Shown here in pieces: positions 1 to 64,000 of a stretch of 64,000 nt of DNA; the first letter of the stretch is position 1, and each line of letters opens with the position of its first letter. The notes under the pieces were generated by a model. The model was not told the origin of the DNA. It did not search any database and saw only the letters and a program-made list of their open reading frames with translations. The translations under genes were made by a program, and so were the position numbers. Origin of the DNA: Spirochaetales bacterium (GTDB taxonomy: Bacteria; Spirochaetota; Spirochaetia; Treponematales; UBA12059); contig JAFGNN010000065.1 in assembly GCA_016926955.1 (NCBI GenBank), forward strand, positions 1 to 64,000, written 5' to 3'.

Positions 1-1
1 C

Positions 2-70
2 GTCGCCAAGGCCGCCGGCGTCGCGCTCTCCATTGCCGGCTTTGTCGCGTTCCGCGTCGGCCAGGAGTAG
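2..70 (+). CDS. tsf: C-terminal end of elongation factor Ts (partial, cut by window start)
   Basis: Frame 2 reads VAKAAGVALSIAGFVAFRVGQE-stop; fits an EF-Ts C-terminus and lies directly upstream of frr. Confidence 0.6.
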   Translation, partial: VAKAAGVALSIAGFVAFRVGQE

Positions 71-88
71 GAACGACACAAGCTCGAG

Positions 89-129
89 CGCCCCGCGCCT
101 CCGGACCCGTTCCGGCAAGGCGCGGGGCG
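89..129 (+). other. Strong nested stem-loop in the tsf-frr intergenic region
   Basis: CGCCCCGCGCC (89-99) is an exact reverse complement of GGCGCGGGGCG (119-129), enclosing a second hairpin CCGGA-cccgt-TCCGG; no U-tract follows. Confidence 0.6.
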
Positions 130-240
130 TCATGCCATCACGGAGGGCCGGAGGGCTTCAACGCTTTCGTCGCCCCGTTTCGAGCGTCGGTCTCCTAAAG
201 GCCGGCGCGCATCGCGAGGACCAGGATACCGGAGGGTAAC

Positions 241-792
241 ATGGACGAAGTCAAGCACGCCTGCGAAGAGAAGATGAAGAAGAGTCTCGCCGCCCTCAGG
301 GACGAGTTCAACGGCATCCGCACGGGGCGGGCTTCGCCCTCGCTGCTGGACCGCATCAGGGTCGACTACTACGGCGAGAAGGCTCCCCTCTCCCAGGTGG
401 CCACCGTATCCGTGCCCGAAGCGCGCCTCATCGTCGTGCAGCCCTGGGACCGCACCCTGATCGGCGAAATCGAGAAGGCTCTCCAGAAATCCGACCTGGC
501 CCTCAACCCCTCCAACGACGGGAAAGTGATCCGCATCGCCATTCCGCCGCTCACCGAGCAGCGCCGCAAGGAGCTGGTTAAACAGGCGAAGGCGAGCGCG
601 GAGAACTCCCGCGTCGCGTTGCGGAACATCCGCCGCGACGGCCTCGAGGACCTCAAGAAGGGTCTCAAGGACGGGGCTCCCGAAGACCAGGTCAAGAAGG
701 CCGAGGACGAGATCCAGAAGCTGACCGACTCCTTCGTTGCCCAGGTGGGCAAGGCGCTCGAGGAGAAGGAAAAGGAAATCATGGAGGTCTGA
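241..792 (+). CDS. frr: Ribosome recycling factor
   Basis: 183 aa; FNGIRTGRASPSLLDRIRVDYYG ... GKVIRIAIPPLTEQRRKELVK. Confidence 0.97.
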   Translation: MDEVKHACEEKMKKSLAALRDEFNGIRTGRASPSLLDRIRVDYYGEKAPLSQVATVSVPEARLIVVQPWDRTLIGEIEKALQKSDLALNPSNDGKVIRIAIPPLTEQRRKELVKQAKASAENSRVALRNIRRDGLEDLKKGLKDGAPEDQVKKAEDEIQKLTDSFVAQVGKALEEKEKEIMEV

Positions 793-794
793 GC

Positions 795-1493
795 GTGGGC
801 ACCCACCAGGCCTGCGCCGACGACCTTCACGTCGGCGTGATCATGGACGGCAACGGCCGTTGGGCCAAGGCTCGCGGCCTGCCACGCACCGAGGGGCACC
901 GCGAGGGCCTCAAAGCGGCAAAGCGCGTCGTCGCCGCGGCGGAGGATCTCGGCGTCAAGTGGCTTTCCCTCTATACCTTCAGCACCGAGAACTGGAAGCG
1001 GGCGGCCGAGGAGGTTTCCTTCCTCATGGCCCTGATCCGTGGCCACCTCCGCGCCGAGTTCGATTTCTACCGCGAGCGCGGGCTCCGGGTTGTTCATTCG
1101 GGCGACTCATCGGGCCTTCCGGGAGAGGTCCGCGCAGAGCTGGATTCCGTCGTCGCCGACACGGCGAGTTTCGACCGGATGACCGTCAACCTCGCCATCA
1201 ATTACGGCGGTCGCGACGAAATAGTGAGAGCGTGCCGCAAGGCCGTCCGCGAAGACGTCGAACTGACCGAGACGACAATCGCTAACCGGCTCGATCGTCC
1301 CGAGCTTCCGGACCTCGACCTGCTCATTCGCACGGGCGGCGAACAGCGGACCTCGAATTTCATGATATGGCAGGCGGCCTACGCCGAGCTGTGGTTCTCG
1401 CCGCGGCTCTGGCCCGATTGGGATCGCGCCGACCTCGAGCAGGCGCTCGATGATTACACGTGCCGTGAACGGCGTTTCGGCGGAGTCCCATGA
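795..1493 (+). CDS. uppS: Undecaprenyl diphosphate synthase
   Basis: HVGVIMDGNGRWAKARGLPRTEGHREG ... DLLIRTGGEQRTSNFMIWQAAYAELWF; GTG start. Confidence 0.97.
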   Translation: MGTHQACADDLHVGVIMDGNGRWAKARGLPRTEGHREGLKAAKRVVAAAEDLGVKWLSLYTFSTENWKRAAEEVSFLMALIRGHLRAEFDFYRERGLRVVHSGDSSGLPGEVRAELDSVVADTASFDRMTVNLAINYGGRDEIVRACRKAVREDVELTETTIANRLDRPELPDLDLLIRTGGEQRTSNFMIWQAAYAELWFSPRLWPDWDRADLEQALDDYTCRERRFGGVP

Positions 1494-2359
1494 GCAATCT
1501 CGCGCAGCGTCTTCTCCTGTTTTTCCTGGGTGTACCGGTCCTGGTCGCTGTCATCGTACTCGCGCCCTGGTACGGACACGCGGCGCTCGCCCTGTTCGGC
1601 GTGGCTTTCATCGCCGGTTGCGGCATAGAGATCGCCGGCCTTTGGGCGGCGCGCGGGGTTCCGATCCGCCCCGCAATCACCGCAATCCTCTCCGCCCTCC
1701 CGCCGTTGGCCGTGTGGGCGACAGCCGCCTTCGCGCCGGATCGCGCCTTCGAGCTCCTGGGCTACGGCGCCGCTGTCCTCCTGCCCCTCGTCGCCGTGCT
1801 CCTCCTCTCGCGTTACGCTTTCGTCCGCGACCAGGCCGAGATGGACGGCGTCGAACCGAGGGTCTCAGGCTACGCGTTCACCCTGCTCTACCCGGGCCTT
1901 GTGTCAGCCCCGCTCATGTTGCTGATAGGCCTTCCCGGCCCTTCCACGGTACGCATACTCGTCTTCGTCGCGGTCGCGTTCGCCAACGACAGCCTGGCCT
2001 GGGCCACGGGAATGCTGTTCGGCCGCAAACGGGGCATCGTGGCGGTCAGCCCGGGCAAAAGCCTCGCGGGCTTCGTCGGCGGTCTTGCCGGTTCCATACT
2101 CATGGCCGTGCTCGCGGGCATCGTCTTTCCCGACGCCGTCAAGGGCGGCCCGCTCGCACTCGCCGCGCTGGGCCTGGCGGTCGGCGTGCTCGACATACTG
2201 GGCGATCTCTTCGAATCCGCCCTGAAGCGCTCGGCCCGGGTCAAGGACTCGGGAAGCATCGTGCCGGGACGCGGAGGCTTCCTCGATTCGTTCGACAACC
2301 TGCTTTTCGCCGCTCCCGCCTTCCTGCTGGCTTCGCTTGCCCTCGGGATCTTCAGGTAA
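1490..2359 (+). CDS. cdsA: Phosphatidate cytidylyltransferase
   Basis: Multi-TM protein with C-terminal DLFESALKRSARVKDSGSIVPGRGGFLDSFD signature. Confidence 0.95.
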   Translation: MSNLAQRLLLFFLGVPVLVAVIVLAPWYGHAALALFGVAFIAGCGIEIAGLWAARGVPIRPAITAILSALPPLAVWATAAFAPDRAFELLGYGAAVLLPLVAVLLLSRYAFVRDQAEMDGVEPRVSGYAFTLLYPGLVSAPLMLLIGLPGPSTVRILVFVAVAFANDSLAWATGMLFGRKRGIVAVSPGKSLAGFVGGLAGSILMAVLAGIVFPDAVKGGPLALAALGLAVGVLDILGDLFESALKRSARVKDSGSIVPGRGGFLDSFDNLLFAAPAFLLASLALGIFR

Positions 2360-2364
2360 CCCCG

Positions 2365-3507
2365 ATGGGCGCGCCGACCAGGGTCGCGGTACTTGGCGCG
2401 ACCGGCTCCATTGGCACTCAGGCCCTGGAGGTGCTGGCAGCGCTCGGCCCGGATCGAGCCACCGTGGTGGCACTTTCCGCGCATCGTGACGAGGTGGCCC
2501 TGCTCAGGGCAGCGGCAGCCTGGCCCGACGCCGAACTGGCCTTGAGCGGCGCCGCCCGCCACGAGGAACGCGTAGGCTACAGCGGCGCCGAAGGCCTTGT
2601 CCGCATGGTGGAACGCTGCGGCGCCGACGTCGTGGTCAATGGCGTCGCGGGCTCCTCCGGCCTCATGCCGAGCGTCGCGGCCATCCGTTCCGGAGCCAGG
2701 CTCGCCCTGGCCAACAAGGAAACGATGGTGATGGCCGGTTCCCTCGTCATGGACGAGGCGCGCCGCCGCGGCACCCGCGTCATTCCCGTTGATTCAGAGC
2801 ATGCCGCCGTCTTCGCCCTGCACGAGCGTTTCGGCGCCGGTTCCATCGAGGAGCTCGTGCTGACAGCTTCCGGCGGCGCCTTCCGCGATCGCCCCATCGA
2901 CAGCTTCGGCTCGATCAGCGTCGCCGAGGCGACGAGGCACCCTAACTGGTCGATGGGCGCCAAGATCACCATCGACTCCGCCACCATGGCGAACAAGGGG
3001 CTCGAGGTCATCGAGGCGGTACGGCTCTTCGGCGTGGCGCCGGAACGGGTTAAAGTGCTCGTCCATCCGCAGAGCCGCGTCCACGCCCTGGTGCGCACCA
3101 CCGACGGAACGCTGTACGCGCAAGTCTCCGAGCCGGACATGCGCGTGCCGATCCAGAACGCGATCACCTGGCCCTCGCTCGAGCCCTGCGCGTTCGGACG
3201 GCTCGATCTGGCCGGCGCCCGGCTCGAATTCTCGGAGCCCGAGGAAGCGCGCTATCCCCTGCTCGGCCTCGCCTACCGGGCGCTTCGTTCCGGCGAAGGC
3301 GCCTGCGTCGCCTACAACGCCGCCGACGAGGTGGCTGTCGAAGCCTTCCGCTCGACAAGACTCTCATATGTCGATATCCCGCGGGTCGTCGAGGCGGTCC
3401 TCGCTGGACGCTGGCCCGTCCATCTCGCTACCTTCGACGAAGTGCTCGCCGTGGACACGGCAGCCCGCGAGGCCGCGCTGATCGCGGCGAAAGGATTCCA
3501 ACCTTGA
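2365..3507 (+). CDS. dxr: 1-deoxy-D-xylulose 5-phosphate reductoisomerase
   Basis: MGAPTRVAVLGATGSIGTQALEVL ... ALANKETMVMAG ... IPVDSEHAA ... HPNWSMGAKITIDSATMANKGLEVIEA; start corrected from the 1450 ORF. Confidence 0.97.
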   Translation: MGAPTRVAVLGATGSIGTQALEVLAALGPDRATVVALSAHRDEVALLRAAAAWPDAELALSGAARHEERVGYSGAEGLVRMVERCGADVVVNGVAGSSGLMPSVAAIRSGARLALANKETMVMAGSLVMDEARRRGTRVIPVDSEHAAVFALHERFGAGSIEELVLTASGGAFRDRPIDSFGSISVAEATRHPNWSMGAKITIDSATMANKGLEVIEAVRLFGVAPERVKVLVHPQSRVHALVRTTDGTLYAQVSEPDMRVPIQNAITWPSLEPCAFGRLDLAGARLEFSEPEEARYPLLGLAYRALRSGEGACVAYNAADEVAVEAFRSTRLSYVDIPRVVEAVLAGRWPVHLATFDEVLAVDTAAREAALIAAKGFQP

Positions 3508-4862
3508 ACATCCTGCTCGGACTCATCGGTTTCGGCATCGTAGTCTTCGTCCACGAGCTCGGGCATTTCCTGGCCGCCAAGCTTTCGGGCATCGAAGTCG
3601 AGGCTTTCAGCCTGGGCTGGGGTCCGCGGATCGTCGGCTTCAAGCGCGGCGGGACCGACTACCGCCTCTCGGCGCTGCCCATCGGAGGCTACTGCCGCAT
3701 GAAGGGCGAGGATGCCTTCCGTTCCGCGCTCGAAAGGAACGCCTCCGAACTGCCCCGCGAGAAGGGCTCCTACTACGGAGCTCCGGCGTGGAAGCGAATC
3801 ATCGTTTCCTTCGCAGGTCCCTTCTTCAACCTGGTTTTCGCGTTCCTGGTCTTCATGGCCGTCTACGGGTCTGGCTACACGGTCACAACCTTCGATAGCC
3901 GTATACTCCTGGCGGGCGAGGTGGACGGACCGCGTGCCTCGGGACCCTATGCCGCCGAACTCGCCGGACTCCGCTCGGGCGACCGCATCATCTCCATTGA
4001 CGGAGAGGTCGTCGAGTATTTTGCCCAGGTCCAGGAAACGGTGAGCATGTCGGGCGGCCGGGATATACGGATCGAGGTGGAAAGGGATGGCGAGACGCTC
4101 GAGCTCGTCGCTCGGCCCGAACGCGAGAAGGCTTCCGGGGCCGGCAAGCTGGGCGTCTACCCGATGGCCGAACCCCTTGTCACCCTCATCGAAGCCGGCG
4201 GTCCCGCCGACATCGCCGGCATCCGAGTGGGCGACCGCCTGGTGGAGGCGGAGGGAAAACCGCTCGCCCACGCCCAGTCCCTTCAGGCGGCCCTGAGATC
4301 GGAACCAGAGACCCTTGACCTCCTGGTCGAGCGCGAGGGCTCCCGGCTGTCGCTTCGCGTTGTCCCGCGCTGGAATCAGGACGGGCAAGCGGAGCTCGGC
4401 TTCGCCCTGGGCACTGTCGACTGGCGGGTCGAGGCCGGTTCGCTGGCGGAAGCGATCGGCATGGGCTTCGCCGAAACCTCGCGCATCGTTACGGGCACCC
4501 TCCGCGGGATCGCGGGTCTCTTCGCCGGGGTTGATCCGCTCAAGGCGGTCTCGGGACCCGCCCGTATCACGGTGACGGTCGGAGAGACAGCCGCCCGCGG
4601 GTTCCGCGACGGACTCGGCGAAGGGTTCTCCGTGGCGTTTTCCTTCCTCGCCATGCTGTCGATAGGGCTTTTCGTCATGAACCTGCTGCCGATTCCGGTC
4701 CTGGACGGCGGCTGGATACTTCTCTTCCTGTTCGAGCTCGTCCGCGGAAAGGCGCCGAAGCCGAAAAACATCTTCCGCTACCAAAGCGTCGGCATGGTGA
4801 TCGTGCTCGGGATTTTCCTGCTGGCCATGGCCGCCGATTTCATGTTCTTCGCCGGCCGCTGA
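3504..4862 (+). CDS. rseP: Site-2 protease RseP family zinc metalloprotease with PDZ domains
   Basis: VFVHELGHFLAAKLSGI (HExxH), two PDZ-like regions, NLLPIPVLDGGWI. Confidence 0.95.
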   Translation: MNILLGLIGFGIVVFVHELGHFLAAKLSGIEVEAFSLGWGPRIVGFKRGGTDYRLSALPIGGYCRMKGEDAFRSALERNASELPREKGSYYGAPAWKRIIVSFAGPFFNLVFAFLVFMAVYGSGYTVTTFDSRILLAGEVDGPRASGPYAAELAGLRSGDRIISIDGEVVEYFAQVQETVSMSGGRDIRIEVERDGETLELVARPEREKASGAGKLGVYPMAEPLVTLIEAGGPADIAGIRVGDRLVEAEGKPLAHAQSLQAALRSEPETLDLLVEREGSRLSLRVVPRWNQDGQAELGFALGTVDWRVEAGSLAEAIGMGFAETSRIVTGTLRGIAGLFAGVDPLKAVSGPARITVTVGETAARGFRDGLGEGFSVAFSFLAMLSIGLFVMNLLPIPVLDGGWILLFLFELVRGKAPKPKNIFRYQSVGMVIVLGIFLLAMAADFMFFAGR

Positions 4863-4893
4863 GGCGGCGCATCCAAAAGAATAGGAGCGAGAC

Positions 4894-5508
4894 GTGCGAA
4901 CCATCACCTGCCTGTGCGACAAGAGCTTCGATGCCGAAGTCCCCGAATCTGTCGACCTCGACGCCGACCCGACCCTTCTCGCCCGCCTCGGCGAGGGCGA
5001 ATTCATGGCCTTTACCTGCCCTCACTGCGGGGCGAAGCTCAAGCCCGAATTCGCCGTCCGGGTGAAGGGTTCCGCGCTCTCGCGCGACGTGTGGGTGCTG
5101 CCGGAACTCGAACGATTCGAGCTCTACTCCGGCAAGTCTGACCTGCCGGCGGCCTGCGAGGTCCTGGTCGGCTACCCGGAACTCTTCGAGCGCGCGCGCC
5201 TCCTGCGGGACCGGGTCGATCCGGAAGCCGCCGAGATTCTCAAGTTCTACCTTCTCGGTCGCGCCGAAGAGGAGAACCCCGAGGCCGAGCTCGCGGTCTA
5301 CTATGCGGGAAAAGAGCCGGGACGTCTCGTCTACCACCTGTACGGCGCGCGCGAGGGGGAGACCGGCGTACTCAAGATCCCCGAGGAAACCTATCGCGGC
5401 ATCGCCGCAGACAAGAAGCGCAAGATGGGCGAGGAAACCTTCAAGGAGATTTTCAAGGGCCCCTACCGCTCGGTGCGCGCCCTGGAGGCGTCAAACGACG
5501 CCGAGTAG
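4894..5508 (+). CDS. CpXC domain protein
   Basis: N-terminus ITCLCDKSFDAEVPESVD ... FTCPHCGAKLKPEF typical of CpXC proteins. Confidence 0.8.
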   Translation: MRTITCLCDKSFDAEVPESVDLDADPTLLARLGEGEFMAFTCPHCGAKLKPEFAVRVKGSALSRDVWVLPELERFELYSGKSDLPAACEVLVGYPELFERARLLRDRVDPEAAEILKFYLLGRAEEENPEAELAVYYAGKEPGRLVYHLYGAREGETGVLKIPEETYRGIAADKKRKMGEETFKEIFKGPYRSVRALEASNDAE

Positions 5509-5567
5509 CCTCGAGCGCGCCCTGCCCTCGCTGCGCCCCGCGGCGGGGGCGGCCTGCGTACCTTCCT

Positions 5568-5864
5568 TCAGTCGTGTCCCGGGTTCGCGGAAATCTTCTT
5601 GACCGCCGCCCGGACCGCCGCCTTGACCTGGTCTGAAAACGCGGTGCCGTCGGCGGCGTGCGCGTACATGGTCCCGAGCAGGCTGACGCGGTAGAGTGGC
5701 TTGAGCATGTTGAGGGCGTAGGCCGCCATGTCCAGCACGCAGTCCTGGCAGACGCAGGTCCCGCGCTCCTCGGCCCCTTCGAGCTCGCGCCCGAGCTCGT
5801 CGAGCACCATGCGCTCGGCTTCGTTCACCAGGACGCTGAAATCGTAGTCACGCTGAAGGTCCAT
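5568..5864 (-). CDS. ComFB-domain protein
   Basis: 98 aa; NEAERMVLDELGRELEG...CVCQDCVLDMAAYALNMLKPLYRVSLLG. Confidence 0.8.
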   Translation of the reverse strand: MDLQRDYDFSVLVNEAERMVLDELGRELEGAEERGTCVCQDCVLDMAAYALNMLKPLYRVSLLGTMYAHAADGTAFSDQVKAAVRAAVKKISANPGHD

Positions 5865-5919
5865 GCGCTCGCTCCCCTCTCTTTCGTGCTCGGCATTCCG
5901 ATCGGCCTAGAGGATAGGC

Positions 5920-7260
5920 TCAGCGACCGTGCTTTTCAAGCGCCTCGAAACGTGTGAATGAAGGCAGGAAGGCCAGGTCGACCATCCCGACAGGGCCGTT
6001 TCGCTGCTTCGCGACGATCAGCTGGGTCTCGATCACTGAAGACCGGTCCTCCTTCTTCTTGTCGATCTCGCGGTCGCGGTGAAGGAAGAGGATCAGGTCG
6101 GCGTCCTGCTCGATGGATCCGGATTCCCTGAGGTCCGCCATGGTCGGTTGCTTGCCCTCGGCCTCGCGCTTGAGCTGCGAGAGCGCCACGATGGGAATGC
6201 GGAGCTCGCGGGCCAGCGCCTTGAGCGAACGCGATATGCTGGATATCTGCTCCCAGCGGGGCAGGTCGGAATTCTCGTGGGTGATCAGGGTCAGGTAGTC
6301 GACGAAGATGATCTTGACGCCCTTCTCCGTGGCGAGCCGTCGCGCCATGGTCCTCAAGTCGAGCAGCTTCATGTTCGGCATGTCGACGATGAAGAGCGGC
6401 GCCTCGTAGATGCGGCCCGCGGTATCCATGAGGCTCTGGAAGTCGCTCGGCTTGATCAGGCCGGTGCGGATCTTCTCGCTCGCGATGCGGGCCTCGCTTG
6501 AGACCAGGCGCTGCATGATGGCCATGTCCGCCATTTCGAGCGAGAAGAAGGCGGTGGGGATCTTGTGGTCGATGGCGGCACGCGACGCGAGCGTGAGGGC
6601 GAAGGCCGTCTTTCCGACGCTCGGCCGCGCGCCGATGACGATGAACTCGCTGGGCTGGAAACCCGAGGTCATGGCGTCGAGATCGGAGAAGCCGCTCGGC
6701 ACGCCGGTGTACGCGGTCTTGCTCTTGGCCAGGCGCTCTATCGTCTTGATGGTTTCGGGCAGGAGTTCCTTGACAGAACGATAGGTGACCGTCTGGCGAT
6801 GCTCGGAGAGCTCGAAGATGCGGCCCTGGGCCGAGTCGAGGATGGAAACGCTCTCCACCGAGTCCTCGAAGACCTCGGCGCTGACCTTCTGCGCTAGCTT
6901 CAGCAGCGCGCGCCGGACGGACTGTTCCTGGACGATGCGCGCGTAATACTCGACATTGGCGCTCGAGGGCACCACGTCGGTCAACCGCGCCACGTAGGCG
7001 GGACCGCCGACCCGATCGAGCTCGCCCATGAGGCGAAGCTCGTCGGTCAGCGTGATCAGGTCGGCCTTCTGTCCCTTCTCGTACAGCGAGACTATCGCCG
7101 CGAAACAGGAGCGGTTGGCGTTGACATAGAAATCTTCCGGACGAAGGAAACGCAATACCAGCGGTACCGCGTCCGGATCGAGAAGAATTGCGCCCAGAGC
7201 CGCCTGCTCGGCCTCGGCGTCGTGCGGCGGGACCTTGTCCTTGAGCGGCGTCTGGGCCAT
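5920..7260 (-). CDS. dnaB: Replicative DNA helicase
   Basis: PPHDAEAEQAALGAILLDP ... IVIGARPSVGKTAFALTLA ... FFSLEM ... LRESGSIEQDADLILFLHRD. Confidence 0.97.
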   Translation of the reverse strand: MAQTPLKDKVPPHDAEAEQAALGAILLDPDAVPLVLRFLRPEDFYVNANRSCFAAIVSLYEKGQKADLITLTDELRLMGELDRVGGPAYVARLTDVVPSSANVEYYARIVQEQSVRRALLKLAQKVSAEVFEDSVESVSILDSAQGRIFELSEHRQTVTYRSVKELLPETIKTIERLAKSKTAYTGVPSGFSDLDAMTSGFQPSEFIVIGARPSVGKTAFALTLASRAAIDHKIPTAFFSLEMADMAIMQRLVSSEARIASEKIRTGLIKPSDFQSLMDTAGRIYEAPLFIVDMPNMKLLDLRTMARRLATEKGVKIIFVDYLTLITHENSDLPRWEQISSISRSLKALARELRIPIVALSQLKREAEGKQPTMADLRESGSIEQDADLILFLHRDREIDKKKEDRSSVIETQLIVAKQRNGPVGMVDLAFLPSFTRFEALEKHGR

Positions 7261-7269
7261 CGATATACC

Positions 7270-7854
7270 TTACGCTTCGGAGCCGGCGGCTTCCTCGGCG
7301 CTTTCCTCGACCGGAGCCTCGTCGACGGTCTCGACGGGAGCCTCGACCTTGGCCTCGTGTTTGGCTTCGACCTTCGGCTCGTGGCGCGCGGCGTGCTCGT
7401 CCTTGGCGGAGGTGCCCTTGATGGACACGCGCACGGTCGCCTCCTCCTTCTCGTAGAGGTGGACCGCGACCTTGTAGTTGCCGACGCTCTTGATGGCGCG
7501 GCCGGGGACCTCGACCTTCTTGCGGTCGACCTCGATGCCGCGCTTCAGCAGCTCGTCCACGACGGTCTGGTTGGTGACGGCGCCGTAAAGCTTGCCGTTG
7601 TGGCCGGCGGGCATGGAGATGGCGATCTCCTCGGCCTCGAGGCGGGCCTTGAGGCCGGCGGCGGCGAGGCGCTTCTCTTCCTTGCGCTTGGCGATCTCGT
7701 CCTTGCGCTTCTCGAATAGCTCGACGGCCTTCTTGGTGAAGGGGAACGCGAGCCCGCGCGGGAGGAGGAAGTTCCTCGCGTAGCCGCGGGCGACGTCCTT
7801 GACGTCTCCGAGCTCGCCGAGGTTGGGAACGTCATTGTTCAGGATGACCTTCAT
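7270..7854 (-). CDS. rplI: Ribosomal protein bL9 with charged C-terminal extension
   Basis: MKVILNNDVPNLGELGDVKDVARGYARNFLLPRGLA. Confidence 0.96.
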   Translation of the reverse strand: MKVILNNDVPNLGELGDVKDVARGYARNFLLPRGLAFPFTKKAVELFEKRKDEIAKRKEEKRLAAAGLKARLEAEEIAISMPAGHNGKLYGAVTNQTVVDELLKRGIEVDRKKVEVPGRAIKSVGNYKVAVHLYEKEEATVRVSIKGTSAKDEHAARHEPKVEAKHEAKVEAPVETVDEAPVEESAEEAAGSEA

Positions 7855-8809
7855 CGGTGATCTCCTTGGTTGTTCGGTAAGGAATCCAGTTCTCGGACAG
7901 GCCGAGGACCGGAAGGGCGATGGCGACTCCGAGGGAGGTCGCCGGGGAAAGAGCCAGCAAGGCGAGCGTGAACGCCGCCGCGAAGCGCAAGGGCCGGGGT
8001 ATCCAGCGCGCGGCGAGGCGGCCGAGCAACGAGAGGCCCTGGAAGCCGTACAGCACCGATAGCGGCAGCGCGCCGTTCCAGGCCACGACCTCGACGGCGC
8101 CCGTCTCGAGGACGCGCGTGACGAGGGTCGCCGCCCAGGCGACCAGGAAGGGCCAGAGCAGGCCGGCGGGAACCTTGAAGCTCCCGAGTCCGTCTCCCCG
8201 TGGCTCGCCCGCCTTGCGGCCGAAACGCTCGCCGACCCAATAGTCGGCCGTCAGGATGAACAAGAGCCCCGCGACGAAACCGTTCGTCATCGCCATGCGG
8301 AACGCGGCCGCGAGGGCGGCGGCGTCGAAGCGTTCGAGCCCCTCTGCGCCGCCGTTCATGGCTTCGGCCACCGCGCTGAACATCCGTTCAAGGTGGGCGG
8401 CCGATTCGGGACCGGTCACGACGGGCAGAAGCGCCGGCATGGCTCCGAGTGTCGCGATGCCGGTTCCGAGGAGGAGCCGGTACGCCAGGTGCACGCCGGA
8501 GAGTGCCGGTACATTCACCAAGGCCAGTGCCGCTACCAGGGAGCCAGGCATCAGAAGCCCCGACAGGACGTCGAGGATGCCGAAGGGCACCGCGAGGGAG
8601 CGGAACCGCGCTACGGTGACGGCCGCGCAAGCCGCGAGGGCTATGGTGCCGGCGATGAGGAACGCGCGGAAGCCGCCGCGCCTCCGGGCCGCCTGCAGCG
8701 GCGCCAGGAAGGCAGGCGAGAGCGCCAGGGTCGCGTAGAGGACCCCGGATAATGCTCCGGAAACGAGGGCTGGCACGGTACCGGCCCGTCGTTCGATGGC
8801 TTCCGACAC
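7832..8809 (-). CDS. Multi-pass membrane protein, possibly YybS/DUF2232-like
   Basis: Strongly hydrophobic 325 aa product between rpsR and rplI; overlaps the rplI start by 23 nt. Confidence 0.65.
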   Translation of the reverse strand: MSEAIERRAGTVPALVSGALSGVLYATLALSPAFLAPLQAARRRGGFRAFLIAGTIALAACAAVTVARFRSLAVPFGILDVLSGLLMPGSLVAALALVNVPALSGVHLAYRLLLGTGIATLGAMPALLPVVTGPESAAHLERMFSAVAEAMNGGAEGLERFDAAALAAAFRMAMTNGFVAGLLFILTADYWVGERFGRKAGEPRGDGLGSFKVPAGLLWPFLVAWAATLVTRVLETGAVEVVAWNGALPLSVLYGFQGLSLLGRLAARWIPRPLRFAAAFTLALLALSPATSLGVAIALPVLGLSENWIPYRTTKEITDEGHPEQ

Positions 8810-8819
8810 GTCTTCGCCC

Positions 8820-9155
8820 TTACTTCGTGACGTAGGGCAGGAAGGCGATGGCGCGCGAGCGCTTGATCGCGACAGCGAGCCGGCGCTGATGCTTGGCGCA
8901 GGAACCGGTGATGCGGCGGGGCAGGATCTTGCCGCGCTCGGTGATGAAGCGGCGGAGGGTGTCCGGATCCTTGTAGTCGATCTTCAGCTTCTGCGCGCAG
9001 AACTTGCAGACCTTCTTGCGGAAGAAGCCCTTGCGCCCGCCACGGGGACCGGAGGGCCGACCCTCGTCGTCGCGGCGGGAATCGCCGCCATCGGAACCCT
9101 CGCGCATCTCGCGCGGGGGCCTCGTCTCTTCACGGGTATCCTTCATGTCGGACAT
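8820..9155 (-). CDS. rpsR: Ribosomal protein bS18
   Basis: [61 protein letters not shown]. Confidence 0.97.
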
Positions 9156-9176
9156 TGCGTGTCTCCTTGGGTTGTG

Positions 9177-9671
9177 TCAGAAAGGGATGTCGTCGGGGAA
9201 ATCGTCCTGCGGAGGAGCCTGGCGTGGAGCCTGGCCCTGGCGCGACTGGGCGGGCCGCTCGTCGCGGTAGCCGACCTGTCCGGAGCCCTGGGCGGGAGCG
9301 CCCTGGTAGCGGCTTTCTCCGCTTTCGGCGGAGCCCCCGTCCCGCTGTCCGCCGCCGAGAAGCGCGACCGAATTGGCCGAGACCTCGACAGCCATGCGCT
9401 GGACTCCGTCCTGTTCCCACTTGTCCTGCCGGAGGTTGCCCTCGACCGCGACAAGCTTTCCCTTGGTCAGGTACTGGTTCAGGCGTTCTCCGTCCTTGCC
9501 CCAGACTACGATGTTGTAAAAGTTCGGCTCGTCGACCCACTGGTCGCCCTTTTTCTGGCGGACACTCACGGCGAGGCCGAATTTGCAGATCGCGGTGCCG
9601 GAGTTCGTGTACTTGAGCTCGGCGTCACGCGTGAGCCGTCCGACGAGGACGGCGATGCTCATATCCGCCAT
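9177..9671 (-). CDS. ssb: Single-stranded DNA-binding protein
   Basis: OB-fold N-terminus and acidic tip DDFPDDIPF. Confidence 0.97.
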   Translation of the reverse strand: MADMSIAVLVGRLTRDAELKYTNSGTAICKFGLAVSVRQKKGDQWVDEPNFYNIVVWGKDGERLNQYLTKGKLVAVEGNLRQDKWEQDGVQRMAVEVSANSVALLGGGQRDGGSAESGESRYQGAPAQGSGQVGYRDERPAQSRQGQAPRQAPPQDDFPDDIPF

Positions 9672-9684
9672 ATCCGGGCGTCCC

Positions 9685-9966
9685 TTACTCGTCGACCCTG
9701 ACGAAGATGTGCTTGAGCACGTTGGGGTTGAGCATGAACGCTCGCTCGGCGGGCGTGATCTTGTCGGTGCCGAGCTTCACGTTGAACAGGACGTAGTGCC
9801 CGCGCGGGCGCTTGTTGATGGCATAGGCGAGCTGGCGCTCCCCCATGTCCTCTTCCTTGACGATCTCGGCGCCGTGCTTCGCGAGCTCGGCGAGGACCGT
9901 CTCCTTCCCGGCGCGGAAGAGCTCTTCCTCGGCGGGAAAGATGGTGATCAGTTCGTAGGACCTCAT
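9685..9966 (-). CDS. rpsF: Ribosomal protein bS6
   Basis: MRSYELITIFPAEEELFRAGKE ... MGERQLAYAINKRPRGHYVLFNV; start moved from 10044 to 9966. Confidence 0.95.
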   Translation of the reverse strand: MRSYELITIFPAEEELFRAGKETVLAELAKHGAEIVKEEDMGERQLAYAINKRPRGHYVLFNVKLGTDKITPAERAFMLNPNVLKHIFVRVDE

Positions 9967-9974
9967 GGTTCCTC

Positions 9975-10034
9975 CCTGTGGACTCAGGTCCGCCCCTACG
10001 GGGCGAGCCCTCGATCCGTCCCGACGGGACGGAT
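9975..10034 (-). promoter_or_regulatory. Structured 5' leader of the rpsF-ssb-rpsR operon (candidate S6:S18-type autoregulatory leader)
   Basis: Minus-strand RNA has AUCCGUCC-cgucg-GGACGGAU, then GGGCUC / GCCCC-gua-GGGGC / GGACCU bulge / GAGUCC, ending next to the AGGGAGG SD. Confidence 0.4.
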
Positions 10035-10216
10035 AAAGAGGCATCGGAGCTTACCAGAAACGGGCGCGTCCATCAAGGAGTGCGGCTTGCCTATCGGCGC
10101 CGGAGCGCGCGATTTCCGCGGAGGGCCATGATCCTCGACTCTCTCCCTTCCGCCCCTCGCGGCCATGGGACTCAATCGGGGGCGCTTCCGAACCGATACA
10201 ATTGACGAGGGGCACC

Positions 10217-10681
10217 ATGGCGCAGCGCATCCATTTCCAGGACGACATCTACTATCTCTCCCGCGTCGTCGCGGGCGTCGCGGACGCCGTGAAGATCGAA
10301 CTCGATCCCGATCTCTACGCCGACAAGCTGTTTGACGATCTCAAGTGGGCAGACCGGGAGACGCGCAGGATGGCGAGCCTGCTGGTCGAGAATCCGCGCC
10401 TCGTCGATCGACCGGAGCTCATGAACTTGCTCGGGAAGGCCATGCTCTCCCTATCGGAGGCCGCGAGCGACCTTGCCGCCGGTTCAGGCCCCCTGGGCGA
10501 GGCGTTGCGCTTCGGCAGGGACGAGCTGGCGCGCTGCGCCAAGGACCAGCGCGCGTGGGTCACGGACCTCCGCGACCTGGTCAAGGCGAGTTTCGATGAC
10601 GGACAGGCCGATACCGAGGTGGTGTCCGGGGACGAGCTTTCGGAACTCCTGAGGGATCCGGGCGCCGAGGGAGCTTCCTAG
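10217..10681 (+). CDS. Hypothetical alpha-helical protein
   Basis: MAQRIHFQDDIYYLSRVVAGVADAVKIELDPDLYADKLFDDL...; complete ORF with acidic C-terminus. Confidence 0.7.
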   Translation: MAQRIHFQDDIYYLSRVVAGVADAVKIELDPDLYADKLFDDLKWADRETRRMASLLVENPRLVDRPELMNLLGKAMLSLSEAASDLAAGSGPLGEALRFGRDELARCAKDQRAWVTDLRDLVKASFDDGQADTEVVSGDELSELLRDPGAEGAS

Positions 10682-10819
10682 CGCGTCCCTCCGAGCCTGG
10701 TCCCCGGAAGGGCCCGACGGGAGCGTTTCGGGCCCGAGGTGACTTCAAGGGGACATCCCGGGATTCCGGTCCGCCGGCTTATCGCCTCCCGGCCCGAAAG
10801 ACCCCGGGAAACTTTCCTG

Positions 10820-11617
10820 CTAGGGCTTGACGGCGCGCGCGATCAGGGCGAGGCCGTCGAGGGTGAGGGTCGGCTCCACGGCGTCGAATATGTCGACGAG
10901 CGGCGCGACCACCCGATGAAGCCCCCCGGTCGCGACCACCTTCGCCGTTCCGCCGAGCTCCGCCTTCAGCCGGCCCACCACGGCCTCCACGAGGCCCGCG
11001 TAGCCGAAGACCACGCCGGACTGTATGGCCTGCACCGTGTTGCGGCCCAAGGCCGAGGGCGGCGCCACGAGCGGCACCGATGGCAGCTGGGCCGTGGAAT
11101 CGGTGAGCGCGCTGATCGCGGTGCCGAGCCCCGGCGCGATGGCCACCCCCTCGATGACGCCGCCGGCGGAAATGGCCGTGAAGGTGAGGGCCGTACCGAA
11201 ATCGACGACGATGACCGCTCCCGGGGTCCCGTTCCGGGCGGCGACCGCGTCAGCGACCAGGTCGGTGCCGATCTCGTCGGCCGCCACCACCTTGACGGGG
11301 AGTTTCGGGTACAAGGCGGGGCCGACGAGCAGGGGTTCGACGCCGAACAGCCGCTCGACCATGGCCAGGAGAGCCTTTGTGAGCGGAGGGACGACGGAGC
11401 TCACGACGACGTCCCGTACCGCGGCGCATTCAACGCCCGAGTCCGCGAGCATGGCCTTGAACTGGGTGGCGTACTCGTCTTCGGTCTTCGAGGGGACGGT
11501 GCGGAGGCGGAATTCGCCCAAGGAGCGGGGCGCGCCTCCGGCCACCGGTATGCCTTCGTAGATTCCCGCCACGATATTCGTGTTTCCCGCGTCTATGCAA
11601 AGCAGCATGGCGAGCAC
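10820..11617 (-). CDS. coaX: Type III pantothenate kinase
   Basis: MLLCIDAGNTNIVAGIYEG ... VVVSSVVPPLTKAL ... DLVADAVAARNGTPGAVIVVDFGTALTFTAIS; true start may be 11608. Confidence 0.95.
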   Translation of the reverse strand: MLAMLLCIDAGNTNIVAGIYEGIPVAGGAPRSLGEFRLRTVPSKTEDEYATQFKAMLADSGVECAAVRDVVVSSVVPPLTKALLAMVERLFGVEPLLVGPALYPKLPVKVVAADEIGTDLVADAVAARNGTPGAVIVVDFGTALTFTAISAGGVIEGVAIAPGLGTAISALTDSTAQLPSVPLVAPPSALGRNTVQAIQSGVVFGYAGLVEAVVGRLKAELGGTAKVVATGGLHRVVAPLVDIFDAVEPTLTLDGLALIARAVKP

Positions 11618-11762
11618 TATCCGCCTGCCCGCCTCGCGCTGTCAAGCGCGGAGCGGGACCCGTTCCTCCCGCCGCTCGCTTGCGCAGGCCGGGGCTTTTC
11701 GGGCACAATTATACGCATCACGCGCGCCGTCCCCGACCGGGCGGCGACGGCACGGAGCACCA

Positions 11763-13079
11763 ATGGCCGACATCATCCAACCCCGCGTCCTCAAGGGCTT
11801 CCGCGACTTCCTTCCCGAAGCCGAGATGGAGCGCGCGGAGCTCGTGGAGATCCTCGAACGCATCTTCCGCCGCTCGGGCTTCGTCCCCATCGACACGCCG
11901 GTCCTCGAGTACGCCGAGGTCCTGCTCGGAAAGGCCGGCGGCGAAACCGAAAAGCAGGTGTACCGCTTCACCGACCACGGCGGCAGGGACGTCGCCATGC
12001 GCTTCGACCTGACCGTGCCCTTCGCGCGCTTCATGGCCGAGCACGCTTCCGAGCTCTACCTTCCCTTCAAGCGCTACCACGTGGCCAAGGTCTGGCGCGG
12101 CGAGAACACGCAGCGCGGCCGCTACCGCGAGTTTGTCCAGTGCGACTTCGACGTGGTCGGCACCGACTGCGCGGGCGCCGACTTCGACGTGCTCCAGACC
12201 ATCGACGCGGCCGTATCCGCCCTCGGCGCGGGCGGCTTCCGCATCCGCGTCAACCACCGGGGCGTCTTCAACCGCTTCCTCGAAGCCATCGGGCTCTCGG
12301 GCAGATCCGTCGAGATCCTCCGGATAGTCGACAAGCTGGAGAAAATCGGCGCCGAAGAGACCCTCAAGCTGCTCGCCGAACTAACGGACGAAGGCGCCGC
12401 GCGCAAGGTGCTCGAATACGTGACGGCGAGCGGCGACTTCGAGGCCGACCTCCGGCGCATGACCGATCTCGCGGGCGGACCGAATCCGGATTCGGAGCGC
12501 CTGGCCGAGCTCTTCGCCGCCGCGCGGGACGCGGGCTTCGCGGAGCGGCTCATCCTCGACCCCTCCATCACGCGGGGACTCGACTACTACACCGGCGTCG
12601 TCTTCGAAACCACGCTCGACGGCATCCCGGAGATCGGATCCGTCTGCTCGGGCGGCCGCTACAACGACCTCGCGAGCCTCTATACCAAGCAGAAGCTGCC
12701 GGGCGTCGGCGCATCGGTGGGCATGGACAGGCTACTCGCCGCCCTGGAAGCCATGGGAAAGGCGAAGCGCGGCCACGGTTGGACCCGCGTGCTCGTTCTG
12801 AACGTCGAGGACGGCTTTCTCGGGCGCTACGCCGCGCTCGCCTCGCGGCTCAGGGCCGCGGGCGTCGCGACCGAGATCTATCCCGAGCGGAAGAAGCTCG
12901 GCCAGCAGTTCTCGTACGCGGAACGCAAGGGCATAGGCTTGGCCATAATTCTCGGCCAGGACGAAGCCGCCCGCGGGATCCTCGTGCTCAAGGACCTCGC
13001 CGAGCGCACCCAGGTCGAATTCGCGGGCGTCGAGGAGCTCATAGCGTCGCTCCTTCGCCCCGAGGATTCCTCCCGGTGA
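11763..13079 (+). CDS. hisS: Histidyl-tRNA synthetase
   Basis: VLKGFRDFLPEAEMERAELVE ... RFDLTVPFARF ... GLDYYTGVVFE; start corrected from 11580. Confidence 0.96.
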   Translation: MADIIQPRVLKGFRDFLPEAEMERAELVEILERIFRRSGFVPIDTPVLEYAEVLLGKAGGETEKQVYRFTDHGGRDVAMRFDLTVPFARFMAEHASELYLPFKRYHVAKVWRGENTQRGRYREFVQCDFDVVGTDCAGADFDVLQTIDAAVSALGAGGFRIRVNHRGVFNRFLEAIGLSGRSVEILRIVDKLEKIGAEETLKLLAELTDEGAARKVLEYVTASGDFEADLRRMTDLAGGPNPDSERLAELFAAARDAGFAERLILDPSITRGLDYYTGVVFETTLDGIPEIGSVCSGGRYNDLASLYTKQKLPGVGASVGMDRLLAALEAMGKAKRGHGWTRVLVLNVEDGFLGRYAALASRLRAAGVATEIYPERKKLGQQFSYAERKGIGLAIILGQDEAARGILVLKDLAERTQVEFAGVEELIASLLRPEDSSR

Positions 13080-13741
13080 ACGGACCGCTCATCCTCTGCG
13101 CCGTCTTCGCCGCGTTCGCGGCGGGGTCCTGCTCGGCCAAGCCGCCCGAGATCATAGGACTCCGATCTCGCGTCGAGCTCCGCGCACTCGAACGCGGAGG
13201 CGCCTCCGAGCGTCTTTCGGTCTTCGTCACGGCGAACGACGAGGACGGAAGGGACGACCTGGATCGCATGCATGTGATCCACGACGCGTCGGGCCGCTAC
13301 TGGACCCTGACCCGCGACGACTGGATCCTCCGCGAGGAGGGGTCCGACGCCTGGATCGGGGCGAACGACCTGGCTCTCGAGGATGGCGGGGCCATTCCCC
13401 GCGGCCGGTGGCGTGTGATCCTGCTCGATTCCGGCGGCGAGCGAGCGGAACGGGATTTCATGGTCGACTCCCCTGCGAGCGCGGCCTTTCCCGTTCCGGT
13501 CGCCAGGCTCTCCGGCGCTAACCTCATCGTGGAATCAACCTGGCCGCAGGTCTCCGTCGCCTTTCTCGACGGCACGGGCGCCCTCGTGAAGCTGGCGCAG
13601 GGAAAACCCGGCGAAAACGATCTCGACGCGCTCTACGGATCGGGCGAATGGCGGGATCGCGCCGCCTCGGTCGCGGTACGCGCCTTCGATCCGCAACTCG
13701 ACTTCGGAGTCTGGTCATGGCCGGCGAACACGAAACCTTGA
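13076..13741 (+). CDS. Putative lipoprotein of unknown function
   Basis: GTG start overlapping the hisS stop (GTGA); signal LILCAVFAAFAAGSC lipobox. Confidence 0.7.
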   Translation: MNGPLILCAVFAAFAAGSCSAKPPEIIGLRSRVELRALERGGASERLSVFVTANDEDGRDDLDRMHVIHDASGRYWTLTRDDWILREEGSDAWIGANDLALEDGGAIPRGRWRVILLDSGGERAERDFMVDSPASAAFPVPVARLSGANLIVESTWPQVSVAFLDGTGALVKLAQGKPGENDLDALYGSGEWRDRAASVAVRAFDPQLDFGVWSWPANTKP

Positions 13742-14415
13742 TACCGCCGAAAAGCGGCATCCGCAGCTACGTACTGCGGGCCGGCCGCATGACCGACGCG
13801 CAGCGGCTCGGCCTCGAAACGCTCGAAGGAGTGTACGGGATCGAATTCGACCCGGGGCGTCCTTTCGATCTCGAAGCGGTTTTCGGCGGCAGGCCTGTGG
13901 TGGTCGAGATCGGTTTCGGCATGGGCGACGCCACGGTGGAGATAGCCGCCGCGCGACCCGACACGGGCTTTCTCGGCATCGAGGTCCACGCGCCCGGCGT
14001 CGGGAAACTGCTCTCGGAGCTCGGAAAACGCAAGCTCGACAACGTCCGGACGGTACGCCATGACGCGGTCGAAGTGCTCGAAAAGTCCGTGGCGCCGGGC
14101 AGCCTGGCGGGTTTCCACGTGTTCTTCCCCGATCCATGGCCGAAGAAGCGGCACCACAAGCGGCGCCTCGTCACCAGGCCCTTCACCGACCTGATGGCCT
14201 CCCGGCTCGCGCCCGGGGGATATATCCGCTTCGTGACGGACTGGGAGGAGTACGCCGACTGGGCGCGCGCGGAACTTGAGGCGACGCCGGGACTCGTCAA
14301 CGCGCATCCGAACTCATGGGCTCCGCGCCCCGACTGGCGCCCGGTGACGAAATTCGAACGCAAGGCCGCGGCCGCTGGCAGGGAGATACGGGAATTGGAG
14401 TTCCGCAAGCCATGA
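13717..14415 (+). CDS. trmB: tRNA (guanine-N7-)-methyltransferase
   Basis: VVVEIGFGMGDATVEIA ... FHVFFPDPWPKKRHHKRRLV. Confidence 0.95.
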   Translation: MAGEHETLIPPKSGIRSYVLRAGRMTDAQRLGLETLEGVYGIEFDPGRPFDLEAVFGGRPVVVEIGFGMGDATVEIAAARPDTGFLGIEVHAPGVGKLLSELGKRKLDNVRTVRHDAVEVLEKSVAPGSLAGFHVFFPDPWPKKRHHKRRLVTRPFTDLMASRLAPGGYIRFVTDWEEYADWARAELEATPGLVNAHPNSWAPRPDWRPVTKFERKAAAAGREIRELEFRKP

Positions 14416-14452
14416 AGCCGGACACCTGCATCAAGCCCGGGGAGAACCGCCT

Positions 14453-15592
14453 TTGAGCACGGACGGAGTGGCCCGGAGGGACGAGCGCGTGGACGCGTCC
14501 TTCCTCAAGAATTTCGAAGCCCTCTCGAAGAGCGGCGCGCTCGACGACCTCGCGACCCTGCGACGCGAAAACCGCGAGCTCGAAATGCTGGTCAACGACG
14601 CCTCGGTGCTCCTGTCGAAGGAGCACGTCGAGGAGCTCGTGGAATACGCCTCCGAGCGCCTCCGCGAACGCTTCGCCCCGGTGCGCACCGCCATCCTCTA
14701 CCGGCCGCCCCGCGGCGGCCCTCCCGTCATGCGTTTCTGGCGCCTGATGGACGAGGCGGCAGAGCGCTTCGACGATGAAACCTTCGAAACCCTCCTCGAG
14801 CCCTTCTCCCAATCCCCGCGGGTCCTGGTCGGCGACGAGCTTTCGTCCTCCGTCGTCATCATGCCCCAGGAAGCGGAAGCCTTCGGCGCGCGCCTTGCGG
14901 CCCCGCTCCTCGGTCCGGACGGGCCTTACGGCATCGTGCTGCTGGCCTCGAAGCTCTCCGGAGGCGAATACCCCGCGACCGAGGCCATCTACGTCGACCG
15001 CCTGGTGCGCTTCCTCTCGGGCGGCATACAGAATCGGCTCCACTACGAGAGCATGATCACCGACGGCAAGACGGGCCTGTTCACGCACGACTACTTCATG
15101 CGCAGGCTCGAGGGCGAATCCGCGCGCCTGCTCAGGCGACCGGGCCGGGCAGGCCTCATCATGATCGACATCGACCACTTCAAGCGCTTCAACGACACTT
15201 GGGGGCACCAGGCCGGCGACGTCGCCCTGATCCGCGTCGCCGAAGCCGTGAGAGGCGCGGTGCGCTCGGAGGATATCGTGGCGCGCTTCGGGGGCGAGGA
15301 ATTCTGCGTACTCGCGGTCGATCTCGGGCAGAGGCAGGAGGAGACCCTGATGGCGCTCGCCGAGCGCATCCGCGAGGCGGTGAAGGCCGCTCCGATCCCC
15401 TGGAACGATCGGGTGCTCTCCGTCACGATCTCGGTCGGCTGCTCCTGGCTCGATCCGGCGCGCGGCAGGGGGCCCGAGCGCGGGATGGAACTGGCCGACC
15501 GCGCGCTCTACTCTTCCAAGGAAACCGGCCGGGATCGTTGCACCATGGCCGGCTACGGACTCCTCTCCCGCGCCAGCCTGACCAGGGACTAG
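14453..15592 (+). CDS. GAF-like plus GGDEF diguanylate cyclase
   Basis: TDGKTGLFTHDYFMRRLEGE ... MIDIDHFKRFNDTWGHQAGD ... RSEDIVARFGGEEF (RxxD I-site plus GGEEF). Confidence 0.92.
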   Translation: MSTDGVARRDERVDASFLKNFEALSKSGALDDLATLRRENRELEMLVNDASVLLSKEHVEELVEYASERLRERFAPVRTAILYRPPRGGPPVMRFWRLMDEAAERFDDETFETLLEPFSQSPRVLVGDELSSSVVIMPQEAEAFGARLAAPLLGPDGPYGIVLLASKLSGGEYPATEAIYVDRLVRFLSGGIQNRLHYESMITDGKTGLFTHDYFMRRLEGESARLLRRPGRAGLIMIDIDHFKRFNDTWGHQAGDVALIRVAEAVRGAVRSEDIVARFGGEEFCVLAVDLGQRQEETLMALAERIREAVKAAPIPWNDRVLSVTISVGCSWLDPARGRGPERGMELADRALYSSKETGRDRCTMAGYGLLSRASLTRD

Positions 15593-15638
15593 CGGCCGGC
15601 CGTGGAGGGACGCCGGTCCCGTTCCCTCTGACGTACGA

Positions 15639-18212
15639 TCAGTCGAAGAAGGCCCTGAGCCTCCGGTAGAGGACTCCCACCTTCTCCTTCGCCTCCGCTT
15701 CGGCGGCCTCGCCGAGGTCGTCCACGAGGGCTTCGAGGCTCGCGAGGCTCTCGTTGATCGCGGTCAGCACGCCGCGCGACACCCTGAACCAGTACGAACC
15801 CGCGCCGTCGTTGAAGAGCCCCACGAAGCCGAGCTCGGGATTCCCCTTCTTCCACTCCGAGACCTTGAGCACGTGAGCGAGCGCGTCCACGAGCGCGGCG
15901 GCCTCGTCCGCGACGACGAAGCTGCGTCCGCGCGGCCACTTCCGGTCAAGGTCGCGCTCAGGGTCGATCCAGGCGGCCACGCGTAGGATGACATCGAGCT
16001 TTTCGCCGTCGAGCAGTTTCCGGTGTTTCGACTTGACCCTTCCGCGCATCCCGCGGAATGCCGAGAGGTCGTCGGCCGATATCGAACCCATCGCCTCCCG
16101 CAGGGCCTCCCATTCGAGTACGGCGATCTTCTTCTTCTTTTTGTCGAGCTCGACGGGGAACACGCCGGAACCGATGCGCACGCGGTTGGTGAAGTCGCGA
16201 GCGGCCCTCGGCTCCGCCCCTTCGCTGGCTCCGGCCTGGCCGGCCGGAGCCGCCTGCCGGCCGCCCCGCGCGACCCTGACCAGGTCGCGCGCCGCTTCCT
16301 CCGCCCCGCCGCGCTCGCGGCCCTTGCCGCCGAGCAGGCCCGTCGCGACGCGGGGGCTGATGCGCTGGAGCAGGTGCCTGCCGAGCGGCGAAACGCTCAT
16401 GGCGTAGGTGCGCGTCGTCCTGACTATCTCGCCCGCGACGATGAAGGCGGGATCCTCGCGGAACATGACCGAGCCGGGGTGTATCATGATGCGCTCCGCG
16501 GTGAGCGAGGAGTACATGCCGCGGCCGGTCTGGGCGCAGACGAATTGGATGAGGCCGCGGCTGACGGCGCAGAGGTAGTCGTCTGTAGGACCGCCGGAGA
16601 GCACGGGCACGCCGAGCTCCGCGACGATCAGCTCGATCTGTTCCTTGACGCGGACGATCTCGTGCATGGTGCGCTCGTCGAGGTAGCTCCGCTCGCAGAA
16701 CTTCGCCTGGCTCTTCGCCTCCCGGAACTGGCGGAAGATGCGGAGGTAGGAAACGAAGTCGCCGGCGGGATCGCGGAACGCGTGGTGCGCCCTGCGGGCT
16801 TCCATCTCCTCGCCCGGCGGCAGGATGAAGGGTGTCTGGGTCGAGAGGAAGGCCGCGGCGATAAGGGTTTCTTCGAGGATGTTCGGGTACGAGAGTATGC
16901 CCTCGACGATCATGCGCGAGTGACGCGGGAGGAGGGGGAACTTGCACATGAGTTCGCCCACTCGTGTCAGGGTCCGGTCGGGATTCAGCGCGTCCAGCAA
17001 CTCGAGAGCTTCCACCGCTCCCACGATTCCGGAGCGCGGCGGTTTCGAGATGAAGTCGAAGCGCTCGAAATCCGTGATGCCGAGTTCGGCCATGCGGAGC
17101 ACCACCTCGGTGAGGTCGGTGCGGTAGATCTCTTCCATGGTGAAGAGCTGGCGGCTCTCGAAGTCGTCGCGGGTGAAGAGGCGGTAGCAGGAGCCGGGGC
17201 GCGTGCGGCCCGCCCTTCCTTTCCTCTGGTTGCACGAGGCTTTCGAGATGGGCACCTCGACGAGGCTCGCGGTGAAGGTCTTGGGGTTGTAGAAGTTGAG
17301 CTTCGCAAGGCCCGTGTCGATGACGCTCGTCACCCCGTCTATGGTGACGGAGGTCTCGGCGATGTTGGTGGAGACCACCACCTTTATCTTGCCCTCGGGA
17401 GCGCTCTCGAAGCAGCGCTCCTGTTCGTCCTTTCCGAGCCGGCCGTAGAGCGGAATCAGGTGGAGCTTCTGGCGGACGGCGCCGAAGGCGAGTTTCTGGA
17501 GGCAGTCCTTGATGGCCTTCTCTCCGGGCAGGAAGACCAGGATGTCCCCTTCCCTTCCCTCGGAGACCACGCGCTCGACGATCTGCTCGATCTTGACGAG
17601 GATGGCCTCCATGTCGGCGTCCACGGGCGGCGCGTCGTAGATGAGGGTGACGGGAAATACCGGGGTCTCGATTTTCACGATTGGACAATCGCCGAAATAG
17701 GCGCTGAAAACCTCGGCGTTGATGGTGGCGCTCGACACCACCACCTTGAACTCGGGCCGCGCGTCGAGCACGCGCTTCAGGAGCCCGAGGATGAAGTCGA
17801 TGTTGAGGCTCCGCTCGTGGGCCTCGTCGACCATGATGACGCCGTAGCGTGAGAGCGAAGGGTCGAGCTTCATCTCCTGAAGCAGGATTCCGTCCGTCAT
17901 GATCTTGATGGCGGTGCCCGCCTCCGTGCGGTCCTCGAAGCGCATCTTGTAGCCGACCAGGCCCGGCATCGCGACGCCGAGCTGCTTCGCGATGAACTCG
18001 CTGACGCTTATGGCGGCGATGCGGCGCGGCTGGGTGACTCCGATCACGCCGTTGCGCGAGTAGCCGGCCTCGTGGAGTATGACCGGCAGCTGCGTGGTCT
18101 TGCCCGAGCCCGTAGGGCTCTCGACGACGACGACCTGGTGTTTCGCGAGGACTTCAAGGATGCGCTCGCGCTGCTGGTAGACGGGCAAATCGTGGGGATT
18201 CATTGCCTTCAC
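15639..18212 (-). CDS. hrpA: DEAH-box ATP-dependent helicase (HrpA-like)
   Basis: VVESPTGSGKTTQLPVIL ... VDEAHERSLNIDFILGLLK ... GRAGRTRPGSCYRLF. Confidence 0.92.
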   Translation of the reverse strand: MKAMNPHDLPVYQQRERILEVLAKHQVVVVESPTGSGKTTQLPVILHEAGYSRNGVIGVTQPRRIAAISVSEFIAKQLGVAMPGLVGYKMRFEDRTEAGTAIKIMTDGILLQEMKLDPSLSRYGVIMVDEAHERSLNIDFILGLLKRVLDARPEFKVVVSSATINAEVFSAYFGDCPIVKIETPVFPVTLIYDAPPVDADMEAILVKIEQIVERVVSEGREGDILVFLPGEKAIKDCLQKLAFGAVRQKLHLIPLYGRLGKDEQERCFESAPEGKIKVVVSTNIAETSVTIDGVTSVIDTGLAKLNFYNPKTFTASLVEVPISKASCNQRKGRAGRTRPGSCYRLFTRDDFESRQLFTMEEIYRTDLTEVVLRMAELGITDFERFDFISKPPRSGIVGAVEALELLDALNPDRTLTRVGELMCKFPLLPRHSRMIVEGILSYPNILEETLIAAAFLSTQTPFILPPGEEMEARRAHHAFRDPAGDFVSYLRIFRQFREAKSQAKFCERSYLDERTMHEIVRVKEQIELIVAELGVPVLSGGPTDDYLCAVSRGLIQFVCAQTGRGMYSSLTAERIMIHPGSVMFREDPAFIVAGEIVRTTRTYAMSVSPLGRHLLQRISPRVATGLLGGKGRERGGAEEAARDLVRVARGGRQAAPAGQAGASEGAEPRAARDFTNRVRIGSGVFPVELDKKKKKIAVLEWEALREAMGSISADDLSAFRGMRGRVKSKHRKLLDGEKLDVILRVAAWIDPERDLDRKWPRGRSFVVADEAAALVDALAHVLKVSEWKKGNPELGFVGLFNDGAGSYWFRVSRGVLTAINESLASLEALVDDLGEAAEAEAKEKVGVLYRRLRAFFD

Positions 18213-18250
18213 TATAACAGCGGGCGGGCGGCCTGTTCAAACGGTGCCGG

Positions 18251-18365
18251 CGCGAGCTCCGTCCCCCCGCGTGTCCGTCCCCCCGCGAGCTCTGTCCCCC
18301 CGGCCGACACAGCCCGGCGAGCTCTGTCCCCCAGGTCCCAGCTTCACCTCTAGCTCTGTCCCCCG
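18251..18365 (+). repeat. Array of five degenerate GCGAGCTCTGTCCCCC units
   Basis: gcgagctccgtcccccc, gcgtgtccgtcccccc, gcgagctctgtcccccc, gcgagctctgtccccc, ctagctctgtcccccg. Confidence 0.8.
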
Positions 18366-18386
18366 ATTCTAGTCACCCGATTCCGC

Positions 18387-18416
18387 TTGACCCTCAATGG
18401 CGAGGCTCCGTATCAT
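18387..18416 (+). promoter_or_regulatory. Putative promoter of the thiBPQ operon
   Basis: TTGACC, 18 nt spacer, TATCAT. Confidence 0.45.
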
Positions 18417-18510
18417 ATTCCCTGTCCGGGGTGTCGCGTGTTCCCGTCGGGGACGCGCGGCTGAGATTATACCCGAAGAACCTGATCCGGTTCATGCCGG
18501 CGGAGGGAGT
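18417..18510 (+). promoter_or_regulatory. TPP riboswitch (THI element)
   Basis: CGGGGTG ... GGCTGAGATTATACCCG-AAGAACCTGATCCGGTTCATGCCGGCGGAGGGAG matches the conserved TPP aptamer core. Confidence 0.94.
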
Positions 18511-18513
18511 ACC

Positions 18514-19584
18514 ATGCGTACCCACCTTTACAGGGCGGGGAACGGCTTCGAGCCGCGTGCCCGCCAACTCTTCGTTTCCATCGTTTTCGCGCTTCTCGTC
18601 ATCCTCGCCGCGTCCTGCGCAAAGTCGCCGGAGGCTCCGCGTCCCGAGGGCGACGCCGAGGGACCGCTCGTCGTCTACGCCTACGACAGCTTCGCCGCCG
18701 AGTGGGGACCCGGTCCGGCCCTCGCGGCGCTCTATGAGAAGCGCACGGGCCGCAAGCTCGAGCTCGTATCCAAGGGCGACGCCGGACAGGTGCTCGCGGC
18801 GGCGCTGCTCGAAAAGGGAGCGCCCGAGGCGGACGTCTACCTCGGCATCGACGACAGGCTGGCACCGCGGGCTTTCGAGGCCGGCGTCCTCGAGCCCTAC
18901 CGCCCCGAGGGAGCCGCCCGGGTGCCGGCCGAACTCGTGATGGATGCCGAATGGCGACTGACGCCCTACGACTGGGGCGCCTTCGCAATAATTTGGGACT
19001 CGGAAAAGCTGGCGACCCCTCCCGGGTCGCTCGCGGAGCTCGCCGCGCCGGAGTACGGGAAAAAGCTCATCCTAATGGACGCGCGCACGAGCACTCCGGG
19101 ACTCGGCTTCGCCGCCTGGACGCTCGGCGTCTACGGCGAAGGCCTCTCCGAATACTGGCGCGACCTGAAGGATTCCATCCTCACGGTGGCGCCCGGCTGG
19201 GACCTCGGCTATGGCTTGTTCACCTCGGGCGAGGCGCCCCTCGTGCTCTCCTACACGACGAGCCCCGCCTACCACGTCGAGTACGAGGGCACGGATCGCT
19301 ACAAGGCCCTCGTCTTCCCCGAAGGCCATCCGTGGCAGATCGAAGGCGCGGGTATCGCCAGGGGAACGCGCAGGCCTGCGGCGGCTCGCGCTTTCATCGA
19401 ACTGCTTCTCGACCCCGAGTTCCAGATCCTCGTCCCGACCACCCAGTGGATGTACCCGGTCGATCCTGCCACGCCGCTTCCGGCCAGCTTCGACGCGGCG
19501 CTGAAACCGGGCCGCGCCCCCGCGGTCGAACCCGATGACCTGGAAAAAGCCCTCGGCGCGATAGCGGCGGAACTGGCGTCCTGA
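18514..19584 (+). CDS. thiB: Thiamine ABC transporter substrate-binding protein
   Basis: LAASCAKSPEA lipobox; GPLVVYAYDSFAAEWGPGPALAALYEKRTG; start placed after the riboswitch. Confidence 0.92.
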   Translation: MRTHLYRAGNGFEPRARQLFVSIVFALLVILAASCAKSPEAPRPEGDAEGPLVVYAYDSFAAEWGPGPALAALYEKRTGRKLELVSKGDAGQVLAAALLEKGAPEADVYLGIDDRLAPRAFEAGVLEPYRPEGAARVPAELVMDAEWRLTPYDWGAFAIIWDSEKLATPPGSLAELAAPEYGKKLILMDARTSTPGLGFAAWTLGVYGEGLSEYWRDLKDSILTVAPGWDLGYGLFTSGEAPLVLSYTTSPAYHVEYEGTDRYKALVFPEGHPWQIEGAGIARGTRRPAAARAFIELLLDPEFQILVPTTQWMYPVDPATPLPASFDAALKPGRAPAVEPDDLEKALGAIAAELAS

Positions 19585-21218
19585 TGGACGCCCCGCGGGC
19601 GTCCCGCCCGGCGAACGTCCTCCTCGCGGCGGGCGGCATACTGGCGGCGGCGCTCGCGCTCGCCCTCTTCCTCGTTCCCCTGCCCGGCGCTTTCGGTCCC
19701 CTGTTCGGATCCGGAGCCAAGGCCCTGATCCGGACCCTGAACGACTCGCGCACCTGGTCGAGCCTCCGCTTCGCCCTGCTCGAGTCGCTCGCGAGCTCGG
19801 TCCTCGCCCTCGCGCTCGGGCTCCCGGCCGCCTGGCTCGTGGCGCGGCGGGAATTCCGCGGGCGCAGGTTCCTTTCCTCGCTCGGCGCGGTGCCCTTCGC
19901 GGTGCCGCCCCTCCTCGTCGCGCTGGGCTTTGTCATGTTCTGGGGACGCTCAGGCGCGGTCAACGCCTTTCTCGTCCGCGTCCTCGGCCTCGACGAGCCG
20001 CCGGTCTCCTTCCTGTACTCCATCCATGGCGTCGTGCTGGCCCACGCGGTGTACAACTTCCCCATCGTCATGCGCATGGCCGGGGACCTCTGGGCCCGGC
20101 TCCCCGACGAGCAGGCTGACGCCGCCCGATCGCTCGGAGCGGGGGAAGGCCGGATACTCCTCGGCGTCACGCTGCCGCAGCTCGCTCCGGCGCTCGCCTC
20201 GGCCACGAGCCTCGTGTTTCTCTACTCGTTCTCGAGCTTCGTCATCGTGCTCGTGTTCGGCGCGATGGCAGGCTCCACGCTCGAGGTGGAGATCTACCGC
20301 GCGGCGCGGATCGAGGTCGACCAGGGCAGGGCCGCCTCGCTCGCCCTGGTCGGCACCGCGGCGGCCCTGCTGCTCGTAGGCGTCTACGCAGCGATGGAGG
20401 CCCGTCATGCCAGCCCGGGCCAGTCCCAGGGCCTCCGGAATCCGCGAAAGCCCCTCCGGGGCCGTCTCGAACGGGTTGCCGCCCTCGCCTACGGCACCGT
20501 CGCCTCGATACTCGTCGGAGGACCCGCCGTCTCCGTGCTCGCCGCGTCCTTCATCGAACGGCGCGGCTTCTCGGGCACCTTCGGGTTCGGCCTCGGCAAC
20601 TACCGCAGGCTCTTCGAATCAGGCGCCCTCGGCTCCCTCGGTGTGACCCTGGTCCTCGCCCTCACGACGGCTTTCATCGCGGCTGCGGCGGGCACGGCAG
20701 CCGCCTGGGGCCTGCGGCGTCTGGGCGCCCGGGGACCGAAGCTCACCTTCGCCTACCTGCCGCTCGCAGTCTCGCCCGCCGTGATCGCGCTCGGCTGGAC
20801 GAGAGTCGTCCCGGGACGCGGCGGGGCTTCCCTCCTTGCCGTCGCCCTCATCCAGGCGGCTGGAGCCTGGCCACTCGCATGGCGCTCGGCGCACGCGGCC
20901 TTCTCCAAGATCCAGGGGAACGTCCTCGACGCTGCCGCGACGCTCGGCTCGTCGACAGCGGATCGCGCGCGGCGGGTTGACCTCCCTCTCGCGGCCCGGG
21001 GCATAGCGAGCGGCGCCGCCTTCGCTTTTGCCCTCTCGGTCGGGGACGCCGGGAGCCTCATCCTCGCCTCGCCCGGCGGAGCGCCGCCGCTCGCCCTGCT
21101 CATGTACCGGCTCGCAGGCTCGTACCGCTTCAACGAAGCCTGCGCCGCCGGAGTCCTCATGGCGCTGCTCGGCTCGCTCGCCTTCGCCATCCGCGAGGAG
21201 GCCTCCGATGCGCTGTGA
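19584..21218 (+). CDS. thiP: Thiamine ABC transporter permease (fused two-domain)
   Basis: Two permease halves of the binding-protein-dependent transport type; overlaps the thiB stop. Confidence 0.92.
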   Translation: MDAPRASRPANVLLAAGGILAAALALALFLVPLPGAFGPLFGSGAKALIRTLNDSRTWSSLRFALLESLASSVLALALGLPAAWLVARREFRGRRFLSSLGAVPFAVPPLLVALGFVMFWGRSGAVNAFLVRVLGLDEPPVSFLYSIHGVVLAHAVYNFPIVMRMAGDLWARLPDEQADAARSLGAGEGRILLGVTLPQLAPALASATSLVFLYSFSSFVIVLVFGAMAGSTLEVEIYRAARIEVDQGRAASLALVGTAAALLLVGVYAAMEARHASPGQSQGLRNPRKPLRGRLERVAALAYGTVASILVGGPAVSVLAASFIERRGFSGTFGFGLGNYRRLFESGALGSLGVTLVLALTTAFIAAAAGTAAAWGLRRLGARGPKLTFAYLPLAVSPAVIALGWTRVVPGRGGASLLAVALIQAAGAWPLAWRSAHAAFSKIQGNVLDAAATLGSSTADRARRVDLPLAARGIASGAAFAFALSVGDAGSLILASPGGAPPLALLMYRLAGSYRFNEACAAGVLMALLGSLAFAIREEASDAL

Positions 21219-22278
21219 GGCGCGTTCGCTCCGCAAGGACTGGCCTTCGCTCACCGTGATCTTCGATGCCGCCGTCGAGGACGGCCGGAGCCTCGCCATA
21301 CTCGGCCCGTCCGGTTGCGGCAAGAGCACGGCCCTGCGCTTGGTCGCGGGACTCGAGCGCCCCGACTCGGGGCGCCTCCTCCTCGGCGGAAGCGACGCGA
21401 CGGATAAACCGGCTCGCGAACGCGGACTGGGCGTCGTATTCCAGGATTTCGCCCTTTTCCCGCATCTCTCGGTTGTCGACAACGTCGCCTACGGCCTGGC
21501 CGTGCGCGGACTTTCCCGCGCGGATCGGAGGTCGAAGGCGGAAGCCCTCCTCGCCCGCCTCGGGCTCGAGGGTTTCGGTCGGCGCGAAGTGGCCTCGCTT
21601 TCGGGAGGGGAACGGCAACGCGTCGCGCTCGCCCGCGCGCTGGCTATCGATCCGGCAGCGGTGCTCCTCGACGAGCCGCTCTCGAGCCTGGACCCCGAGC
21701 TCCGGAAGCGGCTCCGCTCCGAGCTCCGCGACCTGCAGCGCCGCGAGGGCTTCACCATGCTGGCGGTCACGCACGACATCGAAGAGGCCTTCCTGCTCGG
21801 CGACGAGGTCGCGCTCATGGACGGAGGCCGCGTCGTGCAGCTCGGCGCTCCCGAAGCGCTCTGGCTCGCGCCGGCCGACGCCGGCGTGGCGCGCTTCCTG
21901 GGACGGGGGACGGTGCTGCCGGCGCTGGCCTTCGAGCCTGCCCCGGCGGGACTCGTCCACGCCCGGACGGCGCTTGGCGTCCTCGCCTGCCGGGAACCCG
22001 TCGCGCGGGACGAAGCGGCCAGGTACGGCGTGCTCGTCGCCGCCGACGCGCTCGTTCCCGTGCCCGCGACGGGGAGCGCCGACGGAAGCGCCGCCCTGCG
22101 CGGTCGCGTCGTCCGCGCGGACTTTGCGGGTTCGCTCACCAGGCTGGAACTGGAGACCGAAGGAGGCGCACGCTTCAGGGCGGAGCTGAAGGGCCGCGAC
22201 GCGTCGCCGGGAGAAACGCTCGCCTTCGCGGCGCAGCCCGACGCCTGCCTGCTCGTGCCGGAGCGGGCGGGAAGCTGA
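21208..22278 (+). CDS. thiQ: Thiamine ABC transporter ATP-binding protein
   Basis: LGPSGCGKSTALRLVAG ... LSGGERQRVALARALAIDPAAVLLDEPLSSLD. Confidence 0.93.
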   Translation: MRCEARSLRKDWPSLTVIFDAAVEDGRSLAILGPSGCGKSTALRLVAGLERPDSGRLLLGGSDATDKPARERGLGVVFQDFALFPHLSVVDNVAYGLAVRGLSRADRRSKAEALLARLGLEGFGRREVASLSGGERQRVALARALAIDPAAVLLDEPLSSLDPELRKRLRSELRDLQRREGFTMLAVTHDIEEAFLLGDEVALMDGGRVVQLGAPEALWLAPADAGVARFLGRGTVLPALAFEPAPAGLVHARTALGVLACREPVARDEAARYGVLVAADALVPVPATGSADGSAALRGRVVRADFAGSLTRLELETEGGARFRAELKGRDASPGETLAFAAQPDACLLVPERAGS

Positions 22279-22292
22279 ACGAGGAGGGCGGA

Positions 22293-22847
22293 ATGCTCGT
22301 CGAGATCGCGCGCGATGGCTCGGGCCGGATCGGCATCCTTGCGGGCGACATCACGGAATACTCAGGCGGCGGCATCGTCAACGCAGCCAACTCGGGACTG
22401 CTCGGCGGAGGCGGCATCGACGGCGCCATCCACCGCGCGGCCGGAACGGAGCTGTCCGACGAGTGCTGCGCGCTGCGCGCGACCTCGCTCCCCGGGGGAC
22501 TGCCAGCCGGCAAGGCCGTCTCCACCGGAGCCGGTCGCCTCCGCGTCCGCCGCGTCATCCATACGGTCGGCCCGGTCTGGCGGGGCGGAACCAGCGGCGA
22601 ACGGGAGACCCTCGCCTCGTGCTACCGGACGAGCCTCGAGCTCGCGCGGGACGAGGGGCTCGAATCGCTCGGCGTTCCGGCCGTCTCGACCGGAGCCTAC
22701 GGCTTCCCGCCCGCGGCCGCGCTCGAAATCGCCCTGCGCGAATGCCGCGCCTTCGCGATAGCCAACGCACTTCCCGCCCGCATCGACCTGGTCTTCTTCA
22801 CCCTCGCCGAGGCCCGGGCCGCCGCCGCCCTGGTCGCAGCTTCCTGA
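22293..22847 (+). CDS. Macrodomain protein (O-acetyl-ADP-ribose deacetylase-like)
   Basis: ILAGDITEYSGGGIVNAANSGLLGGGGIDGAIHRAAG ... GVPAVSTGAYGFP. Confidence 0.93.
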   Translation: MLVEIARDGSGRIGILAGDITEYSGGGIVNAANSGLLGGGGIDGAIHRAAGTELSDECCALRATSLPGGLPAGKAVSTGAGRLRVRRVIHTVGPVWRGGTSGERETLASCYRTSLELARDEGLESLGVPAVSTGAYGFPPAAALEIALRECRAFAIANALPARIDLVFFTLAEARAAAALVAAS

Positions 22848-22903
22848 ACGCCGCTTCAGCTATCGCCCTTTTTCACCCGATACACGGAAAAAAGATTGTG
22901 GCG

Positions 22904-22912
22904 TGCTATACT
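22904..22912 (+). promoter_or_regulatory. Extended -10 promoter TGCTATACT
   Basis: TGC-TATACT in a locally AT-richer region upstream of the lipoprotein gene. Confidence 0.5.
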
Positions 22913-22948
22913 ACGAGCGTCGGGTCAGAAAACCCGTCGGAGGATGTC

Positions 22949-23326
22949 ATGAAAAGGAAGTACCTGATCCCCCTCGCCCTGCTGGCCCTCGCGGTCGCGC
23001 TTCTGGCGGGCTGCGTGTTGCCGAGCTACCAGCTTTCGTGGACACTCGGTGAGCCAGTCTACAATTCGGTTGACGGTTACATAAGTGTCAACTATCAGCT
23101 CGAGAACGTTGGCTGGGAAGAGCTCTACGATGCCTTCGTCAAAATATCCATGAAGACGGAAGGAACTGTCGAAACCTACGAGGGATCCACACCCAACTTC
23201 GATCTTTCTGTCGGAGAGGAAGTGTTCGGGGTTTTGCGATTCTATTCTGGCACCGGCAAATCCTACACCGGATTTGATGCATGGGTTTCTGTCGCCGGGT
23301 GGAATGTCGAGGATGAGTCCTGGTAA
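22949..23326 (+). CDS. Small putative lipoprotein
   Basis: MKRKYLIPLALLALAVALLAGC lipobox; SD ggagg; own terminator downstream. Confidence 0.85.
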   Translation: MKRKYLIPLALLALAVALLAGCVLPSYQLSWTLGEPVYNSVDGYISVNYQLENVGWEELYDAFVKISMKTEGTVETYEGSTPNFDLSVGEEVFGVLRFYSGTGKSYTGFDAWVSVAGWNVEDESW

Positions 23327-23349
23327 GCGTTCACCGTAAAAGGATACAG

Positions 23350-23378
23350 GCGGAGCCTTCAAAGGCTCCGCTTTTTTT
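23350..23378 (+). terminator. Rho-independent terminator
   Basis: GCGGAGCCT-tcaa-AGGCTCCGC followed by TTTTTTT. Confidence 0.95.
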
Positions 23379-23410
23379 CACTTCTGTACGCGACTTGCCG
23401 ACTTCGGCGC

Positions 23411-23971
23411 TCAGTCCCGTCGCGCCAGCTTGAGCCGGGCGGCGACCTCGATGAGCTCGACCTCCTCCGCGGCGCCGAAGCGCTCGGTGTTGATGACGAG
23501 GTCGCAGAAGCGGTAGTCGTCGTTGTCGATGCCGTAGAGCTCCAGGTAGCGCGCATGGTCGCCCGCGTCCCGCGCCGCGGTGAACGCGAGCTTTTCCGCC
23601 GGGCTGCCGCCCTCGCGGAAATGGATGCGCTCTGCCCGAGTTTCCGTCGAGCCGTACAGGTAGACCTTGAGGTCGGCCTCCGGCACCACCCAGGCGGCGA
23701 GCCGCGAACCCACGACCGAGTCGCCCTCGCGGGCGAGCTCCGCCTGCCGCGCGTCGAGCGAGCGGTCCCAGCTGTCGTCGGTCTTGGCCAGTTCCAGCAC
23801 TTTCGCGAGCGCCTCGGTCTCGGGCAGCTCCGGGAAGCGCTCGCGCGCCATGTTGCGGAGCGTGTAGTTCACGAGGCGGAAGCCGAGGCGCTCGGCGAGC
23901 AGGCGGCTCACGGTGGAGTTGCCGCAGCCGGACTTGCCGGATATCGCGATGATAAAGGGCTTGGCCGCCAT
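23411..23971 (-). CDS. Cytidylate kinase-like P-loop kinase
   Basis: FIIAISGKSGCGNSTVSRLLAERLGFRLVNYTLRNMA. Confidence 0.8.
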   Translation of the reverse strand: MAAKPFIIAISGKSGCGNSTVSRLLAERLGFRLVNYTLRNMARERFPELPETEALAKVLELAKTDDSWDRSLDARQAELAREGDSVVGSRLAAWVVPEADLKVYLYGSTETRAERIHFREGGSPAEKLAFTAARDAGDHARYLELYGIDNDDYRFCDLVINTERFGAAEEVELIEVAARLKLARRD

Positions 23972-23976
23972 GTCGC

Positions 23977-24840
23977 TCACTCCACGTTCCGCGTCTGCTC
24001 GCGGATGTTCTCGATGGCGTCCTTGAGCTCCACGACCGCCGCCCCGACCGCGGCGACGGCGTTCTTGGAGCCGATGGTGTTGGCCTCGCGGTTCATCTCC
24101 TGGCAGAGGAAGTCGAGCTTCTTGCCGGAGGCCTTGTCTCCCATGGCGGCGCGGAAGGCCGCGATGTGGGAGCGCAGGCGCACGAGCTCCTCGTTGACGG
24201 TGTGCTTTGCCAGGTAGGCCGCCGTCTCCGCGAGCACGCGGTTCTCGTCCACGAGGTCGCCCATCACCTCGCGGAATTTCCGCAGGAGGTTTTCCCGCGT
24301 GCCGGCCTCGATGGAGGGCGCTTCGCGTTCCACCACGAGCGTCGCGGCTTCCATGCGCGCGAGCTGCCGCTCCATGTCGGCCCTCGTGGCCTCGCCTTCG
24401 CGGAGCCGCTCGCGGTCGTAGTCGGCGAGCAGGGCAGCCAGCTCCGGCTCGAGCGCGGTCCAGAGCGCGTCGGAATCGAGGTCGCGCTCGAAGGCGAGGA
24501 CGCCCTCGAAGCCGACCAGCGCGGAAAGGCGGGGCTCCTCGTCGATGCCGGCGGCCCGCGCGAGGGCGCGGAGGGCCTCGGCCGCCGCCGCCGCCGCGGA
24601 AGCGTCCACCGACACGGACGGGGGCGCGGAGAGTTCGCGCACCCGGATCGAAAGCTCGACCTTGCCGTGGACCACGAGCCCCGAGACGAGGGCGCGGATC
24701 TTCGGTTCGAGCGCGCCCAGGTAGGGCGGCATCAGCACCTGGAGGTCGAGGTAGCGGTTGTTGTAGCTCTTGATGGCGGCGCTGGCCCTGAGCGAAGGCG
24801 CCGCGATCTCCCGCCGGGCGAAGCCCGTCATGCTCTTCAT
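23977..24840 (-). CDS. yicC: YicC family endoribonuclease
   Basis: MKSMTGFARREI ... KSYNNRYLDLQVLMP ... GKKLDFLCQEMNREANTIGSKN. Confidence 0.95.
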   Translation of the reverse strand: MKSMTGFARREIAAPSLRASAAIKSYNNRYLDLQVLMPPYLGALEPKIRALVSGLVVHGKVELSIRVRELSAPPSVSVDASAAAAAAEALRALARAAGIDEEPRLSALVGFEGVLAFERDLDSDALWTALEPELAALLADYDRERLREGEATRADMERQLARMEAATLVVEREAPSIEAGTRENLLRKFREVMGDLVDENRVLAETAAYLAKHTVNEELVRLRSHIAAFRAAMGDKASGKKLDFLCQEMNREANTIGSKNAVAAVGAAVVELKDAIENIREQTRNVE

Positions 24841-26312
24841 GCCTTGCCGCCTTCCCGCGCCTTGAAGCGCTCGAATATCCTGCGTCCGACGACGAAGTTG
24901 TCGCCCGCGCCCATCGTGATGAAAAGGTCGCCGGGCTTGAGCGACGCGGCGATCGGATCGACCGCCTCGAGCGGCTCGTCGACGTAATTGACATTCGACC
25001 TGATCGCCGCCGTCCGCCCGAAAAGGGTCCTGCCGTCCACGTCGCCGTCGGGCGTCTCGCGGGCGCTCGCGTAGATCCGGTGCAGCCATACCTCGTCGGC
25101 GTCGGCGAGGCTTTCCGCGAATTCGTCCAGCAGGGCCTTGGTGCGCGAATAGGTGTGCGACATGAAGTCGACCACCAGGCGGCGCGCCGGATAGAATTCC
25201 TTGAGTCCGCGGAGCGTCGTGCGGATGGCGGTGGGATGGTGAGCGTAATCGTCCATGAACACGACGCCGCCGGCCTCGCCGAGGAATTCCGAGCGGCGCC
25301 GCGAGCCAGAGAAGGATTCCAGGGCCGGGCGGAGCGCCGGTAGAAGCGGGCGGGCGGCCGCCGGGGCTTCGGCGGCCGGAAGGCAGTCAAGGTCCGCCCG
25401 CACGAGCGCGGCGAGCGCGACGGCGGCGCAGGCGTCGAGCGCGAGGTGGCGCCCCGGCACGCGCAGGGCGAATTCGCCGTCGAAGGCCGCGAGCGAGAAA
25501 AAGGCGCGCTCGTCGGCCACGCAGTACCCTTCGATGCGCCAGGGCCCCTCGGCCGTGAATCCGTAGGGTACCAGGACGAGGTCGCTCCGCTCCGCGGCCG
25601 CGAGGGCGGCGACCTCGACGGCGCCGGGATCGTCCGCGCAGTACACGAGCGCGCCGCCCGCGGGCAGCGAGAGCGCGTACTCGACGAAGGCGTCGCGGAT
25701 CGATCCGTAGGTCGGGTAGTAGTCCTGGTGGTCGCTCTCGACGCTGGTCAGCACGATGCGACGCGGCGAGAACGAGAGGAAGTGACGGCGGTACTCGCAG
25801 GTCTCGGCGATGAAGTAGCGCTCGCCGCGTATCAACGTCGCGCGGTCTCCGAAGCTGCCCACCACCGAGCCGGCAAGGATGGTGGCCGGCAGTCCGAGCG
25901 CCTCGGCCGCGACGCCCGCGAGCGCGGTGGTCGTGGTCTTGCCGTGGACGCCGGCCACGCCGGAGCTGTCACGCTGCCCCGAGAAGTCCCCGAGGGCCTC
26001 GGTGTAGAGCAGGACGGGAAGACCGAGCCGGTCGGCCTCGACGAGCTCGGGGTGGGAATCGCGGCGGTAGGCCGACGAGTGGATCACGAGCTCGTGGTCC
26101 GGCCGGACGTTCGCGGCTGCGAACTCCCGGCAGCGGAGGCCGATGCGGGCGAGTATCTCGTCGGTGAAGAAGACCTCGGGGACGTCGGAGCCGGAAAGGA
26201 TGGCGCCGCGGCTCGAGAGGATCTCGGCGAAGGCGGCCATGCCCGTGCCCTTCGCGCCGACTAGGTGGATGCGGAGTCCGTTGAGCTCCGCGGGAAGCGC
26301 TGGTCGCGACAT
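24837..26312 (-). CDS. murC: UDP-N-acetylmuramate--L-alanine ligase (MurC family)
   Basis: IHLVGAKGTGMAAFAEIL ... GVHGKTTTTAL ... DDYAHHPTAIRTTL; start MSRPALPAEL. Confidence 0.88.
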   Translation of the reverse strand: MSRPALPAELNGLRIHLVGAKGTGMAAFAEILSSRGAILSGSDVPEVFFTDEILARIGLRCREFAAANVRPDHELVIHSSAYRRDSHPELVEADRLGLPVLLYTEALGDFSGQRDSSGVAGVHGKTTTTALAGVAAEALGLPATILAGSVVGSFGDRATLIRGERYFIAETCEYRRHFLSFSPRRIVLTSVESDHQDYYPTYGSIRDAFVEYALSLPAGGALVYCADDPGAVEVAALAAAERSDLVLVPYGFTAEGPWRIEGYCVADERAFFSLAAFDGEFALRVPGRHLALDACAAVALAALVRADLDCLPAAEAPAAARPLLPALRPALESFSGSRRRSEFLGEAGGVVFMDDYAHHPTAIRTTLRGLKEFYPARRLVVDFMSHTYSRTKALLDEFAESLADADEVWLHRIYASARETPDGDVDGRTLFGRTAAIRSNVNYVDEPLEAVDPIAASLKPGDLFITMGAGDNFVVGRRIFERFKAREGGKA

Positions 26313-26344
26313 GCCCCGCATGATACCGGCGGCGGGCCGGCCGG

Positions 26345-28354
26345 TCAACGCGCGGCGCCTTCCTGGGCTTTGTCGTCGCGGAAGGACAGGCTTACCAATG
26401 CTTTCCATTCCGCGCCCGGAGCGAGCCGGAGCCGCCATTCCAGGGCGACGGCCAGGCCTTGCCAACGCGCCTCTCCGTCGCTCCGGTCTTTGTATGGGGC
26501 GATGATGATACGGCACGGCTTGTCCGAGGCGAGGGTGAGCGGGTCAGCCAGATCGGGGCCTGCGAGCGTGGCCTTGAGCGCGTTCTGGTATGCCTGGGAT
26601 TCCTTCGCCCCGACCGCGAGCTCCCGCTCGACGCCGTCGGCTTCCCTGGCGAGCACCGTGAGCGCGTGTCCGTCGGGGACGTACGATGGGACGAAGTGGA
26701 AGGCGCTCAGGAACGTACGATCGATCGGCTCTTCCGAGAGGTTGCGGAAAAGATAGCGGACGCCGAGCTGGCTTTTCTTGAAGACGTAGGTTTTTTCCAA
26801 GGAGAAGGCCTGGCCGCCGCTCCGCCCGGACAGCGCTGCTTCCAGAAGGAAGCCCGCTTCATGGTTCGGACGCTTCGGCTCGAGGATCGAGTACCAGAAG
26901 GCGGCGAGGTTCGCGTCCGGGTCGAGCAGGCCCGAAGCGAGTGCCTCGGTCGAAACGGGAGATGCCGGAAGGGAGTCTACGAAGCAGCGTCGCCTGAGCG
27001 AGCCCTTTTCGGTCGCCGTGCCTCCATAGCCCGAGGCCAGGTTCCGCCGCGACTTGAAGTGGTCGAGCTCGAAGAGGACGCCCCCTCGGGCGTGTACGTA
27101 TGCGTTGTACGATTGCCCCTGGAAAAGCGTTTCCTTGACGCGGTCGCTGTCGATGTCCGCCTGTATGATGCCAGGCCTGAAGCTTCCCTTCTGGCGGGTG
27201 ATCTGCTCCGCCTCCAGCAGCGAAGCGTACGCGGCGCCGCGGATCGCCGGATCGGCGATGCCGCCGGAAGGGGCGGTCCAGTAGGCCTCCGCGCACTGGG
27301 AGCTCCAAAGCTCCTCCTGCGCGGTCTTCTTTCGCGCCTTGTCGCCGCGAAGTTGCGATACCAGCAGGTGTACGTACTGCATGCGCGCGTAGAGGAGCGA
27401 CGCCTCCTCGGTCCGGATCAGCGCCTGCCTGATGCCGCCCGGGCGCGGGTAGCCGTTGGCGCCTCCTCCGAGCCGCTTGCGGATGGCCTGGAGCTCGGCG
27501 AGCAACGCGTGCGAGGCGCCCGCGTCGAGGAAGCGGTCGCTGGCGGAACTGGGGAAGTATGCTCGTTCCAGCTGCCCCGTAGACTTGAGGTAGCGTCCGG
27601 GCAGAACGGTCTCCACCTCGGGCGCCAGGTGCGCGAGGGCCGAGAAGCTTCGCTCGAAGTACACGTCCGGCGATTCGAGGCCCGAGGCGAGCCAGAGTTC
27701 CTCAGCGCGCTCGCCGGGCAACATGAGGCCCAGGAAAGACGCGTCCGGTTGCTTCGACCGCAGGCTTTGAAGCGATTCCGCGTAACCGCCGACCGTGGCG
27801 AAGGACGCCACGCAGTCGTGGATCGGGAAAACGACGATGTCGCGCCCCTGGTCCTCCGTGGTGACCGGGCCATCGAAAATTTCGCCCGAAAGGCCGGCGG
27901 CCTGGAAGGCGCGGTCGAGCAGGAAGGTGTAATCCATGCCGCTGGTCTTGAGCGAACTCGCGACGGACGGTTCCCACGCGTATTCGGCCAGCCAGCAGCC
28001 CCGCGGCCTCCGGCCGAAGCTCTTGCGTATCAGGACGGTGAGGGCTTCGACCTGGCCGATCCGGTCGGGACCGGGCACCCAGGCCAGAATCGGCTCGAAA
28101 TAGGCTCCGCCTACCAGCTCGACCTGCTTCCGGCTCGCCATTTCCGCCAGAAGCATGATGAATTCGGGATGCCTGCGTTCCAGCCAGACCAGAAGGCTGC
28201 CGCTGTAATGGAGGGTCGCCTGAAGCTCCGGGAAGCGGTACAGAACCGAAAGGAAGGGCCTATAGCTCTTCTGGTACGTCGACTCGAGCACGGTCTCCGA
28301 GCTGCCGGGGGGAAGGTGGTTATAAGAGCCAACGAGTAGCTGGATTTTCTTCAT
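26345..28354 (-). CDS. Glycoside hydrolase family 57 alpha-amylase/4-alpha-glucanotransferase-like
   Basis: LLVGSYNHLPPGSSE ... VELVGGAYFEPILAWVPGPDRIGQVE ... GCWLAEYAWEPSV; C-terminal DUF1926-like region. Confidence 0.85.
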   Translation of the reverse strand: MKKIQLLVGSYNHLPPGSSETVLESTYQKSYRPFLSVLYRFPELQATLHYSGSLLVWLERRHPEFIMLLAEMASRKQVELVGGAYFEPILAWVPGPDRIGQVEALTVLIRKSFGRRPRGCWLAEYAWEPSVASSLKTSGMDYTFLLDRAFQAAGLSGEIFDGPVTTEDQGRDIVVFPIHDCVASFATVGGYAESLQSLRSKQPDASFLGLMLPGERAEELWLASGLESPDVYFERSFSALAHLAPEVETVLPGRYLKSTGQLERAYFPSSASDRFLDAGASHALLAELQAIRKRLGGGANGYPRPGGIRQALIRTEEASLLYARMQYVHLLVSQLRGDKARKKTAQEELWSSQCAEAYWTAPSGGIADPAIRGAAYASLLEAEQITRQKGSFRPGIIQADIDSDRVKETLFQGQSYNAYVHARGGVLFELDHFKSRRNLASGYGGTATEKGSLRRRCFVDSLPASPVSTEALASGLLDPDANLAAFWYSILEPKRPNHEAGFLLEAALSGRSGGQAFSLEKTYVFKKSQLGVRYLFRNLSEEPIDRTFLSAFHFVPSYVPDGHALTVLAREADGVERELAVGAKESQAYQNALKATLAGPDLADPLTLASDKPCRIIIAPYKDRSDGEARWQGLAVALEWRLRLAPGAEWKALVSLSFRDDKAQEGAAR

Positions 28355-28394
28355 GCGGCGGTCGGTCCCTTTCGGTCTTGCGCTGGATTATAGA

Positions 28395-29252
28395 CTAGCG
28401 TCGGGGCTTCCGGTAGGGCGAAGCGCGAAAATCCTCATCCTTGCCGTCCCCCGAACCCGGAGCCGCGTATTCGGGCTTGCGGATGCACGCGTGGTGACAA
28501 GCGGCGGCGATGTCGTCGTGGGTCCCCGTGGAGACCTCGACCGCGCGGGCCAGGTTGTCACTGACGCGAAATTCGCCGTTTCCCGAAAGGCGCTCGCAGG
28601 CGCGGCAGGCATCGCAGGCTACATCGCAGTAGAGGGCCTTGGTTGCGGCGCTCTCCGTGGAATTGCAGGCGACGAACCAGGAATTCCTGTCGCGGACCAG
28701 CTGTATGACCCCGTTGGGGCAGGAATCGACGCAGTCGCCGCAGCCGTCACATCGATCCGCGTTGATACGGGCGAGGCCGTTCCGGATCGAGATCGCGCCT
28801 ACGGGGCAAACGGCTACGCAGTCACCGAACCCGAGGCAGGCCGATTCGCACCCTCGCTCGCCACCGTAAAAGGAGGCTGCCGAACGGCAGTCGCGCAGAC
28901 CCTGATAGGCGAAGCGCGCGCGTGTGCGATCGCGGGATCCGGCGCATGCGATTACGGCGACTGACTCCGAAGCGCCCGTCCGGCCGAGCAGCGCGTCGAT
29001 CCGCTCGGCTGATTCGCGGTCCAGTGCCGCGCACTGGGCGGGCCGAGCCTTGCCGTACTCGAGGCGCTCCGCGAAAACCGAGCAGTCGTCCGCTCCGCAC
29101 GCGCCGCAATCCCAGCCGGGCAGCGCCGCACGGATCCTGCGGGACGCTTCGCGGCGCGTTCCGCCGCCAGGCGAGAAGGAGAGCGCCACCGCGGCTACGA
29201 AAGAGGCCAGCGCGAGCGAGAAGATGGCGGCGAACAACCTGAGCCAGATCAT
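28395..29252 (-). CDS. rnfB: RnfB-like ferredoxin subunit
   Basis: DCGACGADDCSVFAERLEYGKARPAQC ... CESACLGFGDCVAVCPVGAI ... CDGCGDCVDSCPNGVI. Confidence 0.9.
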   Translation of the reverse strand: MIWLRLFAAIFSLALASFVAAVALSFSPGGGTRREASRRIRAALPGWDCGACGADDCSVFAERLEYGKARPAQCAALDRESAERIDALLGRTGASESVAVIACAGSRDRTRARFAYQGLRDCRSAASFYGGERGCESACLGFGDCVAVCPVGAISIRNGLARINADRCDGCGDCVDSCPNGVIQLVRDRNSWFVACNSTESAATKALYCDVACDACRACERLSGNGEFRVSDNLARAVEVSTGTHDDIAAACHHACIRKPEYAAPGSGDGKDEDFRASPYRKPRR

Positions 29253-29842
29253 CGTGCGCTCCCGAACCAGGGTCCGAGCATGGCCTCCAGGCCGTGGAAA
29301 GCGAGCGCGAGGAGGCCCGCGGAGATGAAGTACGCGGGCGCGCCCTTGAACGCTTGAGGCAAGCGTTCAAGTTCGAGCCGCTCCCGGATGGCGTCGAGTA
29401 TGGCGGACGCGGCCAGGTAGCCGAGGGCGCCCGAGAACGAGGCGACGATAAGGGAGGATCCGTTACGCGCGATCCCCGAGGCCGCCAGGGCGATGCCGTA
29501 GATGGCGCAGCTCGCGGAGAGCCGCTCGAACGATTTGGACATGCGCTCCGCGAAGGCTCCGTTCAGCCTGGAGGCGCCGAAGGCAAGGGCGGAACCGGTG
29601 GCGAAGGAAAGCAGCATGAACGCGAAGGGATCGAGGGCGCCCAAGCCCAGCGGACGGAGCGCAAAACGCGAGAGGAGCCCGTGGAGGATGGCGGTGACGA
29701 TCGCGGAAACCAGGAAGGCGAGGCTTCCCGCGAGGTCGCGGGGCAAGGACGGTCCCCGGCACCCGGAACAGGTGCCGGCGCCGTATCGCAACAGCGCATT
29801 GAGGCCGAACACCGACATGAAGGCAACGCCGACCATGCTCAT
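29249..29842 (-). CDS. rnfA: RnfA-like membrane subunit
   Basis: Position in rnfCDGEAB order, six-TM pattern, GTC near residue 25 and SCAIYG at residue 112. Confidence 0.75.
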   Translation of the reverse strand: MSMVGVAFMSVFGLNALLRYGAGTCSGCRGPSLPRDLAGSLAFLVSAIVTAILHGLLSRFALRPLGLGALDPFAFMLLSFATGSALAFGASRLNGAFAERMSKSFERLSASCAIYGIALAASGIARNGSSLIVASFSGALGYLAASAILDAIRERLELERLPQAFKGAPAYFISAGLLALAFHGLEAMLGPWFGSAR

Positions 29843-30453
29843 GGATTCCTCCGCAATCTCCGCTTCAGCTCCTTCGCCAGCGCCATACCCGCGCCGAGCA
29901 CGATGAAGCCTCCCGACGGCAAGGCGGCGAGACGGAGCAGGGAGGCTGTCCCGCCCTCGACGCCTGGCGGAATCTCCCTCGCGGCGGCGAACGGCGCGAG
30001 CAGGGAGCCGGTCGAGAGAAGTTCCCTCGCCGCCCCGAGCGCGAGAGCGGAAAGGAAGAACAGAAGGGCCGTGACCAGCCGACCCGGCAGGCGTGACAGG
30101 TCCTCGTCATCTCCGGACACGCCGGCCGCGGCAAGGACCAGGCAGTTGGCGCCGGCGAGGGACAGCCAGAAATTCAGCCGGTCCCACATGCCGGGGGCCA
30201 GGGCCCTCACGCCGAGCGACCAGATCGAGGCGGCCATCGCGACTACGAGCGCGGTCGCCAAACGCTGGAAAGGCTTTTCGACCAAGCGTCTCGCGAACGG
30301 CGCGACGGTCGCCGCGACGAGCATCGCGAAAGCGACGGATCCTCCGAGCGCGACGGCGTCGGAGAGGCAGACGGAACCGATTGCCACGGGGGCAAGACCG
30401 AGCGCCGAAAGGAAGGCGGGATCCCTCCGCGGGCGATTAGCTGTTCGATTCAC
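29839..30453 (-). CDS. rnfE: RnfE-like membrane subunit
   Basis: Position in rnfCDGEAB order, TM pattern, ALGLAP..., GANCLVLAAAG. Confidence 0.75.
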   Translation of the reverse strand: MNRTANRPRRDPAFLSALGLAPVAIGSVCLSDAVALGGSVAFAMLVAATVAPFARRLVEKPFQRLATALVVAMAASIWSLGVRALAPGMWDRLNFWLSLAGANCLVLAAAGVSGDDEDLSRLPGRLVTALLFFLSALALGAARELLSTGSLLAPFAAAREIPPGVEGGTASLLRLAALPSGGFIVLGAGMALAKELKRRLRRNP

Positions 30454-30998
30454 TGGTCCTCCGAATTCAAGAAGCCGGCGGCGGCGCAGGCCCTGACGAA
30501 GGCGGCCACGGCCTCGTCGACCGCGCGCCTTGAGGCCTCCGGACCTACGCCCGGACCTGATGGACCGTGCTCGGGCGCGGCGCCCGCGCGGACGGACAGC
30601 TCGTCCGAAAGCGCCGTGGCCGCGTACGCCGGCGAGCCGCCGGCCACCCTGGCGGCGAGGAGCCTCCCCGAACGGTCGACCGCGAGCTCGACCGGGAACG
30701 CGCCTTCCGGCAATCGGGCCAGGACCACTCCCGCAGCCGCGGCGGCGGCGCGGCCGCCCGTTCCGAGCACCGGGAAAAGGGCCAGCACCGCCTCGTCCCT
30801 CGGCGTACGGTCCTCGGCGCCTGGCGAACCGAGGCCCGCGCCCTGCGCCGAGAGCAGACGGGAAACGGATGCCCTGTGTGACAGCGATTCCGCCGATCCG
30901 GAAAGCCAGCCCAGCGCGCCCGCGGGAACGAGCGCAGCGGCGATCACGCCGGCCAGTACGGCCGATCTGCGAAACTTCACGCTTGCCGATGCATTCAT
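30450..30998 (-). CDS. rnfG: RnfG-like protein (divergent)
   Basis: Between rnfD and rnfE; single N-terminal TM; ASRRAVDEAV resembles the region after the FMN site. Confidence 0.65.
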   Translation of the reverse strand: MNASASVKFRRSAVLAGVIAAALVPAGALGWLSGSAESLSHRASVSRLLSAQGAGLGSPGAEDRTPRDEAVLALFPVLGTGGRAAAAAAGVVLARLPEGAFPVELAVDRSGRLLAARVAGGSPAYAATALSDELSVRAGAAPEHGPSGPGVGPEASRRAVDEAVAAFVRACAAAGFLNSEDQ

Positions 30999-32086
30999 GC
31001 GTCCCTCCGCTTCCGCGCGCGTCCCGACGGCGGGAAGGCCTTGTCGAGGAGAGGCACGAGGGCGTTCATGATCAGCACCGCGTAGGCGCTACCGTCGGGC
31101 AAGGCGCCCCAGCGACGGAACGCGAAGGCGAGGGCGCCGGCGCCGGCGCCGAACAAGGCGAGCGCGGGGCGGGAAACCGGCGTGGTTACCGGATCTGCGA
31201 GCGCAAAAACTGCCGTCAGTATGAACCCGCCGGAGAAAAGCGCGAACAGCGCGTCGCCCGACATGAAGTCCCCTCCAGCGCCGCCGAAAAGCCGTGCGAG
31301 GAATCCGAATGCGAGCAGGGCCGAGAAGGGAGCTTCCCAGCGGATCATCTTCCTCGAGATCAGAATCACGGAGGCGAACAGGAGCAGAATTCCGGCGACC
31401 TCGCCTATCGCCCCGGGCCGGAACCCGAGCGCCAGGTCCACGTATCCGCCGGGCAGTTCCGCGCCGAGCGGGCCGAACACGTGGTCGTTGAGGAATCCCG
31501 TCGCCCGGCCGTCGAACGCCGACACGGGGTAGCCAGCCTGCTTGAGAACCTCGAGAGGCAGGGACACGCGGGCTCCGCCGGTCGCGTCGGCCAGGTAGCC
31601 GAGGGGAGTCGAGGCGCTGAGTCCGTCGACCCCGGATAGAATGCGCGGCATGACCCATCCGCCGAGCATCTCGTCATGCCAGTTGACCTGCGCGAACGCG
31701 ATGCCCGCGAGCGCCGGGTTCATCCAGTTTCCCCCGAGTCCTCCGAAGCTCCATTTGACCACGAGGATCGCGAATGAGGCGGACAGGGCCGGAATGTGCA
31801 GCGCGACGCCCGGCGGCATCGCGGCGGCGAGGATGAGCGCGGACAGGAGGGCGCTGCCGTCCCCCAGGGTGTAGCGGCGCGCCAGGAGGTTCGCGCCTCC
31901 TTCCGAGAGCAGCGCCGCGGCGATGGAAACCATGGCGACGAGGAGCACCCGCGGTCCGAAGATCCAGGAGCTCCACGCGAAGGCCGGAAGCAGCGCGGCC
32001 GCGGCGCCGAAGCAGAGCGAGGACGTCGAGCGGCCAACGTGGATGAAAGGCGCGGCGGAGACGATGGGGTACCGGTTCCGCGTCAT
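30995..32086 (-). CDS. rnfD: RnfD-like membrane subunit
   Basis: APFIHVGRSTSSLCFGAAAALLPA ... GGNWMNPALAGIAF ... DGLSASTPLG; start corrected to 32086. Confidence 0.9.
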   Translation of the reverse strand: MTRNRYPIVSAAPFIHVGRSTSSLCFGAAAALLPAFAWSSWIFGPRVLLVAMVSIAAALLSEGGANLLARRYTLGDGSALLSALILAAAMPPGVALHIPALSASFAILVVKWSFGGLGGNWMNPALAGIAFAQVNWHDEMLGGWVMPRILSGVDGLSASTPLGYLADATGGARVSLPLEVLKQAGYPVSAFDGRATGFLNDHVFGPLGAELPGGYVDLALGFRPGAIGEVAGILLLFASVILISRKMIRWEAPFSALLAFGFLARLFGGAGGDFMSGDALFALFSGGFILTAVFALADPVTTPVSRPALALFGAGAGALAFAFRRWGALPDGSAYAVLIMNALVPLLDKAFPPSGRARKRRDA

Positions 32087-33393
32087 CGCGTTTCCTCCGG
32101 CGGACGTTTCATGGCGGTCGCGAAACATTGCGCGAGCGGTATCCGGGACGGGCAGGCGTAGGCGCAGGCGCCGCAGAGCGTGCACTCCCCGAGCCCCTCC
32201 GCCCTCATGTCCTGGAACAGCCCCTTCCCGTAAAGCTTGTGGAGACGCATCGGGTCCAGTCCTTCCGGACAGGCCTGAACGCAGACTCCGCACCTGACGC
32301 AAGCCCGCTCCGGTCGGGTCCTCGTTTCCTCGGCGGTCAGGGCGAGCACCATGGCCGTGGTCTTGGTGATCGGAATATCCAGATCGGGGCAAACGCGCCC
32401 TTCAAGGGCCCCGTCCAGAACGATGCGCTGTGGGGTATGCCTGAATCCTCCGCATTCCTCGAAGAGGGCTCCGATCGAGGTGCCGATCCTGGCTTTGAGG
32501 ATCGCGGGCGTCTTCACCGCGCCGCCCGCGACGAGCACGCAACGTTCGAGCGAGGGTTTCTCTTCGGCGACCGCCTCGTATACTTCGGCGAGCAGTGACG
32601 GAGCGATGAAGAAGGACCGCGTGGTCGAGGTCGTCACCCTGGCCTCGAGCAGCGCCGCGTCGATGCGTCCCGGAAGGTGCTGAGGGAACATGCGGGGTAC
32701 CGTGAACGCCTGTATGGGAGGTCCCTCGGAGCCTTTCACGCCATCCCAGGCCAGGGCGACGGAGGCATCGGCATCGTCGAAAACCGCGAAGGCGGACAGG
32801 GGCGCGAGAACCCGGCAGAGCATCTCGAACCCTTCTAGGACATTTTCCCGCCGCTCGGACAGGACCTGGACCTCGACCGGGTTCCGGGGCTCTCCGGTCA
32901 GCGCCGTAACCACGATGAGCTCGCACGGGCTCCCGTCCTCGAAGGCCGAAAGCGCCTCTGCGAGCGGGATGCCGTCGGACGCGCGCACGAGGCCGCGATC
33001 GCGGATGGCGCGCACGATCTCGTGGCGCTGCATGGAACGCCAGGGAGTGAGCCGCGGGGGCTTCCCGAGGCGCGAGAACGAGCCGGAAAGGGCGACCTCG
33101 ACGGCGTCGCACTCGACGCCTCCGGCCAGCCGGACACGGGAGACGCGGCGGACCAGGCCCGGCACCGGTGAATGGACGTCGGCGGACGCCCTTCCCTCGC
33201 CGCGTCCGAGAAGCTGGCCTTCCTCGACACGATCTCCCGGCCTCACGACGCAACGCGCCGGGGCGCCCGCGTGCTGACGCAGCGGCACCACGGCGATGGC
33301 GGGCAGATAGGCGTTTCTTGCTTGCTCGGTCAAGCGAACCGGCTCTCCGGCGATCAAGAGACCGCCGGTCCGGAAATTCCTGAGTCTTTTCAT
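32083..33393 (-). CDS. rnfC: RnfC-like subunit
   Basis: CVRCGVCVQACPEGLDPMRL ... CTLCGACAYACPSRIPL (two 4Fe-4S motifs); N-terminal barrel-sandwich. Confidence 0.88.
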   Translation of the reverse strand: MKRLRNFRTGGLLIAGEPVRLTEQARNAYLPAIAVVPLRQHAGAPARCVVRPGDRVEEGQLLGRGEGRASADVHSPVPGLVRRVSRVRLAGGVECDAVEVALSGSFSRLGKPPRLTPWRSMQRHEIVRAIRDRGLVRASDGIPLAEALSAFEDGSPCELIVVTALTGEPRNPVEVQVLSERRENVLEGFEMLCRVLAPLSAFAVFDDADASVALAWDGVKGSEGPPIQAFTVPRMFPQHLPGRIDAALLEARVTTSTTRSFFIAPSLLAEVYEAVAEEKPSLERCVLVAGGAVKTPAILKARIGTSIGALFEECGGFRHTPQRIVLDGALEGRVCPDLDIPITKTTAMVLALTAEETRTRPERACVRCGVCVQACPEGLDPMRLHKLYGKGLFQDMRAEGLGECTLCGACAYACPSRIPLAQCFATAMKRPPEETR

Positions 33394-34964
33394 GCTGCTT
33401 CCCGGACCTTTCCCGAAGCCGCCTCGGCGACGGCTCTAGCCAACAGGTTCGCGCCGCCCGAGGCGGCGAAGGGGACGAGGGCGAGTATATAAACGAGAAT
33501 TTCGATCAAGGCAAGGCGTCGCGGGGCGCCGGGGCCGTCGAGCGCCTCGAGCCTGACGCCTGCGTTCCCGCCGGCCTCGACGAGGAGCGCCTCCACGGAT
33601 CCCGGAGGAAAGGTCGCGTCCGAAGGATCGGAAACCGTCGCGAGCGCGGCCGCCGCTGGCTCCACGAGCCCTCCCTCCCCTCGCCGGAAACCCTGCATCG
33701 CGATCGGCTCGTTCGAGCCGTAGACGGAGTCGCCGAGCCGCTCGTACAGAACGCTCCGCTGGAACGCCGCGTGGGCAGCGGCGTCGGCCAGGTCCGGAAG
33801 ACGCGAAACGGAAGGATCAAGGGCGAGCGCGGCAGTGAGCGGAATTCCGGATCCGGTCTTCGACGGACGCTCCACGGGCACGGGTATCGGGATGCCGCCC
33901 GCGTTCCCGCCGCCGGGTCCCGGACCGCCCGCGTACGAGAGTGGAAGCGCGAGCAATGCAAGCAGGGCTATAGCCGGGGATAGCGGAGCGAAGGCGTTGG
34001 CGGTCTTGCGCCTCGTACGGGATACTATCGGGACGGGCGTGAAGGAATTCCGGCCCTCCCTCTTCCGCTCCATGGAGCGGAAGCCCGCGACGGCCTCGAA
34101 GGCCGCGGCCTGGGCGAGCGCGCAGAGCGAGGCGACGGGTATCAGGTCAGGTTCCATGACTGCCAGGATGACGACTGCCGCGAGCATGCTGCCTCCGGCG
34201 GCGCCGAGCAGGCTCCCGAGTCGGTCCAGCGCTCGTGCGACAAGAGGTCCGCGCGCTTCGGAGTGGCGGTAGGGAAGCAGGCCGCTAACCCGGGCTCCCG
34301 CGAGCGAGGCAAGCAGGGCGACCGCGGTGGCGGGAGCGCCGCCCGCCCACCAGAGCGGAGCCCAGACCAGGGAACCGAGCAGGCGCTCGCTCCGGCGGCG
34401 GCGCGAAGAGAAGGTCGATACCAGCGCGAAAGCGGCCGGCAGGGTCCAGAGGAAGCGCGCCCGCGGCGCGCCGCGCTCGGCCACCATCCATGAACGCTCG
34501 CCGCCCGGCCCCAGAGCCCGTTCCAGGGCTTTCCGCGCCGCGTTCTCTGACGATGCCGCGTACAGGACGTGCCAGGACCTGTCGCCCGAGCGTACCGTAA
34601 AATAGCGCGCGAGGCCATCCAGCCAGGGATCGCGCCGGGGATCGCCCGGAACGAGGCGCCGCGCGGCTTCGAGGAAGGGGACGGTCACGACGCGCTCGAA
34701 ATCCGCCAAGAGCACGGTCTGGCTCGATTCGGATACCACGTCAGCGATTCCGGCGCCCGACAGCGCCGCAAGGGCCTCATCGAGAGCCGGCGAACCGGGA
34801 GCCTCCGCGGAAGCGGCGACGAGAACCATGACCCGGCCCGGCCAGGGCGACGCCGCGCTGGTCGAATGCGGGGCCAGGGCGCATCCCGCTATGGCCAAGG
34901 CGAGCGCCGCGCTGGCCGCGGCCGCGAGCCTCACCGGCTTGCCGTCAAGCTCCCTCATGCTCAC
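33390..34964 (-). CDS. Unknown membrane protein linked to the rnf operon
   Basis: 524 aa; N-terminal signal/lipobox-like LALAIAGC, soluble segment, then several TMs; 4-nt overlap with rnfC. Confidence 0.75.
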   Translation of the reverse strand: MSMRELDGKPVRLAAAASAALALAIAGCALAPHSTSAASPWPGRVMVLVAASAEAPGSPALDEALAALSGAGIADVVSESSQTVLLADFERVVTVPFLEAARRLVPGDPRRDPWLDGLARYFTVRSGDRSWHVLYAASSENAARKALERALGPGGERSWMVAERGAPRARFLWTLPAAFALVSTFSSRRRRSERLLGSLVWAPLWWAGGAPATAVALLASLAGARVSGLLPYRHSEARGPLVARALDRLGSLLGAAGGSMLAAVVILAVMEPDLIPVASLCALAQAAAFEAVAGFRSMERKREGRNSFTPVPIVSRTRRKTANAFAPLSPAIALLALLALPLSYAGGPGPGGGNAGGIPIPVPVERPSKTGSGIPLTAALALDPSVSRLPDLADAAAHAAFQRSVLYERLGDSVYGSNEPIAMQGFRRGEGGLVEPAAAALATVSDPSDATFPPGSVEALLVEAGGNAGVRLEALDGPGAPRRLALIEILVYILALVPFAASGGANLLARAVAEAASGKVREAA

Positions 34965-34970
34965 TCGGGT

Positions 34971-35459
34971 CTACAGGCGGTAGAATGCCAGGGTTATGAA
35001 AAACCCGAGCAGCGCCCCGACGAGTACCTGGGGGAAGGTGTGCCCGTGCACTTCCTTGACGGGATGAAACGAAACGCCGATCCGCTCGCGGACGTCCTTG
35101 CCGAACTGGTTGAAAGCCCTGGCCTGAAGCCCCGAGGCGCGACGGACACCCATCGCGTCGCGGATGACCACGAGGGCGAAGAAGAAGGAAAGCATGAACA
35201 CCGGCGAGTCGATGCCGGATTCGAACGCTATGGAGGTGGAAATGGAGACGGCGAGGGAGGAATGGCTCGACGGCATGCCTCCCGTGCGCCAGAGCAAGGT
35301 TTCGATCAGGTCTTTGACGGATCCGGCCCGTCGACGTAGCACCGCGATCGCCGCCTTGATGAACTGGGCGGTGAACATGCTCATTACGGCGGCGAGGAAT
35401 ATGGGGCTTTCCATGAAGGCCCGCAGGCCTGCGAACGAGAGGCTCTGGTCGTTGGGCAT
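34971..35459 (-). CDS. Divergent PAP2 (DUF212) family membrane protein
   Basis: FTAQFIKAAIAVL ... LLWRTGGMPSSHSSLAVSISTSIAFESGIDSPVF ... GHTFPQVLVGALLG. Confidence 0.9.
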   Translation of the reverse strand: MPNDQSLSFAGLRAFMESPIFLAAVMSMFTAQFIKAAIAVLRRRAGSVKDLIETLLWRTGGMPSSHSSLAVSISTSIAFESGIDSPVFMLSFFFALVVIRDAMGVRRASGLQARAFNQFGKDVRERIGVSFHPVKEVHGHTFPQVLVGALLGFFITLAFYRL

Positions 35460-35544
35460 CGCGGTACTTTCCCGCACGAGGCGCCGATTGTCAAGATGCG
35501 CAGACACGCTTGACCTTGCCCCCTGGCCCGTCGTAGCCTCATAA

Positions 35545-36498
35545 GTGCTTATGGAGAAAAGCGATCCGATCATCCTCGTCGCGGGCCCCGACGACGGGGG
35601 CAAACGGCTCGACCGGGTCGCCCGGGGGCTGCTCGGCTCCGTGCCGCTCTCCGCCGTGTTCCGCGGCATCCGTACCGGAGATATCAGGCTCAATGGCCGC
35701 CGTTCGGCGAACGACGCCCGGCTCGTCCCCGGGGACGAAATCCGGATCTCGGGACGCTACGCGGAGAGCCTGCGCGCCGCTCCCTCGGGCAGGCCCGAAG
35801 CCTCGACAGTCCCGCGAGTCCTCCCGGACGTGCTTGGCCGTACTCGGGACTTGGTCTTCGTCTCCAAGCCGCGCGGCATGCTGAGCCATGGCGCCGGAGG
35901 CCTTGACGAGCTCGCGGCGGACATACTCGGGCCCCTCCCGGAAATCTCGCTGGCTTTCCGCCCCGCCCCCCTGCACCGCCTCGACAGGAACACGAGCGGC
36001 GTCGTGGCGATTTCCGCCAGCATACGGGGTGCCCGGGCCTTCTCCGCCGCCCTGCGCGACGGGCGGGTGTCGAAACGCTACCTCGCCCTGGTCGAGGGTC
36101 GGCTCGACGGCCCCGAAGACTGGAGCGCGCCGCTCGAACGCGACGGAACCCGGAAAATCACGATGGCCGCCCGCGATGCGGGGAAAGCCGCCTCCACGTT
36201 CGCCGAACCCGTCGCTTGCGACGGCCGGCTCACCCTCGCCCTCGTCTCCATCGGCACCGGAGTGACCCACCAGATCAGGGCCCACGCCGCCCTCGCCGGC
36301 CATCCGCTCGCGGGCGACCTGAAATATGGAGGAAAGCCCTTCCCCGGCGGGTATGTCCTCCATGCCTGGGCGCTGGACCTTCCCGCGGACCTCGGCTGCG
36401 AAACGCCCGCGGCGGTTCGGGCGCCCCTTCCCCCGGCCGCGCTCGAGGCGCTCGCCGCCCGATTCGGAAGCCAAGCGCTCGCGCCGTTCGCCCGCTGA
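35545..36498 (+). CDS. RluA family pseudouridine synthase with S4 domain
   Basis: GKRLDRVARGLLG ... PLHRLDRNTSGVVAISAS ... GVTHQIRAHAALAGHPLAGDLKYGG. Confidence 0.93.
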   Translation: MLMEKSDPIILVAGPDDGGKRLDRVARGLLGSVPLSAVFRGIRTGDIRLNGRRSANDARLVPGDEIRISGRYAESLRAAPSGRPEASTVPRVLPDVLGRTRDLVFVSKPRGMLSHGAGGLDELAADILGPLPEISLAFRPAPLHRLDRNTSGVVAISASIRGARAFSAALRDGRVSKRYLALVEGRLDGPEDWSAPLERDGTRKITMAARDAGKAASTFAEPVACDGRLTLALVSIGTGVTHQIRAHAALAGHPLAGDLKYGGKPFPGGYVLHAWALDLPADLGCETPAAVRAPLPPAALEALAARFGSQALAPFAR

Positions 36499-36533
36499 CC
36501 CGATCGATTTCCCCGCGCGATCCGATTCCGCGC

Positions 36534-36563
36534 TTGATCGACGGCGCCGGACGGACGTATCTT
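36534..36563 (+). promoter_or_regulatory. Putative hflK promoter
   Basis: TTGATC, 18 nt, TATCTT. Confidence 0.35.
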
Positions 36564-36594
36564 TGCCCTGGCTCAATCGAGAAAGGAGGCACGA

Positions 36595-37566
36595 ATGGCG
36601 GAACGCAACGTCACGCCGCCGCGCTTGCCGATCAAGGTCGGGACCATCGTCCTCGTGCTGGTCGCCCTCGCGGCGCTCGGGTTCCTCGGAACCAGCGTCT
36701 TCGTGGTGGACCAGACCGAACAGGCGGTCGTCACGACCCTCGGCAAATTCACCAGAATCGCGGAAGCGGGATTGCACTGGAAGGCGCCCTTCGGCATACA
36801 GCGCAACTACAACGTCAAGACTAAGGTGGTGCAGACCGAGCAATTCGGCTTCCGCACGGAGCAGGCCGGAATCCAGACCATGTACTCCAATGCGCTCTAC
36901 CCCGAAGAATCCACGATGCTCACCGGCGACCTCAACATTGTCGACGTCGAGTGGATCATCCAGTACCGCATCGAGGACCCGCGCGCCTGGCAGTTCAACG
37001 TCGAGGAGCGCCACCGCACCATCCGCGACATCTCGCAGTCGGTCATCAACAAGCTGGTGGGAGACAGGACCATCCTGGACGTCATCGGCTCCGAACGGCT
37101 CAACATCGAGTCGCAGGGCCTCGAGCTGATGAACGAAACCTTCGGCCGCTACGGCATGGGCATCAAGGTCATCGCTGTCAAGCTCCAGAACATCGTGCCG
37201 CCCGCCGGCGTGCAGGCCGCCTTCGAGGACGTCAACAAGGCCATCCAGGACATGAACCGCCTGATCAACGAAGGGAAGGAAGCCTACAACACCGAGATCC
37301 CGAAGGCCCGCGGCGAGGCCGACCGCATCGAGCAGGTGGCCCTGGGCTACGCTACCGAGCGCGTCAATAAGGCGCGCGGCGACGTCGCCCGCTTCGACGC
37401 CGTCTGGGCGGAGTACGTCAAGGCTCCCGCGGTCACCCGCGAGCGGCTCTATTACGAGATGATCGAGCAGGTCTTCGGTTCCGACTCCGACGTCGACCTC
37501 ATCGACAGCGAGCTCGGCAACTTCCTGCCGATCAAGACCCTCGGCGCGGACGGAGGCACCCGATGA
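36595..37566 (+). CDS. hflK: SPFH protease regulator HflK
   Basis: FLGTSVFVVDQTEQAVVTTLGKFTRIAEAGLHWKAPFGIQ; precedes hflC. Confidence 0.93.
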   Translation: MAERNVTPPRLPIKVGTIVLVLVALAALGFLGTSVFVVDQTEQAVVTTLGKFTRIAEAGLHWKAPFGIQRNYNVKTKVVQTEQFGFRTEQAGIQTMYSNALYPEESTMLTGDLNIVDVEWIIQYRIEDPRAWQFNVEERHRTIRDISQSVINKLVGDRTILDVIGSERLNIESQGLELMNETFGRYGMGIKVIAVKLQNIVPPAGVQAAFEDVNKAIQDMNRLINEGKEAYNTEIPKARGEADRIEQVALGYATERVNKARGDVARFDAVWAEYVKAPAVTRERLYYEMIEQVFGSDSDVDLIDSELGNFLPIKTLGADGGTR

Positions 37567-38543
37567 AGAAGCTCGTCATCGCGCTCGCGGCCATCGTCGC
37601 GCTTGTCGTCGCGTTCCTGGCCATCGGTCCCTTCTTCGTCCTCTACGAGGGACAGCAGGCCGTGGTCGTCCGCCTCGGCCAGATCGTGGCGACCCATACG
37701 GAGGCCGGGCTGAAATTCAAGAGCCCGTTCGTCGACAACGTCGTCGTGTACTCCAAGAAAATATTGCCCTGGGACGGGGAGCCGCAGCGCATCCCCACCA
37801 AGGAAAACCAGTTCATCTTCGTGGACATGACGGCGCGCTGGCGCATCGCCGACCCGATCAAGTTCTACGAGTCCGTCACGACGATCAACGACGCGTACGG
37901 CAGGCTCGACGACGTCATCGACAGCGCGGTCCGCACCATCATCAGCAAGAATTTCCTCCGCGAAGCGGTCCGGAATTCCAACGTCATCATGGAATCGACG
38001 AACGTCGAGACCTTCGAGACCGGCGACGCCGCCGACTCCGACAGCCTCAGGCAGCTCACCCAGACCGAGTCCACCTTCGAGCTCATCGAGAAGGGCCGCG
38101 AGCGGCTCTCCAACGACATGCTCGCGGAGGTCGGACGGCTGGTGCCGGAATACGGCATCGAGGTGATCGACGTGGTGCCGCGCCAGATCAAGTACTCGGA
38201 GGAGCTGACCGAGAGCGTCTACAGCCGCATGATCAAGGAGCGCAACCAGATCGCCCAGGCCTTCCGGAGCCTCGGCGAGGGCAAGAAGGCCGAATGGCTC
38301 GGCAAGCTCGAGAACGAGCAGCGCACCATACTCTCCGGCGCCTACGAGAAGGCCGAGACGCTGAAGGGCGCCGCGGACGCGGAGGCGACCGCCATCTACG
38401 CGCGGAGCTACGGCCGCGACCCGGCCTTCTACTCGTTCTGGCGCGCCCTCGAATCGTACAAGCAGACCATGCCGAGCTTCTCGAAGACCATCTCGACCGA
38501 GCTGGACTACTTCAAGTTCCTCTACGGCCCGTCGGGCCGCTAG
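37563..38543 (+). CDS. hflC: SPFH protease regulator HflC
   Basis: FVLYEGQQAVVVRLGQIVATHTEAGLKFKSPF. Confidence 0.93.
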   Translation: MKKLVIALAAIVALVVAFLAIGPFFVLYEGQQAVVVRLGQIVATHTEAGLKFKSPFVDNVVVYSKKILPWDGEPQRIPTKENQFIFVDMTARWRIADPIKFYESVTTINDAYGRLDDVIDSAVRTIISKNFLREAVRNSNVIMESTNVETFETGDAADSDSLRQLTQTESTFELIEKGRERLSNDMLAEVGRLVPEYGIEVIDVVPRQIKYSEELTESVYSRMIKERNQIAQAFRSLGEGKKAEWLGKLENEQRTILSGAYEKAETLKGAADAEATAIYARSYGRDPAFYSFWRALESYKQTMPSFSKTISTELDYFKFLYGPSGR

Positions 38544-38563
38544 GCTCCCCCAACGGCACCCTG

Positions 38564-38590
38564 GCCGCCCGCGTTTGCGGGCGGCTTTTT
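38564..38590 (+). terminator. Rho-independent terminator after hflC
   Basis: GCCGCCCGC-gttt-GCGGGCGGC-TTTTT. Confidence 0.92.
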
Positions 38591-38623
38591 CGTCCCCGGC
38601 CGCGCTCGGCACGGGACCGGAGC

Positions 38624-38652
38624 TTGAGGATGGCGCAGCGTTGCACTAAACT
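38624..38652 (+). promoter_or_regulatory. Putative promoter of the cyclase operon
   Basis: TTGAGG, 17 nt, TAAACT; ATG only 8 nt after the -10. Confidence 0.5.
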
Positions 38653-38660
38653 TCCGCTCA

Positions 38661-40322
38661 ATGAGCATACGCCTCAAGATACTCCTCGTCGTCCTCCCGA
38701 TCCTCGTCGCCGCCATCCTGATAGGCGGCGCCTCGAGCTTCTTCTCGGCCTCGAGCGCCGTCACACGGCTGGCCACCGACTTCCTCGGCTTCAAGGCCTA
38801 CGAAATCGAGAAGTACGCGGAAAGCCAATGGAACCTGCTGGTCGAGAACGACGCCGCCGCCCGTCCCGAGATGATGGACGCCGCCAAGGCCGCGGTCGAA
38901 TCATTCGCGATGTCGGTGGTCCGTTCGGAAACCGAGCTCGTGTTCGCGGTGGACAGGACCGGCTCGCCCGTCATGCGGAGCGGGCCGCTCGTGCCGACCG
39001 AGGCGGAGCGCGAGGCGCTCGCGGCCCTCGCGGAGGCGGGAGCCCAGTCCTTCGTCGAGTTCACGCTCGAAGGAACCGCCCGCGTCGGCGCCACCTTCCG
39101 CTTCGGGCCCTTCGACTGGTTCGTCGTGGCCAGCGAGCGGCGCGACGCGTTCTACTCCGACGTCAACGCCATCGCCCGCCAGTCCGTCGTCATCCTGGCC
39201 GGCAGCGTCGTCGTCGCCATCCTGCTGCTTCTCCTCTTCGTCGGCTACCTGGTCAAGCCGCTCGAGTCGGTCGTGGTCGCCATGCGGAAGATCATCGGCT
39301 CGAACGAGCTGTCCGGACGCGTGGTCGTGGCCTACGACGACGAGATCGGGCACCTTTCGCATACCTTCAACGTAATGCTCGGCGCGCTGGACCAGGCTTA
39401 TTCGCGCATCAAGCGCTACGCCTTCGAGGCGGTCCTGTCCCAGAAGAAGGAAACCAAGATCCGCAACCTCTTCCAGCTCTACGTGCCGAAGGAGGTCATA
39501 GACCAGGTGTTCGCCAATCCGGAGGAGGCCCTCATCGGCGACGACCGGGTGGTCGCTACCCTATTCTCCGACATACGCGGCTTCACCTCCATCAGCGAGG
39601 CCATGGCGCCCTACGACCTGGTGAGCTCGCTCAACCGCTATTTCGAGATCATGGTCGACGTGATAGCCGCGCGGAACGGCATAGTGGACAAGTACATCGG
39701 CGACGCCATCATGGCCTTCTGGGGCGCTCCGGTGAAGCGCGACGACGACGCCTACCAGTCGGTGCTGGCGGGGCTCGAAATGACCGAGGCCCTCGACCAT
39801 TTCAACGAGCTACAACGTCGCGACGGCCAGCCCGAATTCCACATCGGCGTCGGCATCAGCTACGGAGTCGTGACGGTCGGCAACATCGGCTGCGACAAAA
39901 AGATGAACTACACGGTCATCGGCGACAACGTCAACCTTGCGAGCCGCCTCGAGGGCCAGACCAAGGAATACCGGCAACCGCTCCTGATTTCCGAATCCGT
40001 CCACTACAAGGTAAAGGACCTGCTCCCCTGCCGCCTGCTGGACAAGGTGGCGGTTAAAGGGAAAAAGCAGGGCGTGCGCATCTATACGGTTCGCAAGGAG
40101 CTTGACGAGCTGGAGCAGGAAGGCTGGAAGGTCCACGCCGAGGCCTGCGACCACTATTGGTCCCTGCGCTTCCGCGAGGCTGCGGACGGGTTCCGGGAGG
40201 CAGCCAGGCTGCTCGGGCCCGAGGACTATCCTTCCAACGAGCTCTTGCGGCGCGCCGAGGCCTATGCCCGGAAGCCGCCGCCCGACGACTGGGACGGGGT
40301 GGAGGTCCTAACCCACAAATGA
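38661..40322 (+). CDS. Membrane adenylate/guanylate cyclase (class III) with extracytoplasmic sensor and HAMP
   Basis: Two TMs; VATLFSDIRGFTSISEAMAP ... DKYIGDAIMAFWGAP ... NYTVIGDNVNLASRLEG. Confidence 0.94.
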   Translation: MSIRLKILLVVLPILVAAILIGGASSFFSASSAVTRLATDFLGFKAYEIEKYAESQWNLLVENDAAARPEMMDAAKAAVESFAMSVVRSETELVFAVDRTGSPVMRSGPLVPTEAEREALAALAEAGAQSFVEFTLEGTARVGATFRFGPFDWFVVASERRDAFYSDVNAIARQSVVILAGSVVVAILLLLLFVGYLVKPLESVVVAMRKIIGSNELSGRVVVAYDDEIGHLSHTFNVMLGALDQAYSRIKRYAFEAVLSQKKETKIRNLFQLYVPKEVIDQVFANPEEALIGDDRVVATLFSDIRGFTSISEAMAPYDLVSSLNRYFEIMVDVIAARNGIVDKYIGDAIMAFWGAPVKRDDDAYQSVLAGLEMTEALDHFNELQRRDGQPEFHIGVGISYGVVTVGNIGCDKKMNYTVIGDNVNLASRLEGQTKEYRQPLLISESVHYKVKDLLPCRLLDKVAVKGKKQGVRIYTVRKELDELEQEGWKVHAEACDHYWSLRFREAADGFREAARLLGPEDYPSNELLRRAEAYARKPPPDDWDGVEVLTHK

Positions 40323-41575
40323 AGCCTTCCCGCATCGGCGCCGCCACGGCCGTGTTGCTCTGCCTGGCCTTCGCCCCGCCGCCGCTTCTCGCCCAGGACT
40401 CAGGCGATCCCGGCGCGGGAGAGGGGTCGGGCGAAGCGGGGCCCGCGCTGCGCGCGGCCGGCAAGCTCGACGAAACCGTGCTGGTGGCGGCCGCGACCGC
40501 GCGCGAGGGAGACGCGGGAAGCTTCCTTTCCTCGCTGTCCACGGCGTTCGTCGCAGAGCTGTCCGCGCGCGGCATTGCGTCCAGGAACGCCGAATCGCCC
40601 GCGTCGATCGAAGCGGACCAGCATGAGCCGACGCGCGCCGCGGAGTTCGCCCGCGAGGCCGCTTGCTTCGTCGTGGCCCTGGTGGACGCGCGCATGGAAG
40701 GCACCCGGGTCGCCTGGCGCATCGCCGTCTATGACGCCCGCGACGGTGCCATGCTCGGCGGCGACGCCTGGTCGGCCTACGCCGGCCTCTCCGCGCTCAA
40801 GCTGATCGAGGATTCCGCCGCCTCCGGCGCGGCCGAGCTCGCCCGCGCGCTCGAGGCGGGCCTTCCCCCGCCCCGCCTTTCCGCTCCCCTCAGGTTCAGT
40901 TCGGTTGACGAAGGCGCCCTCGTATCGCTCGGCGGCGGCAGCGCCGGCGCCTCGCTGCCGCTCGGCGTCATCGAGGACGGGCTCCTGGTCGCGCCCTACC
41001 TGCCGCTCCGCGTCGGGGAGCGCGCCGACTTCACCGTCGAACGCGAGGGTTCCTACCCCGTCAACTTCACGGTCCGTCCCCGGGACGACGGCTCGACCGT
41101 CGCCCTGCCCCGCCTCGTGCCGCGCAGCGAAGGCTCCTTCGTCCTGAGTACGGGACGGGGGCGCATGAGCGGCCTCGGGTTCGAATACCGGCCCGCCCTC
41201 GTTCCCGACTTCGCGTTCCTCAGGCTCGACACCGCGCTGTTCGCGCTCGCCCGCTACGGCTTGAAGGGAGCCCCGTGGATCTGGGAGCTCCGCGCGGGCG
41301 CCGGCCTCTACCTGACCCCGCCGGGCTGGTCCTTCCGCCTCGGGGCGGCCACCGGGCTCGCTTCCATGTTCACCTTCGTCGCCGACGGCAAGCCCTACGT
41401 CGACCTCGCCCTGGACACCTTCTCGCTGCTGCTCGAATACCATAGAGGCCGCTACGCCTTCGGGCTCGAGACGCGGATACCCTATTCCCTCGGGCTCGCG
41501 TCCGGCCTCATCCAACAGGGCTGGATGGACGAGGGCGGACCCCTCATCCTCGGGAGCGTCGCATGGAAATACTGA
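40319..41575 (+). CDS. Exported protein with putative outer-membrane barrel C-terminus (cassette gene A)
   Basis: Signal peptide AVLLCLAFAPPPLLAQ; C-terminal alternating aromatic beta-strands ending GSVAWKY. Confidence 0.65.
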   Translation: MKPSRIGAATAVLLCLAFAPPPLLAQDSGDPGAGEGSGEAGPALRAAGKLDETVLVAAATAREGDAGSFLSSLSTAFVAELSARGIASRNAESPASIEADQHEPTRAAEFAREAACFVVALVDARMEGTRVAWRIAVYDARDGAMLGGDAWSAYAGLSALKLIEDSAASGAAELARALEAGLPPPRLSAPLRFSSVDEGALVSLGGGSAGASLPLGVIEDGLLVAPYLPLRVGERADFTVEREGSYPVNFTVRPRDDGSTVALPRLVPRSEGSFVLSTGRGRMSGLGFEYRPALVPDFAFLRLDTALFALARYGLKGAPWIWELRAGAGLYLTPPGWSFRLGAATGLASMFTFVADGKPYVDLALDTFSLLLEYHRGRYAFGLETRIPYSLGLASGLIQQGWMDEGGPLILGSVAWKY

Positions 41576-42585
41576 AACGCCGCCCCGCGGCCTTCCGGCG
41601 CCTCCGCATCCTCGCGCTCGCCGCGCTCGCCCTCGCGGGCGCCACCTGCAAGGTTGACTGGCTCTACGTGTCGTACGGCCCCGAATGGCTGACCCAGGTC
41701 CGCGCGGGCTTCGACCTCGACGACGCGATGGAGGACGCCATCGGGGCGGCCTGGGCCGAGCCGCGCCGGGTGGAGCGCTACGTCCAGAATGGTCAGGAGC
41801 GCGTCTTCGTCTTCGCCGAGACCGAGCGCGGCCCCGCCCTCGCCGTCCTTGACGGCGAGACGATGGAGGCGCTCAAGATCTTCCCGCCCGCGACTGGTCC
41901 CTTCAACGACCTCATGTTCCAGGACGCGAGCGGACAGGTCGTCGTCGGCCAGGTCGGGATAGACAGCTCGTTGAACGCGTACAATGTCGCATTTACTTAC
42001 TCCCTAGCGGAAATGCGACCGCTTTACGGGTTCGGCTTCCAATATGGCACGGACTACTGGATACTCCAGCCGGATCCGGACTTCCTCCGGTATTACAAGA
42101 GCTTGGACCTGATCACCGCTCCTAGCCCGGCCACCGCGGTTGATTACTCGACACCTGGAACGTTCGATAATGCCAAGGTCCCCGACCTCGAATATCTTTC
42201 GACGGCTTTTGGCGAGGGATACTACGTGGCCACGGTGCTCTGGAGCTCGGGAAGCGCCAACGCGCAGGTCCGTTTCTTCCCCGGCCTGGCGCCCCCAAAT
42301 CCACTCGACAGCGCTAGCTTTATGCTGAGCTACTGGCCGTCGAGGGACGATTCCGCCGCCTGGCTGACCCGTGACGGCTTCATCCGCCTCGACTACGATT
42401 ACGACGATGACTCCAAGGCGCTCGTGCGGCAGGCCCTGGACGGCAGCGGCGCCGAGCTTGACACCTTCCGGATCGAGGACACCGAGGACCAGCGCTTCTT
42501 CTTCGACCCCGACGGCAGGCACTGGTACGTCTTCGACCGCTGGTACGGCAGGCTCTACCTGCTCGAAACGTGGTGGCCGAAATGA
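41563..42585 (+). CDS. Putative lipoprotein (cassette gene B)
   Basis: N-terminus LALAALALAGATCKVDWLYVSYG; beta-rich. Confidence 0.65.
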   Translation: MEILKRRPAAFRRLRILALAALALAGATCKVDWLYVSYGPEWLTQVRAGFDLDDAMEDAIGAAWAEPRRVERYVQNGQERVFVFAETERGPALAVLDGETMEALKIFPPATGPFNDLMFQDASGQVVVGQVGIDSSLNAYNVAFTYSLAEMRPLYGFGFQYGTDYWILQPDPDFLRYYKSLDLITAPSPATAVDYSTPGTFDNAKVPDLEYLSTAFGEGYYVATVLWSSGSANAQVRFFPGLAPPNPLDSASFMLSYWPSRDDSAAWLTRDGFIRLDYDYDDDSKALVRQALDGSGAELDTFRIEDTEDQRFFFDPDGRHWYVFDRWYGRLYLLETWWPK

Positions 42586-43787
42586 GGCGGCTCCCGCTCG
42601 CGCTCTGCATCCTCGCCTCGCTGGCAGCCGCCGGCCTCGGGGCGCAGGACGCGAACGGCGCCGGAACCGGCGTTCCGGGCGCCGCACCGCTCCGCCAGGT
42701 CCGCGTGCTGGTCGCCCTCGCGCGCGGCGATTTCGAGCGCGAAGCCTGGCTCCGCGGCCTCGCGCTCGCGCTCGCCCGCGAGCCGGGAGTCTCCGGCGTG
42801 CTCCGCGCCCGCGATGCCGACTCGTACTTCGACGAGGCCAACCGCCAGGACTGCGCGCTCGTGCTCGAAATCGAAACCGCCGCAGCCTCCGCTTCGACGC
42901 GGGTGGAATGGCGCTATCTCGACGCCCTTTCGCGCGAGGTCGTGACGGAAGGCGCCTACGAAGCCCCCGAACCCACGGAACGCGACCTTTCCGGCTTCTT
43001 CTGGGACGAGGTTGTCGCGGCCCTGCCCGACGCCGTCTCCAGGGTGCGTTTCACCGTCTTCACGCTCACGGGCAAGCCCGGCAGCAAGGTTTCCGGCTTC
43101 TCGCCCAAGCCCGTCGTGATTCCGGAGTCCGGCGAGCTCGAGATCGTGGCGGACGCGCCGAGCACCTACCGTTGGCGCGCCACGGTGCCGGACTCCTACC
43201 CCGCGGGCGGCGTCTTCGCCTTCTTCGGGACGGAAGGCACCGTGCTCGCGCTGCCGGACGAAACCCTGCCCCGCTGGTCCTTCGACGCGGGGCTCCTCAT
43301 GGGACAGTTCCCCGACCTGCGCGCGGACTGGCGCTTCCTCTCGGACTGGGCCTTCGCCGGCTTCGAGCTGGTGAGCTACTCGCCGGGCCTCTTCCTGCCC
43401 CGCGACGTGCCGCCCGAGGACCGGCCTTCCCTCTTCATCTTCCTGCCGCTAATACAACCGGGAATCCGCGTCGGCGCCCGCCTCGCGCCGGCCGACGCGG
43501 CATTCAGGCCCTATGTTTCGACGGGGGCCTTCACGCGCTTCGTCTTCCCCGAGTTCCGCCTGTTCATGCTCGACCCTGTCGCGCCCTTCGGCCTTTCGCC
43601 CGCCGTCGGCGTCGAGTACGGCACTTCGCGCAAGCTCGGCGTCTGGGCTGAAGTGGCCATGCACTGGTATTTCGGCCCGAACGGCTACCTGATCGCCGCG
43701 TCCGGACCCGGCAACGTGTTCTTCGTCAGGGATCATACCGCCATCGAGATTCCCCACGTGCGCTTCGGAGTGAGGTTCGCGCCATGA
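42582..43787 (+). CDS. Exported protein with putative outer-membrane barrel C-terminus (cassette gene C)
   Basis: Signal LALCILASLAAAGLGAQ; terminal HVRFGVRFAP; ATGA overlaps on both sides. Confidence 0.65.
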   Translation: MRRLPLALCILASLAAAGLGAQDANGAGTGVPGAAPLRQVRVLVALARGDFEREAWLRGLALALAREPGVSGVLRARDADSYFDEANRQDCALVLEIETAAASASTRVEWRYLDALSREVVTEGAYEAPEPTERDLSGFFWDEVVAALPDAVSRVRFTVFTLTGKPGSKVSGFSPKPVVIPESGELEIVADAPSTYRWRATVPDSYPAGGVFAFFGTEGTVLALPDETLPRWSFDAGLLMGQFPDLRADWRFLSDWAFAGFELVSYSPGLFLPRDVPPEDRPSLFIFLPLIQPGIRVGARLAPADAAFRPYVSTGAFTRFVFPEFRLFMLDPVAPFGLSPAVGVEYGTSRKLGVWAEVAMHWYFGPNGYLIAASGPGNVFFVRDHTAIEIPHVRFGVRFAP

Positions 43788-44893
43788 GAAAGCCCGTGCG
43801 CCGCGCCGCCGTTTCCGCAGCCCTCGTCGCGTTCCTGTCCTTGACCGCGTCCTGCTGGATGCCCTCCTTCGACCCGGCCCTGATCGTGTCGACCGAAATG
43901 GACGACTTTTTCGCGGAACGCGGCCTGCCCGAGTGGCGGAATTCCTACGGCATGACCGTCCACAGCGAGTCCGACGACGGGCGTACCCGCTTCCTGCCTT
44001 TCAGGATGCCGTGGTCGGACGGAGGCTACCTGGTGACGCACGAAGACGGCTTCCTGCGGCTCGCCACAATCCAGATGACAGCATCGGGTTGGGAAACGGG
44101 TGTCGAATGGGGCGACGGGAATCCGCTCGGAAAGGCCGCCATCGTCGTTTCCCTGCCGGGTTCGTATACCGAGCTCCTGGTCTACCGGGATCGCGCTTCC
44201 GGCCTTCAAAAGGTAGATCCCTTTTCAGCGTACCAGCAAATCGCGATCGAGGCGCTTCCGCCGTTGCCTGAGCGGAAGCTGCTCGCCCTGGGCTTCGCGA
44301 GCGTGAGCGCGGCCAACGATACCGTCGAGTTCATCGAGATGACCTGGGATCCGTTCACGAGTTCGAGTTTCACCCGCTCGGGCAGCATCGGCTCCGGCAC
44401 CGCACTGCCGCTCGTGCCGACTCCGGTCTCCACAAGCGTGTTCGACTCCGTCTTCTTCCCGCCTGGCTGGGTCGCCCATGACGCGACGTCAGGCACCTAC
44501 GCGACTGTTCTCGACGCCGCGGCTCCCAAGCTCTACCACGCGACCGACGTGGATCCGGTCGGTACAGCCGCGGCCAAGGGCACGCTCGAGTCCATGGCCA
44601 CCGGCACGGTCCACGACGAGTACTCGAGCGACCTGTATATGCTGGCCGATGGCGGCAACTACACCGACGTCTACTCCTTGGACGGAGCCAGGATAGGCTG
44701 GCTCCCGACCGGAAGCTGGCGCTTCGCCTTCGAATACTGGGATTCGGGCGGCGCGAGGTGGATCTCGGTTTTCTCGCGCTTCCTCGAGCTGACGGGCGAC
44801 CGGAACGACGATGAGGGACGGGCGGCCTTCGCCCAGGTGGAAGGCGTTCCCACCGCGGACCTGATCGAACTGGCCAGGGAGAAATCGGACTGA
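43784..44893 (+). CDS. Putative lipoprotein (cassette gene D)
   Basis: VAFLSLTASC lipobox; beta-rich repeat-like sequence. Confidence 0.7.
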   Translation: MRKPVRRAAVSAALVAFLSLTASCWMPSFDPALIVSTEMDDFFAERGLPEWRNSYGMTVHSESDDGRTRFLPFRMPWSDGGYLVTHEDGFLRLATIQMTASGWETGVEWGDGNPLGKAAIVVSLPGSYTELLVYRDRASGLQKVDPFSAYQQIAIEALPPLPERKLLALGFASVSAANDTVEFIEMTWDPFTSSSFTRSGSIGSGTALPLVPTPVSTSVFDSVFFPPGWVAHDATSGTYATVLDAAAPKLYHATDVDPVGTAAAKGTLESMATGTVHDEYSSDLYMLADGGNYTDVYSLDGARIGWLPTGSWRFAFEYWDSGGARWISVFSRFLELTGDRNDDEGRAAFAQVEGVPTADLIELAREKSD

Positions 44894-44894
44894 T

Positions 44895-44922
44895 AAAAAG
44901 GCGCCCGGCATTACCGGGCGCC
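44895..44922 (-). terminator. Rho-independent terminator for the minus-strand coiled-coil gene
   Basis: Minus strand GGCGCCCGG-taatg-CCGGGCGCC-TTTTT, 2 nt past the stop of gene D. Confidence 0.85.
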
Positions 44923-44968
44923 CCGTCAAGCCTCGTGGCCGCCTTCCGCCGGCCGCCTGATCCGCCCG

Positions 44969-47344
44969 CTACCTGAGCGCGCGCACCGTTTCGATGAAGT
45001 CCTTGAGGGCCTGGTTGCCCGCGTAACGGGCAAGCTGCTCGTCGAGCCAGGCGTTGCGGCGCGCGCTTTCCGTGAAGCGTCGCGAGCCTTCCAGGATGTC
45101 GATGGCGTTGTAGACCACCTCCTTCTGGCCCGCTTCGAGCCAGGCGGCCTCGTAGGCGGCGACGCGTTCGCGCAGATCCGGCATGGCGGATCTGACGACA
45201 GCGGAGCCGAGGAAGGCGTCGAGCTCGGTCCTCGCGGCCAGCAAGCCCGCCTGACCCGGCGAACCTGCTCGGGCCGAATCCTCGCGGGCGGCATAGACGG
45301 AGAATGACGCGGCAAGCTCGTCCATGCGCTTCGCCAGCGCGGCCAGCGCGTCGCGTTCGGCCTTGAGCGCGTCGAACTCCTCCGTCGAAGGACCGGAGGC
45401 GACCTGGGCCGGGGCGCTCGAAGCGGCCTCGGGCCGGCTGGCCAGCTCCTCGTTCTCGCTCCGCAGACGGTCGCGCTCCTCCTCGAGCGCGGCGATCAGG
45501 CGCTTCGACTCGGCTAGAGCCGCGTCGCGTTCGCTGGTCGCCAGGGTCGCGCCCGCGAGCTCGGTCTCGAGGCGGGTCGCGCGCGCGGACAGTTCCGCGA
45601 TCCTCGCGCGGTCTGCCTCGACGCGCGCCTTCTCGGCGGCCGTCCAGCCTTCAAGGGCGCGGCGGGCGCCCCGAGCCGCCTGGCCCGCGATATCCGCGCC
45701 CGGAGAGTCGGAAAGGATGCGGATATAGCTTTCCGTCGCTTCCGCCCAGGCTCCCCGCTCCAGCAGACGATTCGCGGCCGCGAGTTCCGACGCGGAGGCG
45801 GGGCTCGGGCTTCCCGCGGCGGCGCGTGTCGGGACGGAAAGGGCCGACGCGGCCACTGCGCCCGCGGAAGCCGGGGCGCCCATGGCGCTCAGGGCTTCGA
45901 GGTAGGACGCCGAGGCCGCCGCGAAATCGCCTGCCGCGTAGGCGAGCTCCGCGCGCTCGAAGGCGAGCGCGGCGCCAGTCACGTTTACCGCCGCATCGAT
46001 GGACCGGGCATTCCAGGCGAATTCGAAAGCGGATACGAGCTCGGGAGCCACCGCTACCGCGTCGCGGTAGGCGGCCTCCGCCGCCGCCCTGTCGCCGCGG
46101 GCCAGGGCCTCGTCCCCGCGGGCTCCGGCGGCCCGCGCCTGGGCGTACAGCTCGGCTTGCGTGACGAGGCCCGCCGCGTCCGCGCTGGCGCGGTCGATCT
46201 CGACCTTGACCAGGGTCGCGAGCGACTGCGCTATGAAAACGTCCGCCTCGCGACGCGCGGCGAGGGTCGTCGAAGAAGCGATCGCGGGATCCGCGAGGAA
46301 GGCCGACAGGGCTGAGACGCCCGCGTAGGCGTCCTCGTAGCGCCGGTCGGAGAGCGCCAGGCGTATGGTACGGTAGAGGCCGACGATACGATCCTCCGCG
46401 GCCTTGTCCGCGGCTTGCCGTTCCTGGAGCGCGAGCAGTTCGGCCCGGGCGGCTTCGAGTCCGGCGCTGGCCTGGGCCCGCTCGGTCTCCAGCGCCTTGA
46501 CGCGGGCGTCGAGGGAGGAGCGCAGCTCGGTTTCGCGCGCCGAGGCCTCGTCCTGGATGCGCCGCCGCTCCGAGGCCACCTCGGCCAGGTTGCGTTCGTA
46601 CTCGGCCCTGGCCGCGGCTATGCGGGCGTCGGACGCGGCCCGCTCGGAATCGAGCGCGACGCGGAAGGACGCGAGCGCCGACTGGAACTCGGCCGTTTTC
46701 CGGATTTCGAATTCCCTGATCCGCGCCTCGATTTCGGCCTCGGCGTAACCCTCGGAGCGCAACCTCGCACGCTCGGCCTCGATCTCCGACTCCAGCCGGG
46801 CCTTGAGTTCGACCTCGCGCTCGAGCAGCCTCGCCTCGAAACTCATCGCGAGTTCCTGGCTGTCTTTCTCGAGCGATTCCAGGCGATCGCGTATCTCGTC
46901 GAGCTGTACGTCCTTCTCGCGTATGAGCGATTCGGATTCGGCGCGCAATTCGCGGATCAGCCGCCCCTCCGCGCTGAGCACCACGGCGGAGTTGCTGGCG
47001 ATGTCCGCCTCCCGGGCGCGGAAGAAGGCGGCGAGCAGCAGGAAGCCGACAGCCATGCCGACGATGGCCAGGGCGTTCACGAGCGCGGGAACCAGAATGC
47101 CTCGCCTCAAGGCGGGTATCTTTCCGGTTTCCGGCGTCGCGATTCGGTTCTCGACGGCGATGGCGTCGATCCGCTTGAGGATGTCCTCGCCGTCCTCGCC
47201 CGAAAGCCCCGCGGCGCGGGCGGCTTCCAGCATGCCGGAGTCCAGATTGCCGGGCGGATTGGCCAACCCCGTCGCGGCGGTCATCATGTGCACCGCCTTT
47301 GCCTTTTGAAGCAAGCCCTTCTTTCCCATTCGTCCTCCGCTCAT
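44969..47344 (-). CDS. Membrane-anchored coiled-coil/TPR-like protein
   Basis: One TM near the N-terminus, long heptad-rich segments and alanine-rich helical repeats; start may be 47329. Confidence 0.75.
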   Translation of the reverse strand: MSGGRMGKKGLLQKAKAVHMMTAATGLANPPGNLDSGMLEAARAAGLSGEDGEDILKRIDAIAVENRIATPETGKIPALRRGILVPALVNALAIVGMAVGFLLLAAFFRAREADIASNSAVVLSAEGRLIRELRAESESLIREKDVQLDEIRDRLESLEKDSQELAMSFEARLLEREVELKARLESEIEAERARLRSEGYAEAEIEARIREFEIRKTAEFQSALASFRVALDSERAASDARIAAARAEYERNLAEVASERRRIQDEASARETELRSSLDARVKALETERAQASAGLEAARAELLALQERQAADKAAEDRIVGLYRTIRLALSDRRYEDAYAGVSALSAFLADPAIASSTTLAARREADVFIAQSLATLVKVEIDRASADAAGLVTQAELYAQARAAGARGDEALARGDRAAAEAAYRDAVAVAPELVSAFEFAWNARSIDAAVNVTGAALAFERAELAYAAGDFAAASASYLEALSAMGAPASAGAVAASALSVPTRAAAGSPSPASASELAAANRLLERGAWAEATESYIRILSDSPGADIAGQAARGARRALEGWTAAEKARVEADRARIAELSARATRLETELAGATLATSERDAALAESKRLIAALEEERDRLRSENEELASRPEAASSAPAQVASGPSTEEFDALKAERDALAALAKRMDELAASFSVYAAREDSARAGSPGQAGLLAARTELDAFLGSAVVRSAMPDLRERVAAYEAAWLEAGQKEVVYNAIDILEGSRRFTESARRNAWLDEQLARYAGNQALKDFIETVRALR

Positions 47345-47439
47345 CCGCTCAGTATAGTATCGGCGAAATGCCCGCGACAGGGCCCGCGGGCGAATCGATA
47401 TTCGCTTGACTCGATCGGGGCGATTTCGTTAAGCTGGAA

Positions 47440-47455
47440 TCGAAAACGTTTTCGA
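47440..47455. promoter_or_regulatory. Perfect palindromic LacI-family operator
   Basis: TCGAAAACGTTTTCGA, 16-nt perfect palindrome 11 nt before the lacI-like ATG, next to TTGACT-17-TTAAGC. Confidence 0.85.
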
Positions 47456-47466
47456 CAGAGAAGGCA

Positions 47467-48477
47467 ATGGTAACGATCAAGGATATCGCCCGGACGCTCG
47501 GCGTGTCGGTAGGCACCGTCTCGAAGGCCCTGAACGGCCGGGACGACGTGGGCGACGAGCTCAGGGCGCGCATCATCGACACCGCCCGCGAACTCCGATA
47601 CGAGCCGGACCCGATAGCGCGGCGGCTCGTCACGAAGCGGAGCCGCACGCTCGGCGTCTTCATGCTCGACCGCCAGGGCTTCGGCGTTCGGCGGAATTTC
47701 GGATGGCTCTTCCTCGACGGACTTCTGCACGGCGCCGCCGCGCGCGATTACGACCTCGTGCTCTTTTCCAACACCGACGACACCCGTTACGAGCGTTCCT
47801 ATATCGACATCTGCCGGAGCCGGCGCGTCGACGCCGCCGTCATCGTCGGGCTCCGGGGCGACGACCGCTACCTCGAGGACGTGCTGAACGCGCCGATCCC
47901 GGTCGCCCTCATCGACACCGAAGTCTCCGGGGGAAGCGCGACCTTCGTCAGTTCCGACAACCGCGCCGGCGCGGCGCTCGCGTTGGAGCACCTGGCCGCG
48001 CTCGGCCATCAAAAAGTGGCCACGCTGCGCGCGCCGTTTTCCTACCCCGGCCGGCTCAGATACGAAGCCTGGGCGGAGTTCGCAGCGGCGCGCGGCAGCT
48101 TCCGGGACGACTACATCCGCGACGGCGACTTCACGCCCGAGTCGGGCATGGCCGCGGCCGCGGCCTTCGCCTCGATGAAGGACATGCCGACCGCCATCTT
48201 CGCGGCGAGCGACCTGATGGCCATCGGGCTCATCAGGGGTTTCGAGAAGCTCGGCGTCAGGGTGCCGGAAGACGTCTCGATCGTCGGCTTCGACGACATT
48301 CCGAACGCGGAGCTCGTGGGACCGGCGCTCACCACGGTCGCACAGGACACCATGGCCATAGGCCGTGCCGCGCTGGACGCCGTGCTGGACGAACTCGATT
48401 CAGGCGCCCGGCGCGCGGAAATCCTTCTCGAGCCGCGCCTCGTGGTCCGCCAGTCATGCGCGGCCCCTCGAACCTAG
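47467..48477 (+). CDS. LacI family transcriptional regulator
   Basis: VTIKDIARTLGVSVGTVSKALNGRDDVGDELRARI; periplasmic-binding-like domain. Confidence 0.95.
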   Translation: MVTIKDIARTLGVSVGTVSKALNGRDDVGDELRARIIDTARELRYEPDPIARRLVTKRSRTLGVFMLDRQGFGVRRNFGWLFLDGLLHGAAARDYDLVLFSNTDDTRYERSYIDICRSRRVDAAVIVGLRGDDRYLEDVLNAPIPVALIDTEVSGGSATFVSSDNRAGAALALEHLAALGHQKVATLRAPFSYPGRLRYEAWAEFAAARGSFRDDYIRDGDFTPESGMAAAAAFASMKDMPTAIFAASDLMAIGLIRGFEKLGVRVPEDVSIVGFDDIPNAELVGPALTTVAQDTMAIGRAALDAVLDELDSGARRAEILLEPRLVVRQSCAAPRT

Positions 48478-48549
48478 GCCTGCAGGCCGCGAGAGTTCCC
48501 GCAAGCGTCGTCGCCGCGCATCGGATGCGCGTTCCGCTTGCTAAAAAGC

Positions 48550-48582
48550 GAAGCCCGGTTCCCTCCAAGGGAACCGGGCTTC
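48550..48582. terminator. Bidirectional terminator between lacI-like and oadB
   Basis: GAAGCCCGGTTCCC-tccaa-GGGAACCGGGCTTC, 14 bp perfect; T-run on the minus strand after the stem. Confidence 0.9.
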
Positions 48583-48648
48583 TTGCTTGTCGGAAAGCAT
48601 CCCGGCCAGTATCCGCGCGTTCCGGACCGCGGCGGCCGGGATCCCTGA

Positions 48649-49791
48649 TCAGCCGAGCACCGCCAGCAGGACGCCGGCCGCGATGGCCGAGCCGATGACG
48701 CCCGCGACGTTCGGTCCCATGGCGTGCATGAGCAGGTAGTTGTTCGGGTTCTCGCGCTGTCCCTCGACCTGCGACACGCGCGCGGCCATCGGAACCGCCG
48801 ACACGCCCGCCGAGCCGATGAGCGGGTTTATCTTGCCGCCCGAGATCACGTTCATGAGCTTGCCGAGCAGCACGCCGCCCGCGGTGCCCACGGCGAACGC
48901 CGCGAGGCCCAGACCGATGATCATCAGGGTCTGGGGCGTCAGGAACTTGTCCGCGCTCGCGGTCGCGCCGACCGACACCCCGAGGAAGATGGTCAGGATG
49001 TTGATGAGGGCATGCTGGGCCGTGTCCGACAGGCGGCCGGTGACGCCGGTCTCCCGGAACAGGTTGCCGAGCATGAGCGAGCCCACGAGCGGCACGGCCG
49101 AGGGCAGCAGCAATCCGACGAGGATGGTCACCGCGATCGGGAAGATGACCTTCTCGGTTTTCGACACCTCACGGAGCTGGTCCATGACGATGGCCCGCTC
49201 CTTCTTCGTGGTCAGCAGCCGCATGATGGGCGGCTGGATGATCGGGACGAGGGCCATGTACGAGTACGCCGCGATCGCGATGGCGGGCAGAAGCTCGGGC
49301 TTGAGCTTGCTCGTCAGGTAGATGGCCGTCGGACCGTCCGCGCCGCCGATGATGCCGATGGAGCCGGCAGCCTGCGGATCGAAGTCGAGGGCGCGCGCGC
49401 CCAGGTAGGTCAGGAAGATGCCGAGCTGCGCGGCGGCGCCGAGCAGCAGGCTCTTCGGGTTGGCGATGAGCGGCCCGAAGTCGGTCATGGCGCCGACGCC
49501 CATGAAGATGAGCGGCGGGTAGATGCCGAGCTTGACGCCCTGGTAGAGATAATAGACGAGACCGCCCGGCACCACCTTGCCGTCCACGACCGAGTGCTCC
49601 GTCATGATGCCGCCGAGCGGCAGGTTCGAGAGGAGCATTCCGAAGGCGATCGGCACGAGGAGGAGCGGTTCGAACTTCTTTACGATGCCGAGATACAGGA
49701 GGACGCAGGACACCGTGATCATGATGAGGTCTTTCCACCCCAACACGGCGAAGCCGGTAGTCCCAAGGAATTCCAGTACGCTATCCCACAT
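48649..49791 (-). CDS. oadB: Sodium ion-translocating decarboxylase beta subunit
   Basis: [29 protein letters not shown] ... [18 protein letters not shown]. Confidence 0.95.
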
Positions 49792-49809
49792 GGGAGGCAG
49801 CCCTCCCCT

Positions 49810-50190
49810 TTACGAAAGTTCGACGAGGGTGTCGCCGGTGTTGACGGAGGCGCCGGCCTGAACCCTGAAGGCGGCGACGGTGCCGTCGGCGGGGGCGACG
49901 ATCTCGTTCTCCATCTTCATGGCCTCGAGGATGAGGAGCACGTCGCCGCGCCTGACGGCCTGGCCGGCGGAGGCCTTGAGGGCGGTGATGGTGCCGGGCA
50001 TCGGCGACTTGACGAGCTGCGAGCCGGAGGAGACCGGTGCCGCGGAAGCCGGAGCGGGCGCCGCGGGAGCGGCGGGAGCGGCGGCCGGGGCCGCGACGGG
50101 AGCCGGGGCGGAGGCGGCGCGGGAGCCGCCGAGTTCCTCGACGGCCACGTCGTAGGTCTTGCCGTTGACGGTGATGCGGTACTGCTTCAT
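49810..50190 (-). CDS. Biotin carboxyl carrier protein
   Basis: VKSPMPGTITALKASAGQAVRRGDVLLILEAMKMENEI. Confidence 0.95.
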   Translation of the reverse strand: MKQYRITVNGKTYDVAVEELGGSRAASAPAPVAAPAAAPAAPAAPAPASAAPVSSGSQLVKSPMPGTITALKASAGQAVRRGDVLLILEAMKMENEIVAPADGTVAAFRVQAGASVNTGDTLVELS

Positions 50191-50200
50191 GGAAGTCTCC

Positions 50201-50563
50201 TTAGGCGTGGCGGCGGCCGGAATTTACGGCTCGCGCGATTCTTTCTGCGAAGCCCCAGGCGGGGACATTGACGCCGGCGGGAGTCGACCCGACGGGCGCG
50301 ACTGCCGCGACCCGGAAGCTGCCCGGACTCATGCCGCTCGCGGCGGAAACGGCGGCGGCGATTACGGCGAGGAGTTCGCCCTCGTCGCCGCCTGCGGCTT
50401 GGGCCGCCGGCATGATGACGTTGGCGGGCGCGACGGACGGCACGTGGCCCTGCTTTTTCCGGCCCACGAAAATCAGCTTGAAGAGCTCGAGGACGAACGA
50501 GAGCGCGACGAGCGCGGAGAACACGGTGCCGAAGCCGAGGGCGACGATGAACCAGTCATTCAT
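50201..50563 (-). CDS. oadG: OadG-like decarboxylase gamma subunit
   Basis: Single N-terminal TM, small, between carboxyltransferase and biotin carrier. Confidence 0.8.
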   Translation of the reverse strand: MNDWFIVALGFGTVFSALVALSFVLELFKLIFVGRKKQGHVPSVAPANVIMPAAQAAGGDEGELLAVIAAAVSAASGMSPGSFRVAAVAPVGSTPAGVNVPAWGFAERIARAVNSGRRHA

Positions 50564-50572
50564 GGCTGCCCC

Positions 50573-52114
50573 CTACACCGGGAAGTTGCCGTGCTTGCGG
50601 CTCGGGCGCGTCTCGCGCTTGCCCGAGAGCAGGGCCAGGGCGGCGAGGAGGCGGCTCCGCGTGTGCGCGGGCTCGATGACGTCGTCGACATAGCCGCGCG
50701 CCGCGGCCTTGTACGGGTTCGCGAAGGACTTCTTGTACTCCTCGATCTTCTCCTTGCGCGCGGCGGCGGGGTCGGCGGCTTCCTCGATCTCCTTCTTGAA
50801 GATGATGTTGGCCGCGCCGTCGGGACCCATGACCGCGATCTCCGCGCTCGGCCAGGCGAAGACCTGGTCCGCGCCGAGGTGCTTGGAGCACATGGCGATG
50901 TAGGCGCCGCCGTAGGCCTTGCGCACGATGACGGTCAGCTTGGGCACCGTCGCCTCGCTGTAGGCGTAGAGCAGCTTTGCGCCGTGGCGGATGACGCCGC
51001 CGTGCTCCTGGCCGACGCCGGGCAGGTAGCCCGCGGTGTCGGAGAGGGTCAGGAGGGGGACGTTGAACGCGTCGCAGGTGCGGATGAAGCGGCTGGCCTT
51101 GTCGGAGGCGTTGATGTCGAGCACGCCGGCCATGACCGCCGGCTGGTTCGCGACGACGCCGACCGAGCGGCCGCCGAGGCGCGCGAAACCGATGACGATG
51201 TTCTTCGCGTAGTCGCCCATCACTTCCATGAAATCCCCGGCGTCGACGAGGCCCTCGATGATGCGGCGCACGTCGTAAGGCTTGTTCGGCTGGTCCGGGA
51301 TGATGTCGGCGAGGGCGGAAGGATCGACGGGCGGCTCGGCGAAGGCCGCGAGCGGGGCGTCCTCGAGGTTGTTCTGCGGCAGGAACGAGAGCAGGCGGCG
51401 GATGGCCGCGAGGGTCGCGTCCTCGTTCTCGAAGCGGAGATGGGCCACGCCCGACTTCTCGCAGTGGACGTGGGAGCCGCCCAAGTCCTCGGCGGAGACG
51501 TCCTCGCCGGTCACGGCCTTGATGACCTGGGGCCCGGTGATGAACATGTTGGAGGACTTGTCGGTCATCAGTATGAAGTCGGTCAGCGCCGGGGAGTACA
51601 CCGCGCCGCCGGCGCAGGGGCCCATGATGACCGAAATCTGCGGTATGACGCCCGAGGCGACGGTGTTCCTGAAGAAGATGTCGCCGTATCCCGACAACGC
51701 GTCGACGCCTTCTTGAATGCGGGCGCCGCCGGAGTCGTTGATGCCGACGAGCGGGATGCCGACCTTGACGGCCAGGTCCATGACCTTGCAGATCTTGGCC
51801 GCGTGCATCTCGCCGAGCGAGCCGCCGATGACGGTGAAGTCCTGCGCGAACACCGCCACCTGGCGGCCGTCCACGAGGCCGTAGCCCACCACGACGCCTT
51901 CGCCCGGCGCGTCAACCTCGTTCATGCCGAGCTCGACGGCGCGGTGTTCCACGAAGGCGTCCACCTCGACGAAGCTGCCCGGGTCCATGAGGGCCTCGAT
52001 GCGTTCGCGCGCGGTCTTCTTGCCCTTTTGGTGCTGGGCGTCGACGCGCTTCGGTCCGCCGCCGGCGACTATCTTCGCCCGCGCTTCCTCGAGCCGCTTG
52101 ATCTTCTCTTCCAT
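50573..52114 (-). CDS. mmdA: Methylmalonyl-CoA/propionyl-CoA carboxyltransferase (12S-type)
   Basis: RIEALMDPGSFVEVDAFVEHR ... GGSLGEMHAAKICKVMDLA ... GPCAGGAVYSPALTDF. Confidence 0.95.
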   Translation of the reverse strand: MEEKIKRLEEARAKIVAGGGPKRVDAQHQKGKKTARERIEALMDPGSFVEVDAFVEHRAVELGMNEVDAPGEGVVVGYGLVDGRQVAVFAQDFTVIGGSLGEMHAAKICKVMDLAVKVGIPLVGINDSGGARIQEGVDALSGYGDIFFRNTVASGVIPQISVIMGPCAGGAVYSPALTDFILMTDKSSNMFITGPQVIKAVTGEDVSAEDLGGSHVHCEKSGVAHLRFENEDATLAAIRRLLSFLPQNNLEDAPLAAFAEPPVDPSALADIIPDQPNKPYDVRRIIEGLVDAGDFMEVMGDYAKNIVIGFARLGGRSVGVVANQPAVMAGVLDINASDKASRFIRTCDAFNVPLLTLSDTAGYLPGVGQEHGGVIRHGAKLLYAYSEATVPKLTVIVRKAYGGAYIAMCSKHLGADQVFAWPSAEIAVMGPDGAANIIFKKEIEEAADPAAARKEKIEEYKKSFANPYKAAARGYVDDVIEPAHTRSRLLAALALLSGKRETRPSRKHGNFPV

Positions 52115-52128
52115 GTGTAACTCCGTTG

Positions 52129-52536
52129 TTACGCCTCGTCGCGCTGGCAGAGCTCGACGAGGACGCCGTTGGTCGCTTTGGGATGGAGGAACGCTATCTT
52201 CGCGCCGCCCGCGCCGTAGCGCGGTTTTTCGTCGATCAGGCGGACGCCCTTGGCTTTGAGCTCGGCCAGGGTCGCCTCGAGGTCGTCGACGCGGAAGGCG
52301 ATATGCTGGACGCCAGCGCCGCGCGCCTCGATATGCTTTGCGATCGGGCCGTCGCTCGCCGTGGACTCGAGCAGCTCGACCTCCGTGTCTCCGACGGGCA
52401 GGAAGGCGGTCTTCACCTTCTGCTCCTCGACGGTCTCGGTGCCGGCCAGCTTGAGGCCGAGCAGGTCGGTATAGATCTTGAGGGTCTCTTCCAGGTTCGA
52501 CACCGCGATGCCGATGTGGTCTACCTTGAGCACCAT
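52129..52536 (-). CDS. mce: Methylmalonyl-CoA epimerase
   Basis: VDHIGIAVSNLEETLKIYTDLLGL ... IEARGAGVQHIAFRVDDLEATL. Confidence 0.95.
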   Translation of the reverse strand: MVLKVDHIGIAVSNLEETLKIYTDLLGLKLAGTETVEEQKVKTAFLPVGDTEVELLESTASDGPIAKHIEARGAGVQHIAFRVDDLEATLAELKAKGVRLIDEKPRYGAGGAKIAFLHPKATNGVLVELCQRDEA

Positions 52537-52556
52537 GCTTTCAGTCTCCCGCTTGT

Positions 52557-53666
52557 TCAGGGCTGTTCTCCGGACTGTACCGCGAGCGGTGATCCGGAGC
52601 TTGACAGGATTCTTTCGAGTGTCTCGAGGGCATCATAGAGATCGCGTTCGCGTGTGGCAAGCTCCCCGGCCAGCTTGAGGAGCTCCGCGCCGGCGGGCCC
52701 CGCCTCGAGCCGCGCGAGCACGCGGGCGGCGAGCGCTGCCTTGAGCTCAGTGGCGGCGTTGGACTTCCTGCGCAGTTCGAGCTGGCCCGATTCGGTCAAC
52801 TTCGCCCGGTGCGCCTCGATCGCGTCGACAAGGGCCTCGACGCCCTCGCCCGTCTCCGCGACGGTCTTGAGCACGGGCGGGAGTTTCGCGAGGAAGGCGT
52901 GAGGATCCTCGTCCGGGGCGCCCGCGGCGGCTGCCGTGTTCGCGGGAGAAGCTGCGTGATGGACACCCCCCGAGGCGATGGCGCGCGCGCCCGCTGCAGT
53001 GTTCACCCAGGCGGTTTCCAGCATGGCGCGGATCTCGCGCACCACGCGGTCGGCCCCGTCGCGGTCGGCCTTGTTGACGACGAAGACATCGCCGATCTCC
53101 ATGACGCCGGCCTTGATGGCCTGGATGTCGTCGCCGAGTCCCGGCACCGACACGAGCACGACCGAGTCGGCGAGCTTGACGATGTCCACCTCGGACTGGC
53201 CGACACCCACCGTCTCGATGACGACGCGCTCGTAGCCGGCCGCGTCGAGGATGCGCACGGTTTCCGCGCAGGCCTTCGAGAGGCCGCCGAGCGAGCCGCG
53301 GGTCGCCAGGGAGCGGATGAAGACGCCCTCGTCGAGGGCGCGGCCCTGCATGCGGATGCGGTCGCCGAGCACGGCGCCGCCTGAGTACGGGCTCGAGGGG
53401 TCGACCGCGACGACGCCGACCTTGAGGCCGCGTTCGCGGTACGCCTTTACGAGCTTGTCGACGAGGGTGCTTTTCCCCGAGCCGGGCGGGCCGGTGACCC
53501 CGACGACGTGGGCCTTACCGGTGTGCCGGTGGAGGAGGCGGAGCGCCGCCTCGACGCCGGGGTCCGCGGATTCGGCGCGGGTGATGGCGCGCGCGATGGT
53601 CCGGGCGTCGCCGGCCCTGATCAGGGCGACGACGCCTTCGGGATCGGGCGCGCCTCGATCAGCCAT
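52557..53666 (-). CDS. meaB: Methylmalonyl-CoA mutase-associated GTPase MeaB/ArgK
   Basis: VVGVTGPPGSGKSTLVDKLVKAYRERGLKVGVVAVDPSSPYSGGAVLGDRIRM. Confidence 0.95.
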   Translation of the reverse strand: MADRGAPDPEGVVALIRAGDARTIARAITRAESADPGVEAALRLLHRHTGKAHVVGVTGPPGSGKSTLVDKLVKAYRERGLKVGVVAVDPSSPYSGGAVLGDRIRMQGRALDEGVFIRSLATRGSLGGLSKACAETVRILDAAGYERVVIETVGVGQSEVDIVKLADSVVLVSVPGLGDDIQAIKAGVMEIGDVFVVNKADRDGADRVVREIRAMLETAWVNTAAGARAIASGGVHHAASPANTAAAAGAPDEDPHAFLAKLPPVLKTVAETGEGVEALVDAIEAHRAKLTESGQLELRRKSNAATELKAALAARVLARLEAGPAGAELLKLAGELATRERDLYDALETLERILSSSGSPLAVQSGEQP

Positions 53667-53671
53667 CGGAC

Positions 53672-54073
53672 TCAGCGCTTGAGGTGAGTCCGGATGAACT
53701 CCACCGTGGTCGCCGTCGGGGTGCCCGGACCGAAGATGGCGGCGATGCCCCTGGACTTGAGGAACTCGTAATCCCCTTCAGGGATGACGCCGCCGCCGAT
53801 GACGAGCACGTCGTCCACCTTCTTCTCCGCGAGCAGCTCGGTGACACGGGGGAAGAGGTGGTTGTGCGCGCCCGACAGGATGCTCATGGCGATGACGTCG
53901 ACGTCCTCCTGGACGGCCGCCTGCACGATCTGCTCGGGCGTCTGCCTGAGTCCGGTGTAGACCACCTCCATGCCGGCGTCGCGGAGGGCGCGGGCGATCA
54001 CCTTGGCGCCGCGGTCGTGTCCGTCGAGGCCGGGCTTCGCGACCAGCACGCGTATGGTTCGTTCCATCTGCAT
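53672..54073 (-). CDS. Methylmalonyl-CoA mutase, B12-binding small subunit
   Basis: [42 protein letters not shown]. Confidence 0.96.
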
Positions 54074-54079
54074 CTCCCG

Positions 54080-55747
<1,668 letters not shown>

Positions 55748-55772
55748 CGTTTCCTCCGCTTCGCTTTCGGCT

Positions 55773-56306
55773 TCAGGACGCGGCCGCGGCGGCGATTTCC
55801 CAGCCGCGGCGGAGCGCCTTCAGGTTGAGGTCCTCGGTGCCCTTCGGCACGCGGTTCTTGACGGCGGTCTCGAGGGTGGGCAGGTCGACCGCGCCGGAGA
55901 CGCGGCCGAGGACGCCGAGCGCCACGATGTTCGCCACGACCTTCTTGCCGAGCTCGTCGGCGGCGGTCGAGAGGATGGGAACGCGGACCGTGCGCGCGGA
56001 AACCTCGGAGGACTCGGGAACGCTCGCGTCGACGATGACGAGTCCCTTGCCCATGAGCTTGCCGTAGGTGCGATAGGCTTCCGCGGTCAGCGCCAGGAGG
56101 AAGTCGGGATCGATGGCCTTCGGATAGTCGATGTCGTCCTCCGACACCACCACCTCGGCTTTCGAGGCGCCGCCGCGGGCCTCGGGCCCGTAGCTCTGCG
56201 TCTGGACCGCGTTCTTGCCCTCGAGGATGGCGGCCTCGGCAAGCACGATGCCCGCCAGGAGGAGCCCCTGTCCGCCCGAGCCGCTCAGTCGGAATTCTGT
56301 TCGCAT
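55773..56306 (-). CDS. korC: 2-oxoacid:ferredoxin oxidoreductase gamma subunit
   Basis: [43 protein letters not shown]. Confidence 0.93.
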
Positions 56307-57145
56307 CCGCGAAGCCCTCCGTCGATGTTCTTCCAGGCGCGGCGCACCTTGGCGGTGGCCTTGAGGTACTCGTCGCAGTACTCGGGCTGCGACGAGCGGT
56401 GGAGCTCGCCGATGAGGAGCTTGCCCTGCACCTTCTCCGGCGGCAGGGCGGCGGCCGCCTTGGCGTTGACCGTGCGGCCCTTGATCCACTCGAGCATGTC
56501 CACGGCCGAGCCGATCTTGTTCTTCCTTCCCATGTAGGTGGGGCACTGGCTCAGCGCTTCGACCACCGAGAAGCCCTTGTTCTGCAGGGCCTGCTCGAGA
56601 AGGTCTATCAGCATGGGCACGTGGAAGCTGGTGCCGCGGGCCACGTAGGTGGCGCCGGCCGCCTTCGCGAGCTCGGCGAGGTCGAAGTCGCGCTCGGAGT
56701 TGCCGTAGGGCGCGGTGGTGGCGAGCATGCCCTTCGGCGTCATCGGCGAGTACTGGCCGCTCGTCATGCCGTAGATGTTGTTGTTCATGACGATGGTGGT
56801 GATGTCTATGTTGCGGCGCGCCGCATGTATGAAATGGTTTCCGCCTATGGCCGTGCAGTCCCCGTCGCCGGTCATGACGATGACCTTGAGGTCGGGGCGG
56901 GCCACCTTGAGGCCCGTTGCGAACGCGAGGGCGCGGCCATGCGCGGTGTGCAGGGTGTCGAAATCGAGGTAGCCGACCGCGCGGCTCGAGCAGCCGATGC
57001 CGGAAACGAGGATGAGCTTGTTCTTGTCGAGCCCGAGGCGGTCGATGGCGCGGATCAGGGCGCCGGTGATGGTGCCGTGGCCGCAACCCGGGCACCAGAT
57101 GTGCGGCAGGCGGTCCTGGCGGAAGTAGGAAAGGGTCTCGCTCAT
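56285..57145 (-). CDS. korB: 2-oxoacid:ferredoxin oxidoreductase beta subunit (TPP-binding)
   Basis: IWCPGCGHGTITGALIRAIDRLGLDKNKLILVSGIGCSSR ... MTGDGDCTAIGGNHFIHAARRN. Confidence 0.95.
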   Translation of the reverse strand: MSETLSYFRQDRLPHIWCPGCGHGTITGALIRAIDRLGLDKNKLILVSGIGCSSRAVGYLDFDTLHTAHGRALAFATGLKVARPDLKVIVMTGDGDCTAIGGNHFIHAARRNIDITTIVMNNNIYGMTSGQYSPMTPKGMLATTAPYGNSERDFDLAELAKAAGATYVARGTSFHVPMLIDLLEQALQNKGFSVVEALSQCPTYMGRKNKIGSAVDMLEWIKGRTVNAKAAAALPPEKVQGKLLIGELHRSSQPEYCDEYLKATAKVRRAWKNIDGGLRGCEQNSD

Positions 57146-58278
57146 TTCGCCGCCTCCATGATCGCGGTGAAGATCTCCTCGGGACGGAAGAGCTCGCCGT
57201 TCACCTTCGAGACGCGGACGACCTTGGCGCTGCAGCGGGAGGCGCGCTCCACCTCGAGCGCTACCTGCCCGAGGTTCATCTCCGGCACGACGATGGCCTT
57301 GACCCGTTTCGAAAGCTCGAGAACCTCGTCGTGGGGAAAGGGCCAGATGGTCCTGAGTCGCAGCATGCCCGCCTTGACGCCGGCAGCGCGCGCCTTCCGG
57401 ACGGCTGAGAGCGCGCTCATGGCGGACGAGCCGAAGGAGACGACGGCGACCTCGCAGTCGTCGAGGCTCTCGGTGACGTAGTCGCGGATTTCGGTTTCGT
57501 GGCGGTCGATCTTGGCGGCCAGGCGGCGCATCAGGCGGTCGGCGACCTCGGGCTTGTTCGAGGGAAAGCCCGTCTCGTCGTGGAACAGGCCCGTGACATG
57601 CCAGCGGTAGCCTTCGCCGAAGGGCGCCATCGGCGGAACCCCGCCGTCGACGTCGGCCTCGTAGGGTTTGTAGCCGACGCGCGACTTCGGCGCCGGGCGG
57701 TTCTCGATGACCAGCTCGGAGGCGTCGGGCAGCTCGACCTTTTCGCGCATGTGGCCGATGACCTCATCCATGAGGACCACCGCGGGCACGCGGTAGCGCT
57801 CGGAGAGGTTGAAGGCGCGCACCGTCAGCTCAAAGCATTCCTTGACGTTGCCGGGCGAGAGCACGACAACCGGATGGTCGCCGTGGGTTCCCCAACGCGC
57901 CTGCATCACGTCGCCCTGGGCGGGGCTCGTGGGCATGCCGGTCGAAGGTCCGACACGCTGGACGTTGACGAAGACGACGGGCACCTCGCAGAGCGAGGCG
58001 TAGCCGAGCAGTTCCTGCATGAGCGAGAAGCCGGGGCCGCTCGTCGCGGTCATCGCCTTCTTGCCGGTCAGCGAGGCGCCGATGATGGCGGCCGCGCTGG
58101 CGATCTCGTCCTCCATCTGGATGAACGAGCCGCCTACTTTCGGGAGTTCCTCCGCGCAGAGCTCGGCGATCTCGGTGCTCGGCGTGATCGGATAACCGGC
58201 GTAGAACTCCAGCCCGGCGGCGAGGGCGCCGACCGTGCAAGCCTCGTTGCCCTGCATGAGCTTGACGGTCTTAGGCAT
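57142..58278 (-). CDS. korA: 2-oxoacid:ferredoxin oxidoreductase alpha subunit
   Basis: MQGNEACTVGALAAGLEFYAGYPITPSTEIAE ... TATSGPGFSLMQE. Confidence 0.95.
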   Translation of the reverse strand: MPKTVKLMQGNEACTVGALAAGLEFYAGYPITPSTEIAELCAEELPKVGGSFIQMEDEIASAAAIIGASLTGKKAMTATSGPGFSLMQELLGYASLCEVPVVFVNVQRVGPSTGMPTSPAQGDVMQARWGTHGDHPVVVLSPGNVKECFELTVRAFNLSERYRVPAVVLMDEVIGHMREKVELPDASELVIENRPAPKSRVGYKPYEADVDGGVPPMAPFGEGYRWHVTGLFHDETGFPSNKPEVADRLMRRLAAKIDRHETEIRDYVTESLDDCEVAVVSFGSSAMSALSAVRKARAAGVKAGMLRLRTIWPFPHDEVLELSKRVKAIVVPEMNLGQVALEVERASRCSAKVVRVSKVNGELFRPEEIFTAIMEAAK

Positions 58279-58543
58279 GATGGGCCTCCGGGGGAACCTG
58301 CAGGTCGACGACGTGATCGTCCGGCGAAGGGGCTTGCGCCGCGTCGCGCGGCTTCACCTCGATGGCGAAGTCCGGACAGCGGAGCTCGCACATGAGGCAG
58401 CCGATGCAGTCGTCGGGCCGGGCGGCGAAAACCTTCCCGTCCCTGAGCTCGAGGACCTTCTTCGGGCAGTACGCGACGCAGATGTTGCAGCCCTTGCAGA
58501 ACTTTTCCCTGATCAGGTGACGGTAGAATTTCTTGTCGCTCAT
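58271..58543 (-). CDS. korD: 2-oxoacid:ferredoxin oxidoreductase delta (ferredoxin) subunit
   Basis: CKGCNICVAYCPKKVLEL ... CIGCLMCELRCPDFAIEV; start corrected to 58543. Confidence 0.93.
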   Translation of the reverse strand: MSDKKFYRHLIREKFCKGCNICVAYCPKKVLELRDGKVFAARPDDCIGCLMCELRCPDFAIEVKPRDAAQAPSPDDHVVDLQVPPEAHHA

Positions 58544-58829
58544 GGCGCTCTCTCGTTGGGATCGGCTCCGTCCCGACCGGGACGGTCCGCGACGCGCCGG
58601 TTCAGGATACGGACTTCCCCTGGGGGAATCCGACCTGGATCGCGGCCTTCGTCTGCATGATGCGTGCGTTGAGTGTACTCGAGGAATTTCGGACTGTAAA
58701 GCCGGAAAGCGTTCCCGCGGCGTCGCCATCGAACCTAACTCCTTTTAATAATTATACATCCTGAAGGCATGACGATGCGGGACCCGGTCTCCACGGCCAC
58801 ATGCCGGGATCTGGCTCCGTCGGCTCCGG

Positions 58830-58858
58830 TTCACACTCAAAAGGAAGGGCGCTATACT
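58830..58858 (+). promoter_or_regulatory. Promoter of the carboxyltransferase gene
   Basis: TTCACA, 17 nt, TATACT. Confidence 0.65.
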
Positions 58859-58910
58859 TGACCGAGCGCCGTTTCAGAAGGGCGCCTTCAGCACGCCAGG
58901 AGGCCACTAC

Positions 58911-60581
58911 ATGCCGCGCAAGCTCCTCGTCCGGGACCTGACCCTCCGCGACGGACAGCAGTCCCAGTTCGCCACCCGCATGAACCAGTCGCAGGTCGAC
59001 CGCACCCTTCCCCACTACGCGAAAGCCGGCTTCTGGGGCATGGAGGTCTGGGGCGGCGCGGTGCCGGATTCCGTCATGCGCTACCTCGGGGAGAGCCCCT
59101 GGACCCGCCTCGAGAAGATCCGCGACGGCGTCGGCGGCGTTTCGAAGCTGACCGCCCTTTCCCGCGGGCGCAACCTCTTCGGCTACAACCCCTACCCCGA
59201 CTCGGTCATCGAAGGTTTCTGCGTCAACGCCGTGAAGAGCGGCGTCGACGTCATGCGCATCTTCGACGCGCTCAACGACATCGACAACATGACGAGCTCC
59301 ATCGACGCCGTGAAGAAGGCCGGCGGCCAGGCCGACTGCGCGGTCTGCTACACCACGGACCCCCAGTTCACGCGTGGCGAGCGCTTCTCGGCCTTCCTCA
59401 AGGGCAAGCGCCTTCCGAAGGCCATTTTTACCACCTCCTACTTTGTAGAGAAGGCGAAGGAACTGGCCCGCCGTGGCGCCGACATGATCTCCATCAAGGA
59501 CATGGCCGGCCTCGTCGAACCCGCGGCCGCCGCCGACCTTGTCAAGGCCATCAAGGACGCGGTTCCCCTTCCCCTCGACTTCCACACGCACTGCACGCCG
59601 GGCTACGGCGTCGCGAGCGTCCTCATGGCCATGGTCTCCGGCGTCGACATCGTCGACTCGGTGGTGCTCGGCTTCTCGGGCGGCCCCGCGGCGCCTGCCT
59701 TCGAGATCGTACAGCTTTTCGCGGACCGGCTCGGGCTCGATACGGGCGTGGACCTCAAGGCAGTCTCGTCCCTCGACCTGGAGCTCCGCGGGATACGCGC
59801 GGAGCTCGACAAGTTCGACCAGTTCAAGCGGCTTCCGCCCGCCTTCGACATCGCTTCGGGGACGGTGCCCGCGGCGCTCGAAGGACTCGTCGAGCACGCG
59901 GTCGCGGCCGCGAAGGCCGGGAAGATCGATGCGGTGCTCGGCGCCTGCCAGGGCATCGAAAAGTGGTTCAACTATCCCGAGCCCGACGGCATCGTCAAGC
60001 GGGCCCAGATTCCCGGCGGCATGTACACCAACATGCTCGCCCAGCTCAAGGAAGCGAAGCTCGAGCAGCACATGGACGAAGTGCTCCGCTCCGTCCCCCT
60101 CGTCCGCCTCGACGCGGGCGTACCGCCACTGGTGACGCCGACCAGCCAGATCGTGGGCGTGCAGGCGGTCAACTGCGTCATCGACAAGACCCAGGGGAAG
60201 CCCTGGTACACCAACGTCTCCAAGAATTTCATCGAACTCGTCAAGGGCTCGTACGGCCGCACCCCCTGGCCGATCGACCCCGCCTTCCGCGAGAGGATCG
60301 CGCTCGTGCGGGACGAGACGCCCTACGACACCTCGAAGTACAAGGTGCAGGCCAATCCCGAGTTGCCCGAGTTCGGCGGCGTCCGCCTGGCGCTCGACGC
60401 CAAGGAGGAGCTCCTCCTCGAACTCTTCCCGAGCGTCGCGGACAAATTCCTGCGTGCCGAGCGCGAAAAGGAATGGAAGGCGAAGCTCGCGGCCCTGCCG
60501 CCCGAGCCCGATCCGGACGAAGGCAGGCGCTTCCCGCCGAGCTTCTGGGAAGACGAGCTCGCGGCCGCCATCGAAGCCTGA
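58911..60581 (+). CDS. Biotin-dependent carboxyltransferase (PycB/OadA/transcarboxylase 5S-like) without biotin domain
   Basis: VRDLTLRDGQQSQFATRM ... GVDVMRIFDALNDIDNM ... ISIKDMAGLVEP ... LDFHTHCTPGYG. Confidence 0.93.
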   Translation: MPRKLLVRDLTLRDGQQSQFATRMNQSQVDRTLPHYAKAGFWGMEVWGGAVPDSVMRYLGESPWTRLEKIRDGVGGVSKLTALSRGRNLFGYNPYPDSVIEGFCVNAVKSGVDVMRIFDALNDIDNMTSSIDAVKKAGGQADCAVCYTTDPQFTRGERFSAFLKGKRLPKAIFTTSYFVEKAKELARRGADMISIKDMAGLVEPAAAADLVKAIKDAVPLPLDFHTHCTPGYGVASVLMAMVSGVDIVDSVVLGFSGGPAAPAFEIVQLFADRLGLDTGVDLKAVSSLDLELRGIRAELDKFDQFKRLPPAFDIASGTVPAALEGLVEHAVAAAKAGKIDAVLGACQGIEKWFNYPEPDGIVKRAQIPGGMYTNMLAQLKEAKLEQHMDEVLRSVPLVRLDAGVPPLVTPTSQIVGVQAVNCVIDKTQGKPWYTNVSKNFIELVKGSYGRTPWPIDPAFRERIALVRDETPYDTSKYKVQANPELPEFGGVRLALDAKEELLLELFPSVADKFLRAEREKEWKAKLAALPPEPDPDEGRRFPPSFWEDELAAAIEA

Positions 60582-60600
60582 ATCATCTCACTGGATATGC

Positions 60601-60635
60601 ACCGGGGCTCCGCGCGCGGGCCCCGGTATTTTTTT
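60601..60635 (+). terminator. Rho-independent terminator
   Basis: ACCGGGGC-tccgcgcgcgg-GCCCCGGT-ATTTTTTT. Confidence 0.93.
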
Positions 60636-60646
60636 GTCCGCACCCT

Positions 60647-61852
60647 TCAGGGAGCGTCCGCGACGCGCACGCTCCCCGCGCCATCGTCGATCTCCACGAC
60701 GAAAGAACCCGCGACGCCGCGGGCCGTCCCGTAGCCGGCGACGAGCTCTTCGAGCGAGAGCCGCTGGAGAGGCGCCGACGGGAAGAGCGAGCAGCGGGCC
60801 GGATGCGCGAATCCGTGGGGCATCCCGTCGGAGCCGAAGATCAGGTCGCGGCCGGGAACGAAGCCCGCTTCGTCGATGAGCATGCGGAAAGGGTTGTTCC
60901 GCGCCAGAAGTGCGGGTTCGAGCCGGTCGCGGTAATCCTCCGTGTCGCTCGAGAAGTTCGGCTGCATGGACAGGATTGCCCCGAGCTCGCGGGCGCGGAA
61001 AGCCTGCTCGCGAGAAATGAATTGCAGGTGCTCGAGCCGGACGAGCGGAAAGTCGAGCCCGTCCCCCCGAGCCCGCTCGAGGCAGCGCAGGGCCTGTTCT
61101 ATGGCGAGAGGGCCGATGGCGTGGATGGCCAGGGCGGCGCCGAGCGAAGCCGCCGCGTCGAGCTCGGCGAGCAGGGCCCCGTCGTCGTAGGGCATGAGGG
61201 GCGTCGAGCCGCCGATCCAGCCGGTCTCGATGGCCGCCGTTCGCGCCCCGATGGCGCCGTCGAGGAAGAGCTTGACGCCCGCGCAGGCGGCGCGCCCTTC
61301 ACCGTCCAGCGAACGGTACAGCGCCGCGCCCGCCCAGGCTTCGGCGCAGCGCGGGTTTTCCGTCACGACCGCGAGCGCGCGAGCGGACGCCACCGCCAGA
61401 TCCTCGATCGAGCCGAAGCCGAGCGGCGGAAGCGTGTCGAGGAAGGCGTCGAGCTTGGACCGGTTCAGGCCCGCCAGGTCGCAGTAGGCTTCGAAAAGCC
61501 GCGGGATGTTCGCTTCGCGCCAGGCCGCGTCGTCGCGGTGCTCCGCCAGGTCGGGCAAGGCCGCCTCGACGAAGGGCAACGCGGCGTCCGAGAGCAGGAA
61601 GCCGTGCAGGCTGCTGTTGACGAGAAGGACCGGCGGCAGCTCCGCGAGCGCTTCCGGGCCGAGCGAGAGCACGTTGGTCCGCCAGCCGCGCAACACCGTC
61701 AGGCGGTCGGAGGGCAGGGATCGGATGAGGCGCAGGGCGGCACCCGCGTCCAGGGCCGACAGATCGCCGAGGGATGCGAGCGCAGCGTAGAGGCTCGTAT
61801 GGCTGTGATTGTCGTGGAGGAGCGGGATCTCGACACGGCGGACGGCGCTCAT
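60647..61852 (-). CDS. Amidohydrolase family 3 (YtcJ-like)
   Basis: LLHDNHSHTS ... GVKLFLDGAIGARTAAI ... LAIHAIGPLAIEQAL ... LIFGSDGMPHGF. Confidence 0.85.
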   Translation of the reverse strand: MSAVRRVEIPLLHDNHSHTSLYAALASLGDLSALDAGAALRLIRSLPSDRLTVLRGWRTNVLSLGPEALAELPPVLLVNSSLHGFLLSDAALPFVEAALPDLAEHRDDAAWREANIPRLFEAYCDLAGLNRSKLDAFLDTLPPLGFGSIEDLAVASARALAVVTENPRCAEAWAGAALYRSLDGEGRAACAGVKLFLDGAIGARTAAIETGWIGGSTPLMPYDDGALLAELDAAASLGAALAIHAIGPLAIEQALRCLERARGDGLDFPLVRLEHLQFISREQAFRARELGAILSMQPNFSSDTEDYRDRLEPALLARNNPFRMLIDEAGFVPGRDLIFGSDGMPHGFAHPARCSLFPSAPLQRLSLEELVAGYGTARGVAGSFVVEIDDGAGSVRVADAP

Positions 61853-62784
61853 ACCGGCGCCCCTTCGAGGCCGCCCGCGGGGCGCTTCCGCGCAGGCAGC
61901 TGCGCCAGGACCATGCCCGCGAGCATCAAGGCGGCGCCCGCGAGCGCACGGCCGGCGAGCCGTTCGCCCAGGATGAGGCCGCCGCCGAGCGCGGCGAAAG
62001 GCGCCTCAAGGCTCATGATGAGCGAAGCGCGGGCCGGGTGCGCGCGCTTCTGTGCGACCATCTGGAGCGTATAGCCGACGCCGATCGACCCGAGGCCGCC
62101 GTAGAGGATGGGAATGGCCGCGGCGCGTATCGCCGCGACGCCCGGCTCTTCGAGAAGGAAGGCAAGGACGAGCGTCGCGAGACCGACGAGCAGGAACTGT
62201 CCGGCCGCGAGCTCGATGGGGTCGACGCGCGAAGCCCAGCGGTCCACGACCAGGATGTGCGCGGTCCAGAAGAAGGCGCCCGCGAGGACGATCAGGTCTC
62301 CCTTTCCGATGGAGAAGTCCGCGCCCGCGGAGAGGAGCCAGAGGCCGGGAATGGCGAGCGCCGCCCCGAGCCAGATCCTCGCGCCGGTGCGCTTGCCTGA
62401 GAAGAAGGCGGCGACGGGCACGAAGACGACGTAGAGCCCCGTTATGAAGCCCGCCTTGCCGGCGCTGGTCCACTGCATGCCGACCTGCTGGAGCGTCGCG
62501 CCCGCGAAGAGGGCCAGCGCGGCCAGAGGGACGGCGGCGAGGAGGCGGCGGTCGAACGCGGGCGGGAGATTCTCGCCCGCGGCGAAAGCCTGGCGGCGGA
62601 CGGCGGCGCGGCGGGCCGCGATGAGCGGCAGCAGGGCGATGAAGCCGAGCAGGAAGCGCACGCCGTTGTAGGTGAAGGGGCCGACATGGTCCATGCCGGC
62701 GCGTTGCGCGACGAATGCGAAACCCCAGACCGCGGCGACCAGGACCAGGGCGAGTTCGGAGGCGAGATGGCGTCGTTCTTCCAT
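61849..62784 (-). CDS. EamA/DMT superfamily transporter
   Basis: Ten-TM repeat; LVLVAAVWGFAFVAQRAGMDHVGPFTYNGVRFLLG; start corrected to 62784. Confidence 0.93.
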   Translation of the reverse strand: MEERRHLASELALVLVAAVWGFAFVAQRAGMDHVGPFTYNGVRFLLGFIALLPLIAARRAAVRRQAFAAGENLPPAFDRRLLAAVPLAALALFAGATLQQVGMQWTSAGKAGFITGLYVVFVPVAAFFSGKRTGARIWLGAALAIPGLWLLSAGADFSIGKGDLIVLAGAFFWTAHILVVDRWASRVDPIELAAGQFLLVGLATLVLAFLLEEPGVAAIRAAAIPILYGGLGSIGVGYTLQMVAQKRAHPARASLIMSLEAPFAALGGGLILGERLAGRALAGAALMLAGMVLAQLPARKRPAGGLEGAPV

Positions 62785-62895
62785 GGTATGGATGACTCCT
62801 TGCGCGTCGGGGGCATCTTGGCCGGAAGGGGCGCTCCGGCGCAAGTGGCGGCAGAGGCAGATCCCGCACGCCCGCCAGGTCCCGGAAGGCGGTCC

Positions 62896-62988
62896 GAGCT
62901 CTGTCCCTGTTTCCAGGCGAGCTCTGTTCCCACTGCTGTGTCCTTTCAGCGTGAGCTCTGTCCCCGTTTCCAGGCGAGCTCTGTCCCC
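62896..62988 (+). repeat. Array of four GAGCTCTGTCCCC units
   Basis: GAGCTCTGTCCCtGTTTCCAGGC, GAGCTCTGTtCCC..., GAGCTCTGTCCCCGTTTCCAGGC, GAGCTCTGTCCCCGAATCC. Confidence 0.85.
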
Positions 62989-63016
62989 GAATCCACGCGC
63001 GTGCTACCATCAGCGC

Positions 63017-64000
63017 ATGAGCCCGCATCGCATCGCACTCGCGCTCCTGGCCCCACTCGCGCTCGCGCTGCTTTCGTCCTGCTACGTCACCGTCCAGGGC
63101 GCCCGCTATCTCGGCCTGCAGGCGAAGGCGGTGAGCCTCGAGCGCCTGATGGCTGATCCGGCCACTGAACCTGCGATCCGCGACCTGCTCGTCCGGGCCG
63201 CCGAGGTCCGCGCCTTCGCCCGCGACGAACTGGGACTCGCGGAGTCCCGCAACTTCACCACCCTGGTGCGTCTCGAGCGCGACTACCTCGCGGACGTCGT
63301 TTCGGCCTGCGCGCCGCTCTCGTTCGAACGGAAGCTCTGGAAATACCCGGTGGTCGGCGCCCTGCCCTACAAGGGCTTTTTCAAGCGGGCGGAGGCCGAG
63401 GCGGAAGCCGCGAAGCTCCGCGCCAAGGGCTGGGACGTCCTCGTGCGCGAGGTGGACGCCTTCAGCACGCTCGGCTGGTTCAAGGACCCGCTCTGGTCCT
63501 TCATGGTTTCGTACGGCCCGGGCTCGCTCGCGGAAATCCTCGTGCACGAGCTGACCCACGCGACCGTCTTCGTCAAGGGCCGCGAGGGCTTCAACGAGGC
63601 CCTCGCCACCTTCGTCGGCGTCGAAGGGGCGAAGTCGTGGCTCCGCGAGAAGTACGGCGAGTCCTCGGCAGAACTCGCCGCCTACGAGGCGGCAAAGGCC
63701 GACGGCCGGCGCTTCGCGGCCTTCCTCGCGGAGACGGCGCGGAAGCTTGAGGCCCTCTACGGGTCGGGGATCGACGAAGAGGCGATGCGCGGATGCAAGG
63801 CGGCGCTCATCGCGGAACGCGCGGCCGAGTACGCGCGCGACGCTGCCGCGTACTCGCTCGAGGCCTATCGGAACTACCCGATGGACAAGGTCGACAACGC
63901 CCTCCTCGACCTCTATCGCCTCTACGAACCCGACTCGGGCTTCTGGGCGGCCTACCTCGAGCATGTCGCGGGCGGCTCGGTGCGGAGGCTCGTGGAGGAC
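63017..64000 (+). CDS. Putative aminopeptidase lipoprotein (PF10023-like), truncated by window end
   Basis: Translated from sequence: LLSSCYVTVQGARYLGLQAKAV ... EILVHELTHATVFVKGREGFNEALATFVG (HExxH). Confidence 0.88.
   Translation, partial: MSPHRIALALLAPLALALLSSCYVTVQGARYLGLQAKAVSLERLMADPATEPAIRDLLVRAAEVRAFARDELGLAESRNFTTLVRLERDYLADVVSACAPLSFERKLWKYPVVGALPYKGFFKRAEAEAEAAKLRAKGWDVLVREVDAFSTLGWFKDPLWSFMVSYGPGSLAEILVHELTHATVFVKGREGFNEALATFVGVEGAKSWLREKYGESSAELAAYEAAKADGRRFAAFLAETARKLEALYGSGIDEEAMRGCKAALIAERAAEYARDAAAYSLEAYRNYPMDKVDNALLDLYRLYEPDSGFWAAYLEHVAGGSVRRLVED

Follow-up and report, generated by a model that had tools for sequence, protein, structure and literature searches.

The Rnf complex (RnfABCDGE) is a Na+/H+-translocating ferredoxin:NAD+ oxidoreductase whose subunits and cofactors have been described (PMC9588780, PMC12174285, PMC11889175); four invariant cysteines of RnfA and RnfE hold a 2Fe-2S cluster (PMC9588780, PMC12174285). 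Na+-NQR is a duplicate of the rnf operon that lacks rnfB and the cofactors of RnfC (NqrA) and that took on a new role (PMC4014512). In Treponema pallidum, Rnf has been published as an atypical, flavodoxin-driven redox pump (PMC7512555, PMC11371664).

Here we analyse an rnf operon in a 64,000-nucleotide stretch of contig JAFGNN010000065.1 from a Spirochaetales bacterium (the window; genome G000), in which rnfC is preceded by a gene for a membrane protein that we call X. The locus resembles Rnf in that homologues of C, D, E, A and B and a gene at the rnfG position lie in one operon, and X-linked copies keep the 4Fe-4S motifs of RnfC and the core residues of RnfD. It departs from Rnf in the extra gene and in the loss, across X-linked copies, of the RnfC FMN/NAD motif and the FMN-acceptor Thr of RnfG; depending on the lineage, one to four of the RnfA/E cysteines, the RnfD FMN motif and RnfB have gone as well. 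Na+-NQR offers a precedent for an rnf duplicate with a changed role and without rnfB and the RnfC cofactors. However, no NqrF was seen in the X block, X-linked copies have lost the NqrD/E-type cysteines that NQR keeps, and the window genome carries a separate Nqr. The T. pallidum 'atypical RNF' (TP0151, an RnfD, and its neighbours) is of the same lineage and shares the order DUF212-rnfC-D-G-E-A-GH57, but X and rnfB are missing there.

X founds a spirochaete-specific membrane protein family

A sequence-only reading of the window had singled out a 524-amino-acid frame ahead of rnfC, joined to it by an ATGA overlap, and our analysis bears out both (Table 1). The start codon is GTG, with an alternative ATG two codons downstream. 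A single-sequence search found homologues in 27 of 39 relatives; with a 15-row profile, 141 of the order's 197 genomes gave a match, as did a few further families within the class, so the frame is not a chance ORF. One weak match, in genome G211, was dismissed as chance; none of the block's neighbour genes occurs there. The same reading held X to be unlike the classical Rnf subunits, in agreement with our searches: X of the window had no match in Pfam or NCBIfam, 15 homologues run against Pfam gave chance-level matches only (none shared by two homologues; best E 0.1), and a PDB search with the 15-homologue profile returned no convincing relative. X founds a new spirochaete-specific membrane protein family, with dN/dS values of 0.15-0.42.

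Hydropathy supports the soluble segment and several transmembrane helices (TMs) proposed at the outset, the full layout starting with an N-terminal anchor and a soluble segment, followed by some four TMs, another soluble segment and, as a rule, a C-terminal TM. Because Arg-rich loops follow TM2 and precede TM5, the positive-inside rule, combined with hydropathy, would put the two soluble segments on the periplasmic side. A lipobox-like N-terminus had also been proposed. The window protein does contain AIAGC (Cys28), yet a lipobox-like Cys occurs in only 5 of 24 homologues; because most homologues lack it, we rejected the lipoprotein assignment and regard a signal anchor as the better reading of the N-terminus. 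Residues L68, D108, R110, F122, H398 and Q402 are invariant in the alignment and R103, P109 and L118 nearly so; no Cys is conserved.

AlphaFold models, built on an alignment of 4 sequences, were confident for the first putative periplasmic domain, which is predicted to be alpha/beta, and unusable for full-length X (pLDDT 48.8; Foldseek matches with E > 0.2). For domain 1, no fold matched at E < 0.001; ACT-, PII- and CutA-type ferredoxin-like folds came closest (best E 0.08, TM < 0.45), and we claim no homology to them. X may resemble the extracellular domain of FtsX.

Table 1. Positions of X, its conserved features and the neighbouring genes in the window
Feature	Position	Strand	Description
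GH57 gene	26345..28354	-	4-alpha-glucanotransferase-like; end of block
RnfB homologue	28395..29252	-	Fe-S motifs; many relatives lack the gene
RnfA homologue	29249..29842	-	Both cluster Cys present (GTCSGC, SASC); extra Cys nearby
RnfE homologue	29839..30453	-	Ala in place of the first cluster Cys (GLAPVAIG); second present (GANC)
rnfG-position gene	30450..30998	-	FMN-acceptor Thr lost: SGPG replaces SGAT
RnfD homologue	30995..32086	-	FMN-acceptor motif DGLSASTPL; covalent FMN Thr motif kept
RnfC homologue	32083..33393	-	Two CxxCxxCxxxC 4Fe-4S motifs present
ATGA overlap	33390-33393	-	X stop and rnfC start
X	33390..34964	-	524-aa membrane protein; undescribed spirochaete family; no Pfam/NCBIfam match
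X H398 and Q402	33759..33773	-	Invariant in alignment; second putative periplasmic segment
X domain 1	34467..34853	-	Residues 38-166, putative periplasmic domain; AlphaFold pLDDT 83.8, pTM 0.78
X Asp-Pro-Arg motif	34635..34643	-	D108 invariant, P109 near-invariant, R110 invariant (alignment)
DUF212 gene	34971..35462	-	Divergent PAP2; directly upstream of X; ATG 35462 picked by inspection

The X-linked operon of the window has lost part of its redox sites

Six base pairs separate the stop codon of the upstream DUF212 gene from the start of X, and 4-bp overlaps continue beyond X/rnfC through rnfC/rnfD, rnfD/G, G/E, E/A and A/B, with the rnfD start set at ATG 32086 (a longer ORF call begins too early). 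All of C, D, G, E, A and B are there, G being assigned by position only; this gene had no FMN_bind match. In RnfC, judged by sequence motif, the Gly-rich FMN/NAD site GMGGAGFP has become RASDGIP, and NAAECEPYLT is lost, TALTGEP standing in the window. RnfD keeps the equivalents of C. tetanomorphum Asn124 and Asp248. Three of the four RnfA/E cluster cysteines remain. RnfA has an extra Cys 3 residues past the first cluster Cys (CSGC), a possible stand-in for the ligand that RnfE has lost.

What the sequence-only reading missed is that the operon departs from a usual Rnf: redox sites have been lost, and the same genome encodes a canonical Rnf (contig C77, L054) and an Nqr (contig C12, L055), giving three RnfD/NqrB homologues. 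Because three RnfA/E cysteines, the extra Cys, RnfB and the RnfD FMN motif remain, loss in the window copy is incomplete, and some residual redox or electron transfer function is possible.

X is tightly but not obligately linked to rnf

We inspected 43 X loci by HMM-based gene finding. The order DUF212-X-rnfC-rnfD-G-E-A-(B)-GH57 is conserved: the next gene on the same strand after X is rnfC in 42 of the 43 loci, DUF212 precedes X, again in 42, and GH57 usually ends the block. At the X/rnfC junction, rnfC starts within a 4-bp overlap in 26 of 42 cases; the remaining genes lie close together without such an overlap. The adjacency is therefore more than occasional, as the sequence-only reading expected. 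Its further suggestion of an extra subunit or stoichiometric partner finds only partial support: the adjacency is near-constant, but the loci do not support obligate stoichiometry. One genome (G314; L112/L170) has DUF212-X-GH57 with no rnf between and no second Rnf, and two others, T. pallidum (G032) and G025, have rnf genes of the X-linked type with DUF212 and GH57 and without X. G030, G033 and G036 lack both X and the X-linked Rnf. The link between X and rnf is strong, yet not obligate.

Across seven species pairs, dN/dS was 0.04-0.42 for all block genes. Since these values are well below 1 throughout, the genes are functional and under purifying selection. DUF212 and GH57 are the most strongly constrained, DUF212 above all (0.04-0.13). 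In GH57, the equivalent of the nucleophile Glu123 is present in the window, but T. pallidum and T. denticola-type genomes have lost it; because the equivalent of the acid/base Asp214 is replaced in the window and in nearly all relatives (G399 being a possible exception), the homologue is probably a pseudo-enzyme.

Further out, positions 35545-36498 hold a gene divergent from DUF212 that, read by eye, is pseudouridine-synthase-like (RluD-type). This neighbour may be conserved too, because in T. pallidum the RNA pseudouridylate synthase TP0154 lies beside the DUF212-like TP0153 (PMC4403809). On the plus strand, 36595-38543 encodes an SPFH-type membrane protein pair (HflK/HflC-like, read by eye) with an ATGA overlap.

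Redox sites eroded in several lineages

Of 39 X-linked copies, 7 have the full set of four RnfA/E cysteines; the window and G001 have three. At the aligned positions, 25 of the 39 copies have none (21 when a shift of 2 residues is allowed). Only G360 and G399 keep the RnfC FMN/NAD motif, and G023 retains part of it; it is lost elsewhere, including in the window and G028. The FMN-acceptor Thr of RnfG was seen in G360, G399, G028 and G101, and as Ser in G065, the SGAT-type motif being lost in most copies; G028 combines an AGAT motif in RnfG with all four RnfA/E cysteines. The RnfD FMN motif is kept in the window's family and lost in families f3, f5 and f6, and rnfB, judged by position and PF04060, is absent from many copies. 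What persists is the pair of 4Fe-4S motifs, wherever RnfC is complete, and the RnfD residues equivalent to Asn124 (40 of 43) and Asp248 (34 of 43), with some weakening of these residues within family f3. In the genomes inspected, which span several families, reading frames are intact.

In RnfD trees, which came from quick searches and contain long branches, the X-linked proteins form one side of a branch against those of canonical Rnf and Nqr (SH-aLRT 98; 99 without five long rows). The canonical-like copies of G360, G399 and G023 fall near this split, and in G360 and G399 the Rnf of the same gene block is still complete. At least four changes of Cys state are needed on the tree. The X-linked type is the only Rnf in G049, G052, G026 and the genome-reduced T. 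pallidum.

T. pallidum retains only an eroded copy

We identified G032 (1.14 Mb, single contig) as T. pallidum on sequence: its TroA shows no mismatch to the T. pallidum structure 1TOA across the mature protein. Its X-linked-type RnfD (L159) is the only RnfD of the genome and lies in the order DUF212-rnfC-D-G-E-A-GH57; a search of the genome found no X, no recognisable RnfB and no PF02508 match. RnfA and RnfE have no Cys at the aligned positions, RnfD and RnfG lack the FMN-acceptor motif, and RnfC lacks the FMN/NAD motif. Two FMN_bind genes lie elsewhere in the genome, and Tp_0171 appears in a review as a flavinylated lipoprotein. These residue losses argue against reading the T. pallidum RNF as a flavodoxin-driven pump, and because the decayed copy is the only Rnf left, the proposed energy-conserving pump role is doubtful. 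Our literature search, which covered titles, abstracts and a few papers, found no published report of the site losses.

Discussion

Our tentative reading, the likeliest of those weighed here though held at somewhat below an even chance, is that X is a spirochaete-specific, periplasm-facing membrane partner of a second, redox-uncoupled Rnf whose core is a non-pumping conduit or scaffold. The X-linked complex would derive from a normal Rnf of the same block, such as G360 and G399 still have, by stepwise loss in several lineages of the RnfC FMN/NAD site, the 2Fe-2S cysteines of RnfA/E, the RnfG FMN and often RnfB, all of them components on which a ferredoxin:NAD+ pump depends. Selection still acts on the membrane core, on the RnfD residues proposed as an ion site and on the two 4Fe-4S clusters of RnfC; because these residues and clusters persist, we propose a cluster-controlled conduit or scaffold. 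The gene block, the losses at cofactor sites and purifying selection are observations; beyond them, we infer a single membrane assembly of X and the Rnf core, which would no longer pump by electron transfer, the core serving as a non-pumping conduit for ions or small solutes or as a membrane scaffold. The RnfC clusters would set its state from the cytoplasmic side and X, as a periplasmic regulator, from the other, replacing a shrunken, flavin-less RnfG. Against this reading stand the dissociation of X and rnf in both directions, the sites retained in the window, the absence of a fold match for X, the weaker keeping of the RnfD Asn/Asp residues in some of family f3 and the long branches of the quickly sampled RnfD trees.

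X might instead be functionally tied to DUF212 and the GH57 homologue in an envelope or lipid-glycan module into which rnf was inserted, X not acting on Rnf. G314, with DUF212-X-GH57 and no rnf in the block, fits this arrangement, as do the near-constant position of DUF212 ahead of X and the strong constraint on DUF212 and GH57. Such a module explains less well why rnfC follows X directly at all but one locus, so often with a 4-bp overlap, and why DUF212, rnf and GH57 persist in T. pallidum and G025, where X is absent; moreover, with its acid/base Asp lost almost everywhere, the GH57 homologue may not be an enzyme. We consider the module unlikely, though it deserves to be taken seriously.

Less probable still is that X is an extra stoichiometric subunit of an Rnf that remains active with altered partners, for example the flavodoxin proposed for T. 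pallidum. The translational coupling of X and rnfC would suit such a subunit, and the window (RnfB, three RnfA/E cysteines, the RnfC 4Fe-4S motifs and the RnfD FMN motif) and G028 (four cysteines and AGAT in RnfG) retain much of the machinery. Even these two, however, have lost the RnfC FMN/NAD motif; in most relatives the loss of the RnfA/E cysteines and RnfB would leave the U-shaped electron path without intermediates, and X has no conserved Cys to offer. That the X-linked rnf genes are merely pseudogenes in the making, kept by chance once a canonical Rnf had taken over, seems very improbable to us: the independent, stepwise loss of functional residues (the Cys changes on the RnfD tree) and of rnfB would be expected of decay, but frames are intact, dN/dS is low in every gene, and T. 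pallidum, despite its reduced genome, and G049, G052 and G026 retain solely this copy.

On the broader claim, that in spirochaetes a whole Rnf became a membrane machine without redox function, X supplying the periplasmic part, and that T. pallidum has only a redox-silent version, we stand just short of evenly divided. If true, this would be the second case, after NQR, of an rnf operon duplicate in a new role, which would here have arisen through loss of electron-transfer sites with the membrane core kept. It touches the open question of whether T. pallidum conserves energy by an atypical flavin-dependent Rnf pump, as papers propose; the site losses in its only Rnf make that model directly testable, and in other treponemes X is a new, genetically accessible handle on the complex.
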